DNA from: an uncultured Phascolarctobacterium sp.
Lineage (GTDB): Bacteria; Bacillota; Negativicutes; Acidaminococcales; Acidaminococcaceae
Direction: 5' to 3'
NCBI GenBank assembly: GCA_947630795.1
Contig: CANRJC010000001.1
Span: 1 to 64,000 of the forward strand
DNA length: 64,000 nucleotides
Below are positions 1 to 64,000 of the stretch, piece after piece. Numbering within the stretch: position 1 is the stretch's first letter; each line of letters begins with the position of its first letter. Under the pieces are notes generated by a model. That model was not told the DNA's origin, ran no database searches, and saw only the letters and a list, made by a program, of their open reading frames with translations. The translations under genes were made by a program, and so were the position numbers.

Positions 1-46
1 GGGCGCGAGAGCGCTGCCGGTTTTGTGCCCTTACAGGGCTGAGTCA

Positions 47-69
47 AACCACCGGCTAAGCCGGTGGTT
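47..69. repeat. perfect 10-bp inverted repeat with TAA loop
   Basis: Two 10-base arms (47-56 and 60-69, AACCACCGGC and its complement) enclose a 3-base loop. No T run follows on either strand, so it is not a standard terminator. Hairpins of this look occur at the ends of IS200/IS605-type elements, and the window edge cuts off whatever lies to the left. That link is inference only. Confidence 0.5.
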
Positions 70-286
70 ATGATTATGATCATCGAAACGAACGAGCGTG
101 CGATCGTGAATGCGAAGGGGAATTTCATAGACCGCTCGCCGGTGAAGTTAAAAATTTTCTCTCATCGTTGAGCATTTGAGCTGCGGGTGAAAAGAGAAGA
201 CTGTTTCCTACGGACGCAAAAAATTTTAAAAAGCAGGGGCGAGAAAGAAAGATCGGTCCTCAAAGTCGGGAGCGAAAAGAAAAACT

Positions 287-508
287 TCAATCCCAGCGAG
301 TGAGCAGGTCCCGCAGGATCTCTTCCTTGCTTTTGCGCCGCTTCTTTTCCAAATTGCGAAAGTTGTTGTCCAAATGGTTTGTAGAATAATCGGCATAATC
401 GAAATCGTCCTGAGACCGATCGTGCTGCTCGTAACTTTTGTTGTAGTCGCCGCGGCCGTCATCGAAAAGAAAAACGGAGGCGGCAAAATGCATCGGATAA
501 GGCTGCAA
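287..508 (-). CDS. small acidic/charged hypothetical protein (73 aa)
   Basis: I do not recognise this protein. A strong AAGGAGGT site (516-523 on the minus strand) lies 7 bases before a TTG codon at 508, which I take as the start; an ATG at 493 is also in frame but badly spaced. A TATAAT-like box lies just upstream (about 548-553). The product is rich in Asp, Asn and Tyr in the middle (DDFDYADYSTN) and ends in a basic helix-like stretch (LEKKRRKSKEEILRDLL), suggesting a small soluble, perhaps nucleic-acid- or protein-binding factor. It is divergent from rpmG. The ribosome site is the main support for it being real. Confidence 0.5.
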   Translation of the reverse strand: MQPYPMHFAASVFLFDDGRGDYNKSYEQHDRSQDDFDYADYSTNHLDNNFRNLEKKRRKSKEEILRDLLTRWD

Positions 509-694
509 GAGGGGGACCTCCTTCGGCAGTTGTTTTTTCACAGACCATTATAACAGCCGGCGGCGCCGAAGTCGAGAGGAGCGAGGGCCTAGCGATGCCG
601 CTTTTTGAAAAAAGCCGGAGGCAAAAACCCCGCAGCCCTTTGGCCGCGTGCGAAAATTTTCGACGAAAGCCCCTTGCGCCGCAACAAAATTTAT

Positions 695-723
695 TTGACA
701 TCGACCTATAACTGTGGTAATCT
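695..723 (+). promoter_or_regulatory. promoter of the rpmG-secE-nusG operon
   Basis: TTGACA at 695-700, a 17-base spacer and TAATCT at 718-723, about 55 bases before the rpmG start. A good housekeeping-sigma match. Confidence 0.7.
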
Positions 724-778
724 ATATAGGCGACAATTTACGTCCTTTATTTTTTGTTGCGTAAGCGAGGTGTTAGAG

Positions 779-928
779 ATGCGCAATCTGGTAACTTTGG
801 CCTGCACCGAGTGCAAACAGAGAAATTATCAGACCAATAAAAACAAGAAGAACGATCCCGATCGTATCGAGTTGAGCAAGTATTGCAAGTTTTGCAAGAA
901 GCACACTCTGCACAAGGAGACCAAATAA
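779..928 (+). CDS. rpmG: 50S ribosomal protein L33
   Basis: L33 is a small zinc-ribbon protein of the large ribosomal subunit near the E site. The 49-residue product begins [17 protein letters not shown] and keeps the two CxxC pairs (CTEC near residue 9, CKFC near residue 37) of the zinc-binding form. Length is normal. I start at 779, preceded by GCGAGGTG; an upstream in-frame ATG at 605 would add an unrelated N-terminus that crosses the promoter. It opens an operon with secE and nusG, the usual Firmicute order. Confidence 0.95.
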
Positions 929-976
929 AGTCTTCGGTGCCGGCTGTGCCGAGAAAGTGAGAGCGAGGTTCAGACT

Positions 977-1195
977 ATGGCCGTTCCCGAGACCGACCCC
1001 GGGCGGGGAAGCGGTAACTGGCTGGTAAGTTTCCTGCAGGGGACGCAGGCAGAGTTGAAAAAAGTCACTTGGCCTACCAAGCAGGAGCTCATCAGCAATA
1101 CCATCGTGGTTTTGATCGCCGTCGTCCTGTGCGCTGTGCTTATCTATGTGATCGATACGATCTTCAGCGTGATCTTCGGCCTTTTGCTGCGCTAG
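977..1195 (+). CDS. secE: preprotein translocase subunit SecE
   Basis: SecE is the essential clamp of the SecYEG channel in the inner membrane. The 72-residue protein has the typical short Gram-positive form: a polar N-terminus, the conserved amphipathic motif ELKKVTWPTKQEL (about residues 26-38), and one C-terminal membrane helix (about residues 42-68). It lies 48 bases after rpmG and 102 bases before nusG. The start at 977 has only a modest GAGG site, but no other start fits. Confidence 0.95.
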   Translation: MAVPETDPGRGSGNWLVSFLQGTQAELKKVTWPTKQELISNTIVVLIAVVLCAVLIYVIDTIFSVIFGLLLR

Positions 1196-1297
1196 TGGCG
1201 CACTTCGGGCAGATGTCGCCGGCTCTGTGAAGAGCCGCCGTGCGGGGCGAGAGGGGAAGCGGCGCTTCCCGTTAAAAGAGTTGCAAAGGTTTGACGA

Positions 1298-1867
1298 ATG
1301 GAAGAAAAGCGTTGGTATGTTATCCATACCTATTCCGGTTATGAGAATAAGGTGAAGGCCAACTTGGAACGTAAGGTGAAGAGCCTGGAGATGGACGATA
1401 AAGTCTTTCAGGTGCTGATCCCTACGGAAAAAGTGGTGGAGGGCGCCAGCGACAAACGGCGCACGGTGGAGCGCAAGACCTTTCCCGGTTATGTATTGGT
1501 GGAGATGATCGTCACCGATAAGACTTGGTATGCGGTGCGCAACACTCCCGGTGTCACCGGTTTCGTCGGGTCCGGGACCAAACCTACTCCTCTCACCGAC
1601 AGCGAAGTGAAGGTCATCCTCCGCTCCATGGGCTTATTGGAAAACGAGCCGGAGGAGGACGAACCTCTCGTTCCTTTCACTATCGACTACCAGCTGGAGC
1701 AGACGGTGCGTATCGTCAGCGGTCCCTTCCAAGATCAGGTGGGCAAGATCGTAGAGATCAACAAAAAGAAACGGCTGAGAGACAGCAAACTGAAGGTCAT
1801 GCTGGAGTTCTTCGGCCGCCAGACCGTGGTGGAAGTGGATGTAGAGCAGGTGGAAGCCGTTAAATAA
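1298..1867 (+). CDS. nusG: transcription termination/antitermination protein NusG
   Basis: NusG binds the RNA polymerase clamp and affects pausing, Rho action and coupling to ribosomes. The 189-residue product has an N-terminal NGN domain beginning WYVIHTYSGYENKVKANLE and a C-terminal KOW domain (about residues 133-185, starting VRIVSGPFQDQVGKI). Length is normal. It follows secE and precedes rplK, the standard arrangement. The start at 1298 is preceded by an AAAGGT site. Confidence 0.97.
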   Translation: MEEKRWYVIHTYSGYENKVKANLERKVKSLEMDDKVFQVLIPTEKVVEGASDKRRTVERKTFPGYVLVEMIVTDKTWYAVRNTPGVTGFVGSGTKPTPLTDSEVKVILRSMGLLENEPEEDEPLVPFTIDYQLEQTVRIVSGPFQDQVGKIVEINKKKRLRDSKLKVMLEFFGRQTVVEVDVEQVEAVK

Positions 1868-1877
1868 GCTTACCGCT

Positions 1878-1900
1878 GCCGCCGGCCTGCGGCCGGCGGT
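1878..1900 (+). promoter_or_regulatory. GC-rich hairpin between nusG and rplK
   Basis: A 10-bp stem (1878-1887 with 1891-1900, TGC loop) made almost only of G and C. No T run follows, so it is more likely an RNA processing or leader structure of rplK than a terminator. Confidence 0.45.
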
Positions 1901-1957
1901 GCTGTGCAGACGGTCCCCTAAGGGATCGATCGACCGGGAAGGAGGTGTAAAAAGAAT

Positions 1958-2383
1958 ATGCCGAAAAAAGTTGTCAAGGTGGTAAAACTGCAAGTGCCGG
2001 GCGGCAAGGCAACTCCGGCGCCCCCCGTAGGTCCCGCTTTGGGCCAGGCAGGTGTCAACATCATGGGTTTCGTTAAGGAATTCAACGCCCGCACCGCTCA
2101 GCAGGTGGGATTGGTCATCCCCGTAGAGATCACCGTTTTTGAGGATCGTTCCTTCACCTTTGTGTGCAAAACTCCTCCCGCAGCCGTTCTGTTGAAGAAG
2201 GCGGCAGGTTTGGAGAAGGCGTCCGGTGAGCCCAACAAGAAGAAAGTGGCCAAAGTAGGGCGCGACAAAGTGAAAGAGATCGCCGAGCTCAAGATGCCCG
2301 ATCTGAATGCCGCAAGCTTAGAGGCCGCCATGCGCATGGTGGAAGGCACTGCCCGCAGCATGGGTATCGACATCGTAGACTGA
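1958..2383 (+). CDS. rplK: 50S ribosomal protein L11
   Basis: L11 binds the GTPase-associated centre of 23S rRNA together with L10/L12. The 141-residue product has the family signatures: [20 protein letters not shown] near the N-terminus with the [13 protein letters not shown] segment, and a C-terminal RNA-binding domain ending [12 protein letters not shown]. Length is exactly usual. A strong GGAAGGAGGTG site precedes the ATG at 1958. It pairs with rplA downstream. Confidence 0.97.
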
Positions 2384-2404
2384 AAACGTGGGGAACGCGA
2401 TCGT

Positions 2405-2455
2405 GTTCCCGGTGGGAGGTAGTCGAAAAGTCGACACCGTAAGCACCACGAGGAG
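2405..2455 (+). promoter_or_regulatory. possible L1-binding site in the rplK-rplA mRNA
   Basis: The spacer carries GGTGGGAGGT and, about 20 bases on, ACCGTAAGCACCAC just before the rplA ribosome site. Matching G-rich and ACC/CCAC strands in this gap are the usual L1 autoregulation site, a mimic of its 23S rRNA target. The pattern is seen; the regulation is inferred from the family. Confidence 0.5.
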
Positions 2456-2460
2456 GAAAA

Positions 2461-3153
2461 ATGGGTAAAAAATATCAGGACGCATTAAAACTTATCGAGG
2501 CGGGAAAATTCTACTCCCCCAAAGAAGCGGTAGAGTTGGTGAAGAAGACCAGCGTGACCAGTTTCGACGGCACCGTTGAAGCAGCTTTTCGTCTGGGCGT
2601 TAACCCCAAGTATCCCGACCAGCAGGTGAGAGGCGCGGTCGTTTTACCTCATGGCACCGGCAAGTCCAAAAAAGTTTTGGTCTTCGCCAAAGGGCCGAAG
2701 GTGGCCGAAGCCCAAGCCGCAGGCGCCGACTATGTAGGCGGCGAGGAATATGTAGAGAAGATCAAAGAAGGCTGGCTGGACTTTGAAGTGGCTGTCGCCA
2801 CTCCGGACATGATGGGCCTCGTGGGCCGCATCGGCCGCATCTTGGGCCCCAAGGGCTTGATGCCCAACCCCAAGGTAGGCACCGTGACCATGGACGTGAC
2901 CAAAGCAGTCAACGAGATCAAAGCAGGCAAGATCTCCTATCGCACCGATAAAGCAGGCAATGTGCACTGCCCCATCGGCAAAGTTTCTTTCAGCGAGGAG
3001 AAGTTGCTGGCCAACTACATCACTTTGGCCGAGACTTTGATCAAGGTGAAACCTTCCGGAGCCAAGGGCCAGTACATCAAGGCCGTTACTCTCGCCACCA
3101 CCATGGGACCGGGAGTGCCTGTGGATGTATTGAAGGTGACCAGCGACAAATAA
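2461..3153 (+). CDS. rplA: 50S ribosomal protein L1
   Basis: L1 forms the mobile stalk at the ribosomal E site and represses its own operon. The 230-residue product shows the L1 signatures: [20 protein letters not shown] at the start, the central block [21 protein letters not shown], and the C-terminal [21 protein letters not shown]. Length matches the family. An AGGAGG site lies just before the ATG at 2461. It is followed by the L10 leader and rplJ. Confidence 0.97.
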
Positions 3154-3186
3154 ACCGTCGCCGCTTAAAAAAACAAATCCAGAAAC

Positions 3187-3302
3187 TGATCGGGCCATAG
3201 ACAGCAGGTGCCGCGAGCGTAAGGACTTTAGGGTCCGCCTGCCGAGGCTGGAGCGTGAAATAAATTTTTCGACCTCCGGCTGCGGCCGAGAGGTCTTTTG
3301 AT
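3187..3302 (+). promoter_or_regulatory. ribosomal protein L10 leader with attenuator
   Basis: The region between rplA and rplJ holds the L10-leader signature: AGACAGCAGGTGCC, then CCGCCTGCCGAGGC (3194-3247), in which the CAGGTG and CCTGCC strands pair. It ends in a terminator-like stem GACCTCCGGC / GGCCGAGAGGTC followed by TTTT (3271-3299). Known members bind the L10-L12 complex and reduce rplJL expression. Confidence 0.85.
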
Positions 3303-3335
3303 TTGGGAAAATTTTACGAGAAGGAGGTGCGATCC

Positions 3336-3863
3336 ATGGCAGTCATCAGAGCGGAGAAGGTAGCCCAAGTAGCCAAGATACAGGAGCTGCTGAGCAAAGC
3401 CAAATGCGCCGTTTTAGTAGACTTCTGCGGCCTCACCGTTGCTCAGGACACCGACCTGCGCCGGCAAATGCGGCAGGCAGGCGTCACTTATTTGGTGGTA
3501 AAGAACACTTTGTTGAGGATAGCTGCCGAGCAAGTGGGCATCGAAGGCTTAGAGCCGGCTCTGGCCAAGAACACGGCCATCGCCGTAGCAGGGGAAGATC
3601 CGGTAGCCGCCGCTAAAGTGATCAACACTTTTGCCAAACAGAACAAGAACCTTATCGTTAAGATGGGCATTTTGGACGGCAAAGTGATCAGCGCTGCCGA
3701 GGTGAAGGCTCTGGCCGACCTGCCGCCCAGGGAAGTGCTGCTGGCCAAAGTGTTGGGCAGCATGAACGCTCCTATGAGCAACCTTGTGGGCGTGTTGCAG
3801 GGCACCATTCGCCAAGTGGTTTACGCATTGGACGCTGTACGCAAAGCAAAAGAGGCCGCATAA
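3336..3863 (+). CDS. rplJ: 50S ribosomal protein L10
   Basis: L10 anchors the L7/L12 dimers to 23S rRNA to form the stalk that recruits translation GTPases. The 175-residue product begins MAVIRAEKVAQVAKIQELLS and carries the globular-domain core VDFCGLTVAQDTDLRRQMRQ and YLVVKNTLLRIA; the C-terminal helix ends YALDAVRKAKEAA. The start at 3336 has an ideal AAGGAGGTG site; an upstream in-frame ATG at 3303 overlaps the leader terminator and is rejected. Usually L10 is followed by rplL, as here. Confidence 0.96.
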   Translation: MAVIRAEKVAQVAKIQELLSKAKCAVLVDFCGLTVAQDTDLRRQMRQAGVTYLVVKNTLLRIAAEQVGIEGLEPALAKNTAIAVAGEDPVAAAKVINTFAKQNKNLIVKMGILDGKVISAAEVKALADLPPREVLLAKVLGSMNAPMSNLVGVLQGTIRQVVYALDAVRKAKEAA

Positions 3864-3918
3864 GAGGCCGGCTGCATGAAGCAGCTTGAGTGAAAACAAA
3901 AAAACGGAGGTAAAGATC

Positions 3919-4290
3919 ATGACTAAAGAGCAAATCATCGAAGCAATCGAGCAGATGACCGTATTGGAACTGGCTGAATTGGTAAAAGCTTTGGAAGAGA
4001 AATTCGGTGTCAGCGCTGCCGCTCCCGTAGCAGTAGCCGCCGCTCCCGCCGCTGCCGAAGCAGCAGCTGCCGAAGAGCAGACCGAGTTCGACGTTATCAT
4101 CACTTCCGCAGGCGACAAGAAGATCGCCGTTATCAAGGCCGTTCGCGAAGTTACCGGCTTAGGCCTGAAAGAAGCCAAAGAGTTGGTAGACAGCGCTCCC
4201 AAGGCTGTGAAGGAGAAGATCTCCAAGGCCGATGCCGACGCCCTGAAAGCAAAATTGGAAGAGGCCGGCGCTTCCGTAGAAATAAAATAA
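3919..4290 (+). CDS. rplL: 50S ribosomal protein L7/L12
   Basis: L7/L12 dimers form the flexible stalk that binds EF-Tu and EF-G. The 123-residue product has the N-terminal dimer domain, an Ala-rich hinge (about residues 36-60) and the C-terminal domain with [29 protein letters not shown] start at 3919 ([12 protein letters not shown]), preceded by ACGGAGGT; an in-frame start at 3886 would add 11 unrelated residues. rpoB does not follow; a terminator does. Confidence 0.96.
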
Positions 4291-4312
4291 GCCGAGCCGT
4301 TGAAGCTTTAAA

Positions 4313-4339
4313 GGCTCTCCCTGCGGGGAGGGCCTTTTT
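4313..4339 (+). terminator. intrinsic terminator after rplL
   Basis: A 9-bp stem (GGCTCTCCC with GGGAGGGCC, one G-T pair) with a TGCG loop is followed by TTTTT. It ends the ribosomal protein operon just after rplL. Confidence 0.85.
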
Positions 4340-4436
4340 CCTTTTGTCCGCAAAGAAAAGGAAAAGATGCAACTGATAGGGCTCGCAAGAAAAAAAGAAA
4401 ATGCTCCGCAGTAAGTGCCGCCGAAAAAAGAAAAGA

Positions 4437-5075
4437 AGTTCAGTCGAAAGTTTGAGAGAAAAAGGAGAAGGCACTCAGTCGCGAGTGCGAGAGAAAAGGC
4501 GAAGGTGCTCAGTCGAAAGTGCGAGAGAAGAAGGAAGAGAAGTTCAAGCGAAAGTTTGAGAGAAAAAGTAAAAGAAGCTCGGTCATAAGTTCAAGAGAAA
4601 AGGCGAAAAGCGCAGAGTTGCAAGTGCACGAGAAAAAACGAAAGACGCCGGGGCATGAGGTCACGAGGAAAAACGAAGGCGCTCAGTCGAAAGTGCGAGA
4701 GAAGAAGGGAGAGAAGTTCAAGCGAAAGTTTGAGAGAAAAAGTAAAAGGCGCTCGGTCGCGAGTGCGAGAGAAGAAGGGATAGAAGTTCAGTCGAAAGTC
4801 TGCGCGAAAAAGGCGAAGGTGCTCAGTCGCGAGTGCGAGAGAAAAGGGAAGAGAAGTTCAGTCGAAAGTCTGCGCGAAAAAGGGAGAGGCACTCAGTCGC
4901 GAGTGCGAGAGAAAAGGGAAGAGAAGTTCAGTCGAAAGTTTGAGAGAAAAAGTAAAAGGCGCTCGGACGTAAGTGCGAGAGAAAAGGGAAGAGAAGTTCG
5001 GTCGAAAGTCTGCGCAAAAAAGGGAAAGGCGCTCAGTCGCATGTCTGAGAGAAAAAGGAGAAGGTGCGCAGCGTT
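4437..5075. repeat. degenerate tandem repeat array, about 18 units of 33-37 bp
   Basis: Units such as GCACTCAGTCGCGAGTGC followed by GAGAGAAAAGGCGAAG recur about every 35 bases. Many units contain a small stem (GCACTC/GAGTGC) and a purine-rich GA linker; a second unit type carries GTCTGCGCGAAAAAG. The array fills the 0.9 kb between rplL and the autotransporter gene and keeps an open frame of 193 codons (4519-5100) that I regard as a by-product of the near-triplet period. No ribosome site precedes that frame. Confidence 0.85.
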
Positions 5076-5223
5076 CGTTCGCAGGCGAATAAAATTTTAA
5101 AAAAGTTTTCCCGAAAGAAGGAAAAAGTTGCACGATACGGGTGGTGAAGTGATAAAATGAAAATATATTTGAAATTGTTCTTCCCAGACGGCGAAGAGGG
5201 AAGAATAGGCAGCGAGGCGATGG

Positions 5224-7176
5224 ATGATGCGGGGATATAAAAAGAAAAAAATCGAAAAAAGCATCTTGCTCAGTGTGCTGGCGGGGGCCCTGCTTCTCGG
5301 CACGGCGGCCCATGCGGAAAATGTAACTTACACCGGCAGAGGCATGTTCGGTACCGATCCCCAGGACGCATGGCACGGCGCTAGTGTATACTCCGACAAG
5401 AGTTGGAACGATAACACGGTCACGATAACGGGAGTGATCGACACGTCCAAACTTTACGATGTCCGGGGCGGCACCGCCAAGACTTACAAACCTTACAATT
5501 TGGACGATACTTCCGGGAACACCGTAATGATCAGCGACAGCACCTTCGGCAGGAGAAATACAACCAGCACTAACGGCGTGTACGGCGGCTATTCCGGCAA
5601 TGACGGCGCGGTGAACTACAACCATGTGATCATAACCGCAAAGAGCAACATCACAGCCGAATATGTCGAGGGCGGGCGAAGTTACGGAAGCGGCAAGGTC
5701 ATCGGCAACGATGTGCTGATCGACGGCGGCAGCATTGTCACGGTCAACGGCGTGTATGGGGGCGATGCCGGACCCGATAATATGTTTGACACAAAATATG
5801 ATATGGAGGTCCGCAAGAACACGGTGACGGTGGAAGGGGAGGACACAAAAGTCAACGCCGGGGTCTACGGCGGTGGCATATATCTAAAAGCGACGGGCGT
5901 CATCGAAAATAACGAAGTGAATATCAAGGGCGGCACGATCTATACTTATGATGAGGAGAAAGCGGTCTGGGAGAGGGTGGCCGGCGGCTACAGCGAAAAG
6001 GGGATGAGCGACGTTCTGGCCAATAAGGTCAACATCAGCGGCGGCACGATCACAGGCGATGTGTACGGCGGCTTTGTCGATAAAGATGAAAGCATAGCCG
6101 ATAGCGGCAGCGGCAAAGTTGCCGAAAACTGCGTGAATATCAGCGGCGGTGAGATCGAAGGCGACGTGTACGGCGGCAGGAGCAGCGGCGGCGACCTTAA
6201 CGGCAACGAGGTGGTGATCTCCGCCAAAGTGAAAGGCAAGATCTACGGTGCCTACGCCGAGGACTTATTGGAGGGCGCGAGCGTCGCCGACAACACCGTC
6301 ACGCTTCTTAAGGGTGCGAATGTAGAAGAGGCCGACATCTACGGCGCTCACATCGAAAGCGGCAAGGCCGGCAGCGGCAACGCTTTGCTGGTGGACGGCT
6401 GGCAGGGCACCGTGAACAGTCTTCACGATCTTGACGAGATAGTTTTCAAATGCTTGCCGTGGCAGGACGGAGGAACGGTCTTGAGCATCGCCGACGGCGA
6501 CAACAGCGATCTTTCCGACACTGCGGTCAGCGTGGACCGGCTCACTTTAGAAAACGGCAGAGAGCTGGGCGTGGGCAAAAAAATGACTTTGCTGGAAAGA
6601 AAAGACGGCTTGGAGCTGAAGGTGAAGGACGATGATGTGACCATCGACGAATTCACCGCCGGCACCTCTTTGCGGGGGACCTTGGAGCACCGAAAGGAAA
6701 ACAACAAACTGGTGGTGGAGATCGAATCGTTGGAATCGCAGCGGCAAAATGAGCCCCTCGCCGAAGCCAGAGCCATGGCCCTCTCCTTCGTGAACGTCAG
6801 CGAAGACCTGATCCACGAAGCTCTCGACGGTCTGGGCAGAGATAGGGAAGAAGGCATCAAGACCTTCGCCTTGGTCTCCGGCACCGAGAGCACCTACGAC
6901 TTGGGCAACGGGCTGAAATTGAACGGCTGGAGCTTTTTGACCGGCATCGACGAAGCCCGCCGCATCGGCAAGGACGACGAAGAGCTGAACGTTACCCTTT
7001 TCTTCGAGACCGGCACCGGCAACTATCGCCTCTACAACACTTTTTATGATGCAGCAGGCAGCGCCACCCATTTCAGAGGCGACGGCAGCATGAGCTATAA
7101 CGGCGGCGGCTCGCAGCCCGCTTCCAAAAAAAGAACGGCGTTTATTTTGAAGGAAGCATGCGGGGCGGTCTTTTGA
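5224..7176 (+). CDS. autotransporter adhesin, passenger and start of beta-domain (frameshifted)
   Basis: This is a secreted surface protein of the type V secretion class. A signal peptide (ILLSVLAGALLLGTAAHA, about residues 13-30) is followed by a passenger of beta-helix-like repeats with recurring NISGG.I.GDVYGG blocks (about residues 70-400). The beta-barrel begins near residue 515 (EARAMALSFVN). The frame then runs off after SYNGGG (near residue 629) into SQPASKKRTAF and stops at 7176, while the rest of the barrel is in the -1 frame downstream. Start may be 5224 or 5227; GAGGCG precedes both. Either the gene is broken, or the read has lost one base near 7108-7112. Confidence 0.8.
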   Translation: MMRGYKKKKIEKSILLSVLAGALLLGTAAHAENVTYTGRGMFGTDPQDAWHGASVYSDKSWNDNTVTITGVIDTSKLYDVRGGTAKTYKPYNLDDTSGNTVMISDSTFGRRNTTSTNGVYGGYSGNDGAVNYNHVIITAKSNITAEYVEGGRSYGSGKVIGNDVLIDGGSIVTVNGVYGGDAGPDNMFDTKYDMEVRKNTVTVEGEDTKVNAGVYGGGIYLKATGVIENNEVNIKGGTIYTYDEEKAVWERVAGGYSEKGMSDVLANKVNISGGTITGDVYGGFVDKDESIADSGSGKVAENCVNISGGEIEGDVYGGRSSGGDLNGNEVVISAKVKGKIYGAYAEDLLEGASVADNTVTLLKGANVEEADIYGAHIESGKAGSGNALLVDGWQGTVNSLHDLDEIVFKCLPWQDGGTVLSIADGDNSDLSDTAVSVDRLTLENGRELGVGKKMTLLERKDGLELKVKDDDVTIDEFTAGTSLRGTLEHRKENNKLVVEIESLESQRQNEPLAEARAMALSFVNVSEDLIHEALDGLGRDREEGIKTFALVSGTESTYDLGNGLKLNGWSFLTGIDEARRIGKDDEELNVTLFFETGTGNYRLYNTFYDAAGSATHFRGDGSMSYNGGGSQPASKKRTAFILKEACGAVF

Positions 7177-7682
7177 AAAACAACGTAGACAAAGGCGTTA
7201 TGGACGCAACCTTCAAAACTTACGGTTACGAGACGGAAACCAAATATTTCGGCCTGCACGCCGGCATCGGCCGCAGCGTGCCCGTGGGCGAGCACAGCGT
7301 CCTCGACGTGTACGGCAAATACTTCCACACTTACACCGAAAGGGACAGTTGGGAACTGGCCACCGGCGACCCTTACGAGCTGGACGGCATCAAGAGCGAC
7401 CGCATAAGAGCAGGCGGCAGAGTGACGACCGATAGGGGAGGGGCCTATCGCTACTACTGCGGCCTGGCCTACGAATACGAATTCAGCGGCGATGCGCACC
7501 TGAAAGCTTCCGGGGCGCCGGTAGACGCGGACGGCTTGAGAGGCGGCACAGGCATCTTGGAGCTGGGGGTCAACTTCAAAGAGAGCCACGACAGCCCCTG
7601 GAGCCTGGACTTCAACGTGAAGGGCTACGCGGGAGTGAGGGAAGGCGTCAGCGCTCAGCTGCAGGCCGTCTACGGCTTTTAA
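7110..7682 (+). pseudogene. C-terminal beta-barrel part of the autotransporter, in the -1 frame
   Basis: From 7110 this frame reads LAARFQKKNGVYFEGSMRGG and continues through strands such as YFGLHAGIGRSVPVG and YYCGLAYEYEFSGDA to end QLQAVYGF, the terminal aromatic typical of outer-membrane barrels. Joined to the upstream frame it gives the family motif GGG-L-AAR....NGVYFEGS..GG, so one base is missing near 7108-7112 (GGCGGCGGCTCG). The first internal ATG is at 7158, but there is no ribosome site, so it is not a separate gene. A 7-A run at 7126-7132 lies just downstream. Full length would be about 818 residues. Confidence 0.75.
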
Positions 7683-7777
7683 AGAGTTTGGAGTTTGGAG
7701 CGTGGAGCGTGGAGTTTGAAGGCGAGGGCAGAAGATAAAACGAAAAAGTTCAAGTTCTCACAGCGTGAAGCAAAAAG

Positions 7778-7807
7778 GCACCGTCTGAAAAAACAGGCGG
7801 TGCTTTT
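7778..7807 (+). terminator. intrinsic terminator after the autotransporter
   Basis: GCACCGTCTG and CAGGCGGTGC form a 10-bp stem (one G-T pair) with an A6 loop, followed by TTTT. About 95 bases downstream of the autotransporter stop. The spacer between also has a short GGAGCGTGGAG-type tandem (7687-7716). Confidence 0.75.
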
Positions 7808-7951
7808 GCATACGAGAAAAAAAGAGGCAACTTCCCGCAAATTATTTTCGTCGGTGCCGCAGGCTGCAGACAGGAAATAAAAGGCAGTTGCTAGAATAAA
7901 AAAGCTCAGAACAAAAGGAAACATCCCCGCGGGGAGAGGAGCGAAAGAAAG

Positions 7952-9178
7952 ATGAAAGAAGCCGTCAAAAAATTCATCGCCGACAATTACGACAATTACG
8001 TGCGTGACTTGGCCGTTTTGACCAACATCGATTCCGGCAACGGCGACAGGGAAGGCACCGAGGCCGCCAACAAATTCGTGGCTGCCAAAATGGAAGAGAT
8101 AGGCGCCGAGTGCGAGCTGCGCTACAACGACAGAGCCTGCCATTGCATCTCCCGCCTGAAAGGCGAAGGCAAAGTGACCGTCCTCTTGGTGGCCCACGTG
8201 GACACGGTGTTCAAAAAAGGCGAAGCCGCCCGCCGTCCCTTCACCATCGACGAAAAGAACTTCGCCTGGGGCCCCGGCGTGGGCGACGACAAGGCCACGG
8301 TGGTGGAGGTCATCTACGGCTTGAAAGCGCTGGTGAACGCCGGCTTCAAAGATTTTAAAGAGATCATCTATTATACCAACGGCGAAGAAGAAGGCGGCTC
8401 TCCCACGGCGGAAGGCATCGTGGCCGAATTGTCGCAGCAGGCCGATCTCGCCATCATCATGGACGTGGCCCGGCCCGATTGGGGCATCGTCACTCAGCGC
8501 AAGGGCAACGCCAAATACAAGATCACCGTAAAAGGCAAAGGCGGCCATCACGGCAATGCTTCCCAAGAATGTGCCAACGCCATCCACCAATTGGCCTTCA
8601 CCATCACCGAGCTGCATAAATTGGCCAGCCCCATGCCCGGGGATCCGGCCGATTTCACGCCCGCCGCTTTGAAAGCCCGGGGCATAGTGGACGCAGGCCA
8701 GTTCATCCCCGAGAACACGGTGAACGTAGGGGTCATCGGCTCCGGCAACGACAAGATCAGCGTCATCCCCGGCGATGCTTATTGCGAAGTGAACATCCGC
8801 TGCTTCAAGATCGAAGAACAGCGGCGCATCGACGAGGCCGTGAAGGCTCTGGCAGGGAAGATCACGGTGCCCGGCACCGAAGTGACCGTTACGGGCGGCA
8901 TCGTCACCGGGCCCATGCAGAAGACGGAAAAATCTCAAAAGATGATCGACGTTTATAAGCGCATCGTGAAAGAAGAATTCGGCGGCGAAGTGTCCGAGTG
9001 GGTGGCCGGGGGCCTCACCGACGGCAACCGCACCGCCAAATATGTGCCCACTTTGGATGCTTTGGGCATCGAAAATTACGACGAACACACGGATCACGAG
9101 AGCGTGGACCTGAACACCGTGGTGCCCCGCACCACTGCCTTCGCCCTCACCTTGGCTGAATTGGCTGCCGATTTTTAA
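7952..9178 (+). CDS. M20 family metallopeptidase
   Basis: M20 enzymes are two-zinc, cytoplasmic peptidases or deacylases that remove terminal or acyl-linked amino acids. The 408-residue product has the motifs AHVDTV (His82, Asp84), GPGVGDDKA (metal Asp about 112-113) and GEEEGG (catalytic and metal Glu145/146), with the dimerisation domain between about residues 190 and 310 (KGKGGHHGNASQEC). A C-terminal His (EHTDHESV) supplies the last metal ligand. No signal peptide. Substrate cannot be told; carboxypeptidase G2-like and dipeptidase relatives look similar. Preceded by a purine-rich GGGGAGAGGAGCGAAAG site and followed by its own terminator. Confidence 0.9.
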   Translation: MKEAVKKFIADNYDNYVRDLAVLTNIDSGNGDREGTEAANKFVAAKMEEIGAECELRYNDRACHCISRLKGEGKVTVLLVAHVDTVFKKGEAARRPFTIDEKNFAWGPGVGDDKATVVEVIYGLKALVNAGFKDFKEIIYYTNGEEEGGSPTAEGIVAELSQQADLAIIMDVARPDWGIVTQRKGNAKYKITVKGKGGHHGNASQECANAIHQLAFTITELHKLASPMPGDPADFTPAALKARGIVDAGQFIPENTVNVGVIGSGNDKISVIPGDAYCEVNIRCFKIEEQRRIDEAVKALAGKITVPGTEVTVTGGIVTGPMQKTEKSQKMIDVYKRIVKEEFGGEVSEWVAGGLTDGNRTAKYVPTLDALGIENYDEHTDHESVDLNTVVPRTTAFALTLAELAADF

Positions 9179-9207
9179 GGGCGCGGGCCTTGACGCAGAG
9201 AATTTTC

Positions 9208-9240
9208 GCACCACCTGAGGAAATGCGGGTGGTGCTTTTT
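9208..9240 (+). terminator. intrinsic terminator after the M20 peptidase gene
   Basis: GCACCACC and GGTGGTGC pair across a 12-base loop and are followed by TTTTT. Confidence 0.85.
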
Positions 9241-9278
9241 CTTTGGGAGCGCACAAAAAAGAAAGAGAGGCTGAAAAA

Positions 9279-9851
9279 ATGCTCTACGCTGCCTGCTTCG
9301 GCGATTCTTTGATCGAAGGCTTTCCCTACGGCAAGAGAGCAAGTTGGTGTGCCGCGGCGGAAGAATTTACTGCCGGCGACGGAAAAAGGGCGCTGAGATT
9401 ATTGAACTACGGCCTTTGCGGCGATCGCACCGACGACATTCTGGACAGATTGCGGCAGTATCGGCCGACGCTGCCCCCCTATGTGAGCCACATAATTTTT
9501 TTGGGCGGAGCCAACGACATCATCCAAGGAGCGGCCCGCTCTTCTACCGTCGCAACTTTTGTCAAAGCTTCCGCTTTTTGCGAAGAAGAAGGGCTGCGGC
9601 TGGGGGTCGTGCTGCCCTTCATCAGCGGCGAAGAAGGATTGAACCGTTATCTTTATCCTTTGCGGGAAGCCCTCGCGACCGAGCTGCCGCCTTCTGTTCG
9701 CCTTTTCGATCTGCAGCCGGCCTTGGGAGAAGATGTTATCAGTTTGCGCAAAGCCTACATCGACGGGGTCCATCCCACCTGCGCCGCTTACGCAGCTCTC
9801 GGGCGTTTCGCCGCTCCTCTTTTGCAAAAATGGCTGGAAGAAAAAGCTTGA
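9279..9851 (+). CDS. SGNH/GDSL-family hydrolase
   Basis: A 190-residue SGNH-type esterase or lipase without a signal peptide. Block I is CFGDSL (catalytic Ser10), the block II Gly lies near NYGLCGD, block III is GGAND (Asn79) and block V is DGVHP (Asp162, His165), so the catalytic set is complete. I start at 9279 (MLYAACFGDS), which has GAGAGG in front; an in-frame ATG at 9243 lies inside the terminator tail of the preceding gene. Substrate unknown; acyl-CoA thioesterase/lysophospholipase-like or carbohydrate esterase roles are possible. Confidence 0.88.
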   Translation: MLYAACFGDSLIEGFPYGKRASWCAAAEEFTAGDGKRALRLLNYGLCGDRTDDILDRLRQYRPTLPPYVSHIIFLGGANDIIQGAARSSTVATFVKASAFCEEEGLRLGVVLPFISGEEGLNRYLYPLREALATELPPSVRLFDLQPALGEDVISLRKAYIDGVHPTCAAYAALGRFAAPLLQKWLEEKA

Positions 9852-9888
9852 AGTCCTTTGCCTCGAGCCGAGGCGCGAGGCCCTCGGT

Positions 9889-9917
9889 TTGTCAAAAAAA
9901 TCTTCCTATGTTATAAT
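9889..9917 (+). promoter_or_regulatory. promoter upstream of the DEAD-box helicase
   Basis: TTGTCA (9889-9894), 17-base spacer, TATAAT (9912-9917). The predicted transcript has a 5' leader of about 125 bases before the helicase start. Confidence 0.75.
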
Positions 9918-9936
9918 GTTCCCCGTGAAGAGCTGC

Positions 9937-9963
9937 GTCTTCGGCTGAAGGCGAAGACTTTTT
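9937..9963 (+). terminator. promoter-proximal terminator (possible attenuator) in the helicase leader
   Basis: GTCTTCG and CGAAGAC form a 7-bp stem with a 8-base loop, followed by TTTTT, only about 15-40 bases after the predicted transcription start and well before the gene. Long regulated leaders are known for cold-induced RNA helicase genes; here attenuation is inference. Confidence 0.6.
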
Positions 9964-10051
9964 CGCCGACGTTCGTTTGAAAATCTCAAGGGCGCCGTTG
10001 TCTTAAGAAAAAGCACACGAGCTCATACATTTTTCGAAAGAGGAAAAGATC

Positions 10052-11302
10052 ATGCCCCAAGGTTTCGGCGGTTTGCAATTGGGCGCCGCCCTGCAGGCAC
10101 AATTGCAAAAACTGGGCTTCAAAGAGCCCATGCCCATCCAGCGGGAGGCCATCCCCGCCATCATGGCCGGCAAAGACGTCATCGCCCGGGCCCACACCGG
10201 CACCGGCAAGACGCTGGCCTTTTTGCTGCCGCTTTTGCGAAAATTGGACAGGAGCAAAGACTATCCTCAGGCCCTCATCATCACTCCCACCCGGGAATTG
10301 GCTCTGCAGATAACGGCGGAGGTGGGACGGCTTGCGGCCTATGACCCGGTGAAAGTGCTGGCGGTGGTGGGAGGCAGAGACTACGAAGAACAAAAACGCA
10401 AATTGGCGGGAAAAAGTCAAATTTTAGTGGGCACCCCGGGGCGGCTCTTGGCCCACTGCCGGCAGGGCACCGCTTCACTGGCGGGCGTGTCCTATCTGGT
10501 GCTGGACGAAGTGGACGAGATGTTGGAGCGGGGCTTCATCGACGATGCGGCCACTCTCATCGGCCTCACTAAAGAAGAACATCAAACGGTGCTCTGTTCG
10601 GCCACCGTTTCCGAAGAAGTGAGGAAATTGGGGCAGGCTCTCACCCGCAACCGGGCGATCATCGATCTCGATCCCGAAGAAGCCACGGTCAAAGAGATCG
10701 AACAGATCTGCATCAAGATAAGCGAAGAAAAAAAGCAGCAGGCTCTCGTCGCCCTCATCAAACGCCTCAACCCCTACCTGATGCTGGTGTTCTGCCAAAG
10801 CAAAGAGAAGGCGGCGGAAACGGAACTTTTTTTAGCCCGGCAGGGCTGGGAGACGGGCCTCCTCACCGGCGATCTTTCTCCCGCCAAACGCAAAACGGTG
10901 ATGAAAGATCTTCGCCGGGCAAAATTGCAGGTCTTGGTGGCCAGCGACATCGCCGCCCGCGGGCTGGATGTGGAGGGCGTCACCCACGTGCTGAATTACG
11001 ATCTGCCCAACAGCCCGGAGTGGTATGTGCATCGCATCGGCCGCACCGGCAGAGCCGGCCGCTCCGGCTGCGCCGTCACTTTTTATACGCCGGAGGAAGC
11101 GGCCCGGCTGCGGGCTTTGGAGACGAAGCTGGGCCTGCGCATGGTGCGGCAAAATTTGGCGGGCGACACTTTGGCTCGGCAGCCGAAAGCCGTAGTCAAA
11201 AGCAAAAAGGCCGCTCCCAAACGAGGCAAGAGCGGAGTGAAAAACAAACGAAAAGCTCCCAAGACCGGCAGCAACCGCAGGCAGAGCCGCCGAGAGGTCT
11301 GA
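10052..11302 (+). CDS. DEAD-box family ATP-dependent RNA helicase
   Basis: Unwinds RNA duplexes; likely in ribosome assembly, mRNA decay or cold adaptation. The 416-residue protein has Q motif (GFKEPMPIQ), motif I AHTGTGKT (about 48-55), Ia PTREL, Ib TPGR, III SAT, V DIAARGLD and VI HRIGRTGRAGR, then a Lys/Arg-rich tail (SKKAAPKRGKSGVKNKRKAPK) typical for RNA contact. Motif II reads DEVD in place of DEAD, a known variant. The start at 10052 has AAAGAGGAAAAG in front. The leader carries a terminator-like stem. Confidence 0.93.
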   Translation: MPQGFGGLQLGAALQAQLQKLGFKEPMPIQREAIPAIMAGKDVIARAHTGTGKTLAFLLPLLRKLDRSKDYPQALIITPTRELALQITAEVGRLAAYDPVKVLAVVGGRDYEEQKRKLAGKSQILVGTPGRLLAHCRQGTASLAGVSYLVLDEVDEMLERGFIDDAATLIGLTKEEHQTVLCSATVSEEVRKLGQALTRNRAIIDLDPEEATVKEIEQICIKISEEKKQQALVALIKRLNPYLMLVFCQSKEKAAETELFLARQGWETGLLTGDLSPAKRKTVMKDLRRAKLQVLVASDIAARGLDVEGVTHVLNYDLPNSPEWYVHRIGRTGRAGRSGCAVTFYTPEEAARLRALETKLGLRMVRQNLAGDTLARQPKAVVKSKKAAPKRGKSGVKNKRKAPKTGSNRRQSRREV

Positions 11303-11345
11303 TGTCCTGTAGCTTCGTCGCGAGGGAGAGGGCTAGGTCAAACTA

Positions 11346-11374
11346 TTGTAATGAAAAGGATTTGATTATATAAT
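11346..11374 (+). promoter_or_regulatory. promoter of gltX
   Basis: TTGTAA (11346-11351), 17-base spacer, TATAAT (11369-11374), about 60 bases before the gltX start. No T-box is seen in this leader. Confidence 0.7.
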
Positions 11375-11434
11375 TGAAGTCAGAAAAGATCGGCGGCGCG
11401 ATGCCGGCGACCGTTCAAAGGAGACGATGGTTCT

Positions 11435-12901
11435 ATGACGGAAGTAAGAGTGAGATTTGCCCCCAGCCCCACGGGCTACCTGCACATCGGCGGGGCACGG
11501 ACGGCCCTTTTCAACTGGCTGTTTGCCCGCAAGCAGGGAGGCAAGTTGATCCTGCGCATCGAAGATACGGACGTGGCCCGCTTGAAAGAAGACAGCGTGA
11601 GCCAGATAATCACCAGTTTGAAATGGCTGGGCATCGATTGGGACGAAGGCCCGGAAAAAGGAGGACCTTGCGGCCCCTACTATCAAAGCGAAAGGCTGGA
11701 GATATATCAGCGTTACGCCAAAGAATTGATCGACGCCGGTAAAGCTTATTATTGTTTCTGCACCGGCGAAGACTTAGAAAAAGAAAGAGAAAAACAGCGG
11801 CTGGCCAAGCAGCCCTTCCGCTACGGCCGCACCTGCCGCGAACTTTCCGCCGCAGAAGTCGAGAAAAGACTGGCGGCGGGGGCCAAACCTTCCGTGCGTT
11901 TGAAGATCCCCGCAACGGGCAGCATCACCGTGGACGATCTCATCCACGGCTCCGTCACCTTCAACATGGATCAGTTCGACGATTTCGTCATCATGAAGAG
12001 CAACGGCATCCCCACTTATAATTTTGCCGTGTGCATCGACGATCACCTGATGGGGATGACTCATGTGCTGAGAGCGGAAGAACACTTGCCCAACACTCCC
12101 AAGCAAATGCTGGTGTACGAAGCTTTGGGCTGGCAGCCTCCTCGCTTCGGCCACATGTCCATGATCCTAGCCCCCGACCGCTCTAAATTGAGCAAGCGGC
12201 ACGGCGCCACTTCGGTAGAAGAATTCCGCTCTCAAGGCTACACTCATCAGGCCATCGTCAACTATCTGACCCTTTTGGGCTGGGGCCCCGGCGACGAAAG
12301 AGAGATCTTCAGTCCCGCAGAGACAGTCGCTCAATTCGAATTGGAGCAAATGTCCAAAAAGGCGGCCATCTACGATACGAAGAAACTGACTTGGCTCAAC
12401 GGCCAATATCTCAGCCTGCTTCCTTTGGAAGAATTGCTGCCGGAGACGGCGCCCTTCTTCCTGCAAGCGGGGCTGGTGGACGAAAAGTGGCTGGAAGAAA
12501 ATAAAGAATATTTCGCTCGGCTCGTCGATGTGGTGAGAGTGCGGGTGAAAACTCTGCAAGAGATCGCCGAAGCTTCGACCTATTTCTTCAGACCCATCGA
12601 GGAATACGATGCCAAGGGCGCAGCCAAACACTTCAAACCGGAGGCAGCGGAACTGTTAGATGAGTGCGCCGCCGCTCTGGCCGCTCTGCCGGTATTCGAC
12701 TTGGCAGGCACCGAGGCCGCTTACAATGCTTTAGCGGAAAAGACGGGCCTTTCATTGGGCAAGCTGGTGCATCCCACCCGTCTGGCCTTGACGGGCCGCA
12801 CCGTCAGCCCCGGCCTTTTCGATGTGATGGTGCTCTTGGGGAAAGAAAAAACTTTGCAGCGGCTGGCTGCGGCCGCCGCTTATATAAGAGCTCGCGCTTA
12901 A
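11435..12901 (+). CDS. gltX: glutamate--tRNA ligase
   Basis: Class I aminoacyl-tRNA synthetase that charges tRNA-Glu (and tRNA-Gln where no GlnRS exists). The 488-residue product has the HIGH-type motif PTGYLHIGGARTALFNWL at residues 11-28 and the KMSKS-type motif KLSKRHGATS near residue 250, plus the C-terminal anticodon-binding helices. Length is normal. AAAGGAG lies about 15 bases before the ATG at 11435; the closer ATG at 11426 runs into a stop. It is followed after 37 bases by the chagasin-domain gene. Confidence 0.96.
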   Translation: MTEVRVRFAPSPTGYLHIGGARTALFNWLFARKQGGKLILRIEDTDVARLKEDSVSQIITSLKWLGIDWDEGPEKGGPCGPYYQSERLEIYQRYAKELIDAGKAYYCFCTGEDLEKEREKQRLAKQPFRYGRTCRELSAAEVEKRLAAGAKPSVRLKIPATGSITVDDLIHGSVTFNMDQFDDFVIMKSNGIPTYNFAVCIDDHLMGMTHVLRAEEHLPNTPKQMLVYEALGWQPPRFGHMSMILAPDRSKLSKRHGATSVEEFRSQGYTHQAIVNYLTLLGWGPGDEREIFSPAETVAQFELEQMSKKAAIYDTKKLTWLNGQYLSLLPLEELLPETAPFFLQAGLVDEKWLEENKEYFARLVDVVRVRVKTLQEIAEASTYFFRPIEEYDAKGAAKHFKPEAAELLDECAAALAALPVFDLAGTEAAYNALAEKTGLSLGKLVHPTRLALTGRTVSPGLFDVMVLLGKEKTLQRLAAAAAYIRARA

Positions 12902-12938
12902 AGAGCGAGAGCCCCGGGCGAAGGGAGGTGCTGCCGCC

Positions 12939-13790
12939 GTGAAAAATATCATTCGTCTGCTGCTCGGCCTGCTGTTGGTCTTCTCTTTGACCGCCACCTG
13001 CGCCGCAGATCAACAGACCACGGTGCTGTCGACAGACGTCCGCTACAAAGAAGTGAGGGGCACACTGCCCTATATCGACGGCTCCAACTCCCAAGCTTTG
13101 GAGAAGCAGGCCAACAACCTGATCAGAGAGGCCGCCCGTCTGTTGGCGGAAAAGATCGGCAGCGGTAGCCTGAGCTACGAAGTGGCCCTCAATCGGCCCA
13201 GCCTTTTAGGTTTGTTGCTGAAGGCAGAGGGGAGCAGGGGCACCTTTTACAAAGCTTTGAATTTGGACCTCACCAGCGGCAAAGAGCTGACCATCGGCGA
13301 TTTCTTCATGAACGAAGAAGGGCTGAACAGTCTCTTGGCCGGCAGCAAAGGTTTTCTGTACAGCGAAGAAGGGCTGCGTTTGGCCGCTCATGCCGACGGC
13401 CCCTACGTTCAGCTGCTCCCGTACAGCAGTTTGCTGCAATATCTGCGCATCGGCGAAGCGGGGCGGATCTTGCAAATAGCCCGGCTCACCAGAGAGTGCG
13501 AAGGCAAGACGCTGCACCTGACAAAAGGCGGGCTCATCGCTTTCAAACTGGATGCCAACCCCTCCACCGGTTACGGCTGGACCTTCATCGCCGACAAAGG
13601 AGTGAGCAAGGTGGGCAGTTCTTTCGTGATGCCCCCTGCAGGGGATACTCGGGTGGGCACGCCGGGGACGGAGATAATTTTTTTGGCCGTCACCGAAGCG
13701 GGGCAGCACATTATCGATATGGCCTATAAACGGCCGTGGGAAACTTATATCGCGGATCGTTTTCAATTGACGGTGGAGGTAGGTGCTTGA
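12939..13790 (+). CDS. secreted protein with RsiV-like N-terminal domain and chagasin (I42) protease-inhibitor domain
   Basis: A GTG start at 12939 sits 8 bases after AAGGGAGGTG. A signal peptide (about residues 1-22, LLLGLLLVFSLTATCAA) directs it to the periplasm. Residues about 30-160 resemble the DUF4163/DUF3298 fold seen in RsiV and other exported proteins. The C-terminal 110 residues are a chagasin-family cysteine-peptidase inhibitor: the loop NPSTGYGW, a Gly-rich second loop region and RPWE are the family hallmarks. It likely guards the cell against cysteine proteases. The next gene (zapA) starts at once. Function is inferred from the domain. Confidence 0.8.
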   Translation: MKNIIRLLLGLLLVFSLTATCAADQQTTVLSTDVRYKEVRGTLPYIDGSNSQALEKQANNLIREAARLLAEKIGSGSLSYEVALNRPSLLGLLLKAEGSRGTFYKALNLDLTSGKELTIGDFFMNEEGLNSLLAGSKGFLYSEEGLRLAAHADGPYVQLLPYSSLLQYLRIGEAGRILQIARLTRECEGKTLHLTKGGLIAFKLDANPSTGYGWTFIADKGVSKVGSSFVMPPAGDTRVGTPGTEIIFLAVTEAGQHIIDMAYKRPWETYIADRFQLTVEVGA

Positions 13791-13791
13791 T

Positions 13792-14052
13792 ATGGCAGGC
13801 GAAAAACAGCAGTCGCAGGTGATTAAGGTCAACATTTTCGGCGAGCCCTACAGCCTGAAGACCGATGCTCCCGCCGCTCAGGTGGAGGAGATCGTAGGCA
13901 TGGTGGACGGCAAGATGCAGAGGCTGGCCGCAGGCAAGACCGGCATCAACAGCAAAAAATTGGCGGTGTGGGCAGCCCTCGACTTGGCGGCCGAGCTGTA
14001 CGACGTGCGGCAAAAATACGCCAAGCTGAAAGCTGAGGCCTTAAAGGATTAA
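13792..14052 (+). CDS. zapA: cell division protein ZapA
   Basis: ZapA binds FtsZ and bundles protofilaments at midcell. The 86-residue product has the family core VIKVNIFGEPYSLKTDAP, then a helical tail with KKLAVWAALDLAAELYDVRQKYAKLKAE that forms the tetramer coiled coil. I start at ATG 13792; a GTG at 13783 is in frame, nearer to GGAGGT but overlapping the stop of the upstream gene. The U32 gene follows 4 bases after the stop, as is common in Firmicutes. Confidence 0.85.
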   Translation: MAGEKQQSQVIKVNIFGEPYSLKTDAPAAQVEEIVGMVDGKMQRLAAGKTGINSKKLAVWAALDLAAELYDVRQKYAKLKAEALKD

Positions 14053-14056
14053 GACC

Positions 14057-16588
14057 ATGAAAAAAATTGAACTGTTGGCCCCGGCCGGTTCGTGGGAAGC
14101 TTTGGAAGCGGCGGTGAATGCCGGCGCCGATGCTGTCTATCTGGGAGGCACTGCCTTCGGAGCCAGAGCCTATGCCGCCAATTTCGGGCGGGAGGAGCTG
14201 CGGCGGGCGGTGCGCTTTGCTCACTTGCGGCGGGTGCGGGTCTTCGTCACCGTCAACACTTTGACAGACGACAGCGAAGTTGAAGAGCTGAGCTCTTATC
14301 TTCTTTTTTTGCGGGATCTCGGGGCAGACGGTCTCATCGTGCAAGATCTGGGCGTAGTACGCTTGGCCCGCCGTTTGGTGCCGGAGCTGCCGCTACACGC
14401 CAGCACCCAAATGACCATCACTTCTTCAGCCGGCGTGGCCTTCGCCAAAGAAGCGGGGCTCGAGCGGAGCGTTTTGGCCAGAGAATTGAGTTTAGAAGAA
14501 ATAAAAGCAGCCTGCGCCATGGGTGAGGATATAGAATGCTTCATCCACGGCGCTTTGTGTATTTGTTATTCGGGCCAATGTTTGATGAGCAGTTTGATAG
14601 GCGGCCGCAGCGGCAACAGAGGCCGCTGTGCCCAGCCCTGCCGTCTGCCCTATGTATTGCAAAATGAAAAGGGAGAGCCTGTGGGATCGCTCGGTCAGAC
14701 GGGGCCCTATCTTTTGAGCCCCAAAGATCTGAACACGCTGGATGTTTTGCCGAAACTATTAGACGCAGGCGTGATGAGTTTGAAGATAGAAGGGCGGATG
14801 AAGCGGCCGGAATATGTGGCGGTGGTGGTGGATATCTACCGCCGGGCCGTGGACAGTTATCTGGCCGGACATTATTTCGTGAGCCAAACCGATAAAGACA
14901 ACATCCAACAAATTTTCAACAGAGATTTTACCACCGCCTATTTGGAAAAACGGCCGGGAAAGGCCATGATGAGCACCGCTCGGCCCAACAACCGGGGCGT
15001 GCTGCTGGGGAGAGTGCTCGACATCGAGAAAGGCCGGGCCCGCATCAAATTGGAAAAAGCTCTCCATTTAGGCGACGGGCTGGAATTTTGGGTGAAGGTG
15101 GGCGGCCGGCAGGGCAGCACCGTCACGACGATCTGCGTGAACGGCAAAGAACGAGAAAAAGCCGAGGCGGGGGAAACTGTCACTATCGCCGTGCCCAAAG
15201 GAGTGGGAAGAGGCGACAGAGTCTTCCGCACTTTGGATAAAGCACTGGCCGACTATGCGCAAAAATTTTTCGGCGCCGGGGCCGAGAGCAAGCTGCCTCT
15301 CAAAGCTCTGGTCAGCGTAAAAGCGGGAGAGCCCCTGCACTTATGTTATATAGACGAAGAAGGGAACAAAGGAGAAGCAGTCACGGCGGCAGCGGCGCAG
15401 CCGGCTTTGAAGCGGCCCTTGACGAAAGAGATCGTCTATCGACATCTGGAGCGCCTGGGCACTACAGACTACCGCCTGCAGGAAGCGGAGGTCTGCGTGG
15501 ACGAGGGCGTGATGCTGCCCCTCAGTCAATTGAACGAAGTGAGACGGCAGGCCCTCGCTGCTTTAGAGACGGCTCGGCTGGCTGCCTTCCCGCCGCTGAA
15601 AAATGAAAACGAAAAATTTGCGACCGCAACTTTCACGGCCGCAGAAAAAATAAAAGGCTCCGACGAAAAAAATGCGAGCTCTCAAAAAAATTCAGGTGCG
15701 CAAAAAGACGACGCTCTTTTAAAAAGTGCGACGAAAAAAAGTGAGAGCATCATCGCCGTGCACTGCGACACTTTCAAAAAGGGAGAAGCAGCTCTCAAGG
15801 CGGGGGCCGAGCGCCTCATCTTCGGCGGCGATCTCTATCATCATGAGCCTCTCACTTTCGCCGAAAGAGAAAAGATCGTCGCTTTGTGTCGTGAAAGGGG
15901 GCGAGAGATCGCCTTCGCCACGCCCCGCATCGTGAAAGAAAAAGAGCTGGCCTTTTACGCCCGCGCCTTTTGCGAATGGGCCGAGTTGGAGCCGGACTAT
16001 GTTTATATAGAGAACAACGGTCTGTGGCACTTGGCGAAAAATCTCCCCGGGCTGCCTTTGTGGTGCGGCCGCAGTTTGAATATCTTCAACAGTAATGCCT
16101 TGGCCTTTTATGCAGAAGCAGGGGCTCGAGGCGCCTGCCTGAGCTGCGAGCTGAACATGGAGCAGCTGGAGGCCTTGGCCCTAAAGAGCGAGCTCCCCTT
16201 GGAAGTTATCGTGCAGGGACGGCTGGAGATGATGGTGTCGGAATATTGTCTGCCCGGCAGTTTTTTAGGCGGGGCAGGGCCGGGGCCCTGCAGTTGGCAG
16301 TGCAAAGAGCGGCTCTTTTTGGGCGATCGCAAGGGCGAAGCCTTCCCCTTGGTGGGCGACCAAGCTTGCCGCATGCACATCTTGAACGCTCACGATCTAT
16401 CCATGGCGGCCCACGTGCCCAAATTGCAAAAGGCGGGGTTGGCGGTGCTCACTATCGATGCTCGTTATTACGACGTAAAAGAGACTGCCGCTCTCACCAA
16501 GCTTTATCGACAGGCACTGGCAGGGGCGGTCCCCGAGGAAAATATCCCCGGCACCACCCGCGGCCACTTCTTCCGGGGCGTTTTGTGA
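14057..16588 (+). CDS. U32 family peptidase/hydroxylase with duplicated U32-type halves
   Basis: U32 proteins include RlhA, which hydroxylates 23S rRNA, and UbiU/V-type Fe-S proteins; true peptidase activity is rarely shown. The 843-residue protein begins KIELLAPAGSWEALEAAVNAGADAVYLGG, and the Cys-rich core ECFIHGALCICYSGQCLMS...NRGRCAQPCR (about residues 160-200) is the family site. A second U32-like unit fills about residues 575-835 and has its own Cys pattern (PGPCSWQC, ACRMH). The two halves are joined by a low-complexity Lys/Glu/Ala linker (about residues 515-570). Double-length members with DUF3656 are known. Follows zapA closely. Confidence 0.85.
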   Translation: MKKIELLAPAGSWEALEAAVNAGADAVYLGGTAFGARAYAANFGREELRRAVRFAHLRRVRVFVTVNTLTDDSEVEELSSYLLFLRDLGADGLIVQDLGVVRLARRLVPELPLHASTQMTITSSAGVAFAKEAGLERSVLARELSLEEIKAACAMGEDIECFIHGALCICYSGQCLMSSLIGGRSGNRGRCAQPCRLPYVLQNEKGEPVGSLGQTGPYLLSPKDLNTLDVLPKLLDAGVMSLKIEGRMKRPEYVAVVVDIYRRAVDSYLAGHYFVSQTDKDNIQQIFNRDFTTAYLEKRPGKAMMSTARPNNRGVLLGRVLDIEKGRARIKLEKALHLGDGLEFWVKVGGRQGSTVTTICVNGKEREKAEAGETVTIAVPKGVGRGDRVFRTLDKALADYAQKFFGAGAESKLPLKALVSVKAGEPLHLCYIDEEGNKGEAVTAAAAQPALKRPLTKEIVYRHLERLGTTDYRLQEAEVCVDEGVMLPLSQLNEVRRQALAALETARLAAFPPLKNENEKFATATFTAAEKIKGSDEKNASSQKNSGAQKDDALLKSATKKSESIIAVHCDTFKKGEAALKAGAERLIFGGDLYHHEPLTFAEREKIVALCRERGREIAFATPRIVKEKELAFYARAFCEWAELEPDYVYIENNGLWHLAKNLPGLPLWCGRSLNIFNSNALAFYAEAGARGACLSCELNMEQLEALALKSELPLEVIVQGRLEMMVSEYCLPGSFLGGAGPGPCSWQCKERLFLGDRKGEAFPLVGDQACRMHILNAHDLSMAAHVPKLQKAGLAVLTIDARYYDVKETAALTKLYRQALAGAVPEENIPGTTRGHFFRGVL

Positions 16589-16864
16589 AAACGGCAGCCG
16601 CACAATGAAGCAGTCCACCGTAAAAAACGAGCGAACAAAAAGGAGCGCCAGGATAAAAACAGGCGCCGCATAAAAAAGCTGCAGCCGCAAAAAAGCGACA
16701 CGTAGAAAAGATCGGCGAAAGATCACGGCGCTGCCCGCTTTCGGCGCGACACGAGCAAAGATCATAAGAAACAAATTTTAAAGGACGATCGCTGACACAG
16801 CAAGCGACCGTAAAAAGCAGACAAACAAACGAGCACTGAGTTTTTGACAGCGATGAGGTAGAGC
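16589..16864. other. 276-base gap with no feature beyond scattered A-rich repeat words
   Basis: I see no promoter, RNA or gene. The stretch holds loose copies of the AAAAAGC/GCCGCAAAAAAGCG words found in other gaps. Confidence 0.5.
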
Positions 16865-19231
16865 ATGGCCCGATATGCGATCAAAACGTTGGAATTCCAT
16901 AAGGTGAAAGAATTGCTGGCGGCCAAGACAGCCACCGCTTTGGGGAAGGCCGCCGCTTCGGCTCTTGCGATCGAGGGAGAACTTACTGCGGCCCGCTCTG
17001 CCCAGGAGGACACCGCTCAGGCCCTTGCTCTTTACGAAGCGGGAAAAAATCTTCCTTTCGGCGGAGCGAGAGATGTGACGGCTTTGCTGAAACGAGCTGA
17101 GATCGGCGGCAGTTTGGCCCCGGGGGAACTGCGGCTGGTGCAGAGCACGGCCTTGGCCCAGGGCAATATGAAAACTTTTTTGACGGCCAACGCCGAGACC
17201 GCCCCCGCTTTGGCGGAAAAGGGCAAAGGCTTGCAGAATTTCACCAAATTGGTGCGGCAGATCGACAGCGCCATCGACGAACACGACCAAGTGAAGGACG
17301 GAGCCAGCCCCAAGCTGCGGGGCCTGCGCACCGCCATCGCCGTGGCCAAGAATCGGGTGAGGGAAAAACTGGATGCCATCCTCCGCGACCCGAGCAATCA
17401 AAAATATTTTCAGGATAATTTGGTCACCATGCGGGGCGACCGCTACGTTCTCCCCATCAAGCAAGAATATCGCATGAATTTCCCGGGGCTCATCCACGAT
17501 CAAAGCAGCACCGGGGCCACTCTCTTCATCGAGCCTTTGGCAGTGCTGAATCTGAACAACGACATCAAACGCTATGTCAGCGAAGAAAAAGCGGAGGTAG
17601 AGCGCATCCTCCGGCAATTGAGCGCAAGCGTTGGGCAAGACGGCCCCGCTCTTGCGGCGGGCCTTGCGATCTTGACTGAATTGGACCTGATAAGCGCCAA
17701 AGCTCTTTTGGCCATGGAGCAGCATGCCGTCCGGCCCGTTTTGCTGAGAGAAGGGGCGCTGGCGATCCAGCAGGGCCGTCATCCTCTTCTGCCTCGGGAC
17801 AAGGTGGTGCCCATCGACATCGCCATCGGCGGCGAAAACACCGCGGTGTTGGTGACCGGCCCCAACACGGGAGGCAAAACGGTAGCTTTAAAAGCTGTGG
17901 GCCTTTTTGCTTTGATGGCTCAGGCCGGCCTCTTCATCCCCGCCTTGAACGCTCAGCTGCCGGTCTTCACTGCCGTCTATGCCGATATCGGCGATGAACA
18001 GAGCATAGAGCAGAGCCTTTCCACTTTCTCCGCCCACATGACCAATCTTATAAAAATTTTGCGGGAGGTCCGTACCGGCGAGCTGGTGCTTTTAGACGAA
18101 TTGTGCGCCGGCACCGACCCCAACGAGGGAGCGGCTCTGGCCATGGCCGTTTTGCAGCAGCTGCGGGAAAAAGGGGCCTGGGTGATGGCCACCACTCATT
18201 ACAGCGAATTGAAGACCTTCGCCTACAGTCAGCCGGGAATGATCAACGCCAGCGTGGAATTCGACGACGTCACCCTGCGCCCCACTTACCGCCTTTTGCT
18301 GGGAGTGCCGGGGAGCAGCAACGCTTTCAATATCGCCCGCCGTTTGGGGCTGGAGCCTTCTGTCGTGGAAGGGGCGGGCCGTTTCTTGGACAGAGAGCAC
18401 GCCCACATGGAAGATGTGCTGAAGGAATTGGACAAAGAGCGGCGGCACTACGAGAGCGGCAATAAAGAGATCGCCGAGCTCAAATTACAAGCCCGAGAAT
18501 TAAAAAATCAATTGGCCGCCGCCAAGGCCGACTTCGAAAAGCGCAGAAAAGAACTTTTACGCAAGGCCAAAGAAGAGGCGGACGAGATCTATCGCTCCAG
18601 CCGCCGCGAGTCTGAAGCCATTTTAAAAGAATTGCGGGCCCTAAAGAGCGACTTCGACGAAGAGCGTTTGGCCAGGGCGGCCCGGGAAGCCAAAGAGAAG
18701 CTGAACAAAAATTTCTCAGAGGAAAGAGAAGTGCCGGCGGGCAGTCCCTTAACGGCCAAGACCGCCAAAAAAGGTTTGACGGTCTACATCACCGACTTGG
18801 GGCAAAAAGGCACCATCTTGGCTCTTTCGGGCCAAGAGGCCGTGGTGCAGGCGGGCATCCTCAAACTTACGGTGCCCCTCTCAAAATGCCTTTTGACCAA
18901 AGTTCAGCCCATCGACCCGGTGCCCGAAGGGCTGAAAAAAAGAAAAAAAGGCGAAGGCTACGGTCAAAAATTTTTAGAAGCCCGTTTAAATGCCAAACAA
19001 GAGTTGGATCTTCGGGGCATGACTTTGGAAGAAGCGACGGCCGTGGTGGATAAGGCCATAGACGACGCCATTTTAAGCGGCGTGAACACTTTGCGTTTGA
19101 TCCACGGCAAGGGCACCGGCGCTTTAAAAGCGGGGCTGCTGGCTTATTTGAAAGAAGATCCTTCCGTGCGTCACTTGCGGCCTGCCACTTTGGAAGAAGG
19201 AGGGGGAGGCGTCACCCTGATAGATTTATAA
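16865..19231 (+). CDS. mutS2: endonuclease MutS2 (Smr-domain MutS homologue)
   Basis: MutS2 acts on recombination intermediates and, in Bacillus, rescues collided ribosomes. The 788-residue protein has the MutS core with Walker A GPNTGGKT (about residues 332-339) and Walker B LVLLDELCAGTDPNEGAAL (about 405-423), a long coiled coil (about 515-620), and a C-terminal Smr nuclease domain from about 713 (LDLRGMTLEEATAVVD, IHGKGTGAL). Length is usual. GATGAGGTAGAGC precedes the ATG. Confidence 0.95.
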   Translation: MARYAIKTLEFHKVKELLAAKTATALGKAAASALAIEGELTAARSAQEDTAQALALYEAGKNLPFGGARDVTALLKRAEIGGSLAPGELRLVQSTALAQGNMKTFLTANAETAPALAEKGKGLQNFTKLVRQIDSAIDEHDQVKDGASPKLRGLRTAIAVAKNRVREKLDAILRDPSNQKYFQDNLVTMRGDRYVLPIKQEYRMNFPGLIHDQSSTGATLFIEPLAVLNLNNDIKRYVSEEKAEVERILRQLSASVGQDGPALAAGLAILTELDLISAKALLAMEQHAVRPVLLREGALAIQQGRHPLLPRDKVVPIDIAIGGENTAVLVTGPNTGGKTVALKAVGLFALMAQAGLFIPALNAQLPVFTAVYADIGDEQSIEQSLSTFSAHMTNLIKILREVRTGELVLLDELCAGTDPNEGAALAMAVLQQLREKGAWVMATTHYSELKTFAYSQPGMINASVEFDDVTLRPTYRLLLGVPGSSNAFNIARRLGLEPSVVEGAGRFLDREHAHMEDVLKELDKERRHYESGNKEIAELKLQARELKNQLAAAKADFEKRRKELLRKAKEEADEIYRSSRRESEAILKELRALKSDFDEERLARAAREAKEKLNKNFSEEREVPAGSPLTAKTAKKGLTVYITDLGQKGTILALSGQEAVVQAGILKLTVPLSKCLLTKVQPIDPVPEGLKKRKKGEGYGQKFLEARLNAKQELDLRGMTLEEATAVVDKAIDDAILSGVNTLRLIHGKGTGALKAGLLAYLKEDPSVRHLRPATLEEGGGGVTLIDL

Positions 19232-19346
19232 AGAAGCGACAGGAAAACGAGCCCGCAGCGCAGAAATAAAGAAAAGATCCTCGGCGCGGCCCTTTACCGT
19301 TTCGCGAGGATGAAAAAAGCAACAAAAGTGAAAGGAGCTTAAACAT

Positions 19347-20597
19347 ATGACTTTAAGTATCGCCGCCAAACATGCCAAGGGAAAATCCGCTCAGGATAAA
19401 ATTTTCGGCGCCAACGCCGCAGCCGTGGCCGCCGCCGCCAAATACGGAGCAGACAAGGTGACCAACGCCACCATCGGCGCCATTTTGGGAGAAGACGAGA
19501 AGCTGGTGTGCCTGCCCACGGTGGAGAAGGTCTACAGGAGCCTGCCCACCAACGAAGTGATCGCCTATGCACCCATCTCCGGCCTTCCCGATTATCTGGA
19601 AGCGGTGAAGCGGGCTGCCTTCGGTCCTTATGTACCCGAAGGCTACATCGCAGCCGTCGCCACCGCCGGCGGCACCGGCGGTATCCACCACAGCATTTGG
19701 AATTATTTGGACGAAGGAGAGACCGCTCTTTGCTCCGACTGGTACTGGGGCGCTTATAAAGTCCTCTGCAACGATATGATGAGAGGCTTCACTACCTATA
19801 AGATGCTGGACGAGCACAACAAGTTCAATCTGCCCGCTTTGAAAGAAAAAGTGGAAGAGTTGCTGGCTAAGCAGGACAACCTTCTCTACATCCTCAACAC
19901 TCCCGCCCACAACCCCACCGGTTATTCTTTAAGCGAAGAAGATATGGACGGCGTGCTGGCTGTTTTGAAGGAAGCGGCAGCCAAGCCCGGCAAAAATATC
20001 GTTCTTCTTTTAGACGTGGCTTATTTAGATTATGCCGGCGAAAAAGACGAAGTGCGCAAAATTTTCAAAAAATTGTCGGGCCTGCCTGCCAATTTGCTGA
20101 CTATCGTCTGCTACAGCATGTCCAAAGGCTTCACCATGTACGGCCAGCGCACCGGCGCCATGATCGGCGTTTCTTCCAGCAAAGATGTCATCGACGAATT
20201 CGCCGCCATCAACCAATACACCAGCCGGGCCACTTGGTCCAACATCAACAGAGCTGCCATGCGCACCTTGGTGACCATTTACAACGATCCCGAACTTTTG
20301 GCCGCCACGGAAAAAGAGCGGGAGGCTTTCTACAAGATGATTAAAGCGAGAGCCGATATCTTCACCGAAGAGGCCAAGGCCTGCGGCCTGCCCATGCTGC
20401 CCTATGTGGCCGGTTTCTTCCTCTCCATCCCCGCCAAAGATCCCGATGCTGTGTGTGACAAATTGCACGAAGAAAATCTTTTCTGCGTGCCCTTGGCTGC
20501 CGGCGTGAGGGTAGCGGTGTGCGCCGTGCCCGTGGCCAAGATCAAAGGCATGGCTGCCAAGATCATGGCCGCCATGAAGGCTTGCGGCGAGGTTTAA
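19347..20597 (+). CDS. class I/II pyridoxal-phosphate aminotransferase
   Basis: A fold-type I aminotransferase of 416 residues, closest in look to aspartate/aromatic aminotransferases. It has the PLP-pocket motif TPAHNPTGYS (about 188-197), the Asp of VAYLDYAG, and the Schiff-base lysine in YSMSKGFTMYGQRTG (about Lys259). Substrate is not clear; the fit to the Asp/Tyr group is inference. A GGAGCT site lies 10 bases before the ATG. The nucleoside kinase gene starts 7 bases after its stop, so they are co-transcribed. Confidence 0.88.
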   Translation: MTLSIAAKHAKGKSAQDKIFGANAAAVAAAAKYGADKVTNATIGAILGEDEKLVCLPTVEKVYRSLPTNEVIAYAPISGLPDYLEAVKRAAFGPYVPEGYIAAVATAGGTGGIHHSIWNYLDEGETALCSDWYWGAYKVLCNDMMRGFTTYKMLDEHNKFNLPALKEKVEELLAKQDNLLYILNTPAHNPTGYSLSEEDMDGVLAVLKEAAAKPGKNIVLLLDVAYLDYAGEKDEVRKIFKKLSGLPANLLTIVCYSMSKGFTMYGQRTGAMIGVSSSKDVIDEFAAINQYTSRATWSNINRAAMRTLVTIYNDPELLAATEKEREAFYKMIKARADIFTEEAKACGLPMLPYVAGFFLSIPAKDPDAVCDKLHEENLFCVPLAAGVRVAVCAVPVAKIKGMAAKIMAAMKACGEV

Positions 20598-20604
20598 AAC
20601 AGTA

Positions 20605-22266
20605 ATGTCCATCATTCTCTCCTATCGGGACCGGCAGTTCACTCTGCCCGACGGCGGCACTTTGGCCCCTTTGGCTAAAAAGATCGAGAGCTCTTCTCCT
20701 TTGGTGGAAGGCATTTTCAACGGCCGTCCCTGCGATCTCTCCCGTCCTTTGACGGCAGAGCGGGCAGTGAACAGTTTGGATTTTGTGGAAGTGAATACGG
20801 AAACGGGGATGCGCACCTATGTGCGCACCCTGCTTTTTCTTTTCTTGGTGGCTGCACAGCAGGCGGCGCCTCAAACAGAGTTTGAAGTGCGCAACACTTT
20901 GGGCAGCGCCCTCTATCTTTGCGCCAAAGGAAAATTGGCAAAAGGCACCATCGAAGCCATCGAGGCGAGGATGCGGCAGTTAGTGGCGGAGAAAGCGCCT
21001 TTCGGTTTGCAGCGCATGAAGAAAGAAGAGGCGCTGGCTTTGTGCGGGGCTCATTGCGGCCCCGATACGCTGGCCCTTTTCGACGCCATACCGGCGGGGA
21101 GCACGGTGACGGTGAACAGCCTGTGCGGCCGCTACGGTTACTTTTTCGGTTCTCTTTGCCCCGATGCGGGCTACGTTCCCTATTTCGAACTGCTGCCCTA
21201 CGATGAAGGGTTGGTCATCAATTATCCCGACGTGGGCAGTTGGAACGTTTTGCCTCCTTTCGACGATAAACCTCTTTTGCAAAGTTGCTACGAAGAGACG
21301 GAGGAGTGGGCCAAGCTCATCCGCTGCAGCACCGTAGGCCAATTGAACAAGATCATTCGAGCCGGCTACGCCGACGAGATCATCCAAGTGGCAGAGGCCC
21401 TTCACGAAAAAAAGCTGGCCTCTTTGGCCGACACCATCGACCGGCGCAAAGAAGAACTGCGGCTGGTGCTCATCGCCGGCCCCAGTTCCAGCGGCAAGAC
21501 CAGCACCGCTCAAAGGCTGAGCATCCAGATGGCGGTGAACGGGCTGTTGCCGGTGCCCATTTCTTTGGATGATTATTATAAAAACAGAGCGGACACGCCC
21601 CGCCTCCCCGACGGCAGCTACGACTTCGAATGTTTGGAGGCCATCGACCTGGACCTTTTCAATGAGCACTTAGAGCGTTTATTGAAAGGTGAAAAGGTAG
21701 AGCTGCCCAAATTCAATTTTCGCACGGGCCTGAGGGAAAAGAGCGGCAAAGAGATAAAGCTCGACCCCAAGGCCGTGCTGGTGGTGGAAGGCATCCACGG
21801 CCTCAACGACAGGCTCACGGCGGCGGTGCCCCGCAAAAACAAGATGAAACTTTACGTCAGCGCCCTGACGCCCATGAATTTGGATGCCCACAACCGCATC
21901 AACACCACCGATGTGCGGCTGCTCAGGCGGATGGTGCGAGACAACACTTTTCGCAACAGAGATGCCGCAACGACCCTCGGCCAGTGGCAGGAAGTGCGGC
22001 GGGGTGAAGAGAGCTACATCTTCCCCTTTCAAGACAGCGCCGACGTGGCCTTCAACACATCTCTCATCTACGAGCTGGCGGTGTTGAAAAAATTCGCCCG
22101 GCCGTTGCTCTTGGATATCAAAGAAGAAGCGGGCGAAAGCTACACGCAGGCCCGGCGGCTGTTGGATCTTTTGAATTTCGTGCAGCCGGTGGAGCCGGAA
22201 GTGATCCCCAACAACTCCATCCTGCGGGAATTTATCGGCGGCAGTGTGTTCAAAGCCGTAAATTGA
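20605..22266 (+). CDS. nucleoside kinase (uridine kinase-like, with TGS and ThrRS-type domains)
   Basis: A 553-residue protein built from an N-terminal TGS-like domain (about 1-65), a threonyl-tRNA-synthetase second-additional-domain-like part (about 75-220) and a C-terminal uridine-kinase domain with P-loop GPSSSGKTS (about 292-300), the DDYY-type motif SLDDYYKNR, and the VEGIHGLNDR block. Such proteins are found in Firmicutes and Thermotoga and phosphorylate nucleosides; the role of the tRNA-synthetase-like half is unknown. Two terminators follow. Confidence 0.9.
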   Translation: MSIILSYRDRQFTLPDGGTLAPLAKKIESSSPLVEGIFNGRPCDLSRPLTAERAVNSLDFVEVNTETGMRTYVRTLLFLFLVAAQQAAPQTEFEVRNTLGSALYLCAKGKLAKGTIEAIEARMRQLVAEKAPFGLQRMKKEEALALCGAHCGPDTLALFDAIPAGSTVTVNSLCGRYGYFFGSLCPDAGYVPYFELLPYDEGLVINYPDVGSWNVLPPFDDKPLLQSCYEETEEWAKLIRCSTVGQLNKIIRAGYADEIIQVAEALHEKKLASLADTIDRRKEELRLVLIAGPSSSGKTSTAQRLSIQMAVNGLLPVPISLDDYYKNRADTPRLPDGSYDFECLEAIDLDLFNEHLERLLKGEKVELPKFNFRTGLREKSGKEIKLDPKAVLVVEGIHGLNDRLTAAVPRKNKMKLYVSALTPMNLDAHNRINTTDVRLLRRMVRDNTFRNRDAATTLGQWQEVRRGEESYIFPFQDSADVAFNTSLIYELAVLKKFARPLLLDIKEEAGESYTQARRLLDLLNFVQPVEPEVIPNNSILREFIGGSVFKAVN

Positions 22267-22357
22267 AAACTTCACGTCAAAAAGGAAAAGGTGCGGCAGC
22301 TCTGTCCTTTTTTAAAAAGCAGCGGGGCGCGCGCCTTTCTTTTTTTTGAAAAAACAG

Positions 22358-22381
22358 CGGGGCGCAACGCCCTTCTTTTTT
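22358..22381 (+). terminator. terminator after the nucleoside kinase gene (second of two)
   Basis: GGGCG / CGCCC stem with CAA loop and TTCTTTTTT tail. A near copy (GCGGGGCGCGCGCC, then TTTCTTTTTT) lies about 35 bases upstream, giving a duplicated terminator. Confidence 0.65.
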
Positions 22382-22523
22382 GCCGAGAGCCGCAGGCTTC
22401 ACGCTCCCGTTCTTTTCGAAAAACTCAAGGCCGCAACATGCAAGAGCTGAGCATCATATTCATTTAAAAAAGGAAAAGCTCCGTCTCTTGCGGGAAAAAA
22501 TTTTTCGCGGCGGGCCCCTGCTC

Positions 22524-22552
22524 TTGACAGAAAGAAACTTAATTGATATACT
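22524..22552 (+). promoter_or_regulatory. promoter of the T-box operon
   Basis: TTGACA (22524-22529), 17-base spacer, TATACT (22547-22552). Confidence 0.8.
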
Positions 22553-22569
22553 GACTATATATTTTCAGA

Positions 22570-22805
22570 AGAAACTGCGAAGATCGGGAAGAGGACAGCA
22601 GATGCTTTCAGAGAGGCGGCGCAAGGTGCGAGCCGCTAAGCAAAAACCGTCCGGCTCGCCCGGGAGCTCCGCTTCCGAAAACTTTCTCGTCGACGAGGAA
22701 GAGTTTAAGAAGCGGCGTCGGCCCCGTTAAGGCCCAGAGTATAACAATAGGGTGGTACCGCGTCGACACGCCCCTATCGGCAAAGCCGGTAGGGGCTTTT
22801 TCTAT
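22570..22805 (+). promoter_or_regulatory. T-box riboswitch with terminator/antiterminator
   Basis: The T-box sequence AATAGGGTGGTACCGCG is at 22746-22762. The terminator is a perfect 12-bp stem (22770-22781 with 22785-22796, one G-T) and TTTTT. ATAGGG (22747-22752) can instead pair with CCCTAT (22772-22777), which gives the exclusive antiterminator. Stem I is visible: CAGAGAG at 22610-22616, the distal hairpin GCGGC/GCCGC (22616-22635), and lower helices GGAC/GTCC and CGGG/CCCG leaving the loop GGCTCG at 22653-22658 as likely specifier loop. UGGU in the bulge predicts a tRNA with A73. CTC (Leu) fits best; GCT (Ala) is possible. Confidence 0.88.
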
Positions 22806-22826
22806 AGCCTCGGGAGGAAAACCTTT

Positions 22827-23702
22827 TTGAAAAAGATGGCGACGCTTTTGCGTCAACGTTTGCAGCAGCCGGAAATTTTGCTTTTGCCGGGAGTTTACGA
22901 CGCTCTTTCCGCCAAAGTGGCCCAAGAGGTGGGCTATGAAGCCTTGGTGATGGGCGGTTACGCCATCGCCGCTTCCCGTTTGGCCGCCCCCGATATCGGC
23001 TATTTGTCGAGGACGGAGATGGCCATGGCCGCCAAAACGATCACCGCCGCCGTGGACCTGCCCCTTTTGGTAGACGGCGACACCGGCTACGGCAATGCCC
23101 TCAGCGCCCGCCACACGCTGCGGGAACTGGAGGCAGTGGGGGCCGCCGCCGTGCTTTTCGAAGATCAGGTGTGGCCTAAACGCTGCGGCCACATGGCCGG
23201 CAAGCAAGTGGTGGAGGCAAAGGTCCATGCGGTGAAGCTGCGGGCCGCAGCCGATGCCAAGGGCGACCCCGACACTTTGCTGATCGCCCGCACCGACAGC
23301 AGGGCAGTCTTGGGACTTGATGCCGCCATCGAAAGAGGCAAGCTCTATTTGGACAGCGGCGCCGACGCTCTCTTCATCGAAGCGCCTCAAAACGAGTGGG
23401 AGTTGGAAAAGATAGGCAAGGCCTTCCCCGACACCGTCTTGATGGCCAACATGATCGAAGGAGGCCGCACGCCCATCCTCACGCCCAAAAAGCTGGAAGC
23501 TTTGGGCTTTAGCATCGTCACTTGGCCCTGCAGCCTCATCTATACGGTGACCAAGGCCCTGCGGGAAGTGCTGACGGCGCTGAAAGAAGAGGGAACCACC
23601 GACGGCGTGAAGGAGCGCATGCTGAGTTTTGCCGCATTCAACGCTTTTATCGGGCTCGACAAATACGAAGAGCTCGACAAAAAATATAAGGAAACTCCGT
23701 GA
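22827..23702 (+). CDS. isocitrate lyase/PEP mutase superfamily protein
   Basis: The superfamily makes or breaks C-C or P-C bonds next to a carboxylate (methylisocitrate lyase, dimethylmalate lyase, oxaloacetate decarboxylase, PEP mutase). The 291-residue protein has YDALSAKVAQEVGYEALVMGGYAIAAS, the metal motif DGDTGYGN, and the KRCGH active-site loop. Substrate is not determinable. I start at TTG 22827, nine bases after GGGAGG; ATG 22836 is the alternative. It directly follows the T-box terminator and precedes a TRAP transporter, so it probably acts on the imported acid. Confidence 0.85.
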   Translation: MKKMATLLRQRLQQPEILLLPGVYDALSAKVAQEVGYEALVMGGYAIAASRLAAPDIGYLSRTEMAMAAKTITAAVDLPLLVDGDTGYGNALSARHTLRELEAVGAAAVLFEDQVWPKRCGHMAGKQVVEAKVHAVKLRAAADAKGDPDTLLIARTDSRAVLGLDAAIERGKLYLDSGADALFIEAPQNEWELEKIGKAFPDTVLMANMIEGGRTPILTPKKLEALGFSIVTWPCSLIYTVTKALREVLTALKEEGTTDGVKERMLSFAAFNAFIGLDKYEELDKKYKETP

Positions 23703-23742
23703 TTAAGAGGGCGACGCTGCCCGGAGAGAAAGGAAGTTGCGT

Positions 23743-24762
23743 ATGAAATTCTCCAAAAAAATGATGGCTGCCGCTACGGTAGCAACTCTTTTGGCTTTGG
23801 CCGGCTGCGGCGGCGGTGAAAAGAAGGCCGCTCCCGCTCAGGATCAAAAAGTTACTTTGAAGATGGCCATCCACCTGCCGGCCAGTCATCCCCTGCCCAA
23901 GGCTATGGAGCAGTTGAAGACCAAGGTGGCCGCCAAGAGCAACAACACCGTAGAGATCCAGATCTATCCTGCCGGCCAGCTCTTCACCGACAAAAACATG
24001 AACGATGCCCTGATGACCGGCGGCATCGATCTGTGCCTCAATACCGTGGGCCGCTGGGCCAGCGTGGTGCCGGCCATGGACGTATTCGACGTGCCCTTCC
24101 TCTTCCCCAGCTATGAAAAAGTCGATGCAGCCATCGACGGCGGCTTGGGCGAAAAACTGGGCGCCGAGTTGTTGAAGAAGGGCGTTCGTCCCCTCATCTG
24201 GGCCGACTACGGCTTCGTGGAATTCGGCAACAATACGAAAGAGATCAAGAGCCCGGCCGACTTCAAAGGCTTGAAGATCAGAGGCTACTCCAAGTACAGT
24301 GCCGAGACCATCAAAGCTTTGGGCGCTTCCAGCGTTACTCTGGGCGCCGCCGAAGTTTACATGGCCATCCAGAGAGGCACCATCGACGGGCAGACCAGCG
24401 GCGCTCCCGCTATGCGCGATCGGAAAATGTACGAAGTGCATAAGTATTTGACCGTCACCAATCACGCCACCCCCGAGTTCTTGGTAGCCATGAACGACAA
24501 GAGCTACAACAAACTGAGCGACAATCAGAAGAAGGCTTTGAACGAGGCAGCCGCCGAAGTCAATAAGAGCATCCGCGACAACGCCAAGGCAGAAGACCTG
24601 AAAGCTCTGGAAGATCTGAAGGCCAAAGGCATGATCATTTATCAGGTGCCCGACAACGAATTGAAGGCTTGGCAGGACGCCACCAAACCGGTGTGGGATC
24701 TCTTCATCAAAGAGAACGGCAAAGTAGGTCAGGAACTGATCGACATCTGCACCAAGAAATAA
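23743..24762 (+). CDS. TRAP transporter substrate-binding protein, DctP family
   Basis: Periplasmic lipoprotein that captures an organic acid for the DctQM permease. The 339-residue product has a signal peptide with lipobox LAGC (Cys about residue 22) and DctP signatures: AIHLPASHPLPKAMEQLKTK, the central FKGLKIRGYSK with its conserved Arg for the substrate carboxylate, and AAEVYMAIQRGTIDGQ. GAAAGGAAG precedes ATG 23743. It belongs to the T-box operon with the lyase and dctQM. Substrate unknown. Confidence 0.92.
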   Translation: MKFSKKMMAAATVATLLALAGCGGGEKKAAPAQDQKVTLKMAIHLPASHPLPKAMEQLKTKVAAKSNNTVEIQIYPAGQLFTDKNMNDALMTGGIDLCLNTVGRWASVVPAMDVFDVPFLFPSYEKVDAAIDGGLGEKLGAELLKKGVRPLIWADYGFVEFGNNTKEIKSPADFKGLKIRGYSKYSAETIKALGASSVTLGAAEVYMAIQRGTIDGQTSGAPAMRDRKMYEVHKYLTVTNHATPEFLVAMNDKSYNKLSDNQKKALNEAAAEVNKSIRDNAKAEDLKALEDLKAKGMIIYQVPDNELKAWQDATKPVWDLFIKENGKVGQELIDICTKK

Positions 24763-24845
24763 AAGAAAAATGTTTAGAGGCGGGAGAGGCTGCTCCGGCG
24801 GCCTTTCCCCTTCTTTGACATTTCGCAGAGCGAGGTCTTGAAACG

Positions 24846-25370
24846 GTGGAAAAAATTTTATCCACATATGACAAAGTATTAAAGGGCATAACTTTGGTGA
24901 CGGGGGTCATCGCCGGACTGCTGGTGCTGTTCTGCGCTTTCTCCATCGTCTACGAAGTAGTGTGCCGCAGCATCCTCAACACGCCGACGGAGTGGGTGAC
25001 GGAGATCTCTACCTATTGCATCGTCATCGCCGGTTTTTTGGGCATGGGTGTCACCTATGCGGGGCGAAAACACATCCACGTGGACATTTTCATCAGCCGC
25101 TTGACAGAGCGCACCCGCACTTGGATCGAGTTGGTGACTTCGGCGCTGGGTGCTTTTTATTGTTTCCTCTTCACCGTGGAATCGTGGAAGATGGTGATGA
25201 TGAGCATCGAATACAACAACTGTGCTCCCACCACCTTGAGCACTCCTCTTTGGATACCTCAGTCTTCCATGCCTGTGGGTCTTTTCATTTTATTGTTGCA
25301 TCTTATCCGCACTTTTTTGGGAGATATAGTGAAGCTGAAAAAAGGCGACGCCGGGGAGGTGACGGTATAA
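24846..25370 (+). CDS. TRAP transporter small permease, DctQ family
   Basis: Four-helix membrane partner of the large TRAP permease. The 174-residue protein starts with GTG at 24846 and has about four hydrophobic helices; the second and third carry EWVTEISTYCIVIAGFLGMG and the RKHIHVDIF motif typical of DctQ. The large subunit begins directly after the stop codon (TAAATG), so the two are translationally coupled. Confidence 0.9.
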   Translation: MEKILSTYDKVLKGITLVTGVIAGLLVLFCAFSIVYEVVCRSILNTPTEWVTEISTYCIVIAGFLGMGVTYAGRKHIHVDIFISRLTERTRTWIELVTSALGAFYCFLFTVESWKMVMMSIEYNNCAPTTLSTPLWIPQSSMPVGLFILLLHLIRTFLGDIVKLKKGDAGEVTV

Positions 25371-26648
25371 ATGTTACTGATCTTTACCGTTCTTCTCTTG
25401 TTGCTTTTGATATCCGGCCTGCCGGTGGCCTTTTCTTTGGGCCTGGGCGGCGTTGCCGGCATGATCCTCTTCATGGGCGGGGAAGGGGCGCTGGCCCAAT
25501 TGCCCATCATCGGCTATAAATCTCTGGACGACTTCGTCCTCACCGCCGTGCCCATGTATATCTTGATGAGCCAGATCCTTTTGACCGGCAAAGTGGGCAA
25601 CGATCTTTTCGAACTGGCCAATAAATGGCTGCGTCATCTGCCGGGAGGTTTGGGCATCGCCACCATCATGGCCTGCGCCGTGTTCGCCGCCATCACCGGT
25701 TCCTCTGTGGCCTGCGCCGTCACCATCGGTGCCATCGCCATCCCGGAGATGCTCTCCCGCGGCTACGACAGGACCACAGTGTTGGGGGCCGTGGCGGCGG
25801 GAGGGACCTTGGGCATTTTGATACCGCCTTCCATCCCCATGATCCTCTACGGCGCCATCACCGATGAATCTATCGGCAAGCTCTTCATGTCCGGCGTAGT
25901 GCCCGGCATCATGCTCACTCTCATGTTCACCGCCATCGTGGTGTACCGCAGCCGCGATCTTATAAGAGAGAAGGCCGCCACCTGGGACGAGAGGCTGGGA
26001 GCTTTGAGAAAATCTTTCTGGGGCCTTTTGCTGCCTGTCATCGTGGTGGGCGGCATCTACATCGGCATCTTCACTCCCACGGAGGCTGCGGGCATCGGCA
26101 CGGTGTACAGCATCTTCATCACCTTCTTCGTATACCGCACCATCACTTTGAAAGATATGCCGGAGATCCTCTTCGACACCATCAAGACCACCTGCATGAT
26201 CTTCGCCATCATGATCGGCGCCAGTCTCTTCGGCTTCGTGCTCACCATTTTGGATGCGCCGCAAGCTCTCACTACTTACGTTGTGAGCATGGAGACCAGC
26301 CGTTGGATCGTCTTCGTGGCCATCAACATCCTGCTGCTCTTTTTGGGCTGCATTTTGGAGTCGGTGTCCATCATCTTCATCACTCTGCCCATCCTCTTCC
26401 CGCTGGTGACCAGCTTAGGCTTCGATCCCATTTGGTTCAACGTAGTGATGCTGGTCAATTTGGAACTGGCCCTCATCACGCCGCCGGTGGGCATGAACCT
26501 CTTCGTGCTGCAGGGCATCAGCCCCGACAGCAAGATGACTCAGATCGTGCAGGGCGTCATCCCCTTCGGCCTGGCCATGGCGGCCGAGATCGTGCTGCTG
26601 TGTTTCTTCCCCCAATTGGCCACTTGGCTGCCCAGTGTGGTGAAGTAG
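25371..26648 (+). CDS. TRAP transporter large permease, DctM family
   Basis: Sodium-driven, 12-helix inner-membrane permease that moves the acid delivered by DctP. The 425-residue protein has DctM landmarks: SGLPVAFSLGLGGVAG, AVPMYILMSQIL, ITGSSVACAVTIGAIAIPEM, AAGGTLGILIPPSIPMILYG (the re-entrant loop) and LITPPVGMNLFVLQGI. The ATG abuts the dctQ stop. A strong terminator closes the operon. Confidence 0.94.
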   Translation: MLLIFTVLLLLLLISGLPVAFSLGLGGVAGMILFMGGEGALAQLPIIGYKSLDDFVLTAVPMYILMSQILLTGKVGNDLFELANKWLRHLPGGLGIATIMACAVFAAITGSSVACAVTIGAIAIPEMLSRGYDRTTVLGAVAAGGTLGILIPPSIPMILYGAITDESIGKLFMSGVVPGIMLTLMFTAIVVYRSRDLIREKAATWDERLGALRKSFWGLLLPVIVVGGIYIGIFTPTEAAGIGTVYSIFITFFVYRTITLKDMPEILFDTIKTTCMIFAIMIGASLFGFVLTILDAPQALTTYVVSMETSRWIVFVAINILLLFLGCILESVSIIFITLPILFPLVTSLGFDPIWFNVVMLVNLELALITPPVGMNLFVLQGISPDSKMTQIVQGVIPFGLAMAAEIVLLCFFPQLATWLPSVVK

Positions 26649-26686
26649 TCTTAAGTCTGCCTTAAAAAGAACAGAGTAAAAAATCG

Positions 26687-26725
26687 GCTCCCCGGCCGAA
26701 ACGGCCGGGGAGCTCGTCTGTTTTT
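26687..26725 (+). terminator. strong intrinsic terminator after dctM
   Basis: A perfect 12-bp GC-rich stem (26687-26698 with 26702-26713) and an AAA loop; the T run (TTTTT) comes after an 8-base gap. Confidence 0.8.
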
Positions 26726-26731
26726 GCGGGC

Positions 26732-26760
26732 TGGTCAAAAGGAGCGCCGTAGCTTATAAT
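26732..26760 (+). promoter_or_regulatory. promoter of the secreted protein gene at 26797
   Basis: TGGTCA (26732-26737), 17-base spacer, TATAAT (26755-26760). Confidence 0.6.
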
Positions 26761-26796
26761 GAAAAAAGAAAAACTCCGCCGCAAAAGGAGGCAAAG

Positions 26797-27540
26797 ATGA
26801 AAAAGAAAAAATTTGCGACGATCTCGGTGTCGATCCTCGTTGCGTCGCTCTTTTCTGCCGCTGCTTGGGCCTTCGAGCCGGGGGAGCGGACCATCAAACT
26901 TTTGGGCGACACTTTAAACAGCGATAAACATCCGGTGCACTTGGTGCTGGAGCAGACCATAGAGCTGAAAGAGCTTTTGACGGCAGAAGCTTACGAAAAA
27001 TTGCCTGCGGAAGACAGAATGCGCCGCAGCCGCACCGAATACAACGAAAAGGACGGCATCTTCGCCGAGCGCAACACCACTGTCAACGGTGCGGGCAAGA
27101 TCGTAAGAGATGTGGCGGCCTTCACTAAAGACGGCCGCTGGTACAGCATCGATCATCTGCACCGAACTTACGACGAATTGCCGGCGGTGGAGGGGATGAG
27201 CCTCGCCTTCGCCGAAACTTTGGTGAGCTGGTTCGGTCAACGGCCCACCATGGGCCACGATGCCGCCTTGGGCTTGGACTACGACTGCCTGCACAAAAAC
27301 GAAAAAGGCGAGCTCTGTTTTTATTACGACAAAGACGGCAGCAGGTGGCAGGGGATGCGAGAGAAATCCATGCCCTACGTGCAGGTGACGGTGCTGGATC
27401 AAAACGTGGACGAAAACGCTTTTCGACTGCCGCCTTCTTCCTATGAAAGAGTGCCCAACGAGACCATGCGGGCTGTGGCCCAGCGCCTTTTGCTGCGGCA
27501 GCAGCTGCGGGCCGCTCGAGATCAGGGCGGCGAAGAATAG
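26797..27540 (+). CDS. secreted hypothetical protein (247 aa)
   Basis: I do not recognise a family. A signal peptide (about residues 6-25, ending SAAAWA) points to the periplasm or surface. The mature part is soluble, acidic and without Cys pairs or repeats; it has a mid-domain with NTTVNGAGKIVRDVAAFTKDGRWYSIDHLHRTY and a Gln/Arg-rich tail (AQRLLLRQQLRAARDQ). Good AAGGAGG site 6 bases before the ATG. It has its own promoter just after the dctM terminator and is followed by a separate PepSY gene, so it is likely a single-gene unit. Confidence 0.75.
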   Translation: MKKKKFATISVSILVASLFSAAAWAFEPGERTIKLLGDTLNSDKHPVHLVLEQTIELKELLTAEAYEKLPAEDRMRRSRTEYNEKDGIFAERNTTVNGAGKIVRDVAAFTKDGRWYSIDHLHRTYDELPAVEGMSLAFAETLVSWFGQRPTMGHDAALGLDYDCLHKNEKGELCFYYDKDGSRWQGMREKSMPYVQVTVLDQNVDENAFRLPPSSYERVPNETMRAVAQRLLLRQQLRAARDQGGEE

Positions 27541-27613
27541 GCAAAAGCCCCGGAGCTCGCAAAAAATGTGCGGTTGCTGTGCCTCAAAAGCGAAAAACTT
27601 CGGCTCTTGCTCA

Positions 27614-27642
27614 TTGTCAGGAGCGGAAGGATATGGTATACT
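27614..27642 (+). promoter_or_regulatory. promoter of the PepSY gene
   Basis: TTGTCA (27614-27619), 17-base spacer, TATACT (27637-27642). Confidence 0.72.
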
Positions 27643-27704
27643 GATAATACCGATAGGAATTTTAGGCAGCGGTCCTACCGCCGCTATAAGGAGGTAATGT
27701 GTTC

Positions 27705-28187
27705 ATGTTGAAAAAAGCTTTGTTGACTACTTTGGTTTTGGGCATGACTGCCATGGCCTCTGTGGCCTTTGCCGCCGTCACCAGCACGCAGGCTATCGAG
27801 ATCGCCAAGGCCGAGACTTCTGCCGGCGCCGGCGTGTTCAGTTATGAAGACGAGCTCCATAAGTATGAGATCAAATTGCAGGACCCCGCTACCATGACCC
27901 GTTACGAGGTCGATGTAGACAAGATCAGCGGCAAAGTTCTGGAAGTCACCGTTAAAGTCGCCGCTCAGGAGAGCAGCGCCAAAGTGGTGAAGAGCGCCGA
28001 AGATATCAAAGCCATCGTGTTGGCCGAGTACCCCGATGCCCGCATCATCGGCATCCGCTTGGACAAAGAAGACTACGGCCACAAGTATGAGGTGAAATTC
28101 GCCAACGCCAAGTATCGCATCGCCGAGTTGGACATCAACCCCGAGACCGGCGTCATCGTGGAAAGAGACCTCAAGTACAATCTGTAA
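27705..28187 (+). CDS. secreted PepSY-domain protein
   Basis: PepSY domains are small periplasmic modules thought to inhibit proteases or bind ligands. The 160-residue product has a signal peptide (ending SVAFAA, about residue 22) and two PepSY-like repeats: TSTQAIEIAKAETSAG...YEVDVDKISGKVLEV and SAEDIKAIVLAEYPDARI...AELDINPETGVIVE. I start at ATG 27705, ten bases after AAGGAGG; GTG 27699 is in frame but too close to the site. It has its own promoter and terminator. Confidence 0.85.
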   Translation: MLKKALLTTLVLGMTAMASVAFAAVTSTQAIEIAKAETSAGAGVFSYEDELHKYEIKLQDPATMTRYEVDVDKISGKVLEVTVKVAAQESSAKVVKSAEDIKAIVLAEYPDARIIGIRLDKEDYGHKYEVKFANAKYRIAELDINPETGVIVERDLKYNL

Positions 28188-28204
28188 GTTCAACGAGATC
28201 AGCG

Positions 28205-28230
28205 GGAGGCGCAGAAGCGCCTCCTTTTCT
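28205..28230 (+). terminator. terminator after the PepSY gene
   Basis: GGAGGCGC / GCGCCTCC stem with AGAA loop and TTTT tail. Confidence 0.8.
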
Positions 28231-28284
28231 TTTGCCGCTTCGCCGCCGCTCTTTGCGCCGAAGGCGGAGAGTTTTCGCAAAATC

Positions 28285-28316
28285 AAAGAGGCTGCCTGCG
28301 GGCAGCCTCTTTTTCT
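28285..28316. terminator. second, bidirectional terminator
   Basis: A 12-bp stem (AAAGAGGCTGCC with GGCAGCCTCTTT) with T or A runs on both sides; it can stop transcripts on both strands, including any read-through from the cobalamin riboswitch unit to its right. Confidence 0.75.
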
Positions 28317-28462
28317 TAGCGCTTTTTTAACACAGCAACTAAGAGGGGGTCTTTGAGGATCGAAGTGGCACTGAGGGAAAAACTCAAGAAGGGCGTGTAA
28401 GGCAAATGTCCGGTTTGCGCTTCCTTCGTGTTTACAAGTGCAATATTTCGCCCCGCTCGGGC

Positions 28463-28495
28463 AAGAAAAAGACCGCTACTGCTCGCAGTAACGGT
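28463..28495 (-). terminator. terminator of the cobalamin riboswitch RNA
   Basis: On the minus strand ACCGTTACTGC and GCAGTAGCGGT form an 11-bp stem (plus-strand arms 28485-28495 and 28472-28482), followed by CTTTTTCTT. Confidence 0.75.
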
Positions 28496-28690
28496 GCCGC
28501 CCACACATTTTGCAACGATCGCCACTCTCACATAAACGACCGTCTTGAATGATCACCGGCTTCCTGTCGCTCGCAGGTCAAGCATCAGCTTGCATAAAAG
28601 GCCCTGCTGGCTTCAGGCTGCACCTGTTACAGCGGCGGGACCGCACCGGAATCACACCGGTCGAGGCTCTTTACGCGAAATATTGACTTG
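28496..28690 (-). ncRNA. cobalamin riboswitch with no gene downstream
   Basis: On the minus strand the leader contains CCGGTGTGATTCCGGTGCGG followed by TCCCGCCGCTGTAACAG (28661-28625), the core of the cobalamin element, and AAGCCAGCAGGGCC (28611-28598) at the place of the B12 box (a variant). It has its own promoter and, about 110 bases on, a terminator. No coding gene follows on the minus strand; the PepSY gene lies convergent. A 71-codon frame across the terminator (28316-28531) has no ribosome site. It may act as a B12-sensing small RNA. Confidence 0.75.
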
Positions 28691-28698
28691 TTGGCATA

Positions 28699-28727
28699 AT
28701 TGTAACTTGTCTTAATAAGAATGTCAA
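28699..28727 (-). promoter_or_regulatory. promoter of the cobalamin riboswitch RNA
   Basis: On the minus strand TTGACA (28722-28727), 17-base spacer, TACAAT (28699-28704). Confidence 0.75.
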
Positions 28728-28749
28728 GAGATTTCGGAAAAGTTTCTCA

Positions 28750-29250
28750 AATTTTTCGATGCGATAATCTATCCTAATTAAATTCAAAAAGTCGGCGCCC
28801 TCGCATTTGGCGTCCGTTTGAAAAAATCTCTGCGCTTTTTCTGCGAATTTTGAGAAAAAGTTAAACCCTCGGCACTGCATATCGGCACTAAAAAACTTGC
28901 TTGGGAAAATATCGGCGCTTTCTGTCTGAGCTTTTCAAAAAAATCGCACAGACGATCTCGTTTGCAAAGAAGACGAAAGGAGACCACCATGCTACGTTGG
29001 CAGAGTTTTGAAAATAAAGCAGAAGATCCGCAGCGCCTATTTTTCGTGCGGGAGAGGCAAAAGGTCTCGGCGTATTTGGCCCGGATTTTCCCGAAAAGAT
29101 CGCGGGGCGAACTTCGCATATTTTTCAAAGAGTTCATCGGAAAAAGCAGCCGGTTTCTTCTTCGGTTTTTTCAAAAAGAGCCGGCAGTTGCGAGGCACCT
29201 TCGTTTGAAGAGAGGTCTTCTTGAAAAGCTCGCTGCGTTTTCTTCGCTCT
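28750..29250. repeat. degenerate intergenic repeat stretch
   Basis: Loose repeats of words such as TTTTGAGAAAAAG, TTTTCAAAAAAATCG and GCGAACTTCGC fill the gap between the riboswitch and the CDF gene. They match the style of the tandem arrays elsewhere in the window, but no period is clean here. Confidence 0.4.
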
Positions 29251-29318
29251 TTGCGAAAAAAAGAACAGGCAGCCGCGTGGGACTGCCTGTAAAAATTTTC
29301 CGTTCATCAAAAAATTAG
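28989..29318 (+). CDS. doubtful small basic ORF (109 aa)
   Basis: The only support is a good ribosome site (GAAAGGAG, 8 bases before ATG 28989). The predicted protein is rich in Arg, Lys and Phe (FFKEFIGKSSRFLLRFFQKE) and runs through repeat-like sequence and the terminator of the CDF gene on the other strand. No family is recognised. More likely a chance frame in the repeat. Confidence 0.2.
   Translation: MLRWQSFENKAEDPQRLFFVRERQKVSAYLARIFPKRSRGELRIFFKEFIGKSSRFLLRFFQKEPAVARHLRLKRGLLEKLAAFSSLFAKKRTGSRVGLPVKIFRSSKN
29255..29290 (-). terminator. terminator of the CDF exporter gene
   Basis: On the minus strand ACAGGCAG / CTGCCTGT pair across a 10-base loop and are followed by TCTTTTTTT. Confidence 0.8.
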
Positions 29319-30265
29319 GCTTTTTTCTTTGCCGCCCGGGGCAAAAGTTCCGCCGGCAGGCTCATGTGGCATTCGTGAGAGCGTTCGCTGAGGGGGTTGA
29401 CGTGGACCATGCAGTGCTTCACCAAGGGGAAGTTGGCTTCGATGGCGGCGTGCACCGTTTCGGCGATGTTATGAGCGGCGTAGAGGGGGAGGCTGTCTTT
29501 GACGCTGATCTCCACATCCACATAGACGCGGTTGCCGAAGATGCGGCTGGCGAGGCTGTCCAGATGCTCCACTCCCGGCACTTTGCGCACCAAGTCTTCC
29601 AAGGCGGCGTCGGTGGCGGCATCTACACTGCGGTCCACCATCTTGTTCACGGCGTCGGCAAAAACTTCGTAAGCGGCGTAGAGGATCATGAAACAAATGA
29701 CGAGACCGGCCAAGGGATCTAAAATAGGATAGCCCAGCCGTGCGCCCAAGATGCCGATGAAGCTGCCAACGGAGGAGAGGGCATCGCTGCGATGATGCCA
29801 GGCTTCCGCCAAAAGAGCGCCGGAATTTATTTTTTTGGCGGCAGCTCGCGTGTACCAAAACATGGCTTCTTTTACCAAAACGGACGCCACCGCCGCCCAC
29901 AGGGCCAGCGCCCTGGGGACTTCCAGTTCCCCTGCTCCGCCGAAAATTTTTTGAGCGGCGGTGAAGCCGATGCCCAAGGCGACGAGGCCCAGGATGATGG
30001 CGAGGATGAGGGCGGTGATGCACTCCAGCCGTTCGTGGCCGTATTGATGCTCTTTGTCCGATGCTCGATGGGAAAGTTTGACGCCCACCATGACGATGAG
30101 GGAGCCGAAAACATCGGAGGCGGAGTGGATGCCGTCGCTGATCATGGCGGTGGAGTGGGCCATAAAACCGGCGGCCACCTTGCCTAAGGAGAGAAAAATG
30201 TTGCCGATGGCGCTGTTGACGGACACCACCATGGCCAAGTGTTCTTCTTGTCGGGCCGATAACAT
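29315..30265 (-). CDS. cation diffusion facilitator family metal exporter
   Basis: CDF proteins export divalent metals (Zn, Co, Ni, Fe, Mn, Cd) in exchange for protons. The 316-residue product has six membrane helices and the metal-site signatures ISDGIHSASDVFGS (helix 2), a His-rich YGHERLE loop and HHRSDALSSVGSF (helix 5), then a cytoplasmic domain with VEHLDSLASRIFGNRVYVDVEI. I start at 30265, nine bases after AAAGGAGAA; the frame is open upstream to 30352 through riboswitch sequence. The NiCo riboswitch in front indicates cobalt/nickel export. Confidence 0.92.
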   Translation of the reverse strand: MLSARQEEHLAMVVSVNSAIGNIFLSLGKVAAGFMAHSTAMISDGIHSASDVFGSLIVMVGVKLSHRASDKEHQYGHERLECITALILAIILGLVALGIGFTAAQKIFGGAGELEVPRALALWAAVASVLVKEAMFWYTRAAAKKINSGALLAEAWHHRSDALSSVGSFIGILGARLGYPILDPLAGLVICFMILYAAYEVFADAVNKMVDRSVDAATDAALEDLVRKVPGVEHLDSLASRIFGNRVYVDVEISVKDSLPLYAAHNIAETVHAAIEANFPLVKHCMVHVNPLSERSHECHMSLPAELLPRAAKKKA

Positions 30266-30323
30266 AGTAGCAGTTCTCCTTTGTTGCCGGGGCGCAGGTC
30301 CGGCGTAAAAATTTTCGGATACG

Positions 30324-30455
30324 AAAAAAGCGCCCGAGGGGCAGGTCGTCACTGTCCCGCAGACGTTTGCTTTCGTTCTGCTGCCCGAAGGGCCCGGCCG
30401 CTAGACCCGAAGGTCTACCGCCTGTTCAGTTGCGCTGCCTCGTGAAACGAGGCAG
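30324..30455 (-). promoter_or_regulatory. NiCo (czcD) riboswitch with terminator
   Basis: The minus-strand leader of the CDF gene contains CTGAACAGGCGG, a hairpin AGACC..GGTCT, CCGGGCCC..GGGCAGCAGAACG, and GCGGGACAG: the purine-rich AACAGG and GGGACAG junction words match the czcD/NiCo riboswitch, and the context (metal exporter) is the classical one. An expression-platform stem TGCCC/GGGCG with TTTTTT follows (30324-30345). Upstream is an extra hairpin CTGCCTCG/CGAGGCAG. Cobalt or nickel should prevent termination. Confidence 0.8.
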
Positions 30456-30473
30456 TGATGAGGTATCAGCTAA

Positions 30474-30503
30474 ATTGTAAGCGGTTAGCGAAGGCTTTGT
30501 CAA
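30474..30503 (-). promoter_or_regulatory. promoter of the NiCo riboswitch/CDF unit
   Basis: On the minus strand TTGACA (30498-30503), 18-base spacer, TACAAT (30474-30479). Confidence 0.7.
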
Positions 30504-30509
30504 GCATTT

Positions 30510-30780
30510 AAGAAAAGAAAAAATTTTTCGGCCGCAGACGATGAAAAAATTTATTTCGAAAGAGCGGCGAGCTCTCGTCTGCAAGAGCGAGGGCATGCAG
30601 ATGTTCGCAAAAGGCGCGAGCAAAAATTTTTGCGGAAAAAATCGGCGGCTCACCAATGTAAAGGCAGCTTCGTCAGAAAAAGTATGTACCGATCCCTTCA
30701 GAGCAAAGGCAAAAAGTCTGGCGGTCCTCTCTGCGGCCGCTTTGATAAAGGACACGCAGAAAAAATCTCAAATTTTTTTC
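30510..30780. repeat. degenerate intergenic repeat stretch
   Basis: A-rich sequence with recurring AAAAATTT, GCGAGCAAAAA and GAAAAAG words between the divergent CDF and P-type ATPase genes; same style as the clearer arrays. No gene seen. Confidence 0.4.
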
Positions 30781-30792
30781 GAAAAAGTATAG

Positions 30793-30829
30793 ATGAATAG
30801 TTGTTCACATATTGTTCGTATGTTATAAT
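30793..30829 (+). promoter_or_regulatory. promoter with ArsR/SmtB-type operator for the P1B ATPase
   Basis: TTGTTC (30801-30806), 17-base spacer, TATAAT (30824-30829). The -35 lies inside ATGAATAGTTGTTCACAT (30793-30810), an imperfect dyad of the ATGAA..-TGTTCAT type bound by CadC/CzrA-like metal sensors. Repression relieved by metal is the expected mode. Confidence 0.7.
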
Positions 30830-30872
30830 GGATCTGTCACGGGGAAGGCCCCGCTTATTTTTGCAATATCAT

Positions 30873-30888
30873 ATGAATAATTGCTCAT
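30873..30888 (+). promoter_or_regulatory. second ArsR/SmtB-type operator
   Basis: ATGAATAATTGCTCAT, a second copy of the dyad, about 45 bases downstream of the promoter and 85 bases before the ATPase gene. Confidence 0.6.
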
Positions 30889-30973
30889 CTGATAACGTTT
30901 GCCCCGAGCGGAAAATAAATTTTGAGGTGAAAGCGCTTCGCAGGCGGGGAAAAAGAGAAAGGCGGCAGCTGCT

Positions 30974-33151
30974 ATGTCGGAGACAGAGCGGGAAAAATAT
31001 CAAAACGAGAAGAAGGGGGCTGCAGCCGCCCGCATTTATTTGGTGGAAGGGCTGGACTGCGCCAACTGCGGCGCCAAGATCGAAGCGGCCCTCAACGAAA
31101 TGCCGGAGATCGACGAAGCCGTGCTCACTTTCGCCACTAAAAAATTAAAAGTAGCGGCTCGCGAATTCGACGGCCTTTTGGCCAAGATGCAGGCAGTGAC
31201 GGACAGCGTGGAAGAAGGAGTAGAGCTCATCGAGACCGCAGCCGCCGGCCCGGCATCGAAAAAAGAAAACAGAGAGGAGGGCGGCCTGCCGGCTGCTTGG
31301 AAAGAAAAGGAAGAACTCATCGAAGTGGCGGCGGGGGGCCTGCTCTTTATAGCTGCCGAATGGCTGGGCCTCGTCCCCGCTGCCTATCACGTCCCCGCTC
31401 TGCTGGCGGCCTATATCATTTTAGGTCACGGCATCGTGCTGACGGCGGTGAAAAACATCTGCAAGGGGCAGATCTTCGACGAAAACTTTTTGATGACGGC
31501 TGCCACCGTCGGCGCCTTTTTCGTGCAAGCTTACGAAGAAGCAGTGGGCGTCATCTTCTTCTACCGTTTAGGCGAATACTTCGAAGAACGGGCCGTGGAA
31601 AAAAGCCGGAGGCAGATCATGGCGGCCGCAGACCTGCGGCCCGAAACGGTGAACCTTTTGCGAGGCGACGAAGTGCAGGTCATCCCCGCCGCAGCAGCTA
31701 AGGTGGGCGACCTTTTGCTGGTGAGAGCGGGGGACCGCATCCCGCTGGACGGCAGAGTGATAGAAGGAGAGAGCCTCATCGACACATCTCCCGTCACCGG
31801 CGAACCGGTGCCGGTGCGCCGCCGTTGCGGCGATGAAGTGGTGAGCGGCTGCGTCAACATCGGCGCCATGCTGAAGATAAAAGCAGAAAAAGTTTTGCAA
31901 GAATCTATGGTCACGAAAATTTTGGACAGCGTGGAAAATGCTGCCGCCTCCAAACCGGCCATCGATCGTTTCATCACCCGCTTCGCCAAGATCTACACTC
32001 CTGCGGTGATAGGCGGTGCCCTTTTGACGGCGCTGCTGCTGCCGGTGTTCAACGAAAAGATCGCCTACTGGGGCAACGAAGGCTCTGTTTATGCGGCCCT
32101 CACTTTTTTGGTGATCAGCTGCCCCTGCGCCTTGGTGTTGTCTGTGCCTTTGGCCTTCTTCTCCGGCATCGGGGCCGGCTCTAAATACGGCATCCTTTTT
32201 AAGGGCGGGGCCACTTTGGAAGCGTTGAAGAACGTGCGGGCTGCGGTGATGGACAAGACAGGCACCGTGACCAAGGGCGACTTCACCGTGCAAAAAATTT
32301 TGACGGCAGAGGGAGCAGCTGCAGAAGATTTGTTGAGCTGCTGCGCGGGGGCCGAAGAGGCCAGCAGCCATCCCATCGCCAAAAGCATCGTAGCCGCGGC
32401 GAAAGCCAAAGGGCTGGCTCTGCGGCGGCCGGATCGTTTCGAAGAGATAGCCGGTGAAGGGCTGATCGCTCACTACGGCGAAGAAACGGTGCTGTGCGGC
32501 AATTTAAAATTGTTGCGGCGTTATAACATAACCGTTCCTCTTTATGCACAGACCGGAAGCGGCAGCGAAGTTTTGACGGCGGCCGGCGGCCGCTATCTGG
32601 GCCGGCTCATCATCGGCGACACGTTGAAAGAAGACAGCAAAGAAGCTGTGGCCTCGTTGCAAGAGCAGGGGCTGGTGACGGCTATGCTCACCGGCGATCG
32701 GGAAAGAGAGGCCAGGGCCGTGGCGGCGGAGGCGGGGATCGACGAAGTGCGGGCGGGGCTGCTGCCTCAGGATAAATTGGCAGAGTTGAAGCGCTTGCGT
32801 GAAAAATTCGGGCCGGTGCTCTTCGTAGGAGACGGCATCAACGATGCGCCGGTCTTAGCAGGGGCCGACGTGGGAGCAGCCATGGGCAGCGGCGCCGATG
32901 CGGCCATCGAAGCGGCAGATGTGGTCTTCATGACTTCGGAGATGAAGGCCATCCCTCGGGCCGTCGCCATCGCCAAAGCGGTGGGGGCCATCGCCCGGCA
33001 GAACGTGGTCTTCGCTTTGGCGGTGAAGATAGCGATCATGGCAGCGGGCCTTTGCGGCCATGCCTCTATGTGGGCGGCCATCTTCGCCGACACCGGGGTC
33101 GCTCTCCTTTGCGTCCTCAATTCCATCCGCATCCTTTATAAAAAAGCGTGA
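30974..33151 (+). CDS. cadA: P1B-type heavy-metal exporting ATPase (Cd/Zn/Pb group)
   Basis: Pumps soft divalent metals out of the cytoplasm using ATP. The 725-residue protein has an N-terminal HMA domain with GLDCANC (Cys29, Cys32), the membrane CPC motif (SCPCAL, about residue 382), the phosphorylation site DKTGTVTKG (Asp about 426), the HP motif (SSHPIA) and the hinge GDGINDAP. The last helices carry a Lys (AVKIAI) and ADTGVALL, as in P1B-2 pumps. The first HMA spacer is acidic (REEGG). Two operators lie upstream, but no ArsR-type regulator gene is in the window. Confidence 0.93.
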   Translation: MSETEREKYQNEKKGAAAARIYLVEGLDCANCGAKIEAALNEMPEIDEAVLTFATKKLKVAAREFDGLLAKMQAVTDSVEEGVELIETAAAGPASKKENREEGGLPAAWKEKEELIEVAAGGLLFIAAEWLGLVPAAYHVPALLAAYIILGHGIVLTAVKNICKGQIFDENFLMTAATVGAFFVQAYEEAVGVIFFYRLGEYFEERAVEKSRRQIMAAADLRPETVNLLRGDEVQVIPAAAAKVGDLLLVRAGDRIPLDGRVIEGESLIDTSPVTGEPVPVRRRCGDEVVSGCVNIGAMLKIKAEKVLQESMVTKILDSVENAAASKPAIDRFITRFAKIYTPAVIGGALLTALLLPVFNEKIAYWGNEGSVYAALTFLVISCPCALVLSVPLAFFSGIGAGSKYGILFKGGATLEALKNVRAAVMDKTGTVTKGDFTVQKILTAEGAAAEDLLSCCAGAEEASSHPIAKSIVAAAKAKGLALRRPDRFEEIAGEGLIAHYGEETVLCGNLKLLRRYNITVPLYAQTGSGSEVLTAAGGRYLGRLIIGDTLKEDSKEAVASLQEQGLVTAMLTGDREREARAVAAEAGIDEVRAGLLPQDKLAELKRLREKFGPVLFVGDGINDAPVLAGADVGAAMGSGADAAIEAADVVFMTSEMKAIPRAVAIAKAVGAIARQNVVFALAVKIAIMAAGLCGHASMWAAIFADTGVALLCVLNSIRILYKKA

Positions 33152-33242
33152 AAGAAAAAACAGCGGCCGTTTTTCGGCGGCCGAAGAAAAAAGACAGGCT
33201 CTCTCTTTAAAAGAGGAAGAGACGAGTCTGTCGAAAATTAAA

Positions 33243-33268
33243 AAAGGCACGGCTAGCACCGTGCCTTT
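33243..33268. terminator. terminator after the P1B ATPase (bidirectional)
   Basis: AAAGGCACGG / CCGTGCCTTT, a 10-bp stem with a 6-base loop; A run on the left and TTTAAAATTTTT on the right allow use on both strands. Confidence 0.75.
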
Positions 33269-33316
33269 AAAATTTTTGGCTTGTGAAAATTTTAGAAGGT
33301 GTGCACTGACTCAACA
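33269..33316 (-). pseudogene. 3'-end remnant of an SLH porin gene
   Basis: Read on the minus strand this stretch ends GTGCACACCTTCTAA and is followed by AAAATTTTCACAAGCC..AAATTTT and the terminator. The same layout, with about three of four bases equal, follows both intact porin genes (GTGCTCA.CTTCTGA/TAA, then AAATTT, GGCT or GCAAGCC.., and a stem-loop). So a third porin gene probably ended here and was lost except for its last codons. Confidence 0.5.
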
Positions 33317-33349
33317 ATTTTTTAGAAAGATAAACGCTGACAGAAACTG

Positions 33350-33379
33350 TTGACATCATACACTCATTGAGCGTATGAT
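33350..33379 (+). promoter_or_regulatory. promoter overlapped by a 25-bp operator palindrome
   Basis: TTGACA (33350-33355), 18-base spacer, TATGAT (33374-33379). The spacer and -10 are the near-perfect dyad ATCATAC.CTC-ATT-GAG.GTATGAT (33355-33379), a natural target for the HTH protein encoded next, implying self-repression. Confidence 0.75.
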
Positions 33380-33397
33380 GATCTTGAGGTGATCTTC

Positions 33398-34048
33398 ATG
33401 AGTTTACAGGAATTGAGGCTGAGGCTCGGCGCTACCCAGAGAGAATTTGCCGCCCGTTATCATATCCCCCTTCGCACCGTGCAAAATTGGGAGGCGGGAG
33501 CAAGAACTCCCCCTGCTTACGTGCAAGAGCTTTTGGAACAGCGCATCCGCAGCGATCTTTTGAATCGCAAAACGACGACCCTGCCGCTATCTTCTCCCCG
33601 CAAGAGCCCCCTTCCCCGAAGACGCGACTATGTGGGTTCCGTCTCATGGCTGCAGGCGGTGCGGGAGCGGATGGGCGAAGATGTCGTCTTTGCTCTCGAT
33701 GAAGCGCTGATGTGTCAGGAATATTTTTTAGGCCGCCATAATGAATATCTCGTTTGGGTCTACGGGCCCGCTCATTTGGCTCGTTTCAACGGCGTGGTCG
33801 TGCTCGGCGAATGTATCAGTTCCTTTTGCGTGCAGAAAAAGCACAGTCTGCTCTGCACCGACTTCAACAGAACCTTGACCGACGCTCTGGCCAATGAGGA
33901 CATTTTGGATATGCAGGGGATCACCGAAGCACTCAGCAAGTATTATTACTGCAACGGGGAAAGTTTCTCGGGCCTTTTCGTCCCTCCCGAATATCAGGAA
34001 CGGTTCGAACTGCTGGCCAAGGACGCCGTAGAATATTATGACAGTTGA
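33398..34048 (+). CDS. XRE-like helix-turn-helix regulator with unknown C-terminal domain
   Basis: Residues about 1-55 form a Cro/CI-type HTH (LQELRLRLGATQREFAARYHIPLRTVQNWEAGARTPPAYV), which binds DNA. A Ser/Pro/Arg-rich linker (about 60-80) leads to a 135-residue domain I cannot assign (WLQAVRERMGEDVVFALDEALMCQEYFLGRHNEY). GAGGTGATC, a perfect SD, precedes ATG 33398; GTG 33389 is in frame but too close. No toxin or partner gene adjoins it. The palindrome in its own promoter suggests self-control; other targets are unknown. Confidence 0.82.
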   Translation: MSLQELRLRLGATQREFAARYHIPLRTVQNWEAGARTPPAYVQELLEQRIRSDLLNRKTTTLPLSSPRKSPLPRRRDYVGSVSWLQAVRERMGEDVVFALDEALMCQEYFLGRHNEYLVWVYGPAHLARFNGVVVLGECISSFCVQKKHSLLCTDFNRTLTDALANEDILDMQGITEALSKYYYCNGESFSGLFVPPEYQERFELLAKDAVEYYDS

Positions 34049-34181
34049 TAGGTGATGTACCGTGAGGCTTTCTGCTGCGGAAAGAGCGAGAGCAAAAGAT
34101 CGGGGCCGCGAACTTTAAGCGAAAACTTCGATGATTTGCCTTGTCCGGCGGCAGGCTTAACAAAAAAATTGATCGACCGCG

Positions 34182-34211
34182 AAAAAAGAGGGACGCAGAT
34201 CTGCGCCCCTC
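34182..34211 (-). terminator. terminator of the first porin gene
   Basis: On the minus strand GAGGGGCGCA / TGCGTCCCTC stem with TTTTTT tail. Nearly the same stem ends the Rpn and second porin genes. Confidence 0.82.
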
Positions 34212-34237
34212 GAAAATTTTTTAGGCTGTGAAATTTT

Positions 34238-35479
34238 TCAGAAAGTGAGCACCAACTGGGTCCACAGAGTTTTCATCTTCACACCGAGGGCGTCCATGGA
34301 CTTCAGGTCGTACCATTCGACGCCGGCCACCATGTTCTTGGCTACGGTGCAGTAGCCCATGAGGCTGTAGCCCTTGAAGCCGATGGTCGCTTCGTCTGCG
34401 GTCTCGTCGACTACTTCGTGCATGCCGTTCATGGTGTGAGCGATGATGACGGGCGCGCCCAAGTGATAGTATTTGGCGTGGAGGCCCCAGCTGCCCGGTT
34501 TGGCGGCAGAGGCGCCCTTGTAGTTCAGCCCGATCACGTAGCCGTCGTCGTCGTACTTTTTGCCGCCGTCATAAACGTGCACGTTGGACTTGATGTAATC
34601 GGCAGTCAATTCCAGCTCTTCTGCCACGTTCAGATCCAGGCCCACGGTCCAGATGTTGTCGCTGGGCTGGATATCGTTTTCGGTGAAAACGAGGTCTTTG
34701 AATTTCCACCAACCGCCGTGAAGATCGCCGGCCTTGCCCAGTTTGGCCACCGCTTCCACAGAATAGGTGTCGCCGCCGTGGTCCAAGCCGTGTTCGAAAT
34801 TAGCATCGGTGGCTTTGCCGGCCCGGCCGATCAACTTGATCTCTTTGCCGTAGGTCAGCTTCACGCCGTCGAAGCGAGTGTCGTAAATGTTGCCGCCGGT
34901 GATGTCGGTGGTGTCGATACGGCCGGCCTGCACTTCTACGCCGCCCAAGCGGCCTTCAAGATAGGCCCGCTGGAATTTCAGTTCTTCATCGCCGGTGTCG
35001 TTGCGAAAATCCTGCTCGTTTTGCACCATGCCCACATAGGTCCAGTCGTCGTTCACTTGACCTTTGAACCAGATGCGGGTACGAAGTTTGGACCAAGAAT
35101 CGTGAACATCGCCGCCGATGTTGGCATAATGAGCGCGGATCTCGCCTGCGATCTTCACCGCATCGGCCTTCTTCTCCAAGTTGGCGACGCGAACACCGAG
35201 AGCGTCCAATTCGTCGGCGAACTCGGCAGCCAGTTTGTCTGCATTGGCGCCGTTGGCCATAGCCCGAGCAACGAGCTGAGCCATCTCGTAGCGGGTCATA
35301 AGTTTGTCGCCGCCGAAGGTGCCGTCGCCGTAGCCGTCGATGACGCCGGCCGCAGCAAGTTTCTCGATGCTGTCATAGGCCCAGTGGCCTGCAGGCACAT
35401 CACCGAAAGGGTTGGCGGCATAGGCAGAGGCGGTGACGCCTAAAGCCAGGGCCATGGCAAAGATAAGAGAGCGTTTCAT
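34238..35479 (-). CDS. SLH-domain outer-membrane porin (OmpM type), copy 1
   Basis: Main outer-membrane channel of Negativicutes, tied to peptidoglycan by its SLH domain. The 413-residue product has a signal peptide (ending ASAYA, about residue 20), an SLH domain (FGDVPAGHWAYDSIEKLAAAGVIDGY, about 22-70), a short coiled coil (ALGVRVANLEKKADAVKIAGEI) and a 12- to 16-stranded barrel ending in Phe (QLVLTF). I start at 35479, after GAGGAGGAATG; a longer frame upstream lacks any ribosome site. It is about 75% alike copy 2 by eye. Convergent to the HTH gene. Confidence 0.93.
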   Translation of the reverse strand: MKRSLIFAMALALGVTASAYAANPFGDVPAGHWAYDSIEKLAAAGVIDGYGDGTFGGDKLMTRYEMAQLVARAMANGANADKLAAEFADELDALGVRVANLEKKADAVKIAGEIRAHYANIGGDVHDSWSKLRTRIWFKGQVNDDWTYVGMVQNEQDFRNDTGDEELKFQRAYLEGRLGGVEVQAGRIDTTDITGGNIYDTRFDGVKLTYGKEIKLIGRAGKATDANFEHGLDHGGDTYSVEAVAKLGKAGDLHGGWWKFKDLVFTENDIQPSDNIWTVGLDLNVAEELELTADYIKSNVHVYDGGKKYDDDGYVIGLNYKGASAAKPGSWGLHAKYYHLGAPVIIAHTMNGMHEVVDETADEATIGFKGYSLMGYCTVAKNMVAGVEWYDLKSMDALGVKMKTLWTQLVLTF

Positions 35480-35544
35480 TTTACATTCCTCCTCTGTTTG
35501 CGAAAAGTGGGGGCAAAATTTCGAGAGATAAAAACTATATGTTG

Positions 35545-35572
35545 ATAGTAACACAGACGGGAGAGAAATGCA
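35545..35572 (-). promoter_or_regulatory. promoter of porin copy 1
   Basis: Minus strand: TGCATT (35567-35572), 16-base spacer, TACTAT (35545-35550). The block GCGTGCATTT...TGTTAC is shared with porin copy 2. Confidence 0.55.
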
Positions 35573-35573
35573 C

Positions 35574-35755
35574 GCATTAAATGAAGACAAAAGGCACATT
35601 TGTTCGCAAGCTCACGCGACGGCGAAAAAGAGCCGCCGAAAAATCCTCGCAGTGAAAGCGCTCCGTAAAAAGAAAAATGCAAGGCCTCGCGAAGTGTCGG
35701 AGCGAACGAAAACAGCAGCGATCGAAAACTCGGCCGAAAAACAAAAAAGCAGCGC
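35574..35755. repeat. degenerate A-rich repeat words upstream of porin copy 1
   Basis: Recurring GGCGAAAAAGAGCCGCCGAAAA, GCGATCGAAAACTCGGCCGAAAA and similar words. Same style as other gaps; no gene seen. Confidence 0.4.
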
Positions 35756-35786
35756 AAAAAAAGAGGGACGCATTTTTGCGTCCCTC
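35756..35786 (-). terminator. terminator of the Rpn-family gene
   Basis: Minus strand GAGGGACGCA / TGCGTCCCTC, TTTT-rich loop, then TTTTTTT. Confidence 0.85.
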
Positions 35787-35817
35787 GCAAATTTTTGCTC
35801 ACCTATTTAAATTTTCG

Positions 35818-36735
35818 TCAGTTCCAATACTGCTCCACCTTCGCCTCGGCGACTTGCGGAGAAAGTTGGAAGTTTCTGATAAGTTCCTGAACTACTGTGT
35901 TTTTCGCCAAAGCAAGCCTTTTCAAGGTAGCGACCATGGCAGAGATGCCTTTTTCTCTCTCTTCGGCTCTGCCTTTCTTCATGCCTTCGGCTCTGCCTTT
36001 CTCTACTCCCTCTTCTAAAGCATCCTTTCTGACATTGTACTCGTGGATCTCTCTTACTTTCTTTTCATCGAACAATACTACCATCATATCCTCTACCTCC
36101 CTCCTGCGTGACGCCAAAAAAATCGGCAACACTCCTTCTTCGATACAGCGGTCGATGATCCTCTTTACAGTTTCGACCGTGGGGCCGCCTTTGCGCCGCT
36201 CTTCATCGGCGATCTTGCAAAAGCGCACATACTGCCTCACGATGTCGTTTTTATCGGCGGCATCTCCCCGCAGCACATGAACTCTCGTTTCTACATCTAC
36301 ATCTTCTTCATCTTTCCCTTTTTCGCAGAGATCCGAAAATCGACAGACGGCGGGGACTTCTCCCTCCCCCGTGTAGATAACATATAACTCCGCATGAGGG
36401 AAGTGCAGCTCTTTATGCGAGTGGCTGTCCATCTTTTCTCTGTCGGCGTAGGCATTAAAAGTTGCTGTCATGTAAAGCAGCATACGATAGGCGATGTTCC
36501 GAGAAAATGTGGACTGAGCTTCCACTAAAACGATCAGCCTATCTTTCACCAAAAAGCCCAAGTCGTTGTAGATGTCGTCGACCAAGACATTGGTCAGCGT
36601 GATCACTTCGATGTCTTTCTCTTCGACGCTGTCGTCTTCTGCGTGCAACGACTTATAGAGCTGCAGAGTGTACTGCGGGTCTTGGAAAAGATAAGTGAAA
36701 ACACTGTCTTTTACGGTCCTTTTCATCCGGGGCAT
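35818..36735 (-). CDS. Rpn family recombination-promoting nuclease/putative transposase
   Basis: Rpn (PD-(D/E)XK) proteins are DNA nucleases that raise RecA-independent recombination or act in defence; they are widespread and often in copies. The 305-residue protein begins RMKRTVKDSVFTYLFQDPQY and has the core EVITLTNVLVDDIYNDLGFLVKDRLIVLVEAQS with the catalytic-type acidic and Gln residues. The C-terminus has the usual EKGRAEGMKKGRAEEREKG repeat. I start at 36735 after AAAAGGAGGAG. It is inserted between two porin genes, with the same type of terminator. Confidence 0.85.
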   Translation of the reverse strand: MPRMKRTVKDSVFTYLFQDPQYTLQLYKSLHAEDDSVEEKDIEVITLTNVLVDDIYNDLGFLVKDRLIVLVEAQSTFSRNIAYRMLLYMTATFNAYADREKMDSHSHKELHFPHAELYVIYTGEGEVPAVCRFSDLCEKGKDEEDVDVETRVHVLRGDAADKNDIVRQYVRFCKIADEERRKGGPTVETVKRIIDRCIEEGVLPIFLASRRREVEDMMVVLFDEKKVREIHEYNVRKDALEEGVEKGRAEGMKKGRAEEREKGISAMVATLKRLALAKNTVVQELIRNFQLSPQVAEAKVEQYWN

Positions 36736-36861
36736 CGGGTCTCCTCCTTTTGCTTTTTTATTTTGTTCACCTTGCCCCTGATGTGACCGTACTTTTATTA
36801 TAAAGTATGAGGGGCAAAATGAGAAGAAAAACTTGGGATGCAGAACTTTTATACTTAAAAA

Positions 36862-37031
36862 CAAAAAGTCCTTCGCCATTGGCGAAGGACGTGCTCACTT
36901 CGGTCCGACTGCTTCTATCCCGCTGTCGGTGAGCGGCCGGATCTCTGCTCTATTCATTTCTTCCGCAAACAACTGGGCTGAGCCCTTGCGGTCCCGCCGC
37001 TCCCGTTTCGAGATCGGCGATCGATCAAAGC
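36862..37031 (-). ncRNA. structured small RNA of unknown class (possibly 6S-like)
   Basis: A 170-base unit with a strong promoter and a terminator but no open frame. On the minus strand its ends pair (GTGCT near the 5' end with AGCAC near 36890), as do CCGA/TCGG, GAGCGGC/GCCGCTC, CCGCAA/TTGCGG and the apical GGGC/GCCC, giving one long irregular hairpin with side loops. The terminator is a perfect 10-bp stem (36868-36877 with 36881-36890) and TTTTT. A single long hairpin near 170 bases recalls 6S RNA, but no diagnostic sequence is seen. Confidence 0.62.
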
Positions 37032-37037
37032 ACCTTT

Positions 37038-37066
37038 ATTGTAACAAGGCCGAAGGCAAAAGTCAA
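37038..37066 (-). promoter_or_regulatory. promoter of the small RNA
   Basis: Minus strand TTGACT (37061-37066), 17-base spacer, TACAAT (37038-37043). Confidence 0.72.
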
Positions 37067-37141
37067 CGCTTCAAAATTTTCATCCGAGCGAGTTCTCTTC
37101 CCTCGAAGAAAGAAAAGACGTGATAGGCAGAGCGGTACCAC

Positions 37142-37170
37142 AAAAAAAGAAGGGACGCTCACGCGTCCCT
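37142..37170 (-). terminator. terminator of porin copy 2
   Basis: Minus strand AGGGACGC / GCGTCCCT stem, GTGA loop, then TCTTTTTTT. Confidence 0.82.
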
Positions 37171-37197
37171 CGAAAATTTTTGCGGCTTGAGAAATTT

Positions 37198-38397
37198 TTA
37201 GAAGCTGAGCACCAATTGGGTCCACAGAGTGCTTACATCCGTATCGGCGTCGATAGCTTCCAGATCGTACCACTCAACACCAAGCACCATGTTCTTGGCT
37301 ACGGTGTAGTAGCCCATGAGGCTGTAGCCTTTGAAGCCGCCGTCCAGTTCATGCTCACCGTTCATGGTGTGAGCGATAACTACAGGCGCGCCCAGATGAT
37401 AGTATTTGGCGTGGAGGCCGTAGCTGCCGACCTTATTGGCGGAAGCGCCCTTGTAATTCAGGCCGAACACGTAGCCGTCATCGTCCTGATCGGCCCCGAA
37501 AATATCGTTTCGATTGGATTTGAGGTAATCGGCGGTCAGTTCCAGATCTTTAGCTACGTTCAGATTCAAGCCGGCGGTCCAGATATTGTCGTCGGGAAGG
37601 TCGGCTCCGTTATTGAGGCCTTTGAATTTCCACCAGCCGCCGTGGATGTCGCCTGCCTTGCCCAGTCCGGCTACAGCTTCTACCGAATAGGTGTCGCCGC
37701 CGTGAACCAAGCCGTGTTCAAAAGCATTGGTAGCTTTGCCGGCCCGGCCGATAACTTTGATCTCTTTGCCGTAGGTCAGCTTCACGCCGTCGAAACGGAT
37801 GTCGTAAATGTTGCCGCCGGTGATGTCGGTGGTGTCGATACGGCCGGCCTGCACATCAACGCCGCCCAAGCGGCCTTCCATGTAAGCCCGCTGGAAGTCC
37901 AGCGTCTCATCGCCGGTCTCAGTCTTGAAGTCTTGAATGTTCTGAACCATGCCTACGTAGGTCCAGTCGTCGTTAACTTGGCCCTTGAACCAGAGACGGG
38001 TACGCAGAGCGGCCCAAGCTTCTCTGTCGCCGCTAAGGCTTGCATAATTAGCGCGGATCTCACCTGCGATCTTCACGGCATCGGCCTTCTTCTCCAAGTT
38101 GGCGACGCGAACGCCCAGTGCGTCCAGCTCATCGGCAAATTCTGCGGCCAGTTTGTCCACGTTGGCGCCGTTGGCCATAGCACGGGCCACGATTTGCGCC
38201 ATTTCGTAGCGGGTCATCAGCTTGTCGCCGCCGAAGGTGCCGTCGCCGTAGCCGTCGATAACGCCGGCAGCAGCCAGTTTCTCGATGCTGTCATAAGCCC
38301 AATGACCGGCGGGCACATCGGAGAAGGGGTTGGCGGCATAAGCGCTGGCAGTTACGCCCAAAGCCATAGCCATGGCAAAGATAAGAGATTTTTTCAT
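37198..38397 (-). CDS. SLH-domain outer-membrane porin (OmpM type), copy 2
   Basis: Paralogue of the porin at 34238. The 399-residue protein has a signal peptide (ending ASAYA), the SLH domain (FSDVPAGHWAYDSIEKLAAAGVIDGY), the coiled coil (NLEKKADAVKIAGEIRANYA) and a beta-barrel ending QLVLSF. It differs from copy 1 mainly in surface-loop lengths (for example NNGADLPDDN and DIFGADQDD). AGGAGGAATGATCC precedes the ATG at 38397. It is transcribed from its own promoter toward the small RNA. Confidence 0.93.
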   Translation of the reverse strand: MKKSLIFAMAMALGVTASAYAANPFSDVPAGHWAYDSIEKLAAAGVIDGYGDGTFGGDKLMTRYEMAQIVARAMANGANVDKLAAEFADELDALGVRVANLEKKADAVKIAGEIRANYASLSGDREAWAALRTRLWFKGQVNDDWTYVGMVQNIQDFKTETGDETLDFQRAYMEGRLGGVDVQAGRIDTTDITGGNIYDIRFDGVKLTYGKEIKVIGRAGKATNAFEHGLVHGGDTYSVEAVAGLGKAGDIHGGWWKFKGLNNGADLPDDNIWTAGLNLNVAKDLELTADYLKSNRNDIFGADQDDDGYVFGLNYKGASANKVGSYGLHAKYYHLGAPVVIAHTMNGEHELDGGFKGYSLMGYYTVAKNMVLGVEWYDLEAIDADTDVSTLWTQLVLSF

Positions 38398-38534
38398 GGA
38401 TCATTCCTCCTAAGAAAAAAGTAGTGGAAATTTTTGCCTTTGCCCTTTCTTCATCTTTCGCCGACGGAGTTTCTCCCTTGTTTCCTCTGCCTTAAAAAGC
38501 CGAAGCAAAGACAAAAAGCAAATATTTCAAGCTA

Positions 38535-38562
38535 ATTGTAACATAAACGAAAGGCAAATGCA
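38535..38562 (-). promoter_or_regulatory. promoter of porin copy 2
   Basis: Minus strand TGCATT (38557-38562), 16-base spacer, TACAAT (38535-38540). Shares GCGTGCATTT and TGTTAC with the copy 1 promoter. The 5' leader is about 130 bases. Confidence 0.6.
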
Positions 38563-38684
38563 CGCGAGTTTGAGAAATATACATGTATACTCAAAGCGAG
38601 CGGCTTCGACTTCGCTCATATACATATATATGAAGGAAGATCTCAGCCCCGGGAGCGGCGAAAACAGCATGAAATATTTCGGCC

Positions 38685-38964
38685 GGCGGGCGGCTTCGTC
38701 TTTTTTGAAAAGAGCAAGGCGAAAAGTCCCGCACATTTTGCAAAAAGGTCGAGACGAAAGAGTTCACACGTTTTGAAAAAAGGTCGAGGCAAAAGAGCTC
38801 ATGTTCATTTGAAAAAACTCGGGGCGAAAAACACCGCGCATTTTGAGATGAACATGAGACAAAAGAGCTCAAACGTTTTCAAAAAGGGTCGGGCCGAAAA
38901 GTCCCGCGCATTTTGCAAAAAGCTCGGGACAAAATATCTCGAACATTTTAAAAAAGTCGAGAGA
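38685..38964. repeat. tandem repeat array with exact 35-bp period
   Basis: Seven units start at 38720, 38755, 38790, 38825, 38860, 38895 and 38930, exactly 35 bases apart, with a weaker eighth from 38685. The consensus is about CGAAAAGTCCCGCGCATTTT then GCAAAAAGCTCGGGA. Units 1 and 6 differ at only a few places. It sits between the divergent porin and feo promoters. Confidence 0.88.
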
Positions 38965-38972
38965 AAAAGGGC

Positions 38973-39002
38973 TTGACAAAGAGGCGGAAGCCGTAGTATA
39001 TT
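38973..39002 (+). promoter_or_regulatory. promoter of the feo operon
   Basis: TTGACA (38973-38978), 18-base spacer, TATATT (38997-39002). Confidence 0.68.
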
Positions 39003-39013
39003 TTACACAGCGA

Positions 39014-39027
39014 TTAGCAGAAGCTAA
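39014..39027 (+). promoter_or_regulatory. dyad near the feo start site (possible iron-regulator operator)
   Basis: TTAGC-AGAA-GCTAA, a perfect dyad just after the predicted start of transcription. It resembles half-sites of DtxR/IdeR-type regulators; the regulator is inference. Confidence 0.45.
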
Positions 39028-39068
39028 CTATCGCCAGCTCGGTCCGCACCGAAAAAACGGAGGAAAAA

Positions 39069-39284
39069 ATGTTGCCCCTTATCATGGCAGAGCACGAAGA
39101 GACGCACAAGATCGTCGCAGTGCACGGTAAAGAAGAAACGCGGCGCCATTTGGCCAACATGGGCTTCGTGGAGGGCAGCGCCATCAGCATCGTTTCGGAA
39201 TTGGACGGGAGTTTGATCGTCAATGTCAAAGATGCCCGCGTCGCTTTAGGCAAAAACTTGGCGTCGAAGATCTACATCGAATAA
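39069..39284 (+). CDS. feoA: ferrous iron transport protein FeoA, first copy
   Basis: FeoA is a small SH3-like cytoplasmic partner of FeoB. The 71-residue product has the family pattern HLANMGFVEGSAISIVSELDGSLIVNVKDARVALGK. GGAGG precedes the ATG at 39069. A second FeoA gene follows 14 bases later; two FeoA genes before feoB are common in Firmicutes. Confidence 0.9.
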   Translation: MLPLIMAEHEETHKIVAVHGKEETRRHLANMGFVEGSAISIVSELDGSLIVNVKDARVALGKNLASKIYIE

Positions 39285-39298
39285 AAAGGAGGTCGGCA

Positions 39299-39523
39299 AT
39301 GAAAACATTACGGGATGCAGAAGTCGGCAGCACCGTCGTGGTGAAACGTCTGCAGGGAGAAGGAGCCCTTAAACGGCGCATCATGGACATGGGCATCACC
39401 AAAGGAGTGTCCGTTTATGTGCGCAAGGTGGCGCCTTTAGGCGACCCCATCGAAGTGACCGTACGCAATTATGAACTTTCGCTGCGAAAAGACGAAGCGG
39501 AAAATATTTTGACGGAAGAATAG
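39299..39523 (+). CDS. feoA: ferrous iron transport protein FeoA, second copy
   Basis: 74 residues with the FeoA core LKRRIMDMGITKGVSVYVRKVAPLGDPIEVTVRNYELSLRKDEA. It is the more canonical of the two copies. AAGGAGG precedes the ATG at 39299, and feoB begins 11 bases after the stop. Confidence 0.93.
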   Translation: MKTLRDAEVGSTVVVKRLQGEGALKRRIMDMGITKGVSVYVRKVAPLGDPIEVTVRNYELSLRKDEAENILTEE

Positions 39524-39534
39524 GGAGGAAGAAG

Positions 39535-41679
39535 ATGAGCGAGATCAAGATAGCCCTGATCGGCAACCCCAACTGCGGCAAGACCACCATGTTCAACGAA
39601 CTGACGGGGGCCAGGCAGTACGTGGGCAACTGGCCCGGGGTGACCGTAGAGAAAAAAGAAGGCCGCCTGAAAGGCCACGACGATGTTATCGTCACCGACC
39701 TGCCGGGCATCTATTCTCTTTCTCCTTATACATTAGAGGAAGTCATCTCCCGCAATTACATTTTGGAGAACGATGTGAGCGCCATCCTCAACTTGGTGGA
39801 CGGCTCTAACATCGAGCGCAATCTTTATTTGACCACGCAAGTGTTGGAGATGGGCATCCCCGTCACCGTCGCTTTGAACATGATGGACATCGTGCAAAAG
39901 CGGGGCGACAAGATCGACACCCACAAATTGGAGAACGAGCTGGGCTGCCGCATCGTGAAGACCGTCGCTTTGAGAGGCGAAGGCACCCTGGAGGCGGCGG
40001 GAGCAGCCGCTGCGGGCGTAGATGCGGGAGCACCGAAGCCCATCAAATTCTCCGAGCCGGTAGAAACGGCTCTGGCCGCCATCAAAAGAGAGATGGGAGC
40101 CAAGGTACAAGGCAAGGCAGAGCGCTGGCTCTTAGTGAAATTGTTCGAGCGGGACAAAGAAATAATGAAAGATCTCGCCGTCAGTGAGGCCCAAGCTGCC
40201 AAATTGAACGAGATCATCGCCGCCTGCGAAGATGAAGCAGACGACGACAGCGAGAGCATCATCACCGCCGAGCGCTACGCTTATATCGGCCGCTTGATGG
40301 AAAAAGCAGTGACCAAACAGTACAGCGGCATGACCGTCTCCGATAAGATCGATCAGATCGTCACCAATAGGTTCTTGGCTCTGCCCATTTTCTTCGCCAT
40401 AATGTTCCTCGTATATTACATCGCCGTCGATTCTTTGGGCACCATCGTCACCGACTGGACCAACGACGTCTTCGTAGGCGAAATGATCCAAGAGCCGGTA
40501 GGTGAATATTTAGAAGCAGCCGGCACGGCCGAATGGATGAAGTCTCTCATCGTGGACGGCATCATCGGCGGCATCGGCGCTCCCTTGGGCTTTGCTCCCC
40601 AAATGGCCATCGTCTTTTTGCTGCTGTCTGTTTTGGAAGACTGCGGCTACATGGCGAGGGTGGCCTTCATCATGGACCGCTTCTTCCGTCAGTTCGGCAT
40701 GTCCGGCAAGAGCTTCATTCCTCTGCTCATTTCTTCCGGTTGCGGCGTTCCCGGCATCATGGCCTCTCGCACCATCGAAAACGAAAAAGACAGACGGCTC
40801 ACCATCATGACCAGTACCTTCATCCCCTGCGGCGCCAAACTGCCTGTTATCGCTCTCCTTTCAGGCGCCATCATGGGGGGTGAATGGTACATGGCATCCA
40901 TCATGTACCTCATCGGCTTCGCCGCCGTCATCGTTTCGGCCATCATCTTGAAAAAGACCGACCTCTTCGCCGGCGATCCCGCTCCCTTCGTCATGGAGCT
41001 GCCTCCTTATCACATGCCGCTGGTGAAGAACGTGCTGCTGCACACTTGGGAGAGAGTCAGCGCCTTCCTGAAAAAGGCCGGCACCATCATCTTCCTGTGC
41101 TGCGTGGCCATGTGGTTCCTCGCCACCTTCGGCATCGAAGAAGGCTCCTTGGCCATGGTGGACACCGAAGCCAGCTTCATGGCCGTCATCGGCAACGCTT
41201 TGGCCCCCGTCTTCGCACCCTTGGGCTTTGACTCCTGGCAGGCAGTGGCCGCCGCTTTCAGCGGCTTCGTAGCAAAAGAAGCCATCGTTTCCACAATGGC
41301 CATCTTGGCCAACTTGGCCGAGGCCACCGAAGAAGACGCCGATCTGTGGGCAGCCGTGATGGCCTTCTTCCCCAACGCAGCGGCAGCCTTCACCTTCCTA
41401 GCCTTCAACCTGTTGGATTCGCCCTGCCTGGCGGCCATTGCCACCATGCATCAGGAGATGAATTCCCGCAAGTGGACCGTGGCTACTCTCCTTTATCAAA
41501 ATATTTTCGCTTACGCCGTGGGCCTGTGCATCTATCAATTGGGCAGAGTCTTCGTCCTCGGTGAAGCCTTCGGCGTCTGGACCGGCGTGGCCGTCCTTTT
41601 GGTGATCGGTTTCCTCTATCTCCTCTTCAGGCCCGCCAAAAAAGTCGGCAGCAGCCGTTTGAGCATCGAAGCCCGTTGA
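39535..41679 (+). CDS. feoB: ferrous iron transporter FeoB
   Basis: Inner-membrane Fe2+ importer with a cytoplasmic GTPase domain. The 714-residue protein has G1 GNPNCGKT (residues 10-17), the switch/G3 block TDLPGIYSLSPYT, a G4-like ALNMMD, and a FeoB_C membrane part with the Gate motifs (GFAPQMAIVFLLLSVLEDCGYMARVAF and SSGCGVPGIMASRT, with a conserved Cys). Length is normal. GGAGGAAG precedes the ATG. Confidence 0.96.
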   Translation: MSEIKIALIGNPNCGKTTMFNELTGARQYVGNWPGVTVEKKEGRLKGHDDVIVTDLPGIYSLSPYTLEEVISRNYILENDVSAILNLVDGSNIERNLYLTTQVLEMGIPVTVALNMMDIVQKRGDKIDTHKLENELGCRIVKTVALRGEGTLEAAGAAAAGVDAGAPKPIKFSEPVETALAAIKREMGAKVQGKAERWLLVKLFERDKEIMKDLAVSEAQAAKLNEIIAACEDEADDDSESIITAERYAYIGRLMEKAVTKQYSGMTVSDKIDQIVTNRFLALPIFFAIMFLVYYIAVDSLGTIVTDWTNDVFVGEMIQEPVGEYLEAAGTAEWMKSLIVDGIIGGIGAPLGFAPQMAIVFLLLSVLEDCGYMARVAFIMDRFFRQFGMSGKSFIPLLISSGCGVPGIMASRTIENEKDRRLTIMTSTFIPCGAKLPVIALLSGAIMGGEWYMASIMYLIGFAAVIVSAIILKKTDLFAGDPAPFVMELPPYHMPLVKNVLLHTWERVSAFLKKAGTIIFLCCVAMWFLATFGIEEGSLAMVDTEASFMAVIGNALAPVFAPLGFDSWQAVAAAFSGFVAKEAIVSTMAILANLAEATEEDADLWAAVMAFFPNAAAAFTFLAFNLLDSPCLAAIATMHQEMNSRKWTVATLLYQNIFAYAVGLCIYQLGRVFVLGEAFGVWTGVAVLLVIGFLYLLFRPAKKVGSSRLSIEAR

Positions 41680-41735
41680 TGAAGGCAGTCTGATCTTTAC
41701 GAAGAACTTGAAAAATTTAAGAAGAAGGTGAAAAT

Positions 41736-41894
41736 ATGATCACTTGGATCTTGGCCGGCATCCTCATCGCCGCCATGTACTTCGCCTCCAAATATGTTTT
41801 GAAGTCGACGAAAGAAGGCGGCTGCATCAGCTGCCGGGGCGGCGGCTGCTGCTCTCAGTGCAAGCTGGAGAGAAAGGCCGAAGCAAAACGATAA
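41736..41894 (+). CDS. FeoB-associated Cys-rich membrane protein
   Basis: 52 residues: one N-terminal membrane helix (MITWILAGILIAAMYFASKYVL) and a short tail with five Cys in GGCISCRGGGCCSQCK. Small Cys-rich proteins of this kind sit after feoB in many Firmicutes (FeoB-associated, FeoC-like) and may bind iron or sense redox. AAGAAGGTG lies 6 bases before ATG 41736. Confidence 0.8.
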   Translation: MITWILAGILIAAMYFASKYVLKSTKEGGCISCRGGGCCSQCKLERKAEAKR

Positions 41895-41908
41895 AGCTTT
41901 CCGGACAG

Positions 41909-41950
41909 GAGCCCGACCTGACTGCTTTAGGCAGAAGGCCGGGCTCTTTT
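41909..41950 (+). terminator. terminator of the feo operon
   Basis: GAGCCCG / CGGGCTC arms with an internal small stem (CTG..CAG) and TTTT tail. Confidence 0.75.
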
Positions 41951-41980
41951 ACAAATTTCGCAAAAAAATAAAAGGAAATG

Positions 41981-42008
41981 TTTCATTGAAGAAAATTTTT
42001 GCTATAAT
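41981..42008 (+). promoter_or_regulatory. promoter of dapF-dapL
   Basis: TTTCAT (41981-41986), 16-base spacer, TATAAT (42003-42008). The -35 is weak. Confidence 0.5.
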
Positions 42009-42065
42009 AAACGTATAGCGAGGCACGCAGCCGTGCCCCTTTTCTCAAAAAACAAGGAGACTGCC

Positions 42066-42959
42066 ATGAAGATAGAGTTCAGCAAAATGCACGGAGCCGG
42101 CAACGATTACGTTTACGTTGACTGCACGGCGGGAGAACTGCCCGACCCCGGCGCCATCTCCGAATATGTCAGCCACCGCCGTTTCGGCATCGGCAGCGAC
42201 GGCCTGATCATGATCTGCAGCTCGGACAAAGCCGATTTCAAAATGCGCATCTTCAACGCCGACCGCTCGGAAGGAAAAATGTGCGGCAACGGCATCCGCT
42301 GCGTGGCCAAATTCGTTTACGACAAAGGTTTGACGGACAAGACCGAGCTTCGCATCGACACCCTGTCCGGCGTGAAGACCGTGAAACTGAACATAGAAAA
42401 CGGCAAAGCAGTGAGCGCTAAAGTAGACATGGGCGCGCCCGTCTTCAGGACCAAAGAAGTGCCCATGATCTGCGATCACTTCGTCTTCGTAGACCAAGGC
42501 TTGGTGCTGAAAGAAAATTACAACAGCGAGTTCCCCGAAAAAATAGTTTACAACGGCACAGCTCTTTCCATGGGCAATCCGCACTTCGTCACCTTCGTGG
42601 ACGACGTTGACGCTTTGGACTTGGAAGAACTGGGGCCTCTCTTCGAGCATCACACCATGTTCCCCGAAGGGGTCAACACCGAGTTCGTGCAGGTCATCGA
42701 CGATAACACCGTCAAATTCAGAGTGTGGGAACGGGGCAGCGGCGAGACCTGGGCTTGCGGCACCGGGGCCTGTGCGGTAGCCGTGGCCTCCATCATGTTG
42801 GGCAGGGCAGGCAAACAGGGCCGCCCTCTCACGGTCATCGCCAAAGGCGGCGTTCTTAAGGTCACTCAAGAAAAGAACGAGCACGTTTTCTTGGAAGGCG
42901 AGGCCGTAGAAGTTTTCACCGGCGTCATCGATGTGCCGGAGGCCGTCATCAACGGCTGA
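42066..42959 (+). CDS. dapF: diaminopimelate epimerase
   Basis: Converts LL- to meso-diaminopimelate for lysine and peptidoglycan. The 297-residue product begins MKIEFSKMHGAGNDYVYVD and has the two catalytic cysteines in MCGNGIRC and WACGTGAC, with the NPHFVTFVDD substrate motif. Start at 42066 follows AAGGAGA; upstream in-frame GTG 42033 is unlikely. dapL follows after 33 bases, giving the last two steps of the aminotransferase DAP route. Confidence 0.95.
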   Translation: MKIEFSKMHGAGNDYVYVDCTAGELPDPGAISEYVSHRRFGIGSDGLIMICSSDKADFKMRIFNADRSEGKMCGNGIRCVAKFVYDKGLTDKTELRIDTLSGVKTVKLNIENGKAVSAKVDMGAPVFRTKEVPMICDHFVFVDQGLVLKENYNSEFPEKIVYNGTALSMGNPHFVTFVDDVDALDLEELGPLFEHHTMFPEGVNTEFVQVIDDNTVKFRVWERGSGETWACGTGACAVAVASIMLGRAGKQGRPLTVIAKGGVLKVTQEKNEHVFLEGEAVEVFTGVIDVPEAVING

Positions 42960-42992
42960 AGCGGATAAGAAACAGACAGCGGGAGGTCAATA

Positions 42993-44189
42993 ATGGCTTT
43001 AGTCAATGACAACTATGTGGATCTAAAGGAAAGTTATTTGTTTTCGGATATCGCTCACAAGGTGGCGGCCTTCACCGCCGCTCATCCCGAACGCAAGGTC
43101 ATCCGCCTGGGCATCGGCGATGTGACCCTGCCTTTGGCTCCTTGTGTGGTGGAGGCTCTTAAGAAGGCAGCGGGAGAAATGGGGGCCAAGGAGACCTTCA
43201 GAGGCTACGGGCCCGAGCAGGGCTACGACTTTCTCCACGAGGCCATCGTAAAATATTATGCCTCTTTCGGAGTAGAACTGGACAGTAAGGAAGTTTTCGT
43301 CAGCGACGGCGCCAAGAGCGATTGCGGCAACATCACCGACATTTTCAACAACGCCGACACCATCTTGGTGCCCGACCCGGTCTATCCGGTGTATCTGGAC
43401 ACCAACATCATGTGCGGCCGCAAGATAATATATATGGAAGGAAAGCCCGAAAACGATTTCCTGCCCCTGCCCACGGCCGATCTGAAGGCCGATGTGGCCT
43501 ACCTGTGTTCGCCCAACAACCCCACCGGCGCCGCCTACACGAAAGAACAGCTGGCCCTCTGGGTAGAGTGGGCTCTGGCAAACGATGCTGTGATCCTCTA
43601 CGATGCCGCTTATGAAGCTTTCATCAGCGACGAGAACATCCCCCGCAGCATTTTCGCCGTGGAAGGGGCGAAGAAGTGCGCCATCGAGCTTTGCTCTCTC
43701 TCTAAGACCGCAGGCTTCACCGGCACCCGCTGCGGTTATACCGTCGTGCCTTTGGCTTTAGAGAGAAAGACCTCTAAGGGCGAGGTCCTCTCTTTGAACA
43801 AGATGTGGCTCAGGCGGCAGACCACCAAATTCAACGGCGTGCCCTACATCATCCAGCGGGGCGCAGAAGCCGTGTTCAGTCCCGAAGGCATCGAACAGTG
43901 CCGGGCCAACATCGCCTACTATCAGGAGAACGCCCGCATCATCATGGATGCCCTCACCGAGAAAGGGATCAAATTTTACGGCGGCAAGCACTCTCCCTAC
44001 ATTTGGCTGCAGTGCCCCGGCAACATGGGCTCCTGGGAGTTCTTCGATCTGCTCCTGAACAAACTGGGGATAGTGGGCACCCCCGGCGCCGGCTTCGGCA
44101 AGTGCGGCGAAGGTTATTTCCGCCTCACTTCTTTCGGCAGCAGAGAAAACACCGCGGAAGCGGCAGAGAGGATCTTGCGGGATCTGTAA
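42993..44189 (+). CDS. dapL: LL-diaminopimelate aminotransferase
   Basis: PLP enzyme that makes LL-DAP from tetrahydrodipicolinate in one step. The 398-residue protein has the family start VNDNYVDLKESYLFSDIAHKV, the motif GIGDVTLPLAP, the pocket SPNNPTGAAYT and the Schiff-base lysine in LCSLSKTAGFTGTRCGY. Length is normal. A GGGAGGTC site precedes the ATG. Its presence with dapF means the organism bypasses the succinylase and dehydrogenase variants. Confidence 0.95.
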   Translation: MALVNDNYVDLKESYLFSDIAHKVAAFTAAHPERKVIRLGIGDVTLPLAPCVVEALKKAAGEMGAKETFRGYGPEQGYDFLHEAIVKYYASFGVELDSKEVFVSDGAKSDCGNITDIFNNADTILVPDPVYPVYLDTNIMCGRKIIYMEGKPENDFLPLPTADLKADVAYLCSPNNPTGAAYTKEQLALWVEWALANDAVILYDAAYEAFISDENIPRSIFAVEGAKKCAIELCSLSKTAGFTGTRCGYTVVPLALERKTSKGEVLSLNKMWLRRQTTKFNGVPYIIQRGAEAVFSPEGIEQCRANIAYYQENARIIMDALTEKGIKFYGGKHSPYIWLQCPGNMGSWEFFDLLLNKLGIVGTPGAGFGKCGEGYFRLTSFGSRENTAEAAERILRDL

Positions 44190-44208
44190 CATAGGGAGGT
44201 AAATAAAA

Positions 44209-44640
44209 ATGAAAAAAATATTTTTCACTCTCACTTTGGCGCTCATCATGGGCATAGCTTCTCTTTGTTCGGCGGCTCCTTTGGGCGCCACTTTGGATGC
44301 CGAGGCGGCAGCCGTGGATAAATTCCTTACGGCCACCAAGTATAAGGACGTAGCTCCCATCCTTCACGACGAATTGAAAGAGGAATTCAAAGAAGAGAAT
44401 TTCGAAAAATTCAGAGAGCTGGTGGGCACGAACTTGGGGGCTTTGCAAAGCACCACTTTGCGGATCATAGAGAAGTTGGACGATGCGGATATTTTGCAAT
44501 ATCAGGCCCACTTCGAAAAGGATCCCACGGCCGGCTACGTTTTCTATTTCAAGCCGGTGAAGAACAAACCGCTGCTCTTCAGATTCGATCTTTTGCAAAC
44601 TCCCAAGCAGGCCCCGGCAGGCCAAGAGCAGGGCAAGTAA
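44209..44640 (+). CDS. secreted small protein, DUF3887-like
   Basis: 143 residues with a signal peptide (ending SLCSA, about residue 22) and a compact mature part with VDKFLTATKYKDVAPILHDELKEEF, resembling DUF3887 modules of exported proteins. Function unknown. GGGAGGT precedes the ATG, 19 bases after dapL. It ends in its own terminator, so it could be the last gene of the dap unit. Confidence 0.65.
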   Translation: MKKIFFTLTLALIMGIASLCSAAPLGATLDAEAAAVDKFLTATKYKDVAPILHDELKEEFKEENFEKFRELVGTNLGALQSTTLRIIEKLDDADILQYQAHFEKDPTAGYVFYFKPVKNKPLLFRFDLLQTPKQAPAGQEQGK

Positions 44641-44708
44641 AGTTCGCAGCCGAGCTCCTTTCGCAAAAAAATACCGGCTTAGGGCCGGGCAGGCAACAGA
44701 CAACCAAC

Positions 44709-44741
44709 GGCGGTTGCGCTGAAAAAGCGTAGCCGCCTTTT
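44709..44741 (+). terminator. terminator after the DUF3887-like gene
   Basis: GGCGGTTGCGC / GCGTAGCCGCC, an imperfect stem with a TGAAAAA loop and TTTT. Confidence 0.7.
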
Positions 44742-44880
44742 GCCTTTTTACGAAGGAGAACGGTCAAAATATTTTCACAATATTGCCATAAAGGCAGGAA
44801 TGGGGGGTGTCATTGTAGAAATTTATGAAGGTGTTATGTCTTTTATTTTCATCCCGGCTTAAGAAAAAGGAGGAAACACA

Positions 44881-45888
44881 ATGAAAAAATTTGTCTCTGT
44901 TTTAACTGCGATGGCTTGCGCTGCCCTGCTTGTGGCAGGCTGCGGCGGCGGCGACGAGAAGAAGGCCGATAAGGGCGCTGCGAAGATCGACCGCAGCAAA
45001 GAGTACATCACCGTGCTCACCGGCCCCACCAGCGGCATTTACTTCCCCATCGGCGGCGCTTTCTCCAAAGCTGTAGGCGAGATGGGCTATAAAACTTCCG
45101 CTACCGCTACCGGCGCTACCGTTGAGAACATCAACGCTATCCGCAGCGGCAAAGGCGAGCTGGCCATCGCCATGAGCGACTCCGTTATCCAAGCCATCGA
45201 GGGCTTCGGCGCTTTCGAAGGCAAACCCAAGGCTACCGATCTGCGCGCTATGATGGGCCTGTGGCCTAACGTATGCCAGATCGTTACCACCAGCGACAGC
45301 GGCATCAAGAAATTCACCGACATGAAGGGCAAGAGAGTGGGCGTTGGCGCTCCCAACTCCGGCGTTGAGCTGAATGCCCGCATGATGTTCGAAGCTCACG
45401 GCATGACCTATAAAGATGCCAAGGTGGACTACCTGTCTTACGGCGAAGCCATCGGCCAGATCAAAAACGGTCAGTGCGATGTTGCTTTCGTAACTTCCGG
45501 TTTGGGCAATGCCACCATCAAAGAACTGGGCACCACCAAAGAGATCGTGTTCGTTCCCGTGGAAGGCGAAGCTTTGAAGAACCTCATCAAGAAGTACCCC
45601 TTCTATGTTGAGTGGAAGATCCCGAAAGAAGCTTACGACACCAAGACCGACACCACTACCGCAGCAGTTATGAACATCATGCTGGTGTCCGACAAACTGT
45701 CTGATGATGTAGTTTACGATCTGCTCAGCGGCTTCTACTCCGAAAAAGGCCTCGCTACCATCGGCGCTTCTCACGCCACCGCCAAGAAGGAGATCACCCC
45801 CGCTACCGCTCTGCGCGGCATCAAGGGCACTTCCATCAAACTTCATCCCGGTGCCGAGAAGTACTACAAAGAGAAAGGCATGCTGTAA
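44881..45888 (+). CDS. TAXI family TRAP transporter substrate-binding protein, copy 1
   Basis: Periplasmic lipoprotein of the TAXI class of TRAP systems (amino-acid or dicarboxylate substrates in known cases). The 335-residue product has lipobox LLVAGC, then TGPTSGIYFPIGGAFSKAV and VENINAIRSGKGELAIAMSD, the TAXI signatures. AAGGAGG precedes the ATG. DUF1850 and a fused permease follow; the three form one transporter unit. Confidence 0.93.
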   Translation: MKKFVSVLTAMACAALLVAGCGGGDEKKADKGAAKIDRSKEYITVLTGPTSGIYFPIGGAFSKAVGEMGYKTSATATGATVENINAIRSGKGELAIAMSDSVIQAIEGFGAFEGKPKATDLRAMMGLWPNVCQIVTTSDSGIKKFTDMKGKRVGVGAPNSGVELNARMMFEAHGMTYKDAKVDYLSYGEAIGQIKNGQCDVAFVTSGLGNATIKELGTTKEIVFVPVEGEALKNLIKKYPFYVEWKIPKEAYDTKTDTTTAAVMNIMLVSDKLSDDVVYDLLSGFYSEKGLATIGASHATAKKEITPATALRGIKGTSIKLHPGAEKYYKEKGML

Positions 45889-45926
45889 GAGCACACTGTG
45901 TGCCCGTTTGACTCGATCGGCAAAGT

Positions 45927-46406
45927 ATGAAGCGCAGATTACTGCTTCTTGCTGCTCTGATCATTATGCTGGCTGTCGGGCTTTTTGCCCGACAGCAGCT
46001 GATGATGGAGCGGCATTTAAAAATTTACGACTACAAAACAAAACAAGTTTACGTGGAAACTTCGATAAAACCGGGCGACAGGCTCTTTTTCGGGTGGGTG
46101 CACTCACTGGAGAAGATCCCCTGGCACGAATACTACCACGTGACTGAAGATTACACCTTGATGCTGGACACCATCTCCTTCCCGGCATTCGGTGCCGGCA
46201 TACCCGAGAACAAGGGTAAAAAGGTGAGGATAGAAAACGGCCTGATCTTCATGGAGGACATAGGGCAGGAGTTCCGTCAGTTCGACTGGATCAATTCCCA
46301 TTTCGCCACCAGAGATATAAAGGTCAATGATGTTTTGCTCACCACCGGCAAAGATCTGCCGGAGCACGAGCGTCTTGTTTTGAAAATCGAGAGAGGGGGA
46401 TCGTAG
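45927..46406 (+). CDS. DUF1850 protein of a TAXI-TRAP operon
   Basis: DUF1850 proteins are regular partners of TAXI-TRAP systems; their role is unknown. The 159-residue protein has one N-terminal helix (LLLLAALIIMLAVGLFA), and the family core FFGWVHSLEKIPWHEYYHVT with VRIENGLIF. Its stop overlaps the start of the fused permease by one base, which suggests translational coupling. Confidence 0.85.
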   Translation: MKRRLLLLAALIIMLAVGLFARQQLMMERHLKIYDYKTKQVYVETSIKPGDRLFFGWVHSLEKIPWHEYYHVTEDYTLMLDTISFPAFGAGIPENKGKKVRIENGLIFMEDIGQEFRQFDWINSHFATRDIKVNDVLLTTGKDLPEHERLVLKIERGGS

Positions 46407-48379
46407 TGGAGGAAGAAAAAAAGGCCATATCTTTAGATAATGTCGACTCCGCTGAGGCCCGTGAAAACGTGGAAAAGGGCGAGCAGATCATGCGTAAGCT
46501 GGACAAAGAGTCTGCTACCAGAGTCCTGACCGGTTTCACCAAAAAACTTTTTTATGTACTTTGCGTTTTAGTGTCCCTCTATCACCTGTATGTGGCTACC
46601 TTCGGCGGCCCTTTGGTGCTGGTACACCGGGCCATCCACGTCGCTATGATGTTGGGCTTGGCCTTCATGATGTATCCTTTTTATTCCAAATCGAATAAGA
46701 AAAGACCGACGATAGTGGATTGGCTTTTGATCGCCCTGTCTATGTTGGCGCCTATCTACATGTACACCGACTACATGGGCGTAGTGGAAAGAGCGGGCAA
46801 CGCCAGCACCGCCGATATGGTGATGGCCACCATCTTGGTCGTTTTGGTCTTGGAGGCTTCTCGCCGTGTCAGCGGCAATGCCCTGACCATTCTCAGCCTC
46901 ATCTTCATCGCTTACGGTATGTTCGGGCGCTCTATGCCCGGCATGTTCATGCACCGCGGCTACACGTGGCTCGATCTTTCCAACCATCTCTTTGCCAACA
47001 CCGAAGGCATCTACGGCACGTCGGTGGACGTAGCGGCCAGCTACATTTTCCTCTTCATCCTCTTCGGCTGCGTGATGCAAAAATGCGGCATGGGCCAGTT
47101 CTTCAACGATATCGCTCTGGCCTTGGCCGGCAGCACCAAGGGCGGCCCCGCCAAAGTTTCGGTCATCGCTTCGGGCTTTTTGGGCTCCATCAACGGCAGT
47201 GCCGTAGCTAACGTGGTGACCACCGGCGCCTTCACCATCCCCTTGATGAAGAAGATCGGCTACAGCAAAGAATTTGCCGGCGCGGTAGAGTCGGCCGCCT
47301 CTGTAGGCGGGCAGCTCTTGCCCCCCATCATGGGCGCCGCCGCCTTCATCATGGCGGAGATGCTCAGCGTAAAATATTCGCAGATCATCATTTGGGCCGC
47401 CGTGCCTGCCCTGCTCTACTACTTGGGCATCATCATCCAAGTTCAATTGCGGGCCAGCAAGGACGGACTGGAAGGTCTGCCCAGAGATCAGCTGCCTAAG
47501 GCCGGCGTCGTTATGAGACGGCAGGGCCATCTGCTGATCCCCGTCATCTTCCTTCTGTACATGCTCTTCTTCTCCGGCACCACGGTAATTTTCTCCGCCG
47601 TTTGCACCATCGGCGTCACCCTCGTGGTAGCGCAATTGAGCAAGAGCACCCGCATGAGCTTGAGAAGTTTCGTAGATGCTTTGGCCGACGGCGCCAAACA
47701 AACGGTCTCTGTGGCCATCGCCTGTGCCTGCGTGGGCATCATCATCGGCGTATCGTCTAAGACCGGTTTCGGCCTGACCATGGCCAACACCATCATCTCT
47801 TTGGGCCAGACCAGCATCCTCTTCACGCTGGTGTTCACCATGATCACCTGCATGATCTTGGGCATGGGCCTGCCCAGCATCCCGGCTTACATCATCACAG
47901 CTTCCATCGCGGCTCCCGCTTTGGGCAAACTGGGGATCTCCGCCGGCGCCGCCCACATGTTCTCCTTCTACTATGCGATGTTCGCCAACCTGACGCCGCC
48001 GGTGGCTTTGGCCTCCTTTGCGGCTGCGGGCCTCAGCGGCGGCGACGCCATGAAGACGGGCGTGGCTTCGGTGAAACTGGCCATCGCCGGCTTCATCGTG
48101 CCCTTCATGTTCGTCTATGCACCCCAATTGATGCTGATCGACACCACTTTGCTGGAAGGCATTTGGGTGACCTTCAGCGCCTGCATGGGCGTCTTCCTCA
48201 TCGGTGTGGCTGTAGAAGGCTACTTCCGCACTTGGGTGAGCTGGTGGCTGCGCATCATCATCACCGTCGGTGCTTTGGCTTTGATGCGTCCCGGCCTCGA
48301 GACCGACATCGTGGGCATTGCTTGTGTAGTTTTCCTCTTCCTCATCCAAACGAGAAAGGCGAAAAAAGCCAAGGCCTAA
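46406..48379 (+). CDS. TRAP transporter fused permease (4TM/12TM), copy 1
   Basis: Fusion of DctQ- and DctM-like parts in one 657-residue membrane protein. GTG start at 46406. The DctM part has FLGSINGSAVANVVTTGAFTIPLMKK and AAASVGGQLLPPIMGAAAFIM (around residue 280-320), and late motifs NLTPPVALASFAAAGLS. The N-terminal 60 residues are acidic and cytoplasmic. It forms one operon with TAXI and DUF1850 genes. Confidence 0.92.
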   Translation: MEEEKKAISLDNVDSAEARENVEKGEQIMRKLDKESATRVLTGFTKKLFYVLCVLVSLYHLYVATFGGPLVLVHRAIHVAMMLGLAFMMYPFYSKSNKKRPTIVDWLLIALSMLAPIYMYTDYMGVVERAGNASTADMVMATILVVLVLEASRRVSGNALTILSLIFIAYGMFGRSMPGMFMHRGYTWLDLSNHLFANTEGIYGTSVDVAASYIFLFILFGCVMQKCGMGQFFNDIALALAGSTKGGPAKVSVIASGFLGSINGSAVANVVTTGAFTIPLMKKIGYSKEFAGAVESAASVGGQLLPPIMGAAAFIMAEMLSVKYSQIIIWAAVPALLYYLGIIIQVQLRASKDGLEGLPRDQLPKAGVVMRRQGHLLIPVIFLLYMLFFSGTTVIFSAVCTIGVTLVVAQLSKSTRMSLRSFVDALADGAKQTVSVAIACACVGIIIGVSSKTGFGLTMANTIISLGQTSILFTLVFTMITCMILGMGLPSIPAYIITASIAAPALGKLGISAGAAHMFSFYYAMFANLTPPVALASFAAAGLSGGDAMKTGVASVKLAIAGFIVPFMFVYAPQLMLIDTTLLEGIWVTFSACMGVFLIGVAVEGYFRTWVSWWLRIIITVGALALMRPGLETDIVGIACVVFLFLIQTRKAKKAKA

Positions 48380-48404
48380 GGCAAAAGCTCACAGTTAAAA
48401 ATCA

Positions 48405-48442
48405 GACCCGTCGCTGTCTCTTTGCGGCGGGTCTTTTCTTTT
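48405..48442 (+). terminator. terminator of the first TAXI-TRAP operon
   Basis: GACCCGTCGC / GCGGCGGGTC stem with a 9-base loop, then TTTTCTTTT. Confidence 0.82.
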
Positions 48443-48469
48443 CCCTCACGGCGCTGCCCGAAACACGAA

Positions 48470-48830
48470 GATGAACATCGAAAACACAGGCTCTGCGACT
48501 TTTCGGAAGAAGGGAAGATGAAAAGGCAAAGAGGAAGAGCATGAACATCGCTGTCTTGCAAAAGAAGCGGCGGCGAAAAGCCGCTCATAAAAATACGAAG
48601 GCCGAAAACACAAGCTCTGCGATCCGATCCGAGAAGCAAAGATGAAAGATAGAGCGTGAAAAGATGAAGACCGAGGACAAAAACTCCGAGTGCTTTGCGA
48701 AAAAGAGAAGCTGAAAGATCGAATGTAAAACGTCGAAGACGGAGGATATGAAATATCAGACCTTTGCGAAAAAGCGAAGATGAAAAAGCGGGTACGAAAA
48801 GCAAAAAACTTACAATCTTTTCGACGCGGC
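48470..48830. repeat. degenerate tandem repeats before the second TAXI-TRAP operon
   Basis: Recurring GCTTTGCGAAAAAGAGAAGCTGAAAG / CCTTTGCGAAAAAGCGAAGATGAAA and GAACATCGAAAACAC words at irregular spacing. Contains no gene. A loose TATAAT (48894-48899) lies just after it, before the permease gene. Confidence 0.55.
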
Positions 48831-48946
48831 GAAGGCTGCGGGGGAGAAGGATCCAAAAAATAAAAATTTTGTGAAATGTGCGGGGAAATAGTGTATAATG
48901 ATAGAGCGACCTTCGCAGAAGTTTCGCCGCAGAGGAGCAGGGTAGG

Positions 48947-50896
48947 ATGGAAGTGCAACGGGAAAATTTGGATGAAAAGGCTCAGGCCTTGTTGGAAGAA
49001 AAAGAAGCGGACGCCAGGATGCGCAGCTACGATGGCCCCATGGCCAAGGTCATCGTAGTTTTATTGTGCCTGTGGGCGGCCTTTCAGGTCTACTTCACCA
49101 CTTTGGGAGCCATCAGCGCCGTGGACCTTAGGGCCATCCATTGCATTTTTCTGCTGCTTTTCACCTTTTTGCTCCTTCCCACCTATAAAAAAGAAAAACG
49201 GCGGCGCCGTCTGCCGCCTCTTTGGGACAGCCTTTGCATACTTTTGAGCAGCGGCTGTTTTCTCTATTTGATCTTCAATTACGACCGCATCGCCATGACC
49301 GGCGGCCGCATCAGCGACTTCGAGACCGTCATTGCCGGCGTGGCCCTCTTGATGGTCTTCGAAGCGGCCCGGCGGGCCAGCGGCAACTTGGCTCTTTTGG
49401 CCCTGCTCTTTTTGGCCTACAACTGGTTCGGCGCCTACCTGCCCGGTTATTTGGGCCACAACGGCTTCACCCTGCGGCGGGTGCTGATCACCCAATTTTG
49501 GGGGACGCAGGGCGTTTTGGGCACGGGCATCGGCGTTTCGGCCACCTATATCTTCCTCTTCGTGCTCTTCGGCTCCTATTTGAAATACAGCGGTTTCTCC
49601 AAATTCATCAACGATTTTTCTCTCACTTTGGTGGGGCAGACCCCGGGGGGCCCGGCGAAAGTGGCTGTACTGGCCTCTGCCCTGATGGGGATGATCAACG
49701 GCAGCGCCGTGGCCAACGTGGCCACCACCGGCACCATCACCATCCCTTTGATGAAACGCACCGGCTACAAAAAAGATTTTGCGGCGGCGGTGGAAGCGGT
49801 GGCCTCCACCGGCGGTCAGTTCTGCCCGCCCATCATGGGGGCCGTGGGTTTCGTGATGGCGGAATTTTTGGGCCTCAGCTACACGCTGGTGATGCTGGCG
49901 GCCATCGTGCCCGCTTTGCTCTATTATTTCGGCCTGTTGCTGGCAGTGCACTTTGAGGCTATGAGGCTGGGGCTTTCGGGCCTTTCCAAAGAAAACATCC
50001 CTCAGGCCATGGAGGTCGTGAAGAAACAGGGGCATCTGGTCATCCCTCTGGTCATGCTCATCGGCTTGATGTTCGCCGGCTACACCCCTCTTTATGCGGC
50101 TGTCTTCTCCATCTTCGGCACTTTTGCCGCCAGCTGGCTGCGCAAAGAGACCCGCATGACCCCCCGCATCATTTTGGATGCTACGGTGGAGGGGGCCAAG
50201 GGAGCCATCTCCGTGGGCGTGTGCTGCGTTATCATCGGCGTCATCATCGGCACTGTCACTTTGACCAGCATGGGCCTGAACATGGGCTATTTGATCCTCT
50301 ATTTGGTGGAGAACAACAACATCTATCTGACGGGCCTTTTGGTGATGATCATGTCCACCATCTTGGGCATGGGCGTGCCGGGGGTGGCTGCCTACGTCAT
50401 CGTGCAGGCAGTGGCGGTGCCGGTGCTCATCGATGCCGGCGTGCTACCTATCACCAGTCACATGTTCTGCCTCATTTACGCCTGCCTGTCCAACATCACG
50501 CCGCCGGTGGCCATCAGCGCCTACGTGGCTTCGGGCATCGCCGGCTCCGACCAGACGCGAACGGGGCTGTGGGCCATGAGGTTAGGCATCATCGGCTTCA
50601 TCATCCCCTTCTTCTTTTTGGATAACCCGGTGCTTTTGATCGGCGTGGCCGAAGGCGTCAGCATCAGTTCCACTTTATGGAGCGTTTTCACCGCCATGCT
50701 GGGCACTTTGGGCTTGGTGGCGGGGCTGGAAGGCTGGCTTTTATACCGTTTGAATTTTATCGAAAGAGCCGTCCTCATCGCCTTGGCTCCCACGCTTTTA
50801 TATCCGGGGCTCATGACCGATGTGATAGGCATCGCCCTTTTGGGGGCCGTGCTGCTCTTACAATTTTTGCGCCGCCCGAAAGAAGCGGCTCTTTAA
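48947..50896 (+). CDS. TRAP transporter fused permease (4TM/12TM), copy 2
   Basis: 649-residue homologue of the permease at 46406, with the same motif order: AVDLRAIHCIFLLLFTFLLLP (DctQ-like part), ALMGMINGSAVANVATTGTITIPLMKR, ASTGGQFCPPIMGAVGFVM and SNITPPVAISAYVASGIAG. AGGAGCAGGG precedes the ATG. In this unit the permease comes first and the binding protein second, and no DUF1850 gene is present. Confidence 0.92.
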   Translation: MEVQRENLDEKAQALLEEKEADARMRSYDGPMAKVIVVLLCLWAAFQVYFTTLGAISAVDLRAIHCIFLLLFTFLLLPTYKKEKRRRRLPPLWDSLCILLSSGCFLYLIFNYDRIAMTGGRISDFETVIAGVALLMVFEAARRASGNLALLALLFLAYNWFGAYLPGYLGHNGFTLRRVLITQFWGTQGVLGTGIGVSATYIFLFVLFGSYLKYSGFSKFINDFSLTLVGQTPGGPAKVAVLASALMGMINGSAVANVATTGTITIPLMKRTGYKKDFAAAVEAVASTGGQFCPPIMGAVGFVMAEFLGLSYTLVMLAAIVPALLYYFGLLLAVHFEAMRLGLSGLSKENIPQAMEVVKKQGHLVIPLVMLIGLMFAGYTPLYAAVFSIFGTFAASWLRKETRMTPRIILDATVEGAKGAISVGVCCVIIGVIIGTVTLTSMGLNMGYLILYLVENNNIYLTGLLVMIMSTILGMGVPGVAAYVIVQAVAVPVLIDAGVLPITSHMFCLIYACLSNITPPVAISAYVASGIAGSDQTRTGLWAMRLGIIGFIIPFFFLDNPVLLIGVAEGVSISSTLWSVFTAMLGTLGLVAGLEGWLLYRLNFIERAVLIALAPTLLYPGLMTDVIGIALLGAVLLLQFLRRPKEAAL

Positions 50897-50961
50897 AAAG
50901 TAAGCAATGATCTCTTTTTAGGGGATCTGCTGATAAAAAAATTTTTAAGGAGAGGAAGATC

Positions 50962-51966
50962 ATGATCTCGCATTGGAAAAAATTGACGGTCGCTGCTTTG
51001 GCAGTCACCATGGCAGCCGGCTTCACCCTGGGGTGCGGCGGCGGTGAGAAAAAGGAAGCTCCCAAAGCCGATAAGGCTCAGGTCGTGAAGATCAACTTTC
51101 CCACTGCCGGCGCCAGCGGCGCTCTTTATGCCGTAGGTGCTGCCATCACCAACAACTGGACCAAAAACGTGCCCGGCGTGCAGGCCAGCAGCCAGGCCAG
51201 CGCCGGCGGCATCGCCAACTTGGGCATGGTATCTACCAACGAGGCTCAAGTATCCATCGCCATCAGCAGCAACGTGCTGCAATGCCAGCAGGGCACTGCC
51301 AGCTTCAAAGACCATGCCTATAAGGACATCAAGGTCATCGCCGGCCTTTACATGAATCCCAATCAGGTAGTGGTCACCAATAAGAGCGGCATCAAAGATC
51401 TGGCCGGAGTGAAGGGCAAACATTTCGCCGTGGCCGCTGCCGGCTCCAGCGTTTACGAAGAATGCCAGAACCATTTCACCACCCTCGGCATGAAATTCCC
51501 CGAGGACATCAAGGCCGAGTTCATCGACTTCGGTCATGCTGCCGATATGCTGCAGAACGGCACCATCGACGGTGCTTGGATCATGAGCGGCGCCCCTGCC
51601 GCAGCCGTATCTCAGGCCCTCACCGCCAACTGCCGGCTGCTGCCCATCGACGATGCCACCTTGGCCGCTTTGCAGAAGAAGTACCCCTGGTACGCCCGCT
51701 TCACCATCCCCGCCAAAACTTATCCCAATCAGCCGGAGGCAGTGCCCACCAGCGCCATCAAGATGGTGATGTTCTGCCGTCACGATCTTACGGAAGACAC
51801 TGTTTACAAACTGACCAAATCTTTCTGGGAGCACATCGATGAATTGGGCAAAGCTCAGAAGAATCTGGCCGGCCTGAAGCCCGCCGATGCGGTAGTTGAT
51901 ATCGCCAACCTGCCTTTGCATCCCGGCGCAGCCAAATACTACAAAGAGATCGGCGTGATCAAATAA
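50962..51966 (+). CDS. TAXI family TRAP transporter substrate-binding protein, copy 2
   Basis: 334-residue lipoprotein with lipobox FTLGC (Cys about 25) and TAXI features: INFPTAGASGALYAVGAAITN, the pocket loop SSNVLQCQQGTA, and the C-terminal HPGAAKYYKEIGVIK shared with copy 1. GGAGAGGAAG precedes the ATG at 50962. Second gene of the permease-first unit. Confidence 0.92.
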   Translation: MISHWKKLTVAALAVTMAAGFTLGCGGGEKKEAPKADKAQVVKINFPTAGASGALYAVGAAITNNWTKNVPGVQASSQASAGGIANLGMVSTNEAQVSIAISSNVLQCQQGTASFKDHAYKDIKVIAGLYMNPNQVVVTNKSGIKDLAGVKGKHFAVAAAGSSVYEECQNHFTTLGMKFPEDIKAEFIDFGHAADMLQNGTIDGAWIMSGAPAAAVSQALTANCRLLPIDDATLAALQKKYPWYARFTIPAKTYPNQPEAVPTSAIKMVMFCRHDLTEDTVYKLTKSFWEHIDELGKAQKNLAGLKPADAVVDIANLPLHPGAAKYYKEIGVIK

Positions 51967-51985
51967 GAGCGTCGGCAAAAAAGTG

Positions 51986-52014
51986 TTGACAAAGAGCGGA
52001 AAACAGGGTACAAT
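51986..52014 (+). promoter_or_regulatory. promoter of tRNA-Ala
   Basis: TTGACA (51986-51991), 17-base spacer, TACAAT (52009-52014), 16 bases before the tRNA. Confidence 0.8.
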
Positions 52015-52029
52015 TACCCTATCTGCTAC

Positions 52030-52105
<76 letters not shown>

Positions 52106-52149
52106 AAAACGATCGGCCTGTTTCGCACGACGAAGCAGGCCGTTACTTT

Positions 52150-52380
52150 TTTGCGGGTCGCGCTCAAAGAAGCGAAGCAGTCGCCGCGAAAAGCAGGCAC
52201 ATAAGTATAAGAGGGCAAATATAAAAGCGTGAGCAGCCGCGGGCAGAGAGCAGGATAAAAATGTGAGCTGCCCCCGGCAGAGATAAATATAAATGCGGGA
52301 GCAGTTTAGAGACAGAAGCATGTACTGCCTGAGGCAAAAGTCAAGATGAAAAAGCGAGAGGGTCCGCCGCAAAAGGCAAC
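52150..52380. repeat. degenerate repeats, about 35-bp units
   Basis: Four or so units with GAGC(A/T)G..CCCGGCAGAG..ATAAATAT.AAATG: GCAGCCGCGGGCAGAG, GAGCTGCCCCCGGCAGAG, GGAGCAGTTTAGAGACAG and TACTGCCTGAGGCA. Small inverted repeats (GCTGCC/GGCAG) sit inside units. Confidence 0.5.
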
Positions 52381-52407
52381 AAAAAAGGCTCGCCCGGAGG
52401 GCGAGCC
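52379..52407 (-). terminator. terminator of the tRNA-Gln/tRNA-Glu unit
   Basis: Minus strand GGCTCGCCC / GGGCGAGCC, TCC loop, TTTTTTG. Confidence 0.9.
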
Positions 52408-52414
52408 GAATTTT

Positions 52415-52489
52415 TGGTAGCGCTAATGGGAATCGAACCCATGATTTCGCCTTGAGAGGGCGACGTCTTAGCCTCTTGACCATAGCGCC
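52415..52489 (-). tRNA. tRNA-Glu (anticodon CTC)
   Basis: 75-base cloverleaf on the minus strand with encoded CCA: acceptor GGCGCTA / TAGCGCT (1-72 pair is G-U), D arm with GGTCAAGAGGCTAAGAC, anticodon loop CTCTCAA giving CTC, T loop GTTCGATTC. Glu tRNAs start the same way. Confidence 0.93.
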
Positions 52490-52492
52490 GAA

Positions 52493-52566
52493 TGGCTCCG
52501 GGACTAGGACTCGAACCCAGACCGAATGATCCAGAGTCACTTGTGCTACCATTACACCATCCCGGA
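52493..52566 (-). tRNA. tRNA-Gln (anticodon CTG)
   Basis: 74-base cloverleaf on the minus strand: acceptor TCCGGGA / TCCCGGA (U1-A72, typical for Gln), G73 and encoded CCA; anticodon loop CTCTGGA gives CTG. It lies upstream of tRNA-Glu in one transcript. Confidence 0.92.
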
Positions 52567-52587
52567 GTTTGTTTCGCAACACTAAGA

Positions 52588-52616
52588 ATTATAACAGAGC
52601 AGAGCGGCTTTGACAA
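52588..52616 (-). promoter_or_regulatory. promoter of the tRNA-Gln/tRNA-Glu unit
   Basis: Minus strand TTGTCA (52611-52616), 17-base spacer, TATAAT (52588-52593). Confidence 0.8.
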
Positions 52617-52639
52617 GAGTTTTTCCAAAAAAAATCATG

Positions 52640-53000
52640 CAGCCCCGCCGCCGCTCTCTTTTTCGAAAAGCTCCGCAAAAGATCGCGGCGAAGAAACTCG
52701 TCCGCATCAGCAAAAGCAGCGATGAAAAGAGCGGCAGAAAAAGTTTTCTTCAAAGTCCGCCCAAAAGCAGAGAAGAGAGAGCCTGCGAGAAAAGTCGGCC
52801 TCGCTGTCTGCGCAAAAGCAGCGATGAAAAAATTTCGACTGAAAGTTTTCGCCGAAGTCCCGTTAAAAAGCAGCGGCGGAAAATTTTCATCGAAGTCTGC
52901 GCAAAAGCAGTAATGAAAGATCCCGTGAGAAAATTTTCGTCGAACTCTGGGCAAAAGCAGCGTCGGAAAATTTTTCGCAAGGAGCGGACGAAAGGACCGG
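52640..53000. repeat. tandem repeats with TCTGCGCAAAAGCAG core
   Basis: At least five units with the core GTCTGCGCAAAAGCAG (a CTGC/GCAG stem) followed by (C/T)(G/A)ATGAAA and TTTTCG.CGAA; cores lie near 52703, 52758, 52806, 52894 and 52945. The related word GTCTGCGCGAAAAAG occurs in the array at 4437-5075, which links the two loci. No gene. Confidence 0.7.
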
Positions 53001-53073
53001 GGCAAGATTTTCCCTGCTCAAAGCAGCTGCTTTGTGATAGAATAAAAAAGAACAGAGGAAAAGGAGCCGCTCT

Positions 53074-53880
53074 ATGCATCAATATCTTTTTTTTGTGGGA
53101 GACTTTCCCGTCCGCATGTACGGCCTCTGCCTGCTTTTGGCGATCTTTTCCGCCACAGGCGTAGGCTACTTTTTGCTGCGTCAAGACGGGCGCTTTTACG
53201 AACACACTTTGGACCTGGGCCTCTACGGCGGTTTTGCCGGCCTCATCGGCGCCCGCCTGTGGGATGTTTTCTTTTTCGATTGGGGTTACTACAGCCAACA
53301 TTTGGCGGAGATCCCCTTCGTGTGGCAGGGAGGCATGGCGGTGCAGGGGGGCCTGCTCTTGGGCTTCTTCGTCGATTATCTTTACTGCAAACGCCACGGT
53401 CTCGATTGGCTGGCCTTGGCCGACGTTGCCTGCCCGGCCATGGTGCTGGGGCAGGCCATAGGGCGCATGGCCAATCTCTTGAACGGCGATGCCTTCGGCG
53501 CGCCCACCGGCGGGGCCTTCGGCCTGCTCTATCCGGAAGGGACCCTGGCCCACGCCACCTACGGCAACGCGCCCCTGTGGCCGGCGGAAGTGTGGGAGGG
53601 GCAGCTGGACGTGGTCATCTTCGCGCTGCTTTTGCTCTTTCGGGCCACCATGCACGCCAAAGGGCAGGCAGTGTGCCTTTATGTGATGCTCTATTCGACA
53701 GTGCGTTTCTTTTTGGAATTTTTGCGGGGCGATTACGCCGAACCCTATTTGGGCAGCCTCACCTCGGCTCAGACCACCAGCCTCTTCCTCTTTATCTTCG
53801 GCCTCGCCTGTTTCCTGCTGTGCGCATGGCGGGGGCACAAAGGCTACAGTGAGCCCACCAATGCGGGCCGCAAGCTTTGA
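53074..53880 (+). CDS. lgt: prolipoprotein diacylglyceryl transferase
   Basis: Inner-membrane enzyme that adds diacylglycerol to the lipobox cysteine of lipoproteins, used by the three TRAP binding proteins here. The 268-residue protein has about seven helices and the family motifs GARLWDVFFFDW, FVWQGGMAVQGGLLLG and GQAIGRMANLLNGDAFG (the Lgt signature, with Asn and Arg). AAAGGAG lies 8 bases before the ATG at 53074. A palindrome AAAGCAGCTGCTTT at 53021-53034 precedes it. Confidence 0.94.
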   Translation: MHQYLFFVGDFPVRMYGLCLLLAIFSATGVGYFLLRQDGRFYEHTLDLGLYGGFAGLIGARLWDVFFFDWGYYSQHLAEIPFVWQGGMAVQGGLLLGFFVDYLYCKRHGLDWLALADVACPAMVLGQAIGRMANLLNGDAFGAPTGGAFGLLYPEGTLAHATYGNAPLWPAEVWEGQLDVVIFALLLLFRATMHAKGQAVCLYVMLYSTVRFFLEFLRGDYAEPYLGSLTSAQTTSLFLFIFGLACFLLCAWRGHKGYSEPTNAGRKL

Positions 53881-53904
53881 TCTTCACAAAAAAATCACAA
53901 AAAA

Positions 53905-53947
53905 GTTTTTGTATTTTGTATACAAAATACAAAAACGGTGTTATAAT
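53905..53947 (+). promoter_or_regulatory. perfect 32-bp palindrome at the promoter of the small peptide unit
   Basis: GTTTTTGTATTTTGTA and its exact complement (53905-53936) are followed 5 bases on by TATAAT (53942-53947). The palindrome covers the -35 area, where the best box is only TATACA (53919-53924). The core TTTTGTATACAAAA is the type bound by GntR-like regulators; strong repression is the likely effect. Confidence 0.75.
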
Positions 53948-54033
53948 GTAATCGATGCAAGGGAAAGAGACCCGAACATCCACTGAACCGCGACCAAGGG
54001 CCACGGTCGATAGAGATCGGAGGTGTAGGTAAC

Positions 54034-54102
54034 ATGTTTACTGCCACGGGTGCTGCACTGTTCTTACTGACTGCCGTCGTAGTTATGTGCGTATTGGAGT
54101 AA
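54034..54102 (+). CDS. 22-residue hydrophobic peptide
   Basis: MFTATGAALFLLTAVVVMCVLE: one short membrane helix with a Cys near the end. GGAGGTGTAGGTAAC precedes ATG 54034, with the same leader word as the start of the fakA gene (GGTGTAGGTATT). Transcript limits fit it: a palindrome-covered promoter at 53905-53947 and a terminator at 54186-54212, and nothing else in between. Unknown; it could be a regulatory or toxin-like membrane peptide, or a leader peptide. Confidence 0.6.
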   Translation: MFTATGAALFLLTAVVVMCVLE

Positions 54103-54185
54103 GACCTTTCGACAAAAAAGAAGACGGGACGGAAAGCGAGTTCGACACCGGCCGCTCCTCTCCCCAGCCTTCGATAGTTTCGCAA

Positions 54186-54212
54186 AAACCTCGGCTCGTC
54201 CGAGGTTTTTTT
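54186..54212 (+). terminator. terminator of the small peptide unit
   Basis: AAACCTCGG / CCGAGGTTT with CTCGT loop, then TTTT. Confidence 0.85.
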
Positions 54213-54229
54213 ATGAGCAAAAACGCCGC

Positions 54230-54560
54230 CTGCGAAAGCTCGCGGGAAGTTCGGGGGCAGCACACAAAAAGAAAAGCTCGACAAAGAAGCTCATTCGGCA
54301 AAAAGCTCGGCATAAAAACGCCGGGTCTTTTGTTTTTTAGGGAGCTGCTCGAGCAGATGAGCAAAGGTCGCCGCTCTTTCGGAAAAAGCGTGCGATCTGA
54401 AGCAGCGGGAGAAGAAGTGTTGCCTTTTTCAAAAAAGCGCGAAGATTTTTTTGCGTAAGCTCGGCAGCTCTTCGCTTTTCGAAAAAAACAGCGGCTCCGT
54501 CTCTTTGCAGCGAGAGAAAAAAGCGCAGTTCGCGAGAGCCGAGGCAAAATTAAATGAGCG
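54230..54560. repeat. degenerate AAAGCTCG-type repeats
   Basis: Words such as GAAAAGCTCGACAAAGAAGCTC, GGCAAAAAGCTCGGCATAAAA and GCTCGGCAGCTCTTCGC recur. They resemble the 35-bp units at 38685-38964 (AAAAAGCTCGGGACAAAA). No gene seen. Confidence 0.5.
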
Positions 54561-54620
54561 TTTAATTGAAAGTGCGGATCGAATATAGAAATAAAAAGTG
54601 AAATGTGGTAAAATAATTTA

Positions 54621-54652
54621 TACAATGGAATAGGTATGTGTTCATACCTATT
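54621..54652 (+). promoter_or_regulatory. -10 box with 24-base operator palindrome before the fatty-acid kinase genes
   Basis: TACAAT (54621-54626) is followed by AATAGGTATG-TGTT-CATACCTATT (54629-54652), a perfect 10-bp dyad covering the likely transcription start, five bases before the GGAGG of the first gene. Confidence 0.6.
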
Positions 54653-54669
54653 TGCTTTGGAGGCAAAAA

Positions 54670-55533
54670 ATGCTGGAAAAGGTACATATAATTTTGGACA
54701 GCGTCTCCTCTGTTTTGGGCAGCGCCCTGGAGAAGGAGCCCCGCATCCACGTCATGAAGCTTTTGGTCTCTCACGGCGATCTGGAGTGGAAGGACGGCGA
54801 CAAACCCCTGGAATTCATGCTGGACCTGGTGGAAAAAAGCGGCGTTCTGCCCAAGACCAGCCAGCCTTCTTTAGGCGAGATGACCGAGCTTTTCACCAAG
54901 CTGACCGAGGAAGGCATCAAACTTTTGGTGATGACCATGGACAGCGCTTTGAGCGGCACCTATCAAACTGCCTGCCGGGTGGCGGCGCAGGTGATGGGAG
55001 AAGTGAAAGGCGCCGACATTCGGGTGGTGGACACCAAGACCGCCGCCACTCCCATCGTGGTGATGGCGGAAAAAGTGCTGGCGGCTTTGGACGCCGGGGC
55101 AAAGCTGGACGAGGCGGAGGAGCTGGCCAAAGATCTGGTGGCCCGCACCGACACCTATTTCACCATCAGTTCTTTGGAATTTCTGCAAAAGGGCGGCCGC
55201 ATCGGCAAGGCCAGCGCTTTGATCGGCAGCATTTTGGGCATCAGGCCCATCCTGCATCTGGATAATGAAGACGGGGGCGTGCGGCCCTACGACAAATGCC
55301 GCACCCAGAAGAAAGTGCTGCAGCGGATGATAGAGTGCGGCGCTCAGCATGCGCCTTTGGAGTTCATCTGCGTTGCTTATGCCACATTGGCAGAGGATGC
55401 CAAAGTCATCAGAGACGGACTGGCTCAACTCTTCCCCACGGTGCCGATCTATTTCGGCCCCATCACCACTTCGGTGCTGGATGCTCACTTAGGACCCAGC
55501 GTCATGGGCGTGTGGGCGACCCGTAAGGCCTAA
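54670..55533 (+). CDS. fakB: DegV family fatty-acid-binding protein (FakB-like)
   Basis: DegV/FakB proteins hold a fatty acid while FakA phosphorylates it, feeding host or recycled fatty acids to PlsY. The 287-residue protein has the DegV layout: IILDSVSSVLG at the start, TSQPSLGEMTELFTKL, the fatty-acid-contact motif TMDSALSGTYQTA and SLEFLQKGGRIGKASALIGSILGIRPIL. I start at ATG 54670, after TTTGGAGGC; TTG 54652 is in frame but lies in the operator. fakA follows at once. Confidence 0.9.
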   Translation: MLEKVHIILDSVSSVLGSALEKEPRIHVMKLLVSHGDLEWKDGDKPLEFMLDLVEKSGVLPKTSQPSLGEMTELFTKLTEEGIKLLVMTMDSALSGTYQTACRVAAQVMGEVKGADIRVVDTKTAATPIVVMAEKVLAALDAGAKLDEAEELAKDLVARTDTYFTISSLEFLQKGGRIGKASALIGSILGIRPILHLDNEDGGVRPYDKCRTQKKVLQRMIECGAQHAPLEFICVAYATLAEDAKVIRDGLAQLFPTVPIYFGPITTSVLDAHLGPSVMGVWATRKA

Positions 55534-55557
55534 ACTACGAAGAAGGGTGTAGGTATT

Positions 55558-57177
55558 ATGGCAGACAGGCATTATGTGACCGGCAAACAGGTCAAAGACA
55601 TGCTTTTGGGAGCTTATCACAGCTTCGAAAAAAATTACCAGCTGATCAACGATCTGAATGTCTTTCCGGTGCCCGACGGGGATACCGGCTCCAATATGAT
55701 GCACACCATGGCCTCGGTGGCCAAGGAGATCAGCCTTTTGAGCGACGATGCCACCGCCGGCGAAGTGGGCACGGCGGCAGCCCGCAGCGCCATCATGGGG
55801 GCGAGAGGAAATTCCGGCGTCATCCTTTCTCAACTGCTGCGGGGCATAGGCAAGGGCCTGGCCGGCAAGGACACCCTCAGCAACACGGAGATCGGCAAAG
55901 CCTTCCAGTTCGGCATCCTCTACGCTTACCGCAGCGTGTCCAAACCGGTGGAGGGCACCATCCTCAGCGTGGCCCGGGGCATGGCCAAGGGAGCCTATAA
56001 GGCAGTGCGCTCCAGTATGGATCTGGCTCTCATTTTGCAGGAAGCCATCGATATCGGCAAAGTCGAATTGGCCGACACTCCCAATAAATTGGCGGCTCTC
56101 AGAGAGGCCGGCGTGGTAGATGCGGGGGGCCAAGGTCTCATCGTTTTCTTCGAAGGCTGCTTGGCCGGGCTGCGGGGAGTCGATTGTCAGAAATTGGAAG
56201 TGCAGGCGAAGCCCGATCTTAGCAAGGCAGCCAATGTGGAGCCTTTGGACTTGGAATATCCCTATTGCACCGAATTCATCGTGAAGGGAGCCGACGTCGA
56301 TAAAAAGACGGTGAGCGAGGCCTTGCAGGGCCTGGGCAACAGCATGATCGTGGCGGTGGTGGACGACATCGTGAAGGTGCACATCCACACCAAGCACCCG
56401 GGGGACGCTCTCAATAAGGCCCAGGAGTGGGGCACTCTCCACGACGTTAAAGTAGAAAACATGGAGGATCAGCACCAAAACCGCCTCTTCAGCCCCGAAG
56501 AGCACGCCGCTCAGCCTAAAGTGCGCCAAGGGGTAGGGGTGGTGACGGTGGCGGCAGGCGACGGCATCGCCAAAGTGATGCACGAACTGGGAGCCGCGGC
56601 CATCATCAGCGGCGGCCAAAGCATGAACCCGCCGGTGGAAGCTTTCTTCAACGCGGTGGAAGAAGGCGACTGCGAGCATTACATCATCCTGCCCAACAAC
56701 AAGAACATCATCCTGGCGGCAGAGCAGCTGCGGAAATTGCTGGGCGCTTCCCGAGTAGCCTATGTGCCCACCAACAATTTGGCTCAGGGGCTGGCAGCTC
56801 TCTTGCGCTACGACGGCAGCCGCAACTTCGAAGAGAACCTGGCTCTCATGACCCGAGCAGCCAAGGAAGCCGAAGGCGCTTCCGTCACCCAAGCTGTGAG
56901 GGACAGCGTAGTGGACGGCCTGAAGGTGGATAAAGGCGATTATTTGGGCCTCTTGAACGAGCGGCTGCTGTGCAAGGGCAGCAGCATCGAAGACGTGCTG
57001 GACAAACTTTTGGCCAAGGGCGATTACGAATTGATCTCTCTCTATTACGGCAGCCAGCTCTCAAAAGAGGAAGCCGAGAAGTTGGCGGAGCGTTTGCGGC
57101 AGCAGGACCCGGATCGGGAAGTGGAGCTTTTCTACGGAGGGCAGCCTCTTTATCCTCTCCTTTTGGCCATGGAATAA
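55558..57177 (+). CDS. fakA: fatty-acid kinase subunit A (DAK2/DegV kinase)
   Basis: The ATP-using partner of FakB. The 539-residue protein has an N-terminal DhaL-like kinase domain with the Mg-ATP motif NVFPVPDGDTGSNMMHTM (Asp40, Asp42) and RGNSGVILSQLLRG, a middle domain, and a C-terminal half (SGGQSMNPPVEAFFNAVEE) with the EDD-like fold. It starts 24 bases after the FakB stop. Often called a DAK2-domain protein. Confidence 0.93.
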   Translation: MADRHYVTGKQVKDMLLGAYHSFEKNYQLINDLNVFPVPDGDTGSNMMHTMASVAKEISLLSDDATAGEVGTAAARSAIMGARGNSGVILSQLLRGIGKGLAGKDTLSNTEIGKAFQFGILYAYRSVSKPVEGTILSVARGMAKGAYKAVRSSMDLALILQEAIDIGKVELADTPNKLAALREAGVVDAGGQGLIVFFEGCLAGLRGVDCQKLEVQAKPDLSKAANVEPLDLEYPYCTEFIVKGADVDKKTVSEALQGLGNSMIVAVVDDIVKVHIHTKHPGDALNKAQEWGTLHDVKVENMEDQHQNRLFSPEEHAAQPKVRQGVGVVTVAAGDGIAKVMHELGAAAIISGGQSMNPPVEAFFNAVEEGDCEHYIILPNNKNIILAAEQLRKLLGASRVAYVPTNNLAQGLAALLRYDGSRNFEENLALMTRAAKEAEGASVTQAVRDSVVDGLKVDKGDYLGLLNERLLCKGSSIEDVLDKLLAKGDYELISLYYGSQLSKEEAEKLAERLRQQDPDREVELFYGGQPLYPLLLAME

Positions 57178-57211
57178 ATAAAGAAAAAAATCGAGCGCTT
57201 CAGTCGCGGCT

Positions 57212-57470
57212 CTTTGACAAAAAGGCAGGACCTTTTCTCGAAAAGCCGCGACTTTTTCTATGGGCCCTTTTTAAAAAGCCGCAACATTCAAAGCACAGCT
57301 CTTTCTCAAAAAGCCGCAACATTCAAGGCACAGCTCTTTCTCAAAAAGCCGCAGCATTTTTGCCTCGGCTCTTTTGCGAAAGACCGATATGTTTTCGGCA
57401 AAGCTCTTTTTCGAAAAGCCGAAATGTTTTCGTCTCGACCTTCCGAGAAAAAGTTGAGGATCTTTTGCGG
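57212..57470. repeat. tandem repeats, about 35-bp period
   Basis: Units with AAAAAGCCGCAACATTCAAAG then CACAGCTCTTTCTC recur. Core starts AGCCG at 57244, 57277, 57312, 57347, about 57381 and 57417 are 33-36 bases apart. The unit is similar in order to the array at 38685-38964 (ATTTT-GCAAAAAG-CTCG). No gene. Confidence 0.75.
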
Positions 57471-57488
57471 CGTCCTTAAAAAATATCC

Positions 57489-57517
57489 TTGACAAAAAAA
57501 TCGCCAGCCGTTAGAAT
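57489..57517 (+). promoter_or_regulatory. promoter of tRNA-Gly
   Basis: TTGACA (57489-57494), 17-base spacer, TAGAAT (57512-57517). Confidence 0.78.
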
Positions 57518-57534
57518 AATCAGTGTCACGAGAT

Positions 57535-57609
57535 GCGGAAGTAGCTCAGTGGTAGAGCACCACCTTGCCAAGGTGGGGGTCGCGAGTTCGAGCCTCGTTT
57601 TCCGCTCCA
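57535..57609 (+). tRNA. tRNA-Gly (anticodon GCC)
   Basis: 75-base cloverleaf with encoded CCA: acceptor GCGGAAG / TTTCCGC, U73 as in Gly tRNAs, anticodon loop TTGCCAA (GCC). Confidence 0.95.
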
Positions 57610-57618
57610 GAAAATTTT

Positions 57619-57648
57619 GCCCGGCAGTTTTGCGCTGTCGGGCTTTTG
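57619..57648 (+). terminator. terminator after tRNA-Gly
   Basis: GCCCGGCAG / CTGTCGGGC stem, 7-base loop, TTTT. Confidence 0.8.
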
Positions 57649-57651
57649 CTA

Positions 57652-57680
57652 TTGTCAAGACGGATTCTTTATGATATGAT
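57652..57680 (+). promoter_or_regulatory. promoter of tig-clpP-clpX-lon
   Basis: TTGTCA (57652-57657), 17-base spacer, TATGAT (57675-57680). No CIRCE or CtsR-type repeat is seen near it. Confidence 0.72.
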
Positions 57681-57771
57681 TTTATGAGCGATTGCGCTGA
57701 CAACAGCCGTAACGCTTTTGCCCAAAGTCCATGTTACATTAAAAAGATAAATTCAAGGGAGGATCTCACCG

Positions 57772-59055
57772 ATGAATGTCAGCCTGGAGAGAGTAGAAAA
57801 CGAAGCGACACTAACTATCACCGCTCCCGCCGCCGTGGTGGCGGACGGTTTCAGAAAAGCTGTGGCCCGGATCGCGGACAACGCCAAGATCCCCGGCTTC
57901 CGCAAAGGCAAAGCACCCCGCAACATCATCGAGATGCGCTTCGGCAAAGCAGCAGTGAAGCAGGAAGCTTTCGAACTGGTCATCAACAAACTGTACGGCG
58001 AAGCCTTGGAGCAGGAGAAATTGACGCCGGTGGACGAGCCTAAACTGGAGAGCTCTGTGTTCGAAGAGGGGCAGGACTGCAGTTTGGTGATCAAAGTGAC
58101 CGTGCGGCCCGAGCCGGTGCTGGGCCAATATAAAGGCCTGCACGCAGATAAAGAAGAGATCGTCATCACCGATGAGCAGGTAGAAGCTCAGGTGGAAGAA
58201 TTGCGCAACCGGGGCGCCAAGATGGAAGTGGCGGAAGAAGGCCACGTCATCGCCAAAGGCGACTTCGCCATCATCGACTTTGCCGGCACCGTCGACGGGG
58301 AAGCTTTCAGCGGCGGCGAAGGCAAGGGCTATCCTTTGGAAGTGGGCTCCGACTCTTTCATTCCCGGTTTCGAGGATCAATTGGTGGGCCGCAGCAAAGG
58401 GGACGCAGTGGATGTGGACGTCACCTTCCCCGAAGATTACCATGTGAAGGAACTGGCAGGCAAGCGGGCCGTCTTCAAAGTGAACGTGCAGGACGTGAAA
58501 AAGAAGATCCTGCCGGAGCTCACCGACGAATATGTGGCCGCCAACAGCCCGGCCAAGACCGTAGAGGAGCTGCGGAGCACCTATAAAGAAAGGATGCAGA
58601 AAGCCGCCGATGCCCAGACCAAGGCCGCTTACGAGCGCGAATTGATCGATATGGCAGTGAAGAACGCCACCTTCACCGTACCGCCGGCGATGATCGAGCA
58701 GCGCATCGACCAGATGGTGGATGAGCTGCGCCTGAGCTTGGAGAGCCGCAAGATGACCATGGAGATGTACAAGCAGTACACCGGCATGGATGACGCCGCC
58801 ATCAGAGAGAACCAGCGCCCCGGCGCCGAGGAGAACGTGAAGACCGACTTGGTGCTGGATGCCATCGCCGAAGCGGAAAAGATCCAAGTGGCTATGGCCG
58901 ATGTGGATGCCGAGATCGGCGCGATCTCCGGCCAACACGGCGCCGATCCCGAAGAAGTGAAGAAGATCATTCGGGACAACGGCACCTTCGGTCTGCTTTT
59001 GGCCAACATCCGCCGCCGCAAGGCCGCCCGTTTGGTGATCGACAGCGCCGAATAA
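57772..59055 (+). CDS. tig: trigger factor
   Basis: Ribosome-bound chaperone with peptidyl-prolyl isomerase activity. The 427-residue product has the ribosome docking motif [17 protein letters not shown] (about residues 42-58), an FKBP-type domain (about 150-240; [17 protein letters not shown]) and the C-terminal chaperone arms. GGGAGGATCTCACC precedes the ATG at 57772. First gene of the protein-quality operon. Confidence 0.96.
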
Positions 59056-59086
59056 AGTTTACCGCGACACAAGAGGAAGCGACACT

Positions 59087-59674
59087 ATGTTCATGCCCTT
59101 TGTTATCGAACAGACCAGCAGGGGGGAGCGGTCCTACGACATTTATTCCCGTCTGCTGAAGGACAGGATCGTCTTTATCAGCGGCCCCATAGAGGACGAG
59201 ACCGCCAACTTGGTCATCGCCCAGTTGCTGTTTTTGGAATCGGAAGACCCGGATAAAGATATCCATCTTTATATCAACAGCCCCGGCGGCAGCGTCAGCG
59301 CCGGCATGGCCATCTATGATACGATGCAATATATCAAACCGGACGTGTCCACCATCTGCATAGGCATGGCCGCCAGCATGGCCTCCGTCCTTTTGGCGGC
59401 GGGCAGCAAGGGCAAGCGTTTTGCCCTGCCCTATTCACGGGTGATGATCCATCAGCCTTTGGGAGGGGCTCAGGGGCAGGCTACCGAGATCGCCATCCAC
59501 GCCAAAGAGATCTTGCGCATCAGAGAGCAGCTGAACCAAGTGCTGGCCAAGCACACCGGCCAAACGCCGGAGAAGATCGCTGCCGATACGGAGCGGGATC
59601 ACTATCTCACCAGCCAAGAGGCCGTGGCCTACGGCCTTATCGACGGAGTGCTGGAGCGGCACCCTTCCGCCTGA
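59087..59674 (+). CDS. clpP: ATP-dependent Clp protease proteolytic subunit
   Basis: Serine peptidase that forms the 14-subunit chamber for ClpX or ClpC. The 195-residue product has catalytic Ser97 ([11 protein letters not shown]), His122 (MIHQPLGG) and Asp171 (DTERDHYLT). Length is usual. It begins 31 bases after tig and clpX follows 42 bases on, the standard order. Confidence 0.97.
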
Positions 59675-59716
59675 TGAGGGGCGCTTGAAAAAGCGCTCAG
59701 AGGAGAAAGTACTTAT

Positions 59717-60967
59717 ATGAACAATAACGGCCAAGAGCGGCCGCCCTGCTGCTCCTTCTGCGGCAAACGGGAAGACCAGGGCGTGCAGCTCATCAGGGGC
59801 AGAGGAGTTTATATCTGCAACGAGTGCGTCAGGTATTGCGTCTCCATGTTCAACGCAGAGGATAAACGGCACGCACCCTCCTCTCATACCGACAGCAAAG
59901 AGGAACTGCCCAAGCCTCGGGAGATCAAAGCCATTTTAGACGAATATGTCATCGGGCAGGACGAAGCGAAAAAAAGCTTGGCGGTGGCGGTCTATAACCA
60001 CTACAAGAGGATCAACAGCGGCGAAAGCGCCGAAGACGATGATGTGGAGCTGCAAAAATCCAACATCCTGCTTTTGGGCCCCACCGGCAGCGGCAAGACC
60101 CTGTTGGCCCAAACCTTGGCCAAGATCCTGCGGGTGCCCTTCGCCATAGCCGACGCCACCACCCTCACCGAGGCCGGTTATGTGGGCGAGGATGTGGAGA
60201 ACATCCTGCTGAAACTGATCCAAGATGCGGATTTCGACATCGAGGCCGCCGAGCGAGGCATCGTCTACATCGACGAGATCGACAAGATCTCCCGCAAAAG
60301 CGAGAACGTGTCCATAACCCGCGATGTCTCCGGGGAAGGAGTGCAGCAGGCCCTTTTGAAAATTTTGGAAGGGACCGAAGCCAATGTGCCGCCTAAGGGG
60401 GGCCGCAAACATCCCCAGCAGGAGCTCATCGCCATCGATACCACCAACATCCTCTTCATCTGCGGCGGCGCCTTCGCCGGTTTGGACAGCATCGTCAATG
60501 CCCGCATCGGCAAGAAAAATTTGGGTTTCGGGGCCGACATCCTCAAGCGGACGGAGGTAGACCCCAACGAGGCTTTGGCCAAGGCAGAACCGGAGGACCT
60601 GATCAAGTACGGGCTCATCCCCGAATTCGTCGGCCGCCTGCCGGTGATGGTCACCTTAGACAGCTTGGATAAAGAGGCCATGGTGCGGATCCTCACCGAG
60701 CCCAAAAATGCTCTTACCAAGCAATACCGCCGCTTTTTGGAGATGGACGGGGTGGAGCTGGACTTCGAAGAAGGCGCTTTGACGGCCATCGCGGAAGAAG
60801 CGCTGGAGCGCAAGACCGGGGCCAGAGGCCTGAGAGCTATCATCGAAGGCATCATGCGGGATGTGATGTATGAGGTGCCGTCCCGGGACGATGTAAAGAA
60901 ATGCGTGGTCACGGAAGCTACCGTAAGGCAGCACCAAGCGCCCCTGCTGTATTATAAAGAAAATTGA
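59717..60967 (+). CDS. clpX: ATP-dependent Clp protease ATP-binding subunit ClpX
   Basis: AAA+ unfoldase that feeds ClpP. The 416-residue protein has the N-terminal zinc finger (Cys12, Cys15, CNEC), Walker A GPTGSGKT (about 121-128), Walker [11 protein letters not shown] and pore loop GYVGED. Its stop overlaps an alternative upstream start of lon, showing the operon is tight. Confidence 0.97.
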
Positions 60968-61023
60968 CTGTTGGGGGAAGGGCGACCTTCCCCTTGCTTT
61001 TCTCACTGCGAGAGGATAAGAAA

Positions 61024-63381
61024 ATGACGCAAAAGTATCCGACAGAAGAGAGCCGGGCCTATCCCCTGCTGGCGATCAGAGGGGCTACCGTCTTTCCCGG
61101 CATGGTGATCAATTTGGATATAGGCAGAGAGCACTCCGTCAATGCGGTGGAGCTGGCCTTCACCGGCAGCAAGCAATTGGCGCTGGTGACCCAAAAAGAT
61201 GCGGAGAAGGAAGACATCGGCAGAGAGGATCTGTACGAATACGGCACCTTGGCCGAGCTGCGGCAGGTGCTGAAGCTGCCCAACGGGACAGTGCGCATCT
61301 TGGTGGAGGGGCTGTGCCGCCTGCGCTTACTGGAGATCGCCGAGGCTCAGGCGCCTATCAAACATCTCCGCTGTCTGGCAGCAGAACTGCGGGAAGAGCG
61401 GGGAGACGCCATGGAGCTGGAAGCTTTGATGCGGCTCTTGACAGATGCTTTCGAACAGTGGGCCGCCGGCAGCAAAAAAGTGGGGAAGGAGCTGCTGCAG
61501 TCCATCAAAAAGCAGACCGACCCCGGCCGTTTGGCCGACACCATCGGCAATTTTTTGAATTTATCCGCGGCGGAAAGACAAGAGCTGCTGGAGACCGTCA
61601 ACGTAAACAAGAGGCTGCGCCGGCTCTACACTGTCTTGACCAAAGAGCGGGAGCTGGCTGCCATCTCTCAGAATATAGCCAAAGAAGTCCACGAAGCCAT
61701 CGAAAAGAACCAGCGGGAATATTACCTGCGGGAACAGTTGAAAGTGATCAACAAGGAATTGGGCGACGGAGAAGACTTGGTGTCGGAAGCGGCCGAATAC
61801 AGAGAGCAGGCGGCTCATGCTCAGCTGCCCGAAGACTTGGCGGCCAAAGTGGAAAAAGAGATAAGCCGTTTGGCCAAAATGCCGCCCATGAACGCCGAGA
61901 ATGCGGTGATCCGCAATTATTTGGATGCGGTGCTGGAGCTCCCTTGGGGCAAATTCAGCCAAGACAGCTTCGACCTTAAGGCCGCGGCCAAAATTTTAGA
62001 CAGGGATCACTACGGCCTGAAGAAGGTGAAAGAAAGGATCTTGGAGTTTTTGGCGGTGCGGGCCCTCACCAAGGACAGCAGGCAGAAGGGGGCCATCCTC
62101 TGCCTCATCGGGCCCCCCGGCGTGGGCAAGACCAGTTTGGCTCACAGCGTGGCCGAAGCGGTGGGCCGCAAATTCGTGCGGGTCTCTTTGGGAGGCATAA
62201 GAGACGAGGCCGAGATCCGCGGCCATCGGCGCACCTATATCGGGGCCATGCCCGGCCGCATCATCAGAGGGATGCAGGACTGCGGCTGCATGAACCCGGT
62301 GTTTTTGCTGGACGAAGTGGATAAAATGGCCGCCGATTTCAGAGGCGATCCTTCCTCTGCCCTTTTGGAGGCGCTGGACCCGGAGCAAAACAGCAATTTC
62401 AGCGATCATTATATAGAATATCCTTTCGACCTTTCTCATGTTTTTTGGATCGTTACCGCCAACACGGCGGACACTATACCGCCGGCTCTTTTGGACAGGA
62501 TGGACGTGATAAGTCTTTCCAGTTATACGGAAGAAGAAAAGACCAAGATCGCCAAGCTCCATCTGTGGCCCAAAACTCTGCGCAGCCACGGCTTGAGCGG
62601 CTACAGGATAGGCATCCGCGAGCAGGCCCTGCTGCGGGTGATCCGCGATTATACCCGCGAGGCCGGGGTGCGCAACTTGGAGCGCAAGCTGGCCGCCATC
62701 TGCCGCAAGATCGCCCAGAAGATAGTTGCCGGCGAGACGAAGGGCACCGTCATCAGCGAGAAAAACTTGGAAAAATATTTGGGTCCCGTCATCTTTTTGG
62801 AAGAAGACTTGCGGGCCGAGGCCCAGGTGGGCGTGTGCACCGGCTTGGCCTGGACCAGCGTGGGCGGCGAGCTCTTAAATGCAGAAGTTTTGAAATTCAG
62901 AGGCAAGGGCAGCCTGAACCTGACGGGCCAATTAGGCGACGTGATGAAAGAATCGGCCCAGGCCGGCTTCACCTACATCCGCAGCCGGGCACGGGAGCTG
63001 GGGCTGGACGAAACTTTTTACGAGAATACGGATCTGCACATCCACCTGCCGGAGGGAGCGGTGCCCAAAGACGGGCCCAGCGCCGGCGTCACCATGGTCA
63101 CCGCCATGGTCTCCGCCCTTACGGGGCGAAAGGTGAAGGCAGACCTGGCCATGACCGGCGAGATCACTTTATCCGGCCGGGTGCTGCCGGTGGGAGGCAT
63201 CAAAGAAAAAGTGCTGGCCGCTCATCGTTACGGCATCAAGACCGTGCTGCTGCCCCGCCGCAACATGCAGGATCTGGAAGAATTGCCGGAGCACATCCGC
63301 AGATCCATCCGCTTCATCCCCGTGACCCACATGGATGAAGTGCTTGACCTGGCATTGGAGGGAAAAGATGACCAAGGGTAA
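61024..63381 (+). CDS. lon: endopeptidase La (Lon protease)
   Basis: Soluble AAA+ protease that degrades misfolded and regulatory proteins. The 785-residue protein (from ATG 61024, after GAGAGGATAAG) has the N-terminal substrate domain ([15 protein letters not shown]), Walker A GPPGVGKT (about 363-370), Walker [11 protein letters not shown] and the Ser-Lys catalytic pair in PKDGPSAGV (Ser about 686) and [10 protein letters not shown] (Lys about 727). An in-frame ATG at 60964 lies inside clpX and is not used. Confidence 0.96.
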
Positions 63382-64000
63382 TTGGGATATCATCAGAGCC
63401 AAATTCATCACCTCGGCGGTGCGGGCCGCTCAATATCCCCAGCCGCCGCTTTTGGAAGCCGCTTTCATCGGCCGCAGCAATGTGGGCAAATCGTCGTTGA
63501 TCAACAGCCTGTGCCGGCAAAAAGGCCTGGCCAAAGTGAGCGCCACTCCCGGCAAGACCCAGACCATCAATTTTTACGAATTGGAGGCCAAAAGGAGCGA
63601 CGAAGGCATAGACGAAAGGCGCCCCTTCTATTTGGTGGATCTGCCCGGCTACGGCTACGCCCGCACCGGCAAGAGCAACAAAGATCAATGGAGCGCTTTC
63701 ATCGCCCGCTATCTCACCGAAGGAGAGAACATCTGCCTGGTGTGCCATTTGGTGGATATCAGGCACCAGCCCATGGACAGCGACTTAGAATGCTACAACT
63801 GGCTGCTGGAGTGCGGGCTGCCGGTGCAGTTGATCCTCACCAAAGCGGACAAGCTCTCCAAAAGCGCGGCCTCGGCGCAAAAGGCCATGTATAAAAAATT
63901 GCTGGGCCTGTATGAGGACCAGCTGCTCACTTATTCGTCCACCCAGCACGGCACCAGGAGCGAATTGATCGACAGATTGATGCTGAGCATGGAAAAAAGA
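63368..64000 (+). CDS. ysxC: ribosome biogenesis GTPase YsxC/YihA (EngB), partial
   Basis: GTPase for late 50S assembly. 211 codons are in the window and the gene continues past its right end. It has G1 GRSNVGKSS (about residues 34-42), the switch sequence [14 protein letters not shown]3 DLPGYGYA and G4 LTKADKL. It overlaps the end of lon by 14 bases, in another frame, preceded by GAGGGAAAAG. Order clpX-lon-ysxC is typical for Firmicutes. Confidence 0.93.

Follow-up and report, generated by a model that had tools for sequence, protein, structure and literature searches.

The operon described here lies in a window of 64,000 nucleotides, the whole stretch of DNA that was analysed from an uncultured Phascolarctobacterium sp., a gut bacterium. 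It consists of a sigma-70-type promoter, a T-box leader RNA with an intrinsic terminator, a lyase gene, the three genes of a DctPQM-type TRAP transporter and an operon-end terminator (Table 1). An initial annotation, made from the letters alone, had claimed a promoter, a complete T-box whose terminator competes with ATAGGG/CCCTAT pairing, and an isocitrate-lyase/PEP-mutase family gene followed by DctPQM. All of these elements were recovered: the promoter is close to consensus, the leader is covered from end to end by the T-box covariance model, the lyase matches PF13714, and the matches of the transporter subunits to PF03480, PF04290 and PF06808 are all above the gathering scores.

Table 1 Features of the operon, in window positions
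Feature	Position	Strand	Basis
Promoter of the operon, sigma-70 type, TTGACA-17-TATACT	22524..22552	+	11/12 consensus matches
T-box leader, leucine-specific: stem I, stem II/III region, antiterminator	22571..22778	+	RF00230
Specifier codon CTC (Leu), context GTCCGG-CTC-G-CCCGGGAG	22655..22657	+	TBDB rule; 22 orthologous leaders
T-box sequence AATAGGGTGGTACCGCG; UGGU complementary to ACCA of A73 tRNA	22746..22762	+	Sequence
Intrinsic terminator, rivals the antiterminator for CCCCTAT	22770..22802	+	-24.7 kcal/mol, z -6.8
Petal-death-protein-like lyase, isocitrate lyase/PEP mutase superfamily; proposed 2-isopropylmalate lyase	22827..23702	+	PF13714; 1zlp 255 bits; KRCGH
dctP, TRAP substrate-binding protein; proposed isopropylmalate binder	23743..24762	+	PF03480; T-box-linked family in Negativicutes
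dctQ, TRAP small membrane subunit	24846..25370	+	PF04290
dctM, TRAP large membrane subunit	25371..26648	+	PF06808, TIGR00786
Operon-end terminator	26686..26714	+	13-bp GC-rich stem, T-rich tail

A leucine T-box leader

The leader fits the RF00230 covariance model in both sequence and secondary structure along its full length (window 22571-22778, plus strand; model positions 1-219 of 219; 80.5 bits, E = 5.5e-18) and is an ordinary member of the known T-box family. Its score is below the Rfam gathering score of 93, which is why it is absent from a default Rfam scan; seven of the nine T-boxes in the same genome, including the leuC and ileS leaders, also fall below 93. Taken by itself the sub-threshold score might point to a chance or degenerate T-box or to a functionless remnant, but this is practically excluded by the E-value and by comparative data that already contradict it, the specifier, T-box sequence and terminator being kept across 22 genomes from several families.

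The terminator stem (22770-22796) is followed by a U-rich tail, and no shuffled sequence equals its folding energy. The antiterminator pairing uses the terminator's own CCCCTAT, so that the two structures compete. Folding of the leader had been suggested in the initial annotation for locating the specifier; done over its full length by energy alone, it mispaired stem I instead of recovering it and was uninformative for this purpose. Stem I is seen in the covariance model and in comparative alignments. The specifier was placed by the published TBDB rule, which reads the codon from the specifier bulge as bases 2-4, counting from its 3' end (PMC7778990).

The rule gives CUC (leucine) for the lyase-dctPQM leader. 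Applied to other leaders of the same genome it yields GUA for valS, AUC for ileS and ilvB, UGG for trpE, ACC for thrS, CUC for leuC and CUG for leuA; all of these codons are sensible, and those of valS, ileS, trpE, thrS and leuC are the ones expected. The initial annotation had left the choice between CTC (Leu) and an overlapping GCT (Ala). CUC is invariant in all 22 orthologous leaders that precede the lyase/DctPQM gene order, whereas GCU occurs only in the Phascolarctobacterium genus pair and one relative, and the genome encodes a tRNA-Leu(GAG) with A73 and an encoded CCA. The specifier is therefore leucine, and alanine is ruled out. The UGGU bulge fits the A-CCA end of this tRNA, as had been predicted for a tRNA with A73. 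By analogy with the T-box family, read-through of the leader would be tRNA-dependent: uncharged tRNA-Leu(GAG) would bind CUC and UGGU and stabilize the antiterminator, allowing transcription to continue.

In its stem I motifs, CUC specifier, UGGU bulge and terminator/antiterminator switch the leader resembles other RF00230 leaders such as that of Bacillus subtilis ilv-leu (CUC). It differs from them in the genes that it controls, a lyase and a TRAP transporter. A survey of transporters under T-box control names the ABC, APC, LIVCS, NSS, NHAC, DAACS and MFS classes, and TRAP is not among them (PMC2494555).

The lyase and the transporter

Translation of the lyase starts at TTG 22827, which follows GGGAGG, or at ATG 22836. 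The best solved relative of the protein is the petal death protein of carnation (1zlp), which it matches over the whole chain at 255 bits (the next structure scores 184) and with which it shares the catalytic KRCGH and ANMIEGG segments. Closest structure and catalytic motifs thus agree with a 2-alkylmalate lyase of the petal-death type. Another near known system is 2,3-dimethylmalate lyase (3fa3) of the same superfamily, and alkylmalates are the substrates of both relatives. The lyase described here differs from both in being bacterial and in belonging to a leucine- or valine-T-box unit with a transporter. It does not reach the cut-off for methylisocitrate lyase (PrpB; TIGR02317, 280.5 versus 354.4 bits) or that for PEP mutase (TIGR02320, 117 versus 319.6 bits), and it has the lyase motif KRCGH. 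We infer that the protein is a 2-alkylmalate lyase that acts in the direction of cleavage, with 2-isopropylmalate as its predicted substrate.

The transporter shares its three-component architecture with the DctPQM-type TRAP systems known to carry 2-acetolactate or 2-oxo acids used in amino-acid synthesis; amino-acid precursors are among the substrates of these systems (PMC5812351). It differs from them in the binding protein. Of the residues that usually bind the carboxylate (4P47 numbering), Arg173 is kept, whereas Arg152 is replaced by Val or Ile and Asn213 by Ser, and both replacements run through the whole T-box-linked DctP family. Because two of the three residues are absent, the ligand of DctP is uncertain and could, for example, be a branched amino acid; 2-isopropylmalate is our candidate, chosen from genomic context.

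Conservation of the operon and its regulation

Surveying homologous operons for the same leader, a check put forward with the initial annotation, we found the order T-box-lyase-DctPQM, with CUC, in 22 genomes. These span Phascolarctobacterium and its kin, where the nearest relatives lie, the sister genus of Dialister, Sporomusa ovata, other Negativicutes and a Peptococcaceae MAG; in one of the 22 (L054) the contig stops after the lyase. A Sporomusaceae MAG (L053/L129) has a single operon that reads T-box(CUC)-leuA-leuC-leuD-leuB-lyase-dctP-dctQ-dctM, which ties the lyase and DctPQM to the leucine pathway. One lyase-transporter locus (L051/L130) has no T-box.

A DctP search matched 73 of 381 Negativicutes genomes. 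The gene is present in 37 of the 39 lyase-positive genomes compared with 36 of the 342 lyase-negative ones (Fisher p 1e-28, kinship ignored). We also read 20 loci in which the transporter has no adjacent lyase. Ten of these, in ten further genomes, have a leucine T-box directly upstream of DctPQM (nine CUC, one CUG), three, all in Dialister, have a valine T-box (GUC), and the rest, several of them of family f15, have no T-box upstream.

Transporter and lyase genes lie far apart in Dialister, each behind a GUC T-box. Four Dialister genomes encode the lyase at a separate locus with its own GUC T-box, which is followed by two antiterminator/terminator modules in tandem; this valine-linked lyase is 50-52% identical to that of Phascolarctobacterium. 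Since both separated loci have GUC T-boxes, transporter and lyase obey one tRNA signal whether adjacent or apart, and have switched together from leucine to valine.

Model searches of six Dialister-family genomes, drawn from Dialister and its sister genus (G331 and G332), gave no match to LeuA_dimer or ilvC in any of the six. By contrast, leuB is present in all six and sits in T-box(CUC)-leuC-leuD-leuB operons. In a single-contig genome of this family (2.03 of 2.41 Mb covered), tblastn found nothing significant for LeuA (two kinds), IlvB or IlvC, and found leuC, leuD and leuB at 70, 75 and 59% identity. Both sister-genus genomes have leuCDB and a leucine-T-box lyase-transporter operon, and leuA was not detected in them. 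As IlvC is missing, Dialister-family cells would not make 2-ketoisovalerate de novo. Because leuA and ilvC are undetected yet T-box(CUC)-leuCDB is kept, leucine synthesis in Dialister and its sister genus would need imported isopropylmalate. A leucine-controlled LeuCDB without LeuA would have no evident use unless isopropylmalate came from outside the cell, and the obvious candidate for its import is the transporter linked to T-boxes.

Most T-box-controlled transporters take up the amino acid itself. That DctPQM does the same for leucine or valine, with the lyase doing a separate job, would agree with the transporters that stand alone behind leucine T-boxes and, in Dialister, behind valine T-boxes, and with the loss from DctP of two of the residues with which TRAP proteins typically bind carboxylates. 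We nevertheless regard this as quite unlikely, as it leaves unexplained why the lyase is in the same operon and switches with the transporter from leucine to valine, and why leuCDB operons persist without leuA. An amino-acid importer resembling LivH is, moreover, already present in Dialister under an Ile-type T-box of its own, and we know of no DctP-type TRAP transporter for leucine.

The lyase might instead make 3-isopropylmalate from glyoxylate and isovalerate imported by the transporter, giving a leucine route that needs LeuB only. Although such chemistry is usual for the superfamily, and every well-covered genome searched for leuB has it, leuC and leuD are retained in every Dialister-family genome examined despite being unneeded by this route, which would also yield no valine. 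This constant retention of leuC and leuD leads us to rate the route very unlikely.

A proposed salvage of isopropylmalate

We propose that the operon serves salvage during leucine starvation, with the transporter importing 2-isopropylmalate and the lyase cleaving it to 2-ketoisovalerate and acetate, a reading that we consider probable, though by no means secure. DctPQM would take up 2-isopropylmalate given off by other microbes, and LeuC, LeuD and LeuB would convert it to 2-ketoisocaproate and so to leucine. Cleavage by the lyase would allow the imported acid to feed valine as well; in Dialister, the valine-T-box lyase would supply 2-ketoisovalerate through a retro-Claisen cleavage of the type that its relatives catalyse. 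A report on a different pair of bacteria describes cross-feeding of extracellular (2S)-isopropylmalate (PMC13155107). The initial annotation had envisaged that an organic acid, possibly the precursor of an amino acid, is taken up and cleaved; comparative genomics supports this, and isopropylmalate is the precursor now proposed.

Phascolarctobacterium has leuA, leuC, leuB, ilvB and ilvC, so scavenging is non-essential there and the operon would supplement synthesis by salvage; a lack of LeuA or LeuB in the source genome is ruled out, both having been found. For Dialister, which lacks detectable leuA and ilvC, we see an even chance that salvage amounts to a new pathway in which a single scavenged intermediate gives rise to both leucine and valine, with a separate T-box for each branch.

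The lyase could also run in the opposite direction. The transporter would then import 2-ketoisovalerate or some other branched 2-oxo acid. Joining 2-ketoisovalerate to acetate, the lyase would yield 2-isopropylmalate in place of LeuA. Known TRAP systems do include ones for 2-oxo acids (PMC5812351), and such a lyase would equally account for G331 and G332, where the leucine-T-box operon and leuCDB occur with leuA absent. It suits the leucine-controlled genomes but not the valine-controlled ones: the Dialister lyase has a valine T-box, and draining 2-ketoisovalerate in valine shortage would be senseless. The system is also retained in leuA-positive genomes, and a CoA-free condensation of acetate should be unfavourable, judging from the energy of thioester hydrolysis. 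This direction therefore appears rather unlikely.

Several observations count against isopropylmalate salvage itself. Cleaving 2-isopropylmalate under leucine starvation looks wasteful; the identity of the valine-linked lyase is just 50-52%; some loci (f15, L051/L130) are T-box-less; and DctP has lost the residues noted above. The salvage model leaves unexplained a further lyase copy of Dialister UBA7295, which is last in an operon whose T-box reads AUG (Met).

Among open-licence papers we found none joining T-box, TRAP transporter and leucine, and no bacterial isopropylmalate transporter or lyase was among the matches listed from that literature. As far as it was searched, the TRAP transporter and alkylmalate lyase are new as T-box targets, and the suggested salvage pathway is new as well. 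If isopropylmalate salvage is correct, a transporter family and a lyase that could not be named from sequence alone acquire a function, the T-box regulon gains TRAP transporters, and isopropylmalate is predicted to be a common good that bacteria of gut and rumen share. The variants listed in a large gut-genome survey of amino-acid auxotrophy include none with LeuBCD but lacking LeuA (PMC9026213), so Dialister would score there simply as auxotrophic for leucine, isoleucine and valine; despite such scoring, it may live on a cross-fed intermediate.

Leaders with tandem modules and a second lyase copy

A number of T-box leaders in the Dialister family consist of a single stem I followed by two antiterminator/terminator modules in tandem (table), an arrangement that constitutes a double expression platform. 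The genes behind these leaders include the lyase (Val), leuCDB (Leu) and others. Dialister sp. UBA7295 also carries a second lyase copy, in a unit whose T-box specifier reads as AUG (Met). Behind this T-box, the lyase copy is accompanied by genes for a binding protein resembling MetQ, for an iron-sulfur protein and for a 213-aa protein.

Coordinates of features (window or locus-internal)
Feature	Sequence	Position	Strand
Tandem modules	L133	7863 and 7949	
Tandem modules	L141	3055 and 3139	
Tandem modules	L143, L144, L183, L184, L255, L268		
Met-type T-box unit	L142	1450-5009	
Leader without T-box	L051	9581-10000	
dctP-dctQ hairpin	window	24782-24809	
247-aa protein	window	26797-27540	
Cobalamin riboswitch, partial	window	28604-28661	-
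Cation-efflux-type gene	window	29315-30352	-
NiCo riboswitch	window	30350-30438	-

Other elements in and around lyase–DctPQM operons

The lyase–DctPQM operon of a Negativicutes MAG (L051) lacks a T-box; the corresponding region contains a promoter, a terminator and a candidate leader peptide of 8 codons (MELVGYIW), and is perhaps another attenuator. Within the window operon, a 12-bp hairpin with a T-rich tail occupies the dctP–dctQ gap, possibly acting as a partial terminator that favours dctP expression. Downstream of the operon is encoded a 247-aa protein with a signal-like start and no match in Pfam or NCBIfam. The window also holds a NiCo riboswitch (53 bits), directly followed by a cation-efflux-type gene, and a partial cobalamin riboswitch match that covers only model positions 51-165 and scores barely above the gathering score.

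Distant lyase homologues

At six loci (L071, L110, L116, L117, L137 and L138) LeuC/LeuD-like genes adjoin distant lyase homologues, alternating with them several times at L138; these pairs are probably dimethylmaleate hydratase/dimethylmalate lyase-type modules. Lactobacillaceae loci (L069, L072, L074, L083 and others) have paired adjacent lyase-family genes, followed in several cases by an MFS transporter-like gene.

Follow-up and report, generated by a model that had tools for sequence, protein, structure and literature searches.

A free-standing cobalamin riboswitch RNA of Acidaminococcaceae with a candidate target in trans, the mRNA of methylmalonyl-CoA mutase

Our analysis of a 64,000-nucleotide stretch of DNA from an uncultured Phascolarctobacterium sp. 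(contig CANRJC010000001.1, positions 1 to 64,000; "the window") points to a small RNA under the control of its own cobalamin (B12) riboswitch. With a probability of about 0.74, we consider it to be a stand-alone, trans-acting RNA that B12 would end at a first terminator (T1), and whose long form would block translation of the methylmalonyl-CoA mutase gene (mcm) when B12 is missing. Comparison of homologous sequences establishes the element, its structure, its complementarity to mcm and the way it tracks target changes. Control at T1 and the sign of regulation are what we infer from this, with predicted transcripts.

The original prediction described a closed unit of about 230 bases on the minus strand, ending at 28463, and its parts were found. 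The promoter TTGACA-17-TACAAT at 28727-28699 (−) has 11/12 matches. The cobalamin aptamer was recognised when the proposed Rfam check was run (RF00174 Cobalamin, 31.9 bits at 28661-28604 (−), gathering threshold 31.5), and the intrinsic terminator T1 was located at 28495-28472 (−), followed by CTTTTTCTT. As had been claimed, the minus strand carries no coding gene 3' of the unit, and the next gene, 27699-28187 (+), is convergent to it. The proposed extent proved too short: conservation spans from the promoter to 28399 and further, and past T1 there is a tail and then a second terminator (T2) at 28312-28285. Judged by this conservation, the minus-strand unit is an RNA gene of roughly 400 nt, not 230. 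A small ORF at 28531-28316 (−) was rejected, as it overlaps T1 and its frame is not conserved in the alignment. The alignment set consists of 29 distinct homologous sequences with the same order of parts: promoter, leader CAAUAUUUCG, aptamer ending in P13 (CCUGCGAGCGACAGG), GUGAGA(G) hairpin, T1, GC(A/G)GGNCGAAAUAUUG, a tail with a CCGGACA loop and a C/U-rich tract, and strong T2. In the window the features are as follows:

28699..28727, minus strand: promoter TTGACA-17-TACAAT, hexamers and spacing kept in the 29 aligned homologues
near 28692, minus strand: predicted transcription start, as expected from the promoter
28676..28685, minus strand: 5' leader CAAUAUUUCG, predicted to pair with 28450-28441 in the long form
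28554..28689, minus strand: AdoCbl/cobalamin aptamer, RF01482-like by covariance-model matches; P1 covaries in 7/7 pairs
28577-28563, minus strand: P13 (CCUGCGAGCGACAGG), 3' end of the aptamer
28517..28541, minus strand: seed hairpin with invariant loop (GUGAGA in 29/29); the stem covaries
28531-28524, minus strand: seed GUGAGAGU, complementary to ACUCUCAC of the mcm leader
28462..28495, minus strand: T1 with U-tract, stem covarying in 10/13 pairs; putative B12-dependent decision point
28441..28456, minus strand: post-T1 sequence GCGGGGCGAAAUAUUG, predicted to capture the P13 5' arm (CCUGC) and the leader in the long form
28402..28418, minus strand: tail hairpin with the loop CCGGACA, conserved in the alignment
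28355..28372, minus strand: tail segment AGUGCCACUUCGAUCCUC, complementary to the mcm start codon and Shine-Dalgarno sequence (SD), bipartite, −20.8 kcal/mol
28285..28312, minus strand: T2, end of the long form, hairpin −20.9 kcal/mol

Cobalamin binding by the RNA is probable from its resemblance to known aptamers. The AdoCbl model RF01482 (clan Cobalamin) matches at 28689-28554 (−) with 47.6 bits (gathering threshold 50, E 1e-7) and reaches 51.7-57.2 bits in three homologues (L007, L009, L010); in several members the aptamer scores lie near or below the gathering thresholds. The aptamer core and P13 with its loop CGAGCGA match the model. What differs from RF01482 elements is that the riboswitch here controls an RNA, not a downstream gene, and that a conserved leader, seed hairpin and tail are added. 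Matches to the Rfam families Phe_leader, Thr_leader and ctRNA were sub-threshold and were rejected as terminator look-alikes. The window's genome (G000) has one other cobalamin riboswitch, canonical and scoring 106 bits (L001 1501-1674; G000:C22:17802-17975). It lies upstream of an ORF with a signal-like start at 1957, and the part of this ORF that was seen bears no resemblance to a transporter. A ribosomal protein L10 leader is also present in the window (3177-3310 (+), 47.8 bits).

A covariance model of the aptamer plus seed hairpin (R1), searched against 59 Acidaminococcaceae genomes, finds the RNA as a single, always free-standing copy with 115-161 bits in 36/59 genomes and 9 genera, although these genomes are mutually related and sequence counts overstate independent events. 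Ordinary B12 riboswitches score at most 64 bits with R1, a few cis relatives in one genus 87-94, and in other families of the order R1 found ordinary riboswitches only (at most 53 bits). The cis relatives, L014 (G019:C2:86356-86488) and the copies in G067/G063, lie upstream of a gene and share the P12/P13/T1 platform; they are possible ancestors of the stand-alone RNA. At the DNA level, 28200-28760 has matches in 39/61 related genomes; identity is 96% in another species of the genus and 66-76% outside the genus. Many of the shorter matches are the aptamer core common to all B12 riboswitches, and the longer ones pass T1. A pattern made from the conserved 3' part matched 41 times in 84,980 species genomes. 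Every match accompanied by the other parts of the element comes from Acidaminococcaceae (Phascolarctobacterium, Succiniclasticum), P. faecium DSM 14760 and S. ruminis DSM 9236 among them, and the small remainder is without aptamer.

The usual order at the locus is lon-engB-(abrB-like)-RNA-convergent cation efflux gene-valS, where lon, engB and valS were named from sequence and the cation efflux gene by Pfam in the window. In most loci the convergent efflux gene begins past T2; in the window and its sister an efflux gene is upstream of the RNA. Note that a NiCo riboswitch (53.1 bits, 30438-30350 (−)) precedes the cation diffusion facilitator gene of the window (30352-29315 (−)), and that in relatives the gene convergent to the B12 RNA is usually a homologue of this facilitator gene. 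The idea of a B12-sensing small RNA is thus supported by comparative data: it is free-standing in 36/59 genomes of the family, its structure covaries, and its neighbourhood is kept without a downstream gene.

The structure is well supported by covariation. In the consensus, 95.8% of cells are paired and two-sided changes are seen in 29/55 pairs. The covariation score is 0.385, as compared to 0.196 after shuffling and no more than 0.147 with slid partners, and it is best in P1, the seed hairpin and T1. RNAalifold was applied to the full-length set and, in a second run, to the alignment from leader to post-T1. It pairs the leader with post-T1 CGAAAUAUUG, and the P13 5' arm (CCUGC) with the preceding GCAGG. 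The leader helix (helix 1) is paired in 95.9% of cells with three pairs changed on both sides, and a leader binds the post-T1 sequence of its own RNA better than a swapped partner (p 0.00015). Being nearly invariant, the P13-GCAGG helix is no proof by itself.

The switch between P13 and T1 would depend on an antiterminator. During transcription the loop and 3' strand of P13 are predicted to pair with the T1 5' arm, and in most sequences this predicted antiterminator makes P13 and T1 mutually exclusive. Complementarity exceeds that of shuffles, but covariation is weak (p 0.005 for all sequences, 0.10 minus two sequences). In free energy, the complete antiterminator duplex is no better than shuffles. 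A flanking helix between GAUGUU and AACAUU, GCAUU or AUAUC gives −4.45 kcal/mol for own partners, −3.66 for swapped and −2.15 for shuffled ones, which supports antiterminator pairing, with the limit set by the weak covariation.

Given the B12 aptamer of the RNA, we looked for a target at the 5' ends of genes for methylmalonyl-CoA mutase (PF01642). Where these genes share a leader, it contains AC(A)CUCUCACC, then a hairpin that has GUCC in the loop, and AAGGAGGAUUUGAGA-AUG. CUCUCAC in this leader is the complement of the GUGAGAG loop of the RNA, with 8-10 uninterrupted Watson-Crick pairs, and in nearly all genomes tested this is the longest match of the short form. The CCGGACA loop of the tail complements GUCC in the loop of leader hairpin 2; it is retained on altered stems and, in other genera, is part of T2. 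In 32/59 genomes a pattern for the leader has a single match, which lies upstream of this mutase; there was one chance match in a mutase-less genome, and the reversed control pattern gave three. Both the seed loop and its leader site are nearly invariant, so that covariation between them is not measurable. The CUCUCAC motif is also found in genomes where the RNA was not found (G005, G006, G031), and CUCUCA can pair in cis with UGAGA-AUG of the same leader. Conservation of CUCUCAC is therefore not due to the RNA alone. The mcm leader itself is conserved and structured (e.g. L157 7870-7753 (−)), with a hairpin CCGUC..GACGG, a CUCUCAC linker and the GUCC-loop hairpin. A GGACA:UGUCC pseudoknot and sequestration of the start by CUCUCA:UGAGA-AUG are possible, also where the RNA is missing.

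In 26 genomes the tail of the long form can form ungapped helices of 8-19 bp over the start region of mcm; in P. faecium the helix is 19 bp (UUUAUUUGCUGUUUUCAAG with UUUGAGAAUGGCAAAUGAA). With 19/25 distinct tails, fewer than 3% of the 184 other start regions reach such a score (shuffled-tail median 0.3%). The sequence of the tail differs according to the mcm start. The tail contains GAUAU or ACAU where mcm has AUGUCA, UUUGYYAU where it has AUGGCAAA, and in most cases AUGCYGU where it has AUGGCAUU. If partners are exchanged between groups, the score falls for the AUGUCA and AUGGCAAA groups, and duplex strength drops overall (permutation p 0.0001). By this comparison the tail follows mcm coding changes between genera, as is expected of a base-pairing sRNA acting in trans. 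A weak start helix is seen in the window's genome and its sister (G001), where 4 of the 10 bp are GU pairs (not significant; duplex z −0.73). The duplex there is bipartite (UGCCA to UGGCA, AUCCUC to GAGGAU; −20.8 kcal/mol), and 21% of background ribosome-binding sites equal it. Assignment of the target in these two genomes thus rests on homology, the 8-bp seed and the bipartite duplex. Hfq is encoded in 4/4 genomes tested.

Taken together, these data suggest mcm as the best-supported target in trans. It is the head gene of the succinate-to-propionate operon, which in the window's genome reads mcmA-mcmB-meaB-epimerase-mmdA-gamma-biotin carrier-beta and is preceded by succinyl-CoA:acetate CoA-transferase. 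The operon and the transferase make up the full, sodium-pumping pathway from succinate to propionate. According to a published prediction, P. faecium synthesises B12 itself and lives on succinate (PMC7568257).

Two homologues from one genus (G016, L122, G016:C14; G032, L132, G032:C40) have lost the sensor. Their aptamer core is gone, leaving no Rfam match, the T1 hairpin is weaker and its U-tract lost, while the leader, seed loop, GGACA loop, tail and T2 are retained. The tail of G016 pairs over 13 bp with its own mutase start. They were the only real homologues among genomes lacking the RNA when these were searched for diverged members with a second model, R2. The best R2 match (G005, 40.7 bits) was rejected as a plain terminator without the GUGAGAG loop. 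Loss of sensor and terminator with the targeting parts kept is expected if the long form is the working regulator.

We propose the following mechanism. Transcription would start near 28692 (−). With AdoCbl bound, P13 would form and kiss L5, T1 would fold and a short RNA of ~220 nt would be released. In the absence of B12, an antiterminator would form between the 3' strand of P13 plus GAUGUU on one side and the T1 5' arm plus its preceding bases on the other, and the polymerase would read through to T2. Nearly all homologues have a strong terminator 3' of the tail. The post-T1 sequence would capture the freed 5' arm of P13 and the leader, locking the aptamer open. That ligand leads to T1 and its absence to read-through is what the usual P13/L5 logic of riboswitches would predict. 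The long RNA of ~400 nt would then dock on the mcm mRNA with its GUGAGAG loop on CUCUCAC of the leader, its CCGGACA loop on the GUCC loop, and its tail covering start codon and Shine-Dalgarno sequence. This would block translation of the operon's first enzyme, which depends on B12. Since it is the long form that would cover the start codon and SD, repression is predicted to occur without B12, which is the useful direction because the enzyme is dead without its cofactor.

Some observations could be read with the opposite sign. As CUCUCA pairs in cis with UGAGA-AUG and the motif is kept in genomes without the RNA, the seed loop might open the start, and the short form could activate. It is conceivable, although we hold it for rather doubtful, that one RNA makes two opposite regulators. 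With B12 the GUGAGAG loop of the short form would open the mcm leader and activate, and without B12 the read-through form would refold, its tail locking the aptamer open, and the same docking site would deliver the anti-start-codon tail for repression. A pure activator, whose seed loop would release the mcm start codon from sequestration by the leader and whose tail would have a modulating role only, appears improbable. The leader can indeed sequester the start codon via the very bases that the seed loop complements, and the seed hairpin lies upstream of T1, in both forms. The tail, however, complements the start codon and SD, which would block initiation, and sensor-less homologues would read through constitutively and keep the tail.

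It is also quite improbable that this B12-controlled sRNA has other mRNAs as its main targets, with mcm one of several or incidental. The tail does contain a C/U-rich anti-SD tract of a generic kind, and our target search was guided by the B12-dependent enzyme, not genome-wide. Against this, pairing to the start codon is specific and follows mcm coding changes between genera, and the leader site is unique to mcm.

Few regulatory RNAs under riboswitch control are known, and the modes described in the literature consulted are a protein sponge (EutX/Rli55), an overlapping antisense RNA (AspocR) and terminated fragments (SreA). EutX of Enterococcus faecalis and Rli55 of Listeria monocytogenes sequester the ANTAR protein EutV via a dual hairpin (PMC5821096, PMC8079631). 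They share with our RNA a stand-alone non-coding layout in which B12, through an AdoCbl aptamer, shortens the transcript at a terminator and only the long form inhibits (PMC5821096, PMC8079631), which in our case is predicted from sequence; aptamer, terminator and a read-through form are all present at that level. They also guard against making B12-dependent enzymes without B12 (PMC5821096, PMC8079631). The B12 RNA described here differs in having no dual hexaloop hairpin and in that its long form complements an mRNA. A long form sequestering an ANTAR antiterminator in the EutX/Rli55 manner is accordingly very unlikely. There is one ANTAR protein per genome in 4/4 tested, and the AGGGGU loop of Phascolarctobacterium-type tails fits the A1-G4 hexaloop of ANTAR sites, but a simple scan found a neighbouring pair of A1-G4 hexaloop hairpins in 0/29 sequences, the AGGGGU hairpin is absent from the window and Succiniclasticum, and base pairing with mcm accounts better for the conserved tail. 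As to its position, this invariant hexaloop hairpin lies between the C/U tract and T2 (L025-L031, L036, L061, L070).

AspocR of Listeria is an antisense RNA to the overlapping pocR, controlled by a B12 riboswitch (PMC8079631, PMC9943018). The likeness is in an inhibitory RNA under such control, with a long form without B12, a truncated form of ~230 nt with B12, and the resulting sign inversion (PMC8079631, PMC9943018). AspocR overlaps pocR on the opposite strand, whereas here the target is elsewhere in the genome and pairing is short and imperfect. The long form does not lie opposite its candidate target in the window's genome, where mcm is on contig 12 and the RNA on contig 1; in Succiniclasticum they are ~10 kb apart. 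The comparison with eut and pocR loci made in the original prediction therefore holds for the logic of control and fails for the target, which is likely an mcm mRNA in trans, not an ANTAR protein or an overlapping gene. SreA and SreB of Listeria are SAM riboswitch fragments acting in trans on prfA, and such a riboswitch RNA base-pairs with a 5' UTR (PMC8079631), as predicted here. SreA is a terminated by-product of a cis riboswitch before a transporter operon; the RNA described here, in contrast, has no cis gene and carries its inhibitory parts in the read-through form.

That the element is a relic or orphan of an ordinary cis riboswitch after loss of its (transporter) gene can be dismissed in spite of near-threshold aptamer scores and the plausible ancestry among cis riboswitches with a similar P12/P13 platform (87-94 bits, e.g. 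L014), since a single free-standing copy is kept in 36 genomes of 9 genera with promoter, aptamer structure, both terminators and tail all conserved, and none of the sister genomes has a gene of its own behind it.

We found no description of this B12 RNA in the open-access literature, to which our search was confined. Our results suggest that what is new among riboswitch-controlled regulatory RNAs is base pairing in trans on the mRNA of the very enzyme that depends on the cofactor. If the two-regulator reading is true, B12 would switch one sRNA between activating and repressing an enzyme needing B12. If repression by the long form is true, the cell would switch off its succinate-propionate energy pathway when the B12 cofactor is missing, and B12 supply would be linked to the formation of propionate in Phascolarctobacterium and Succiniclasticum, succinate users that are abundant in the human gut and the rumen.
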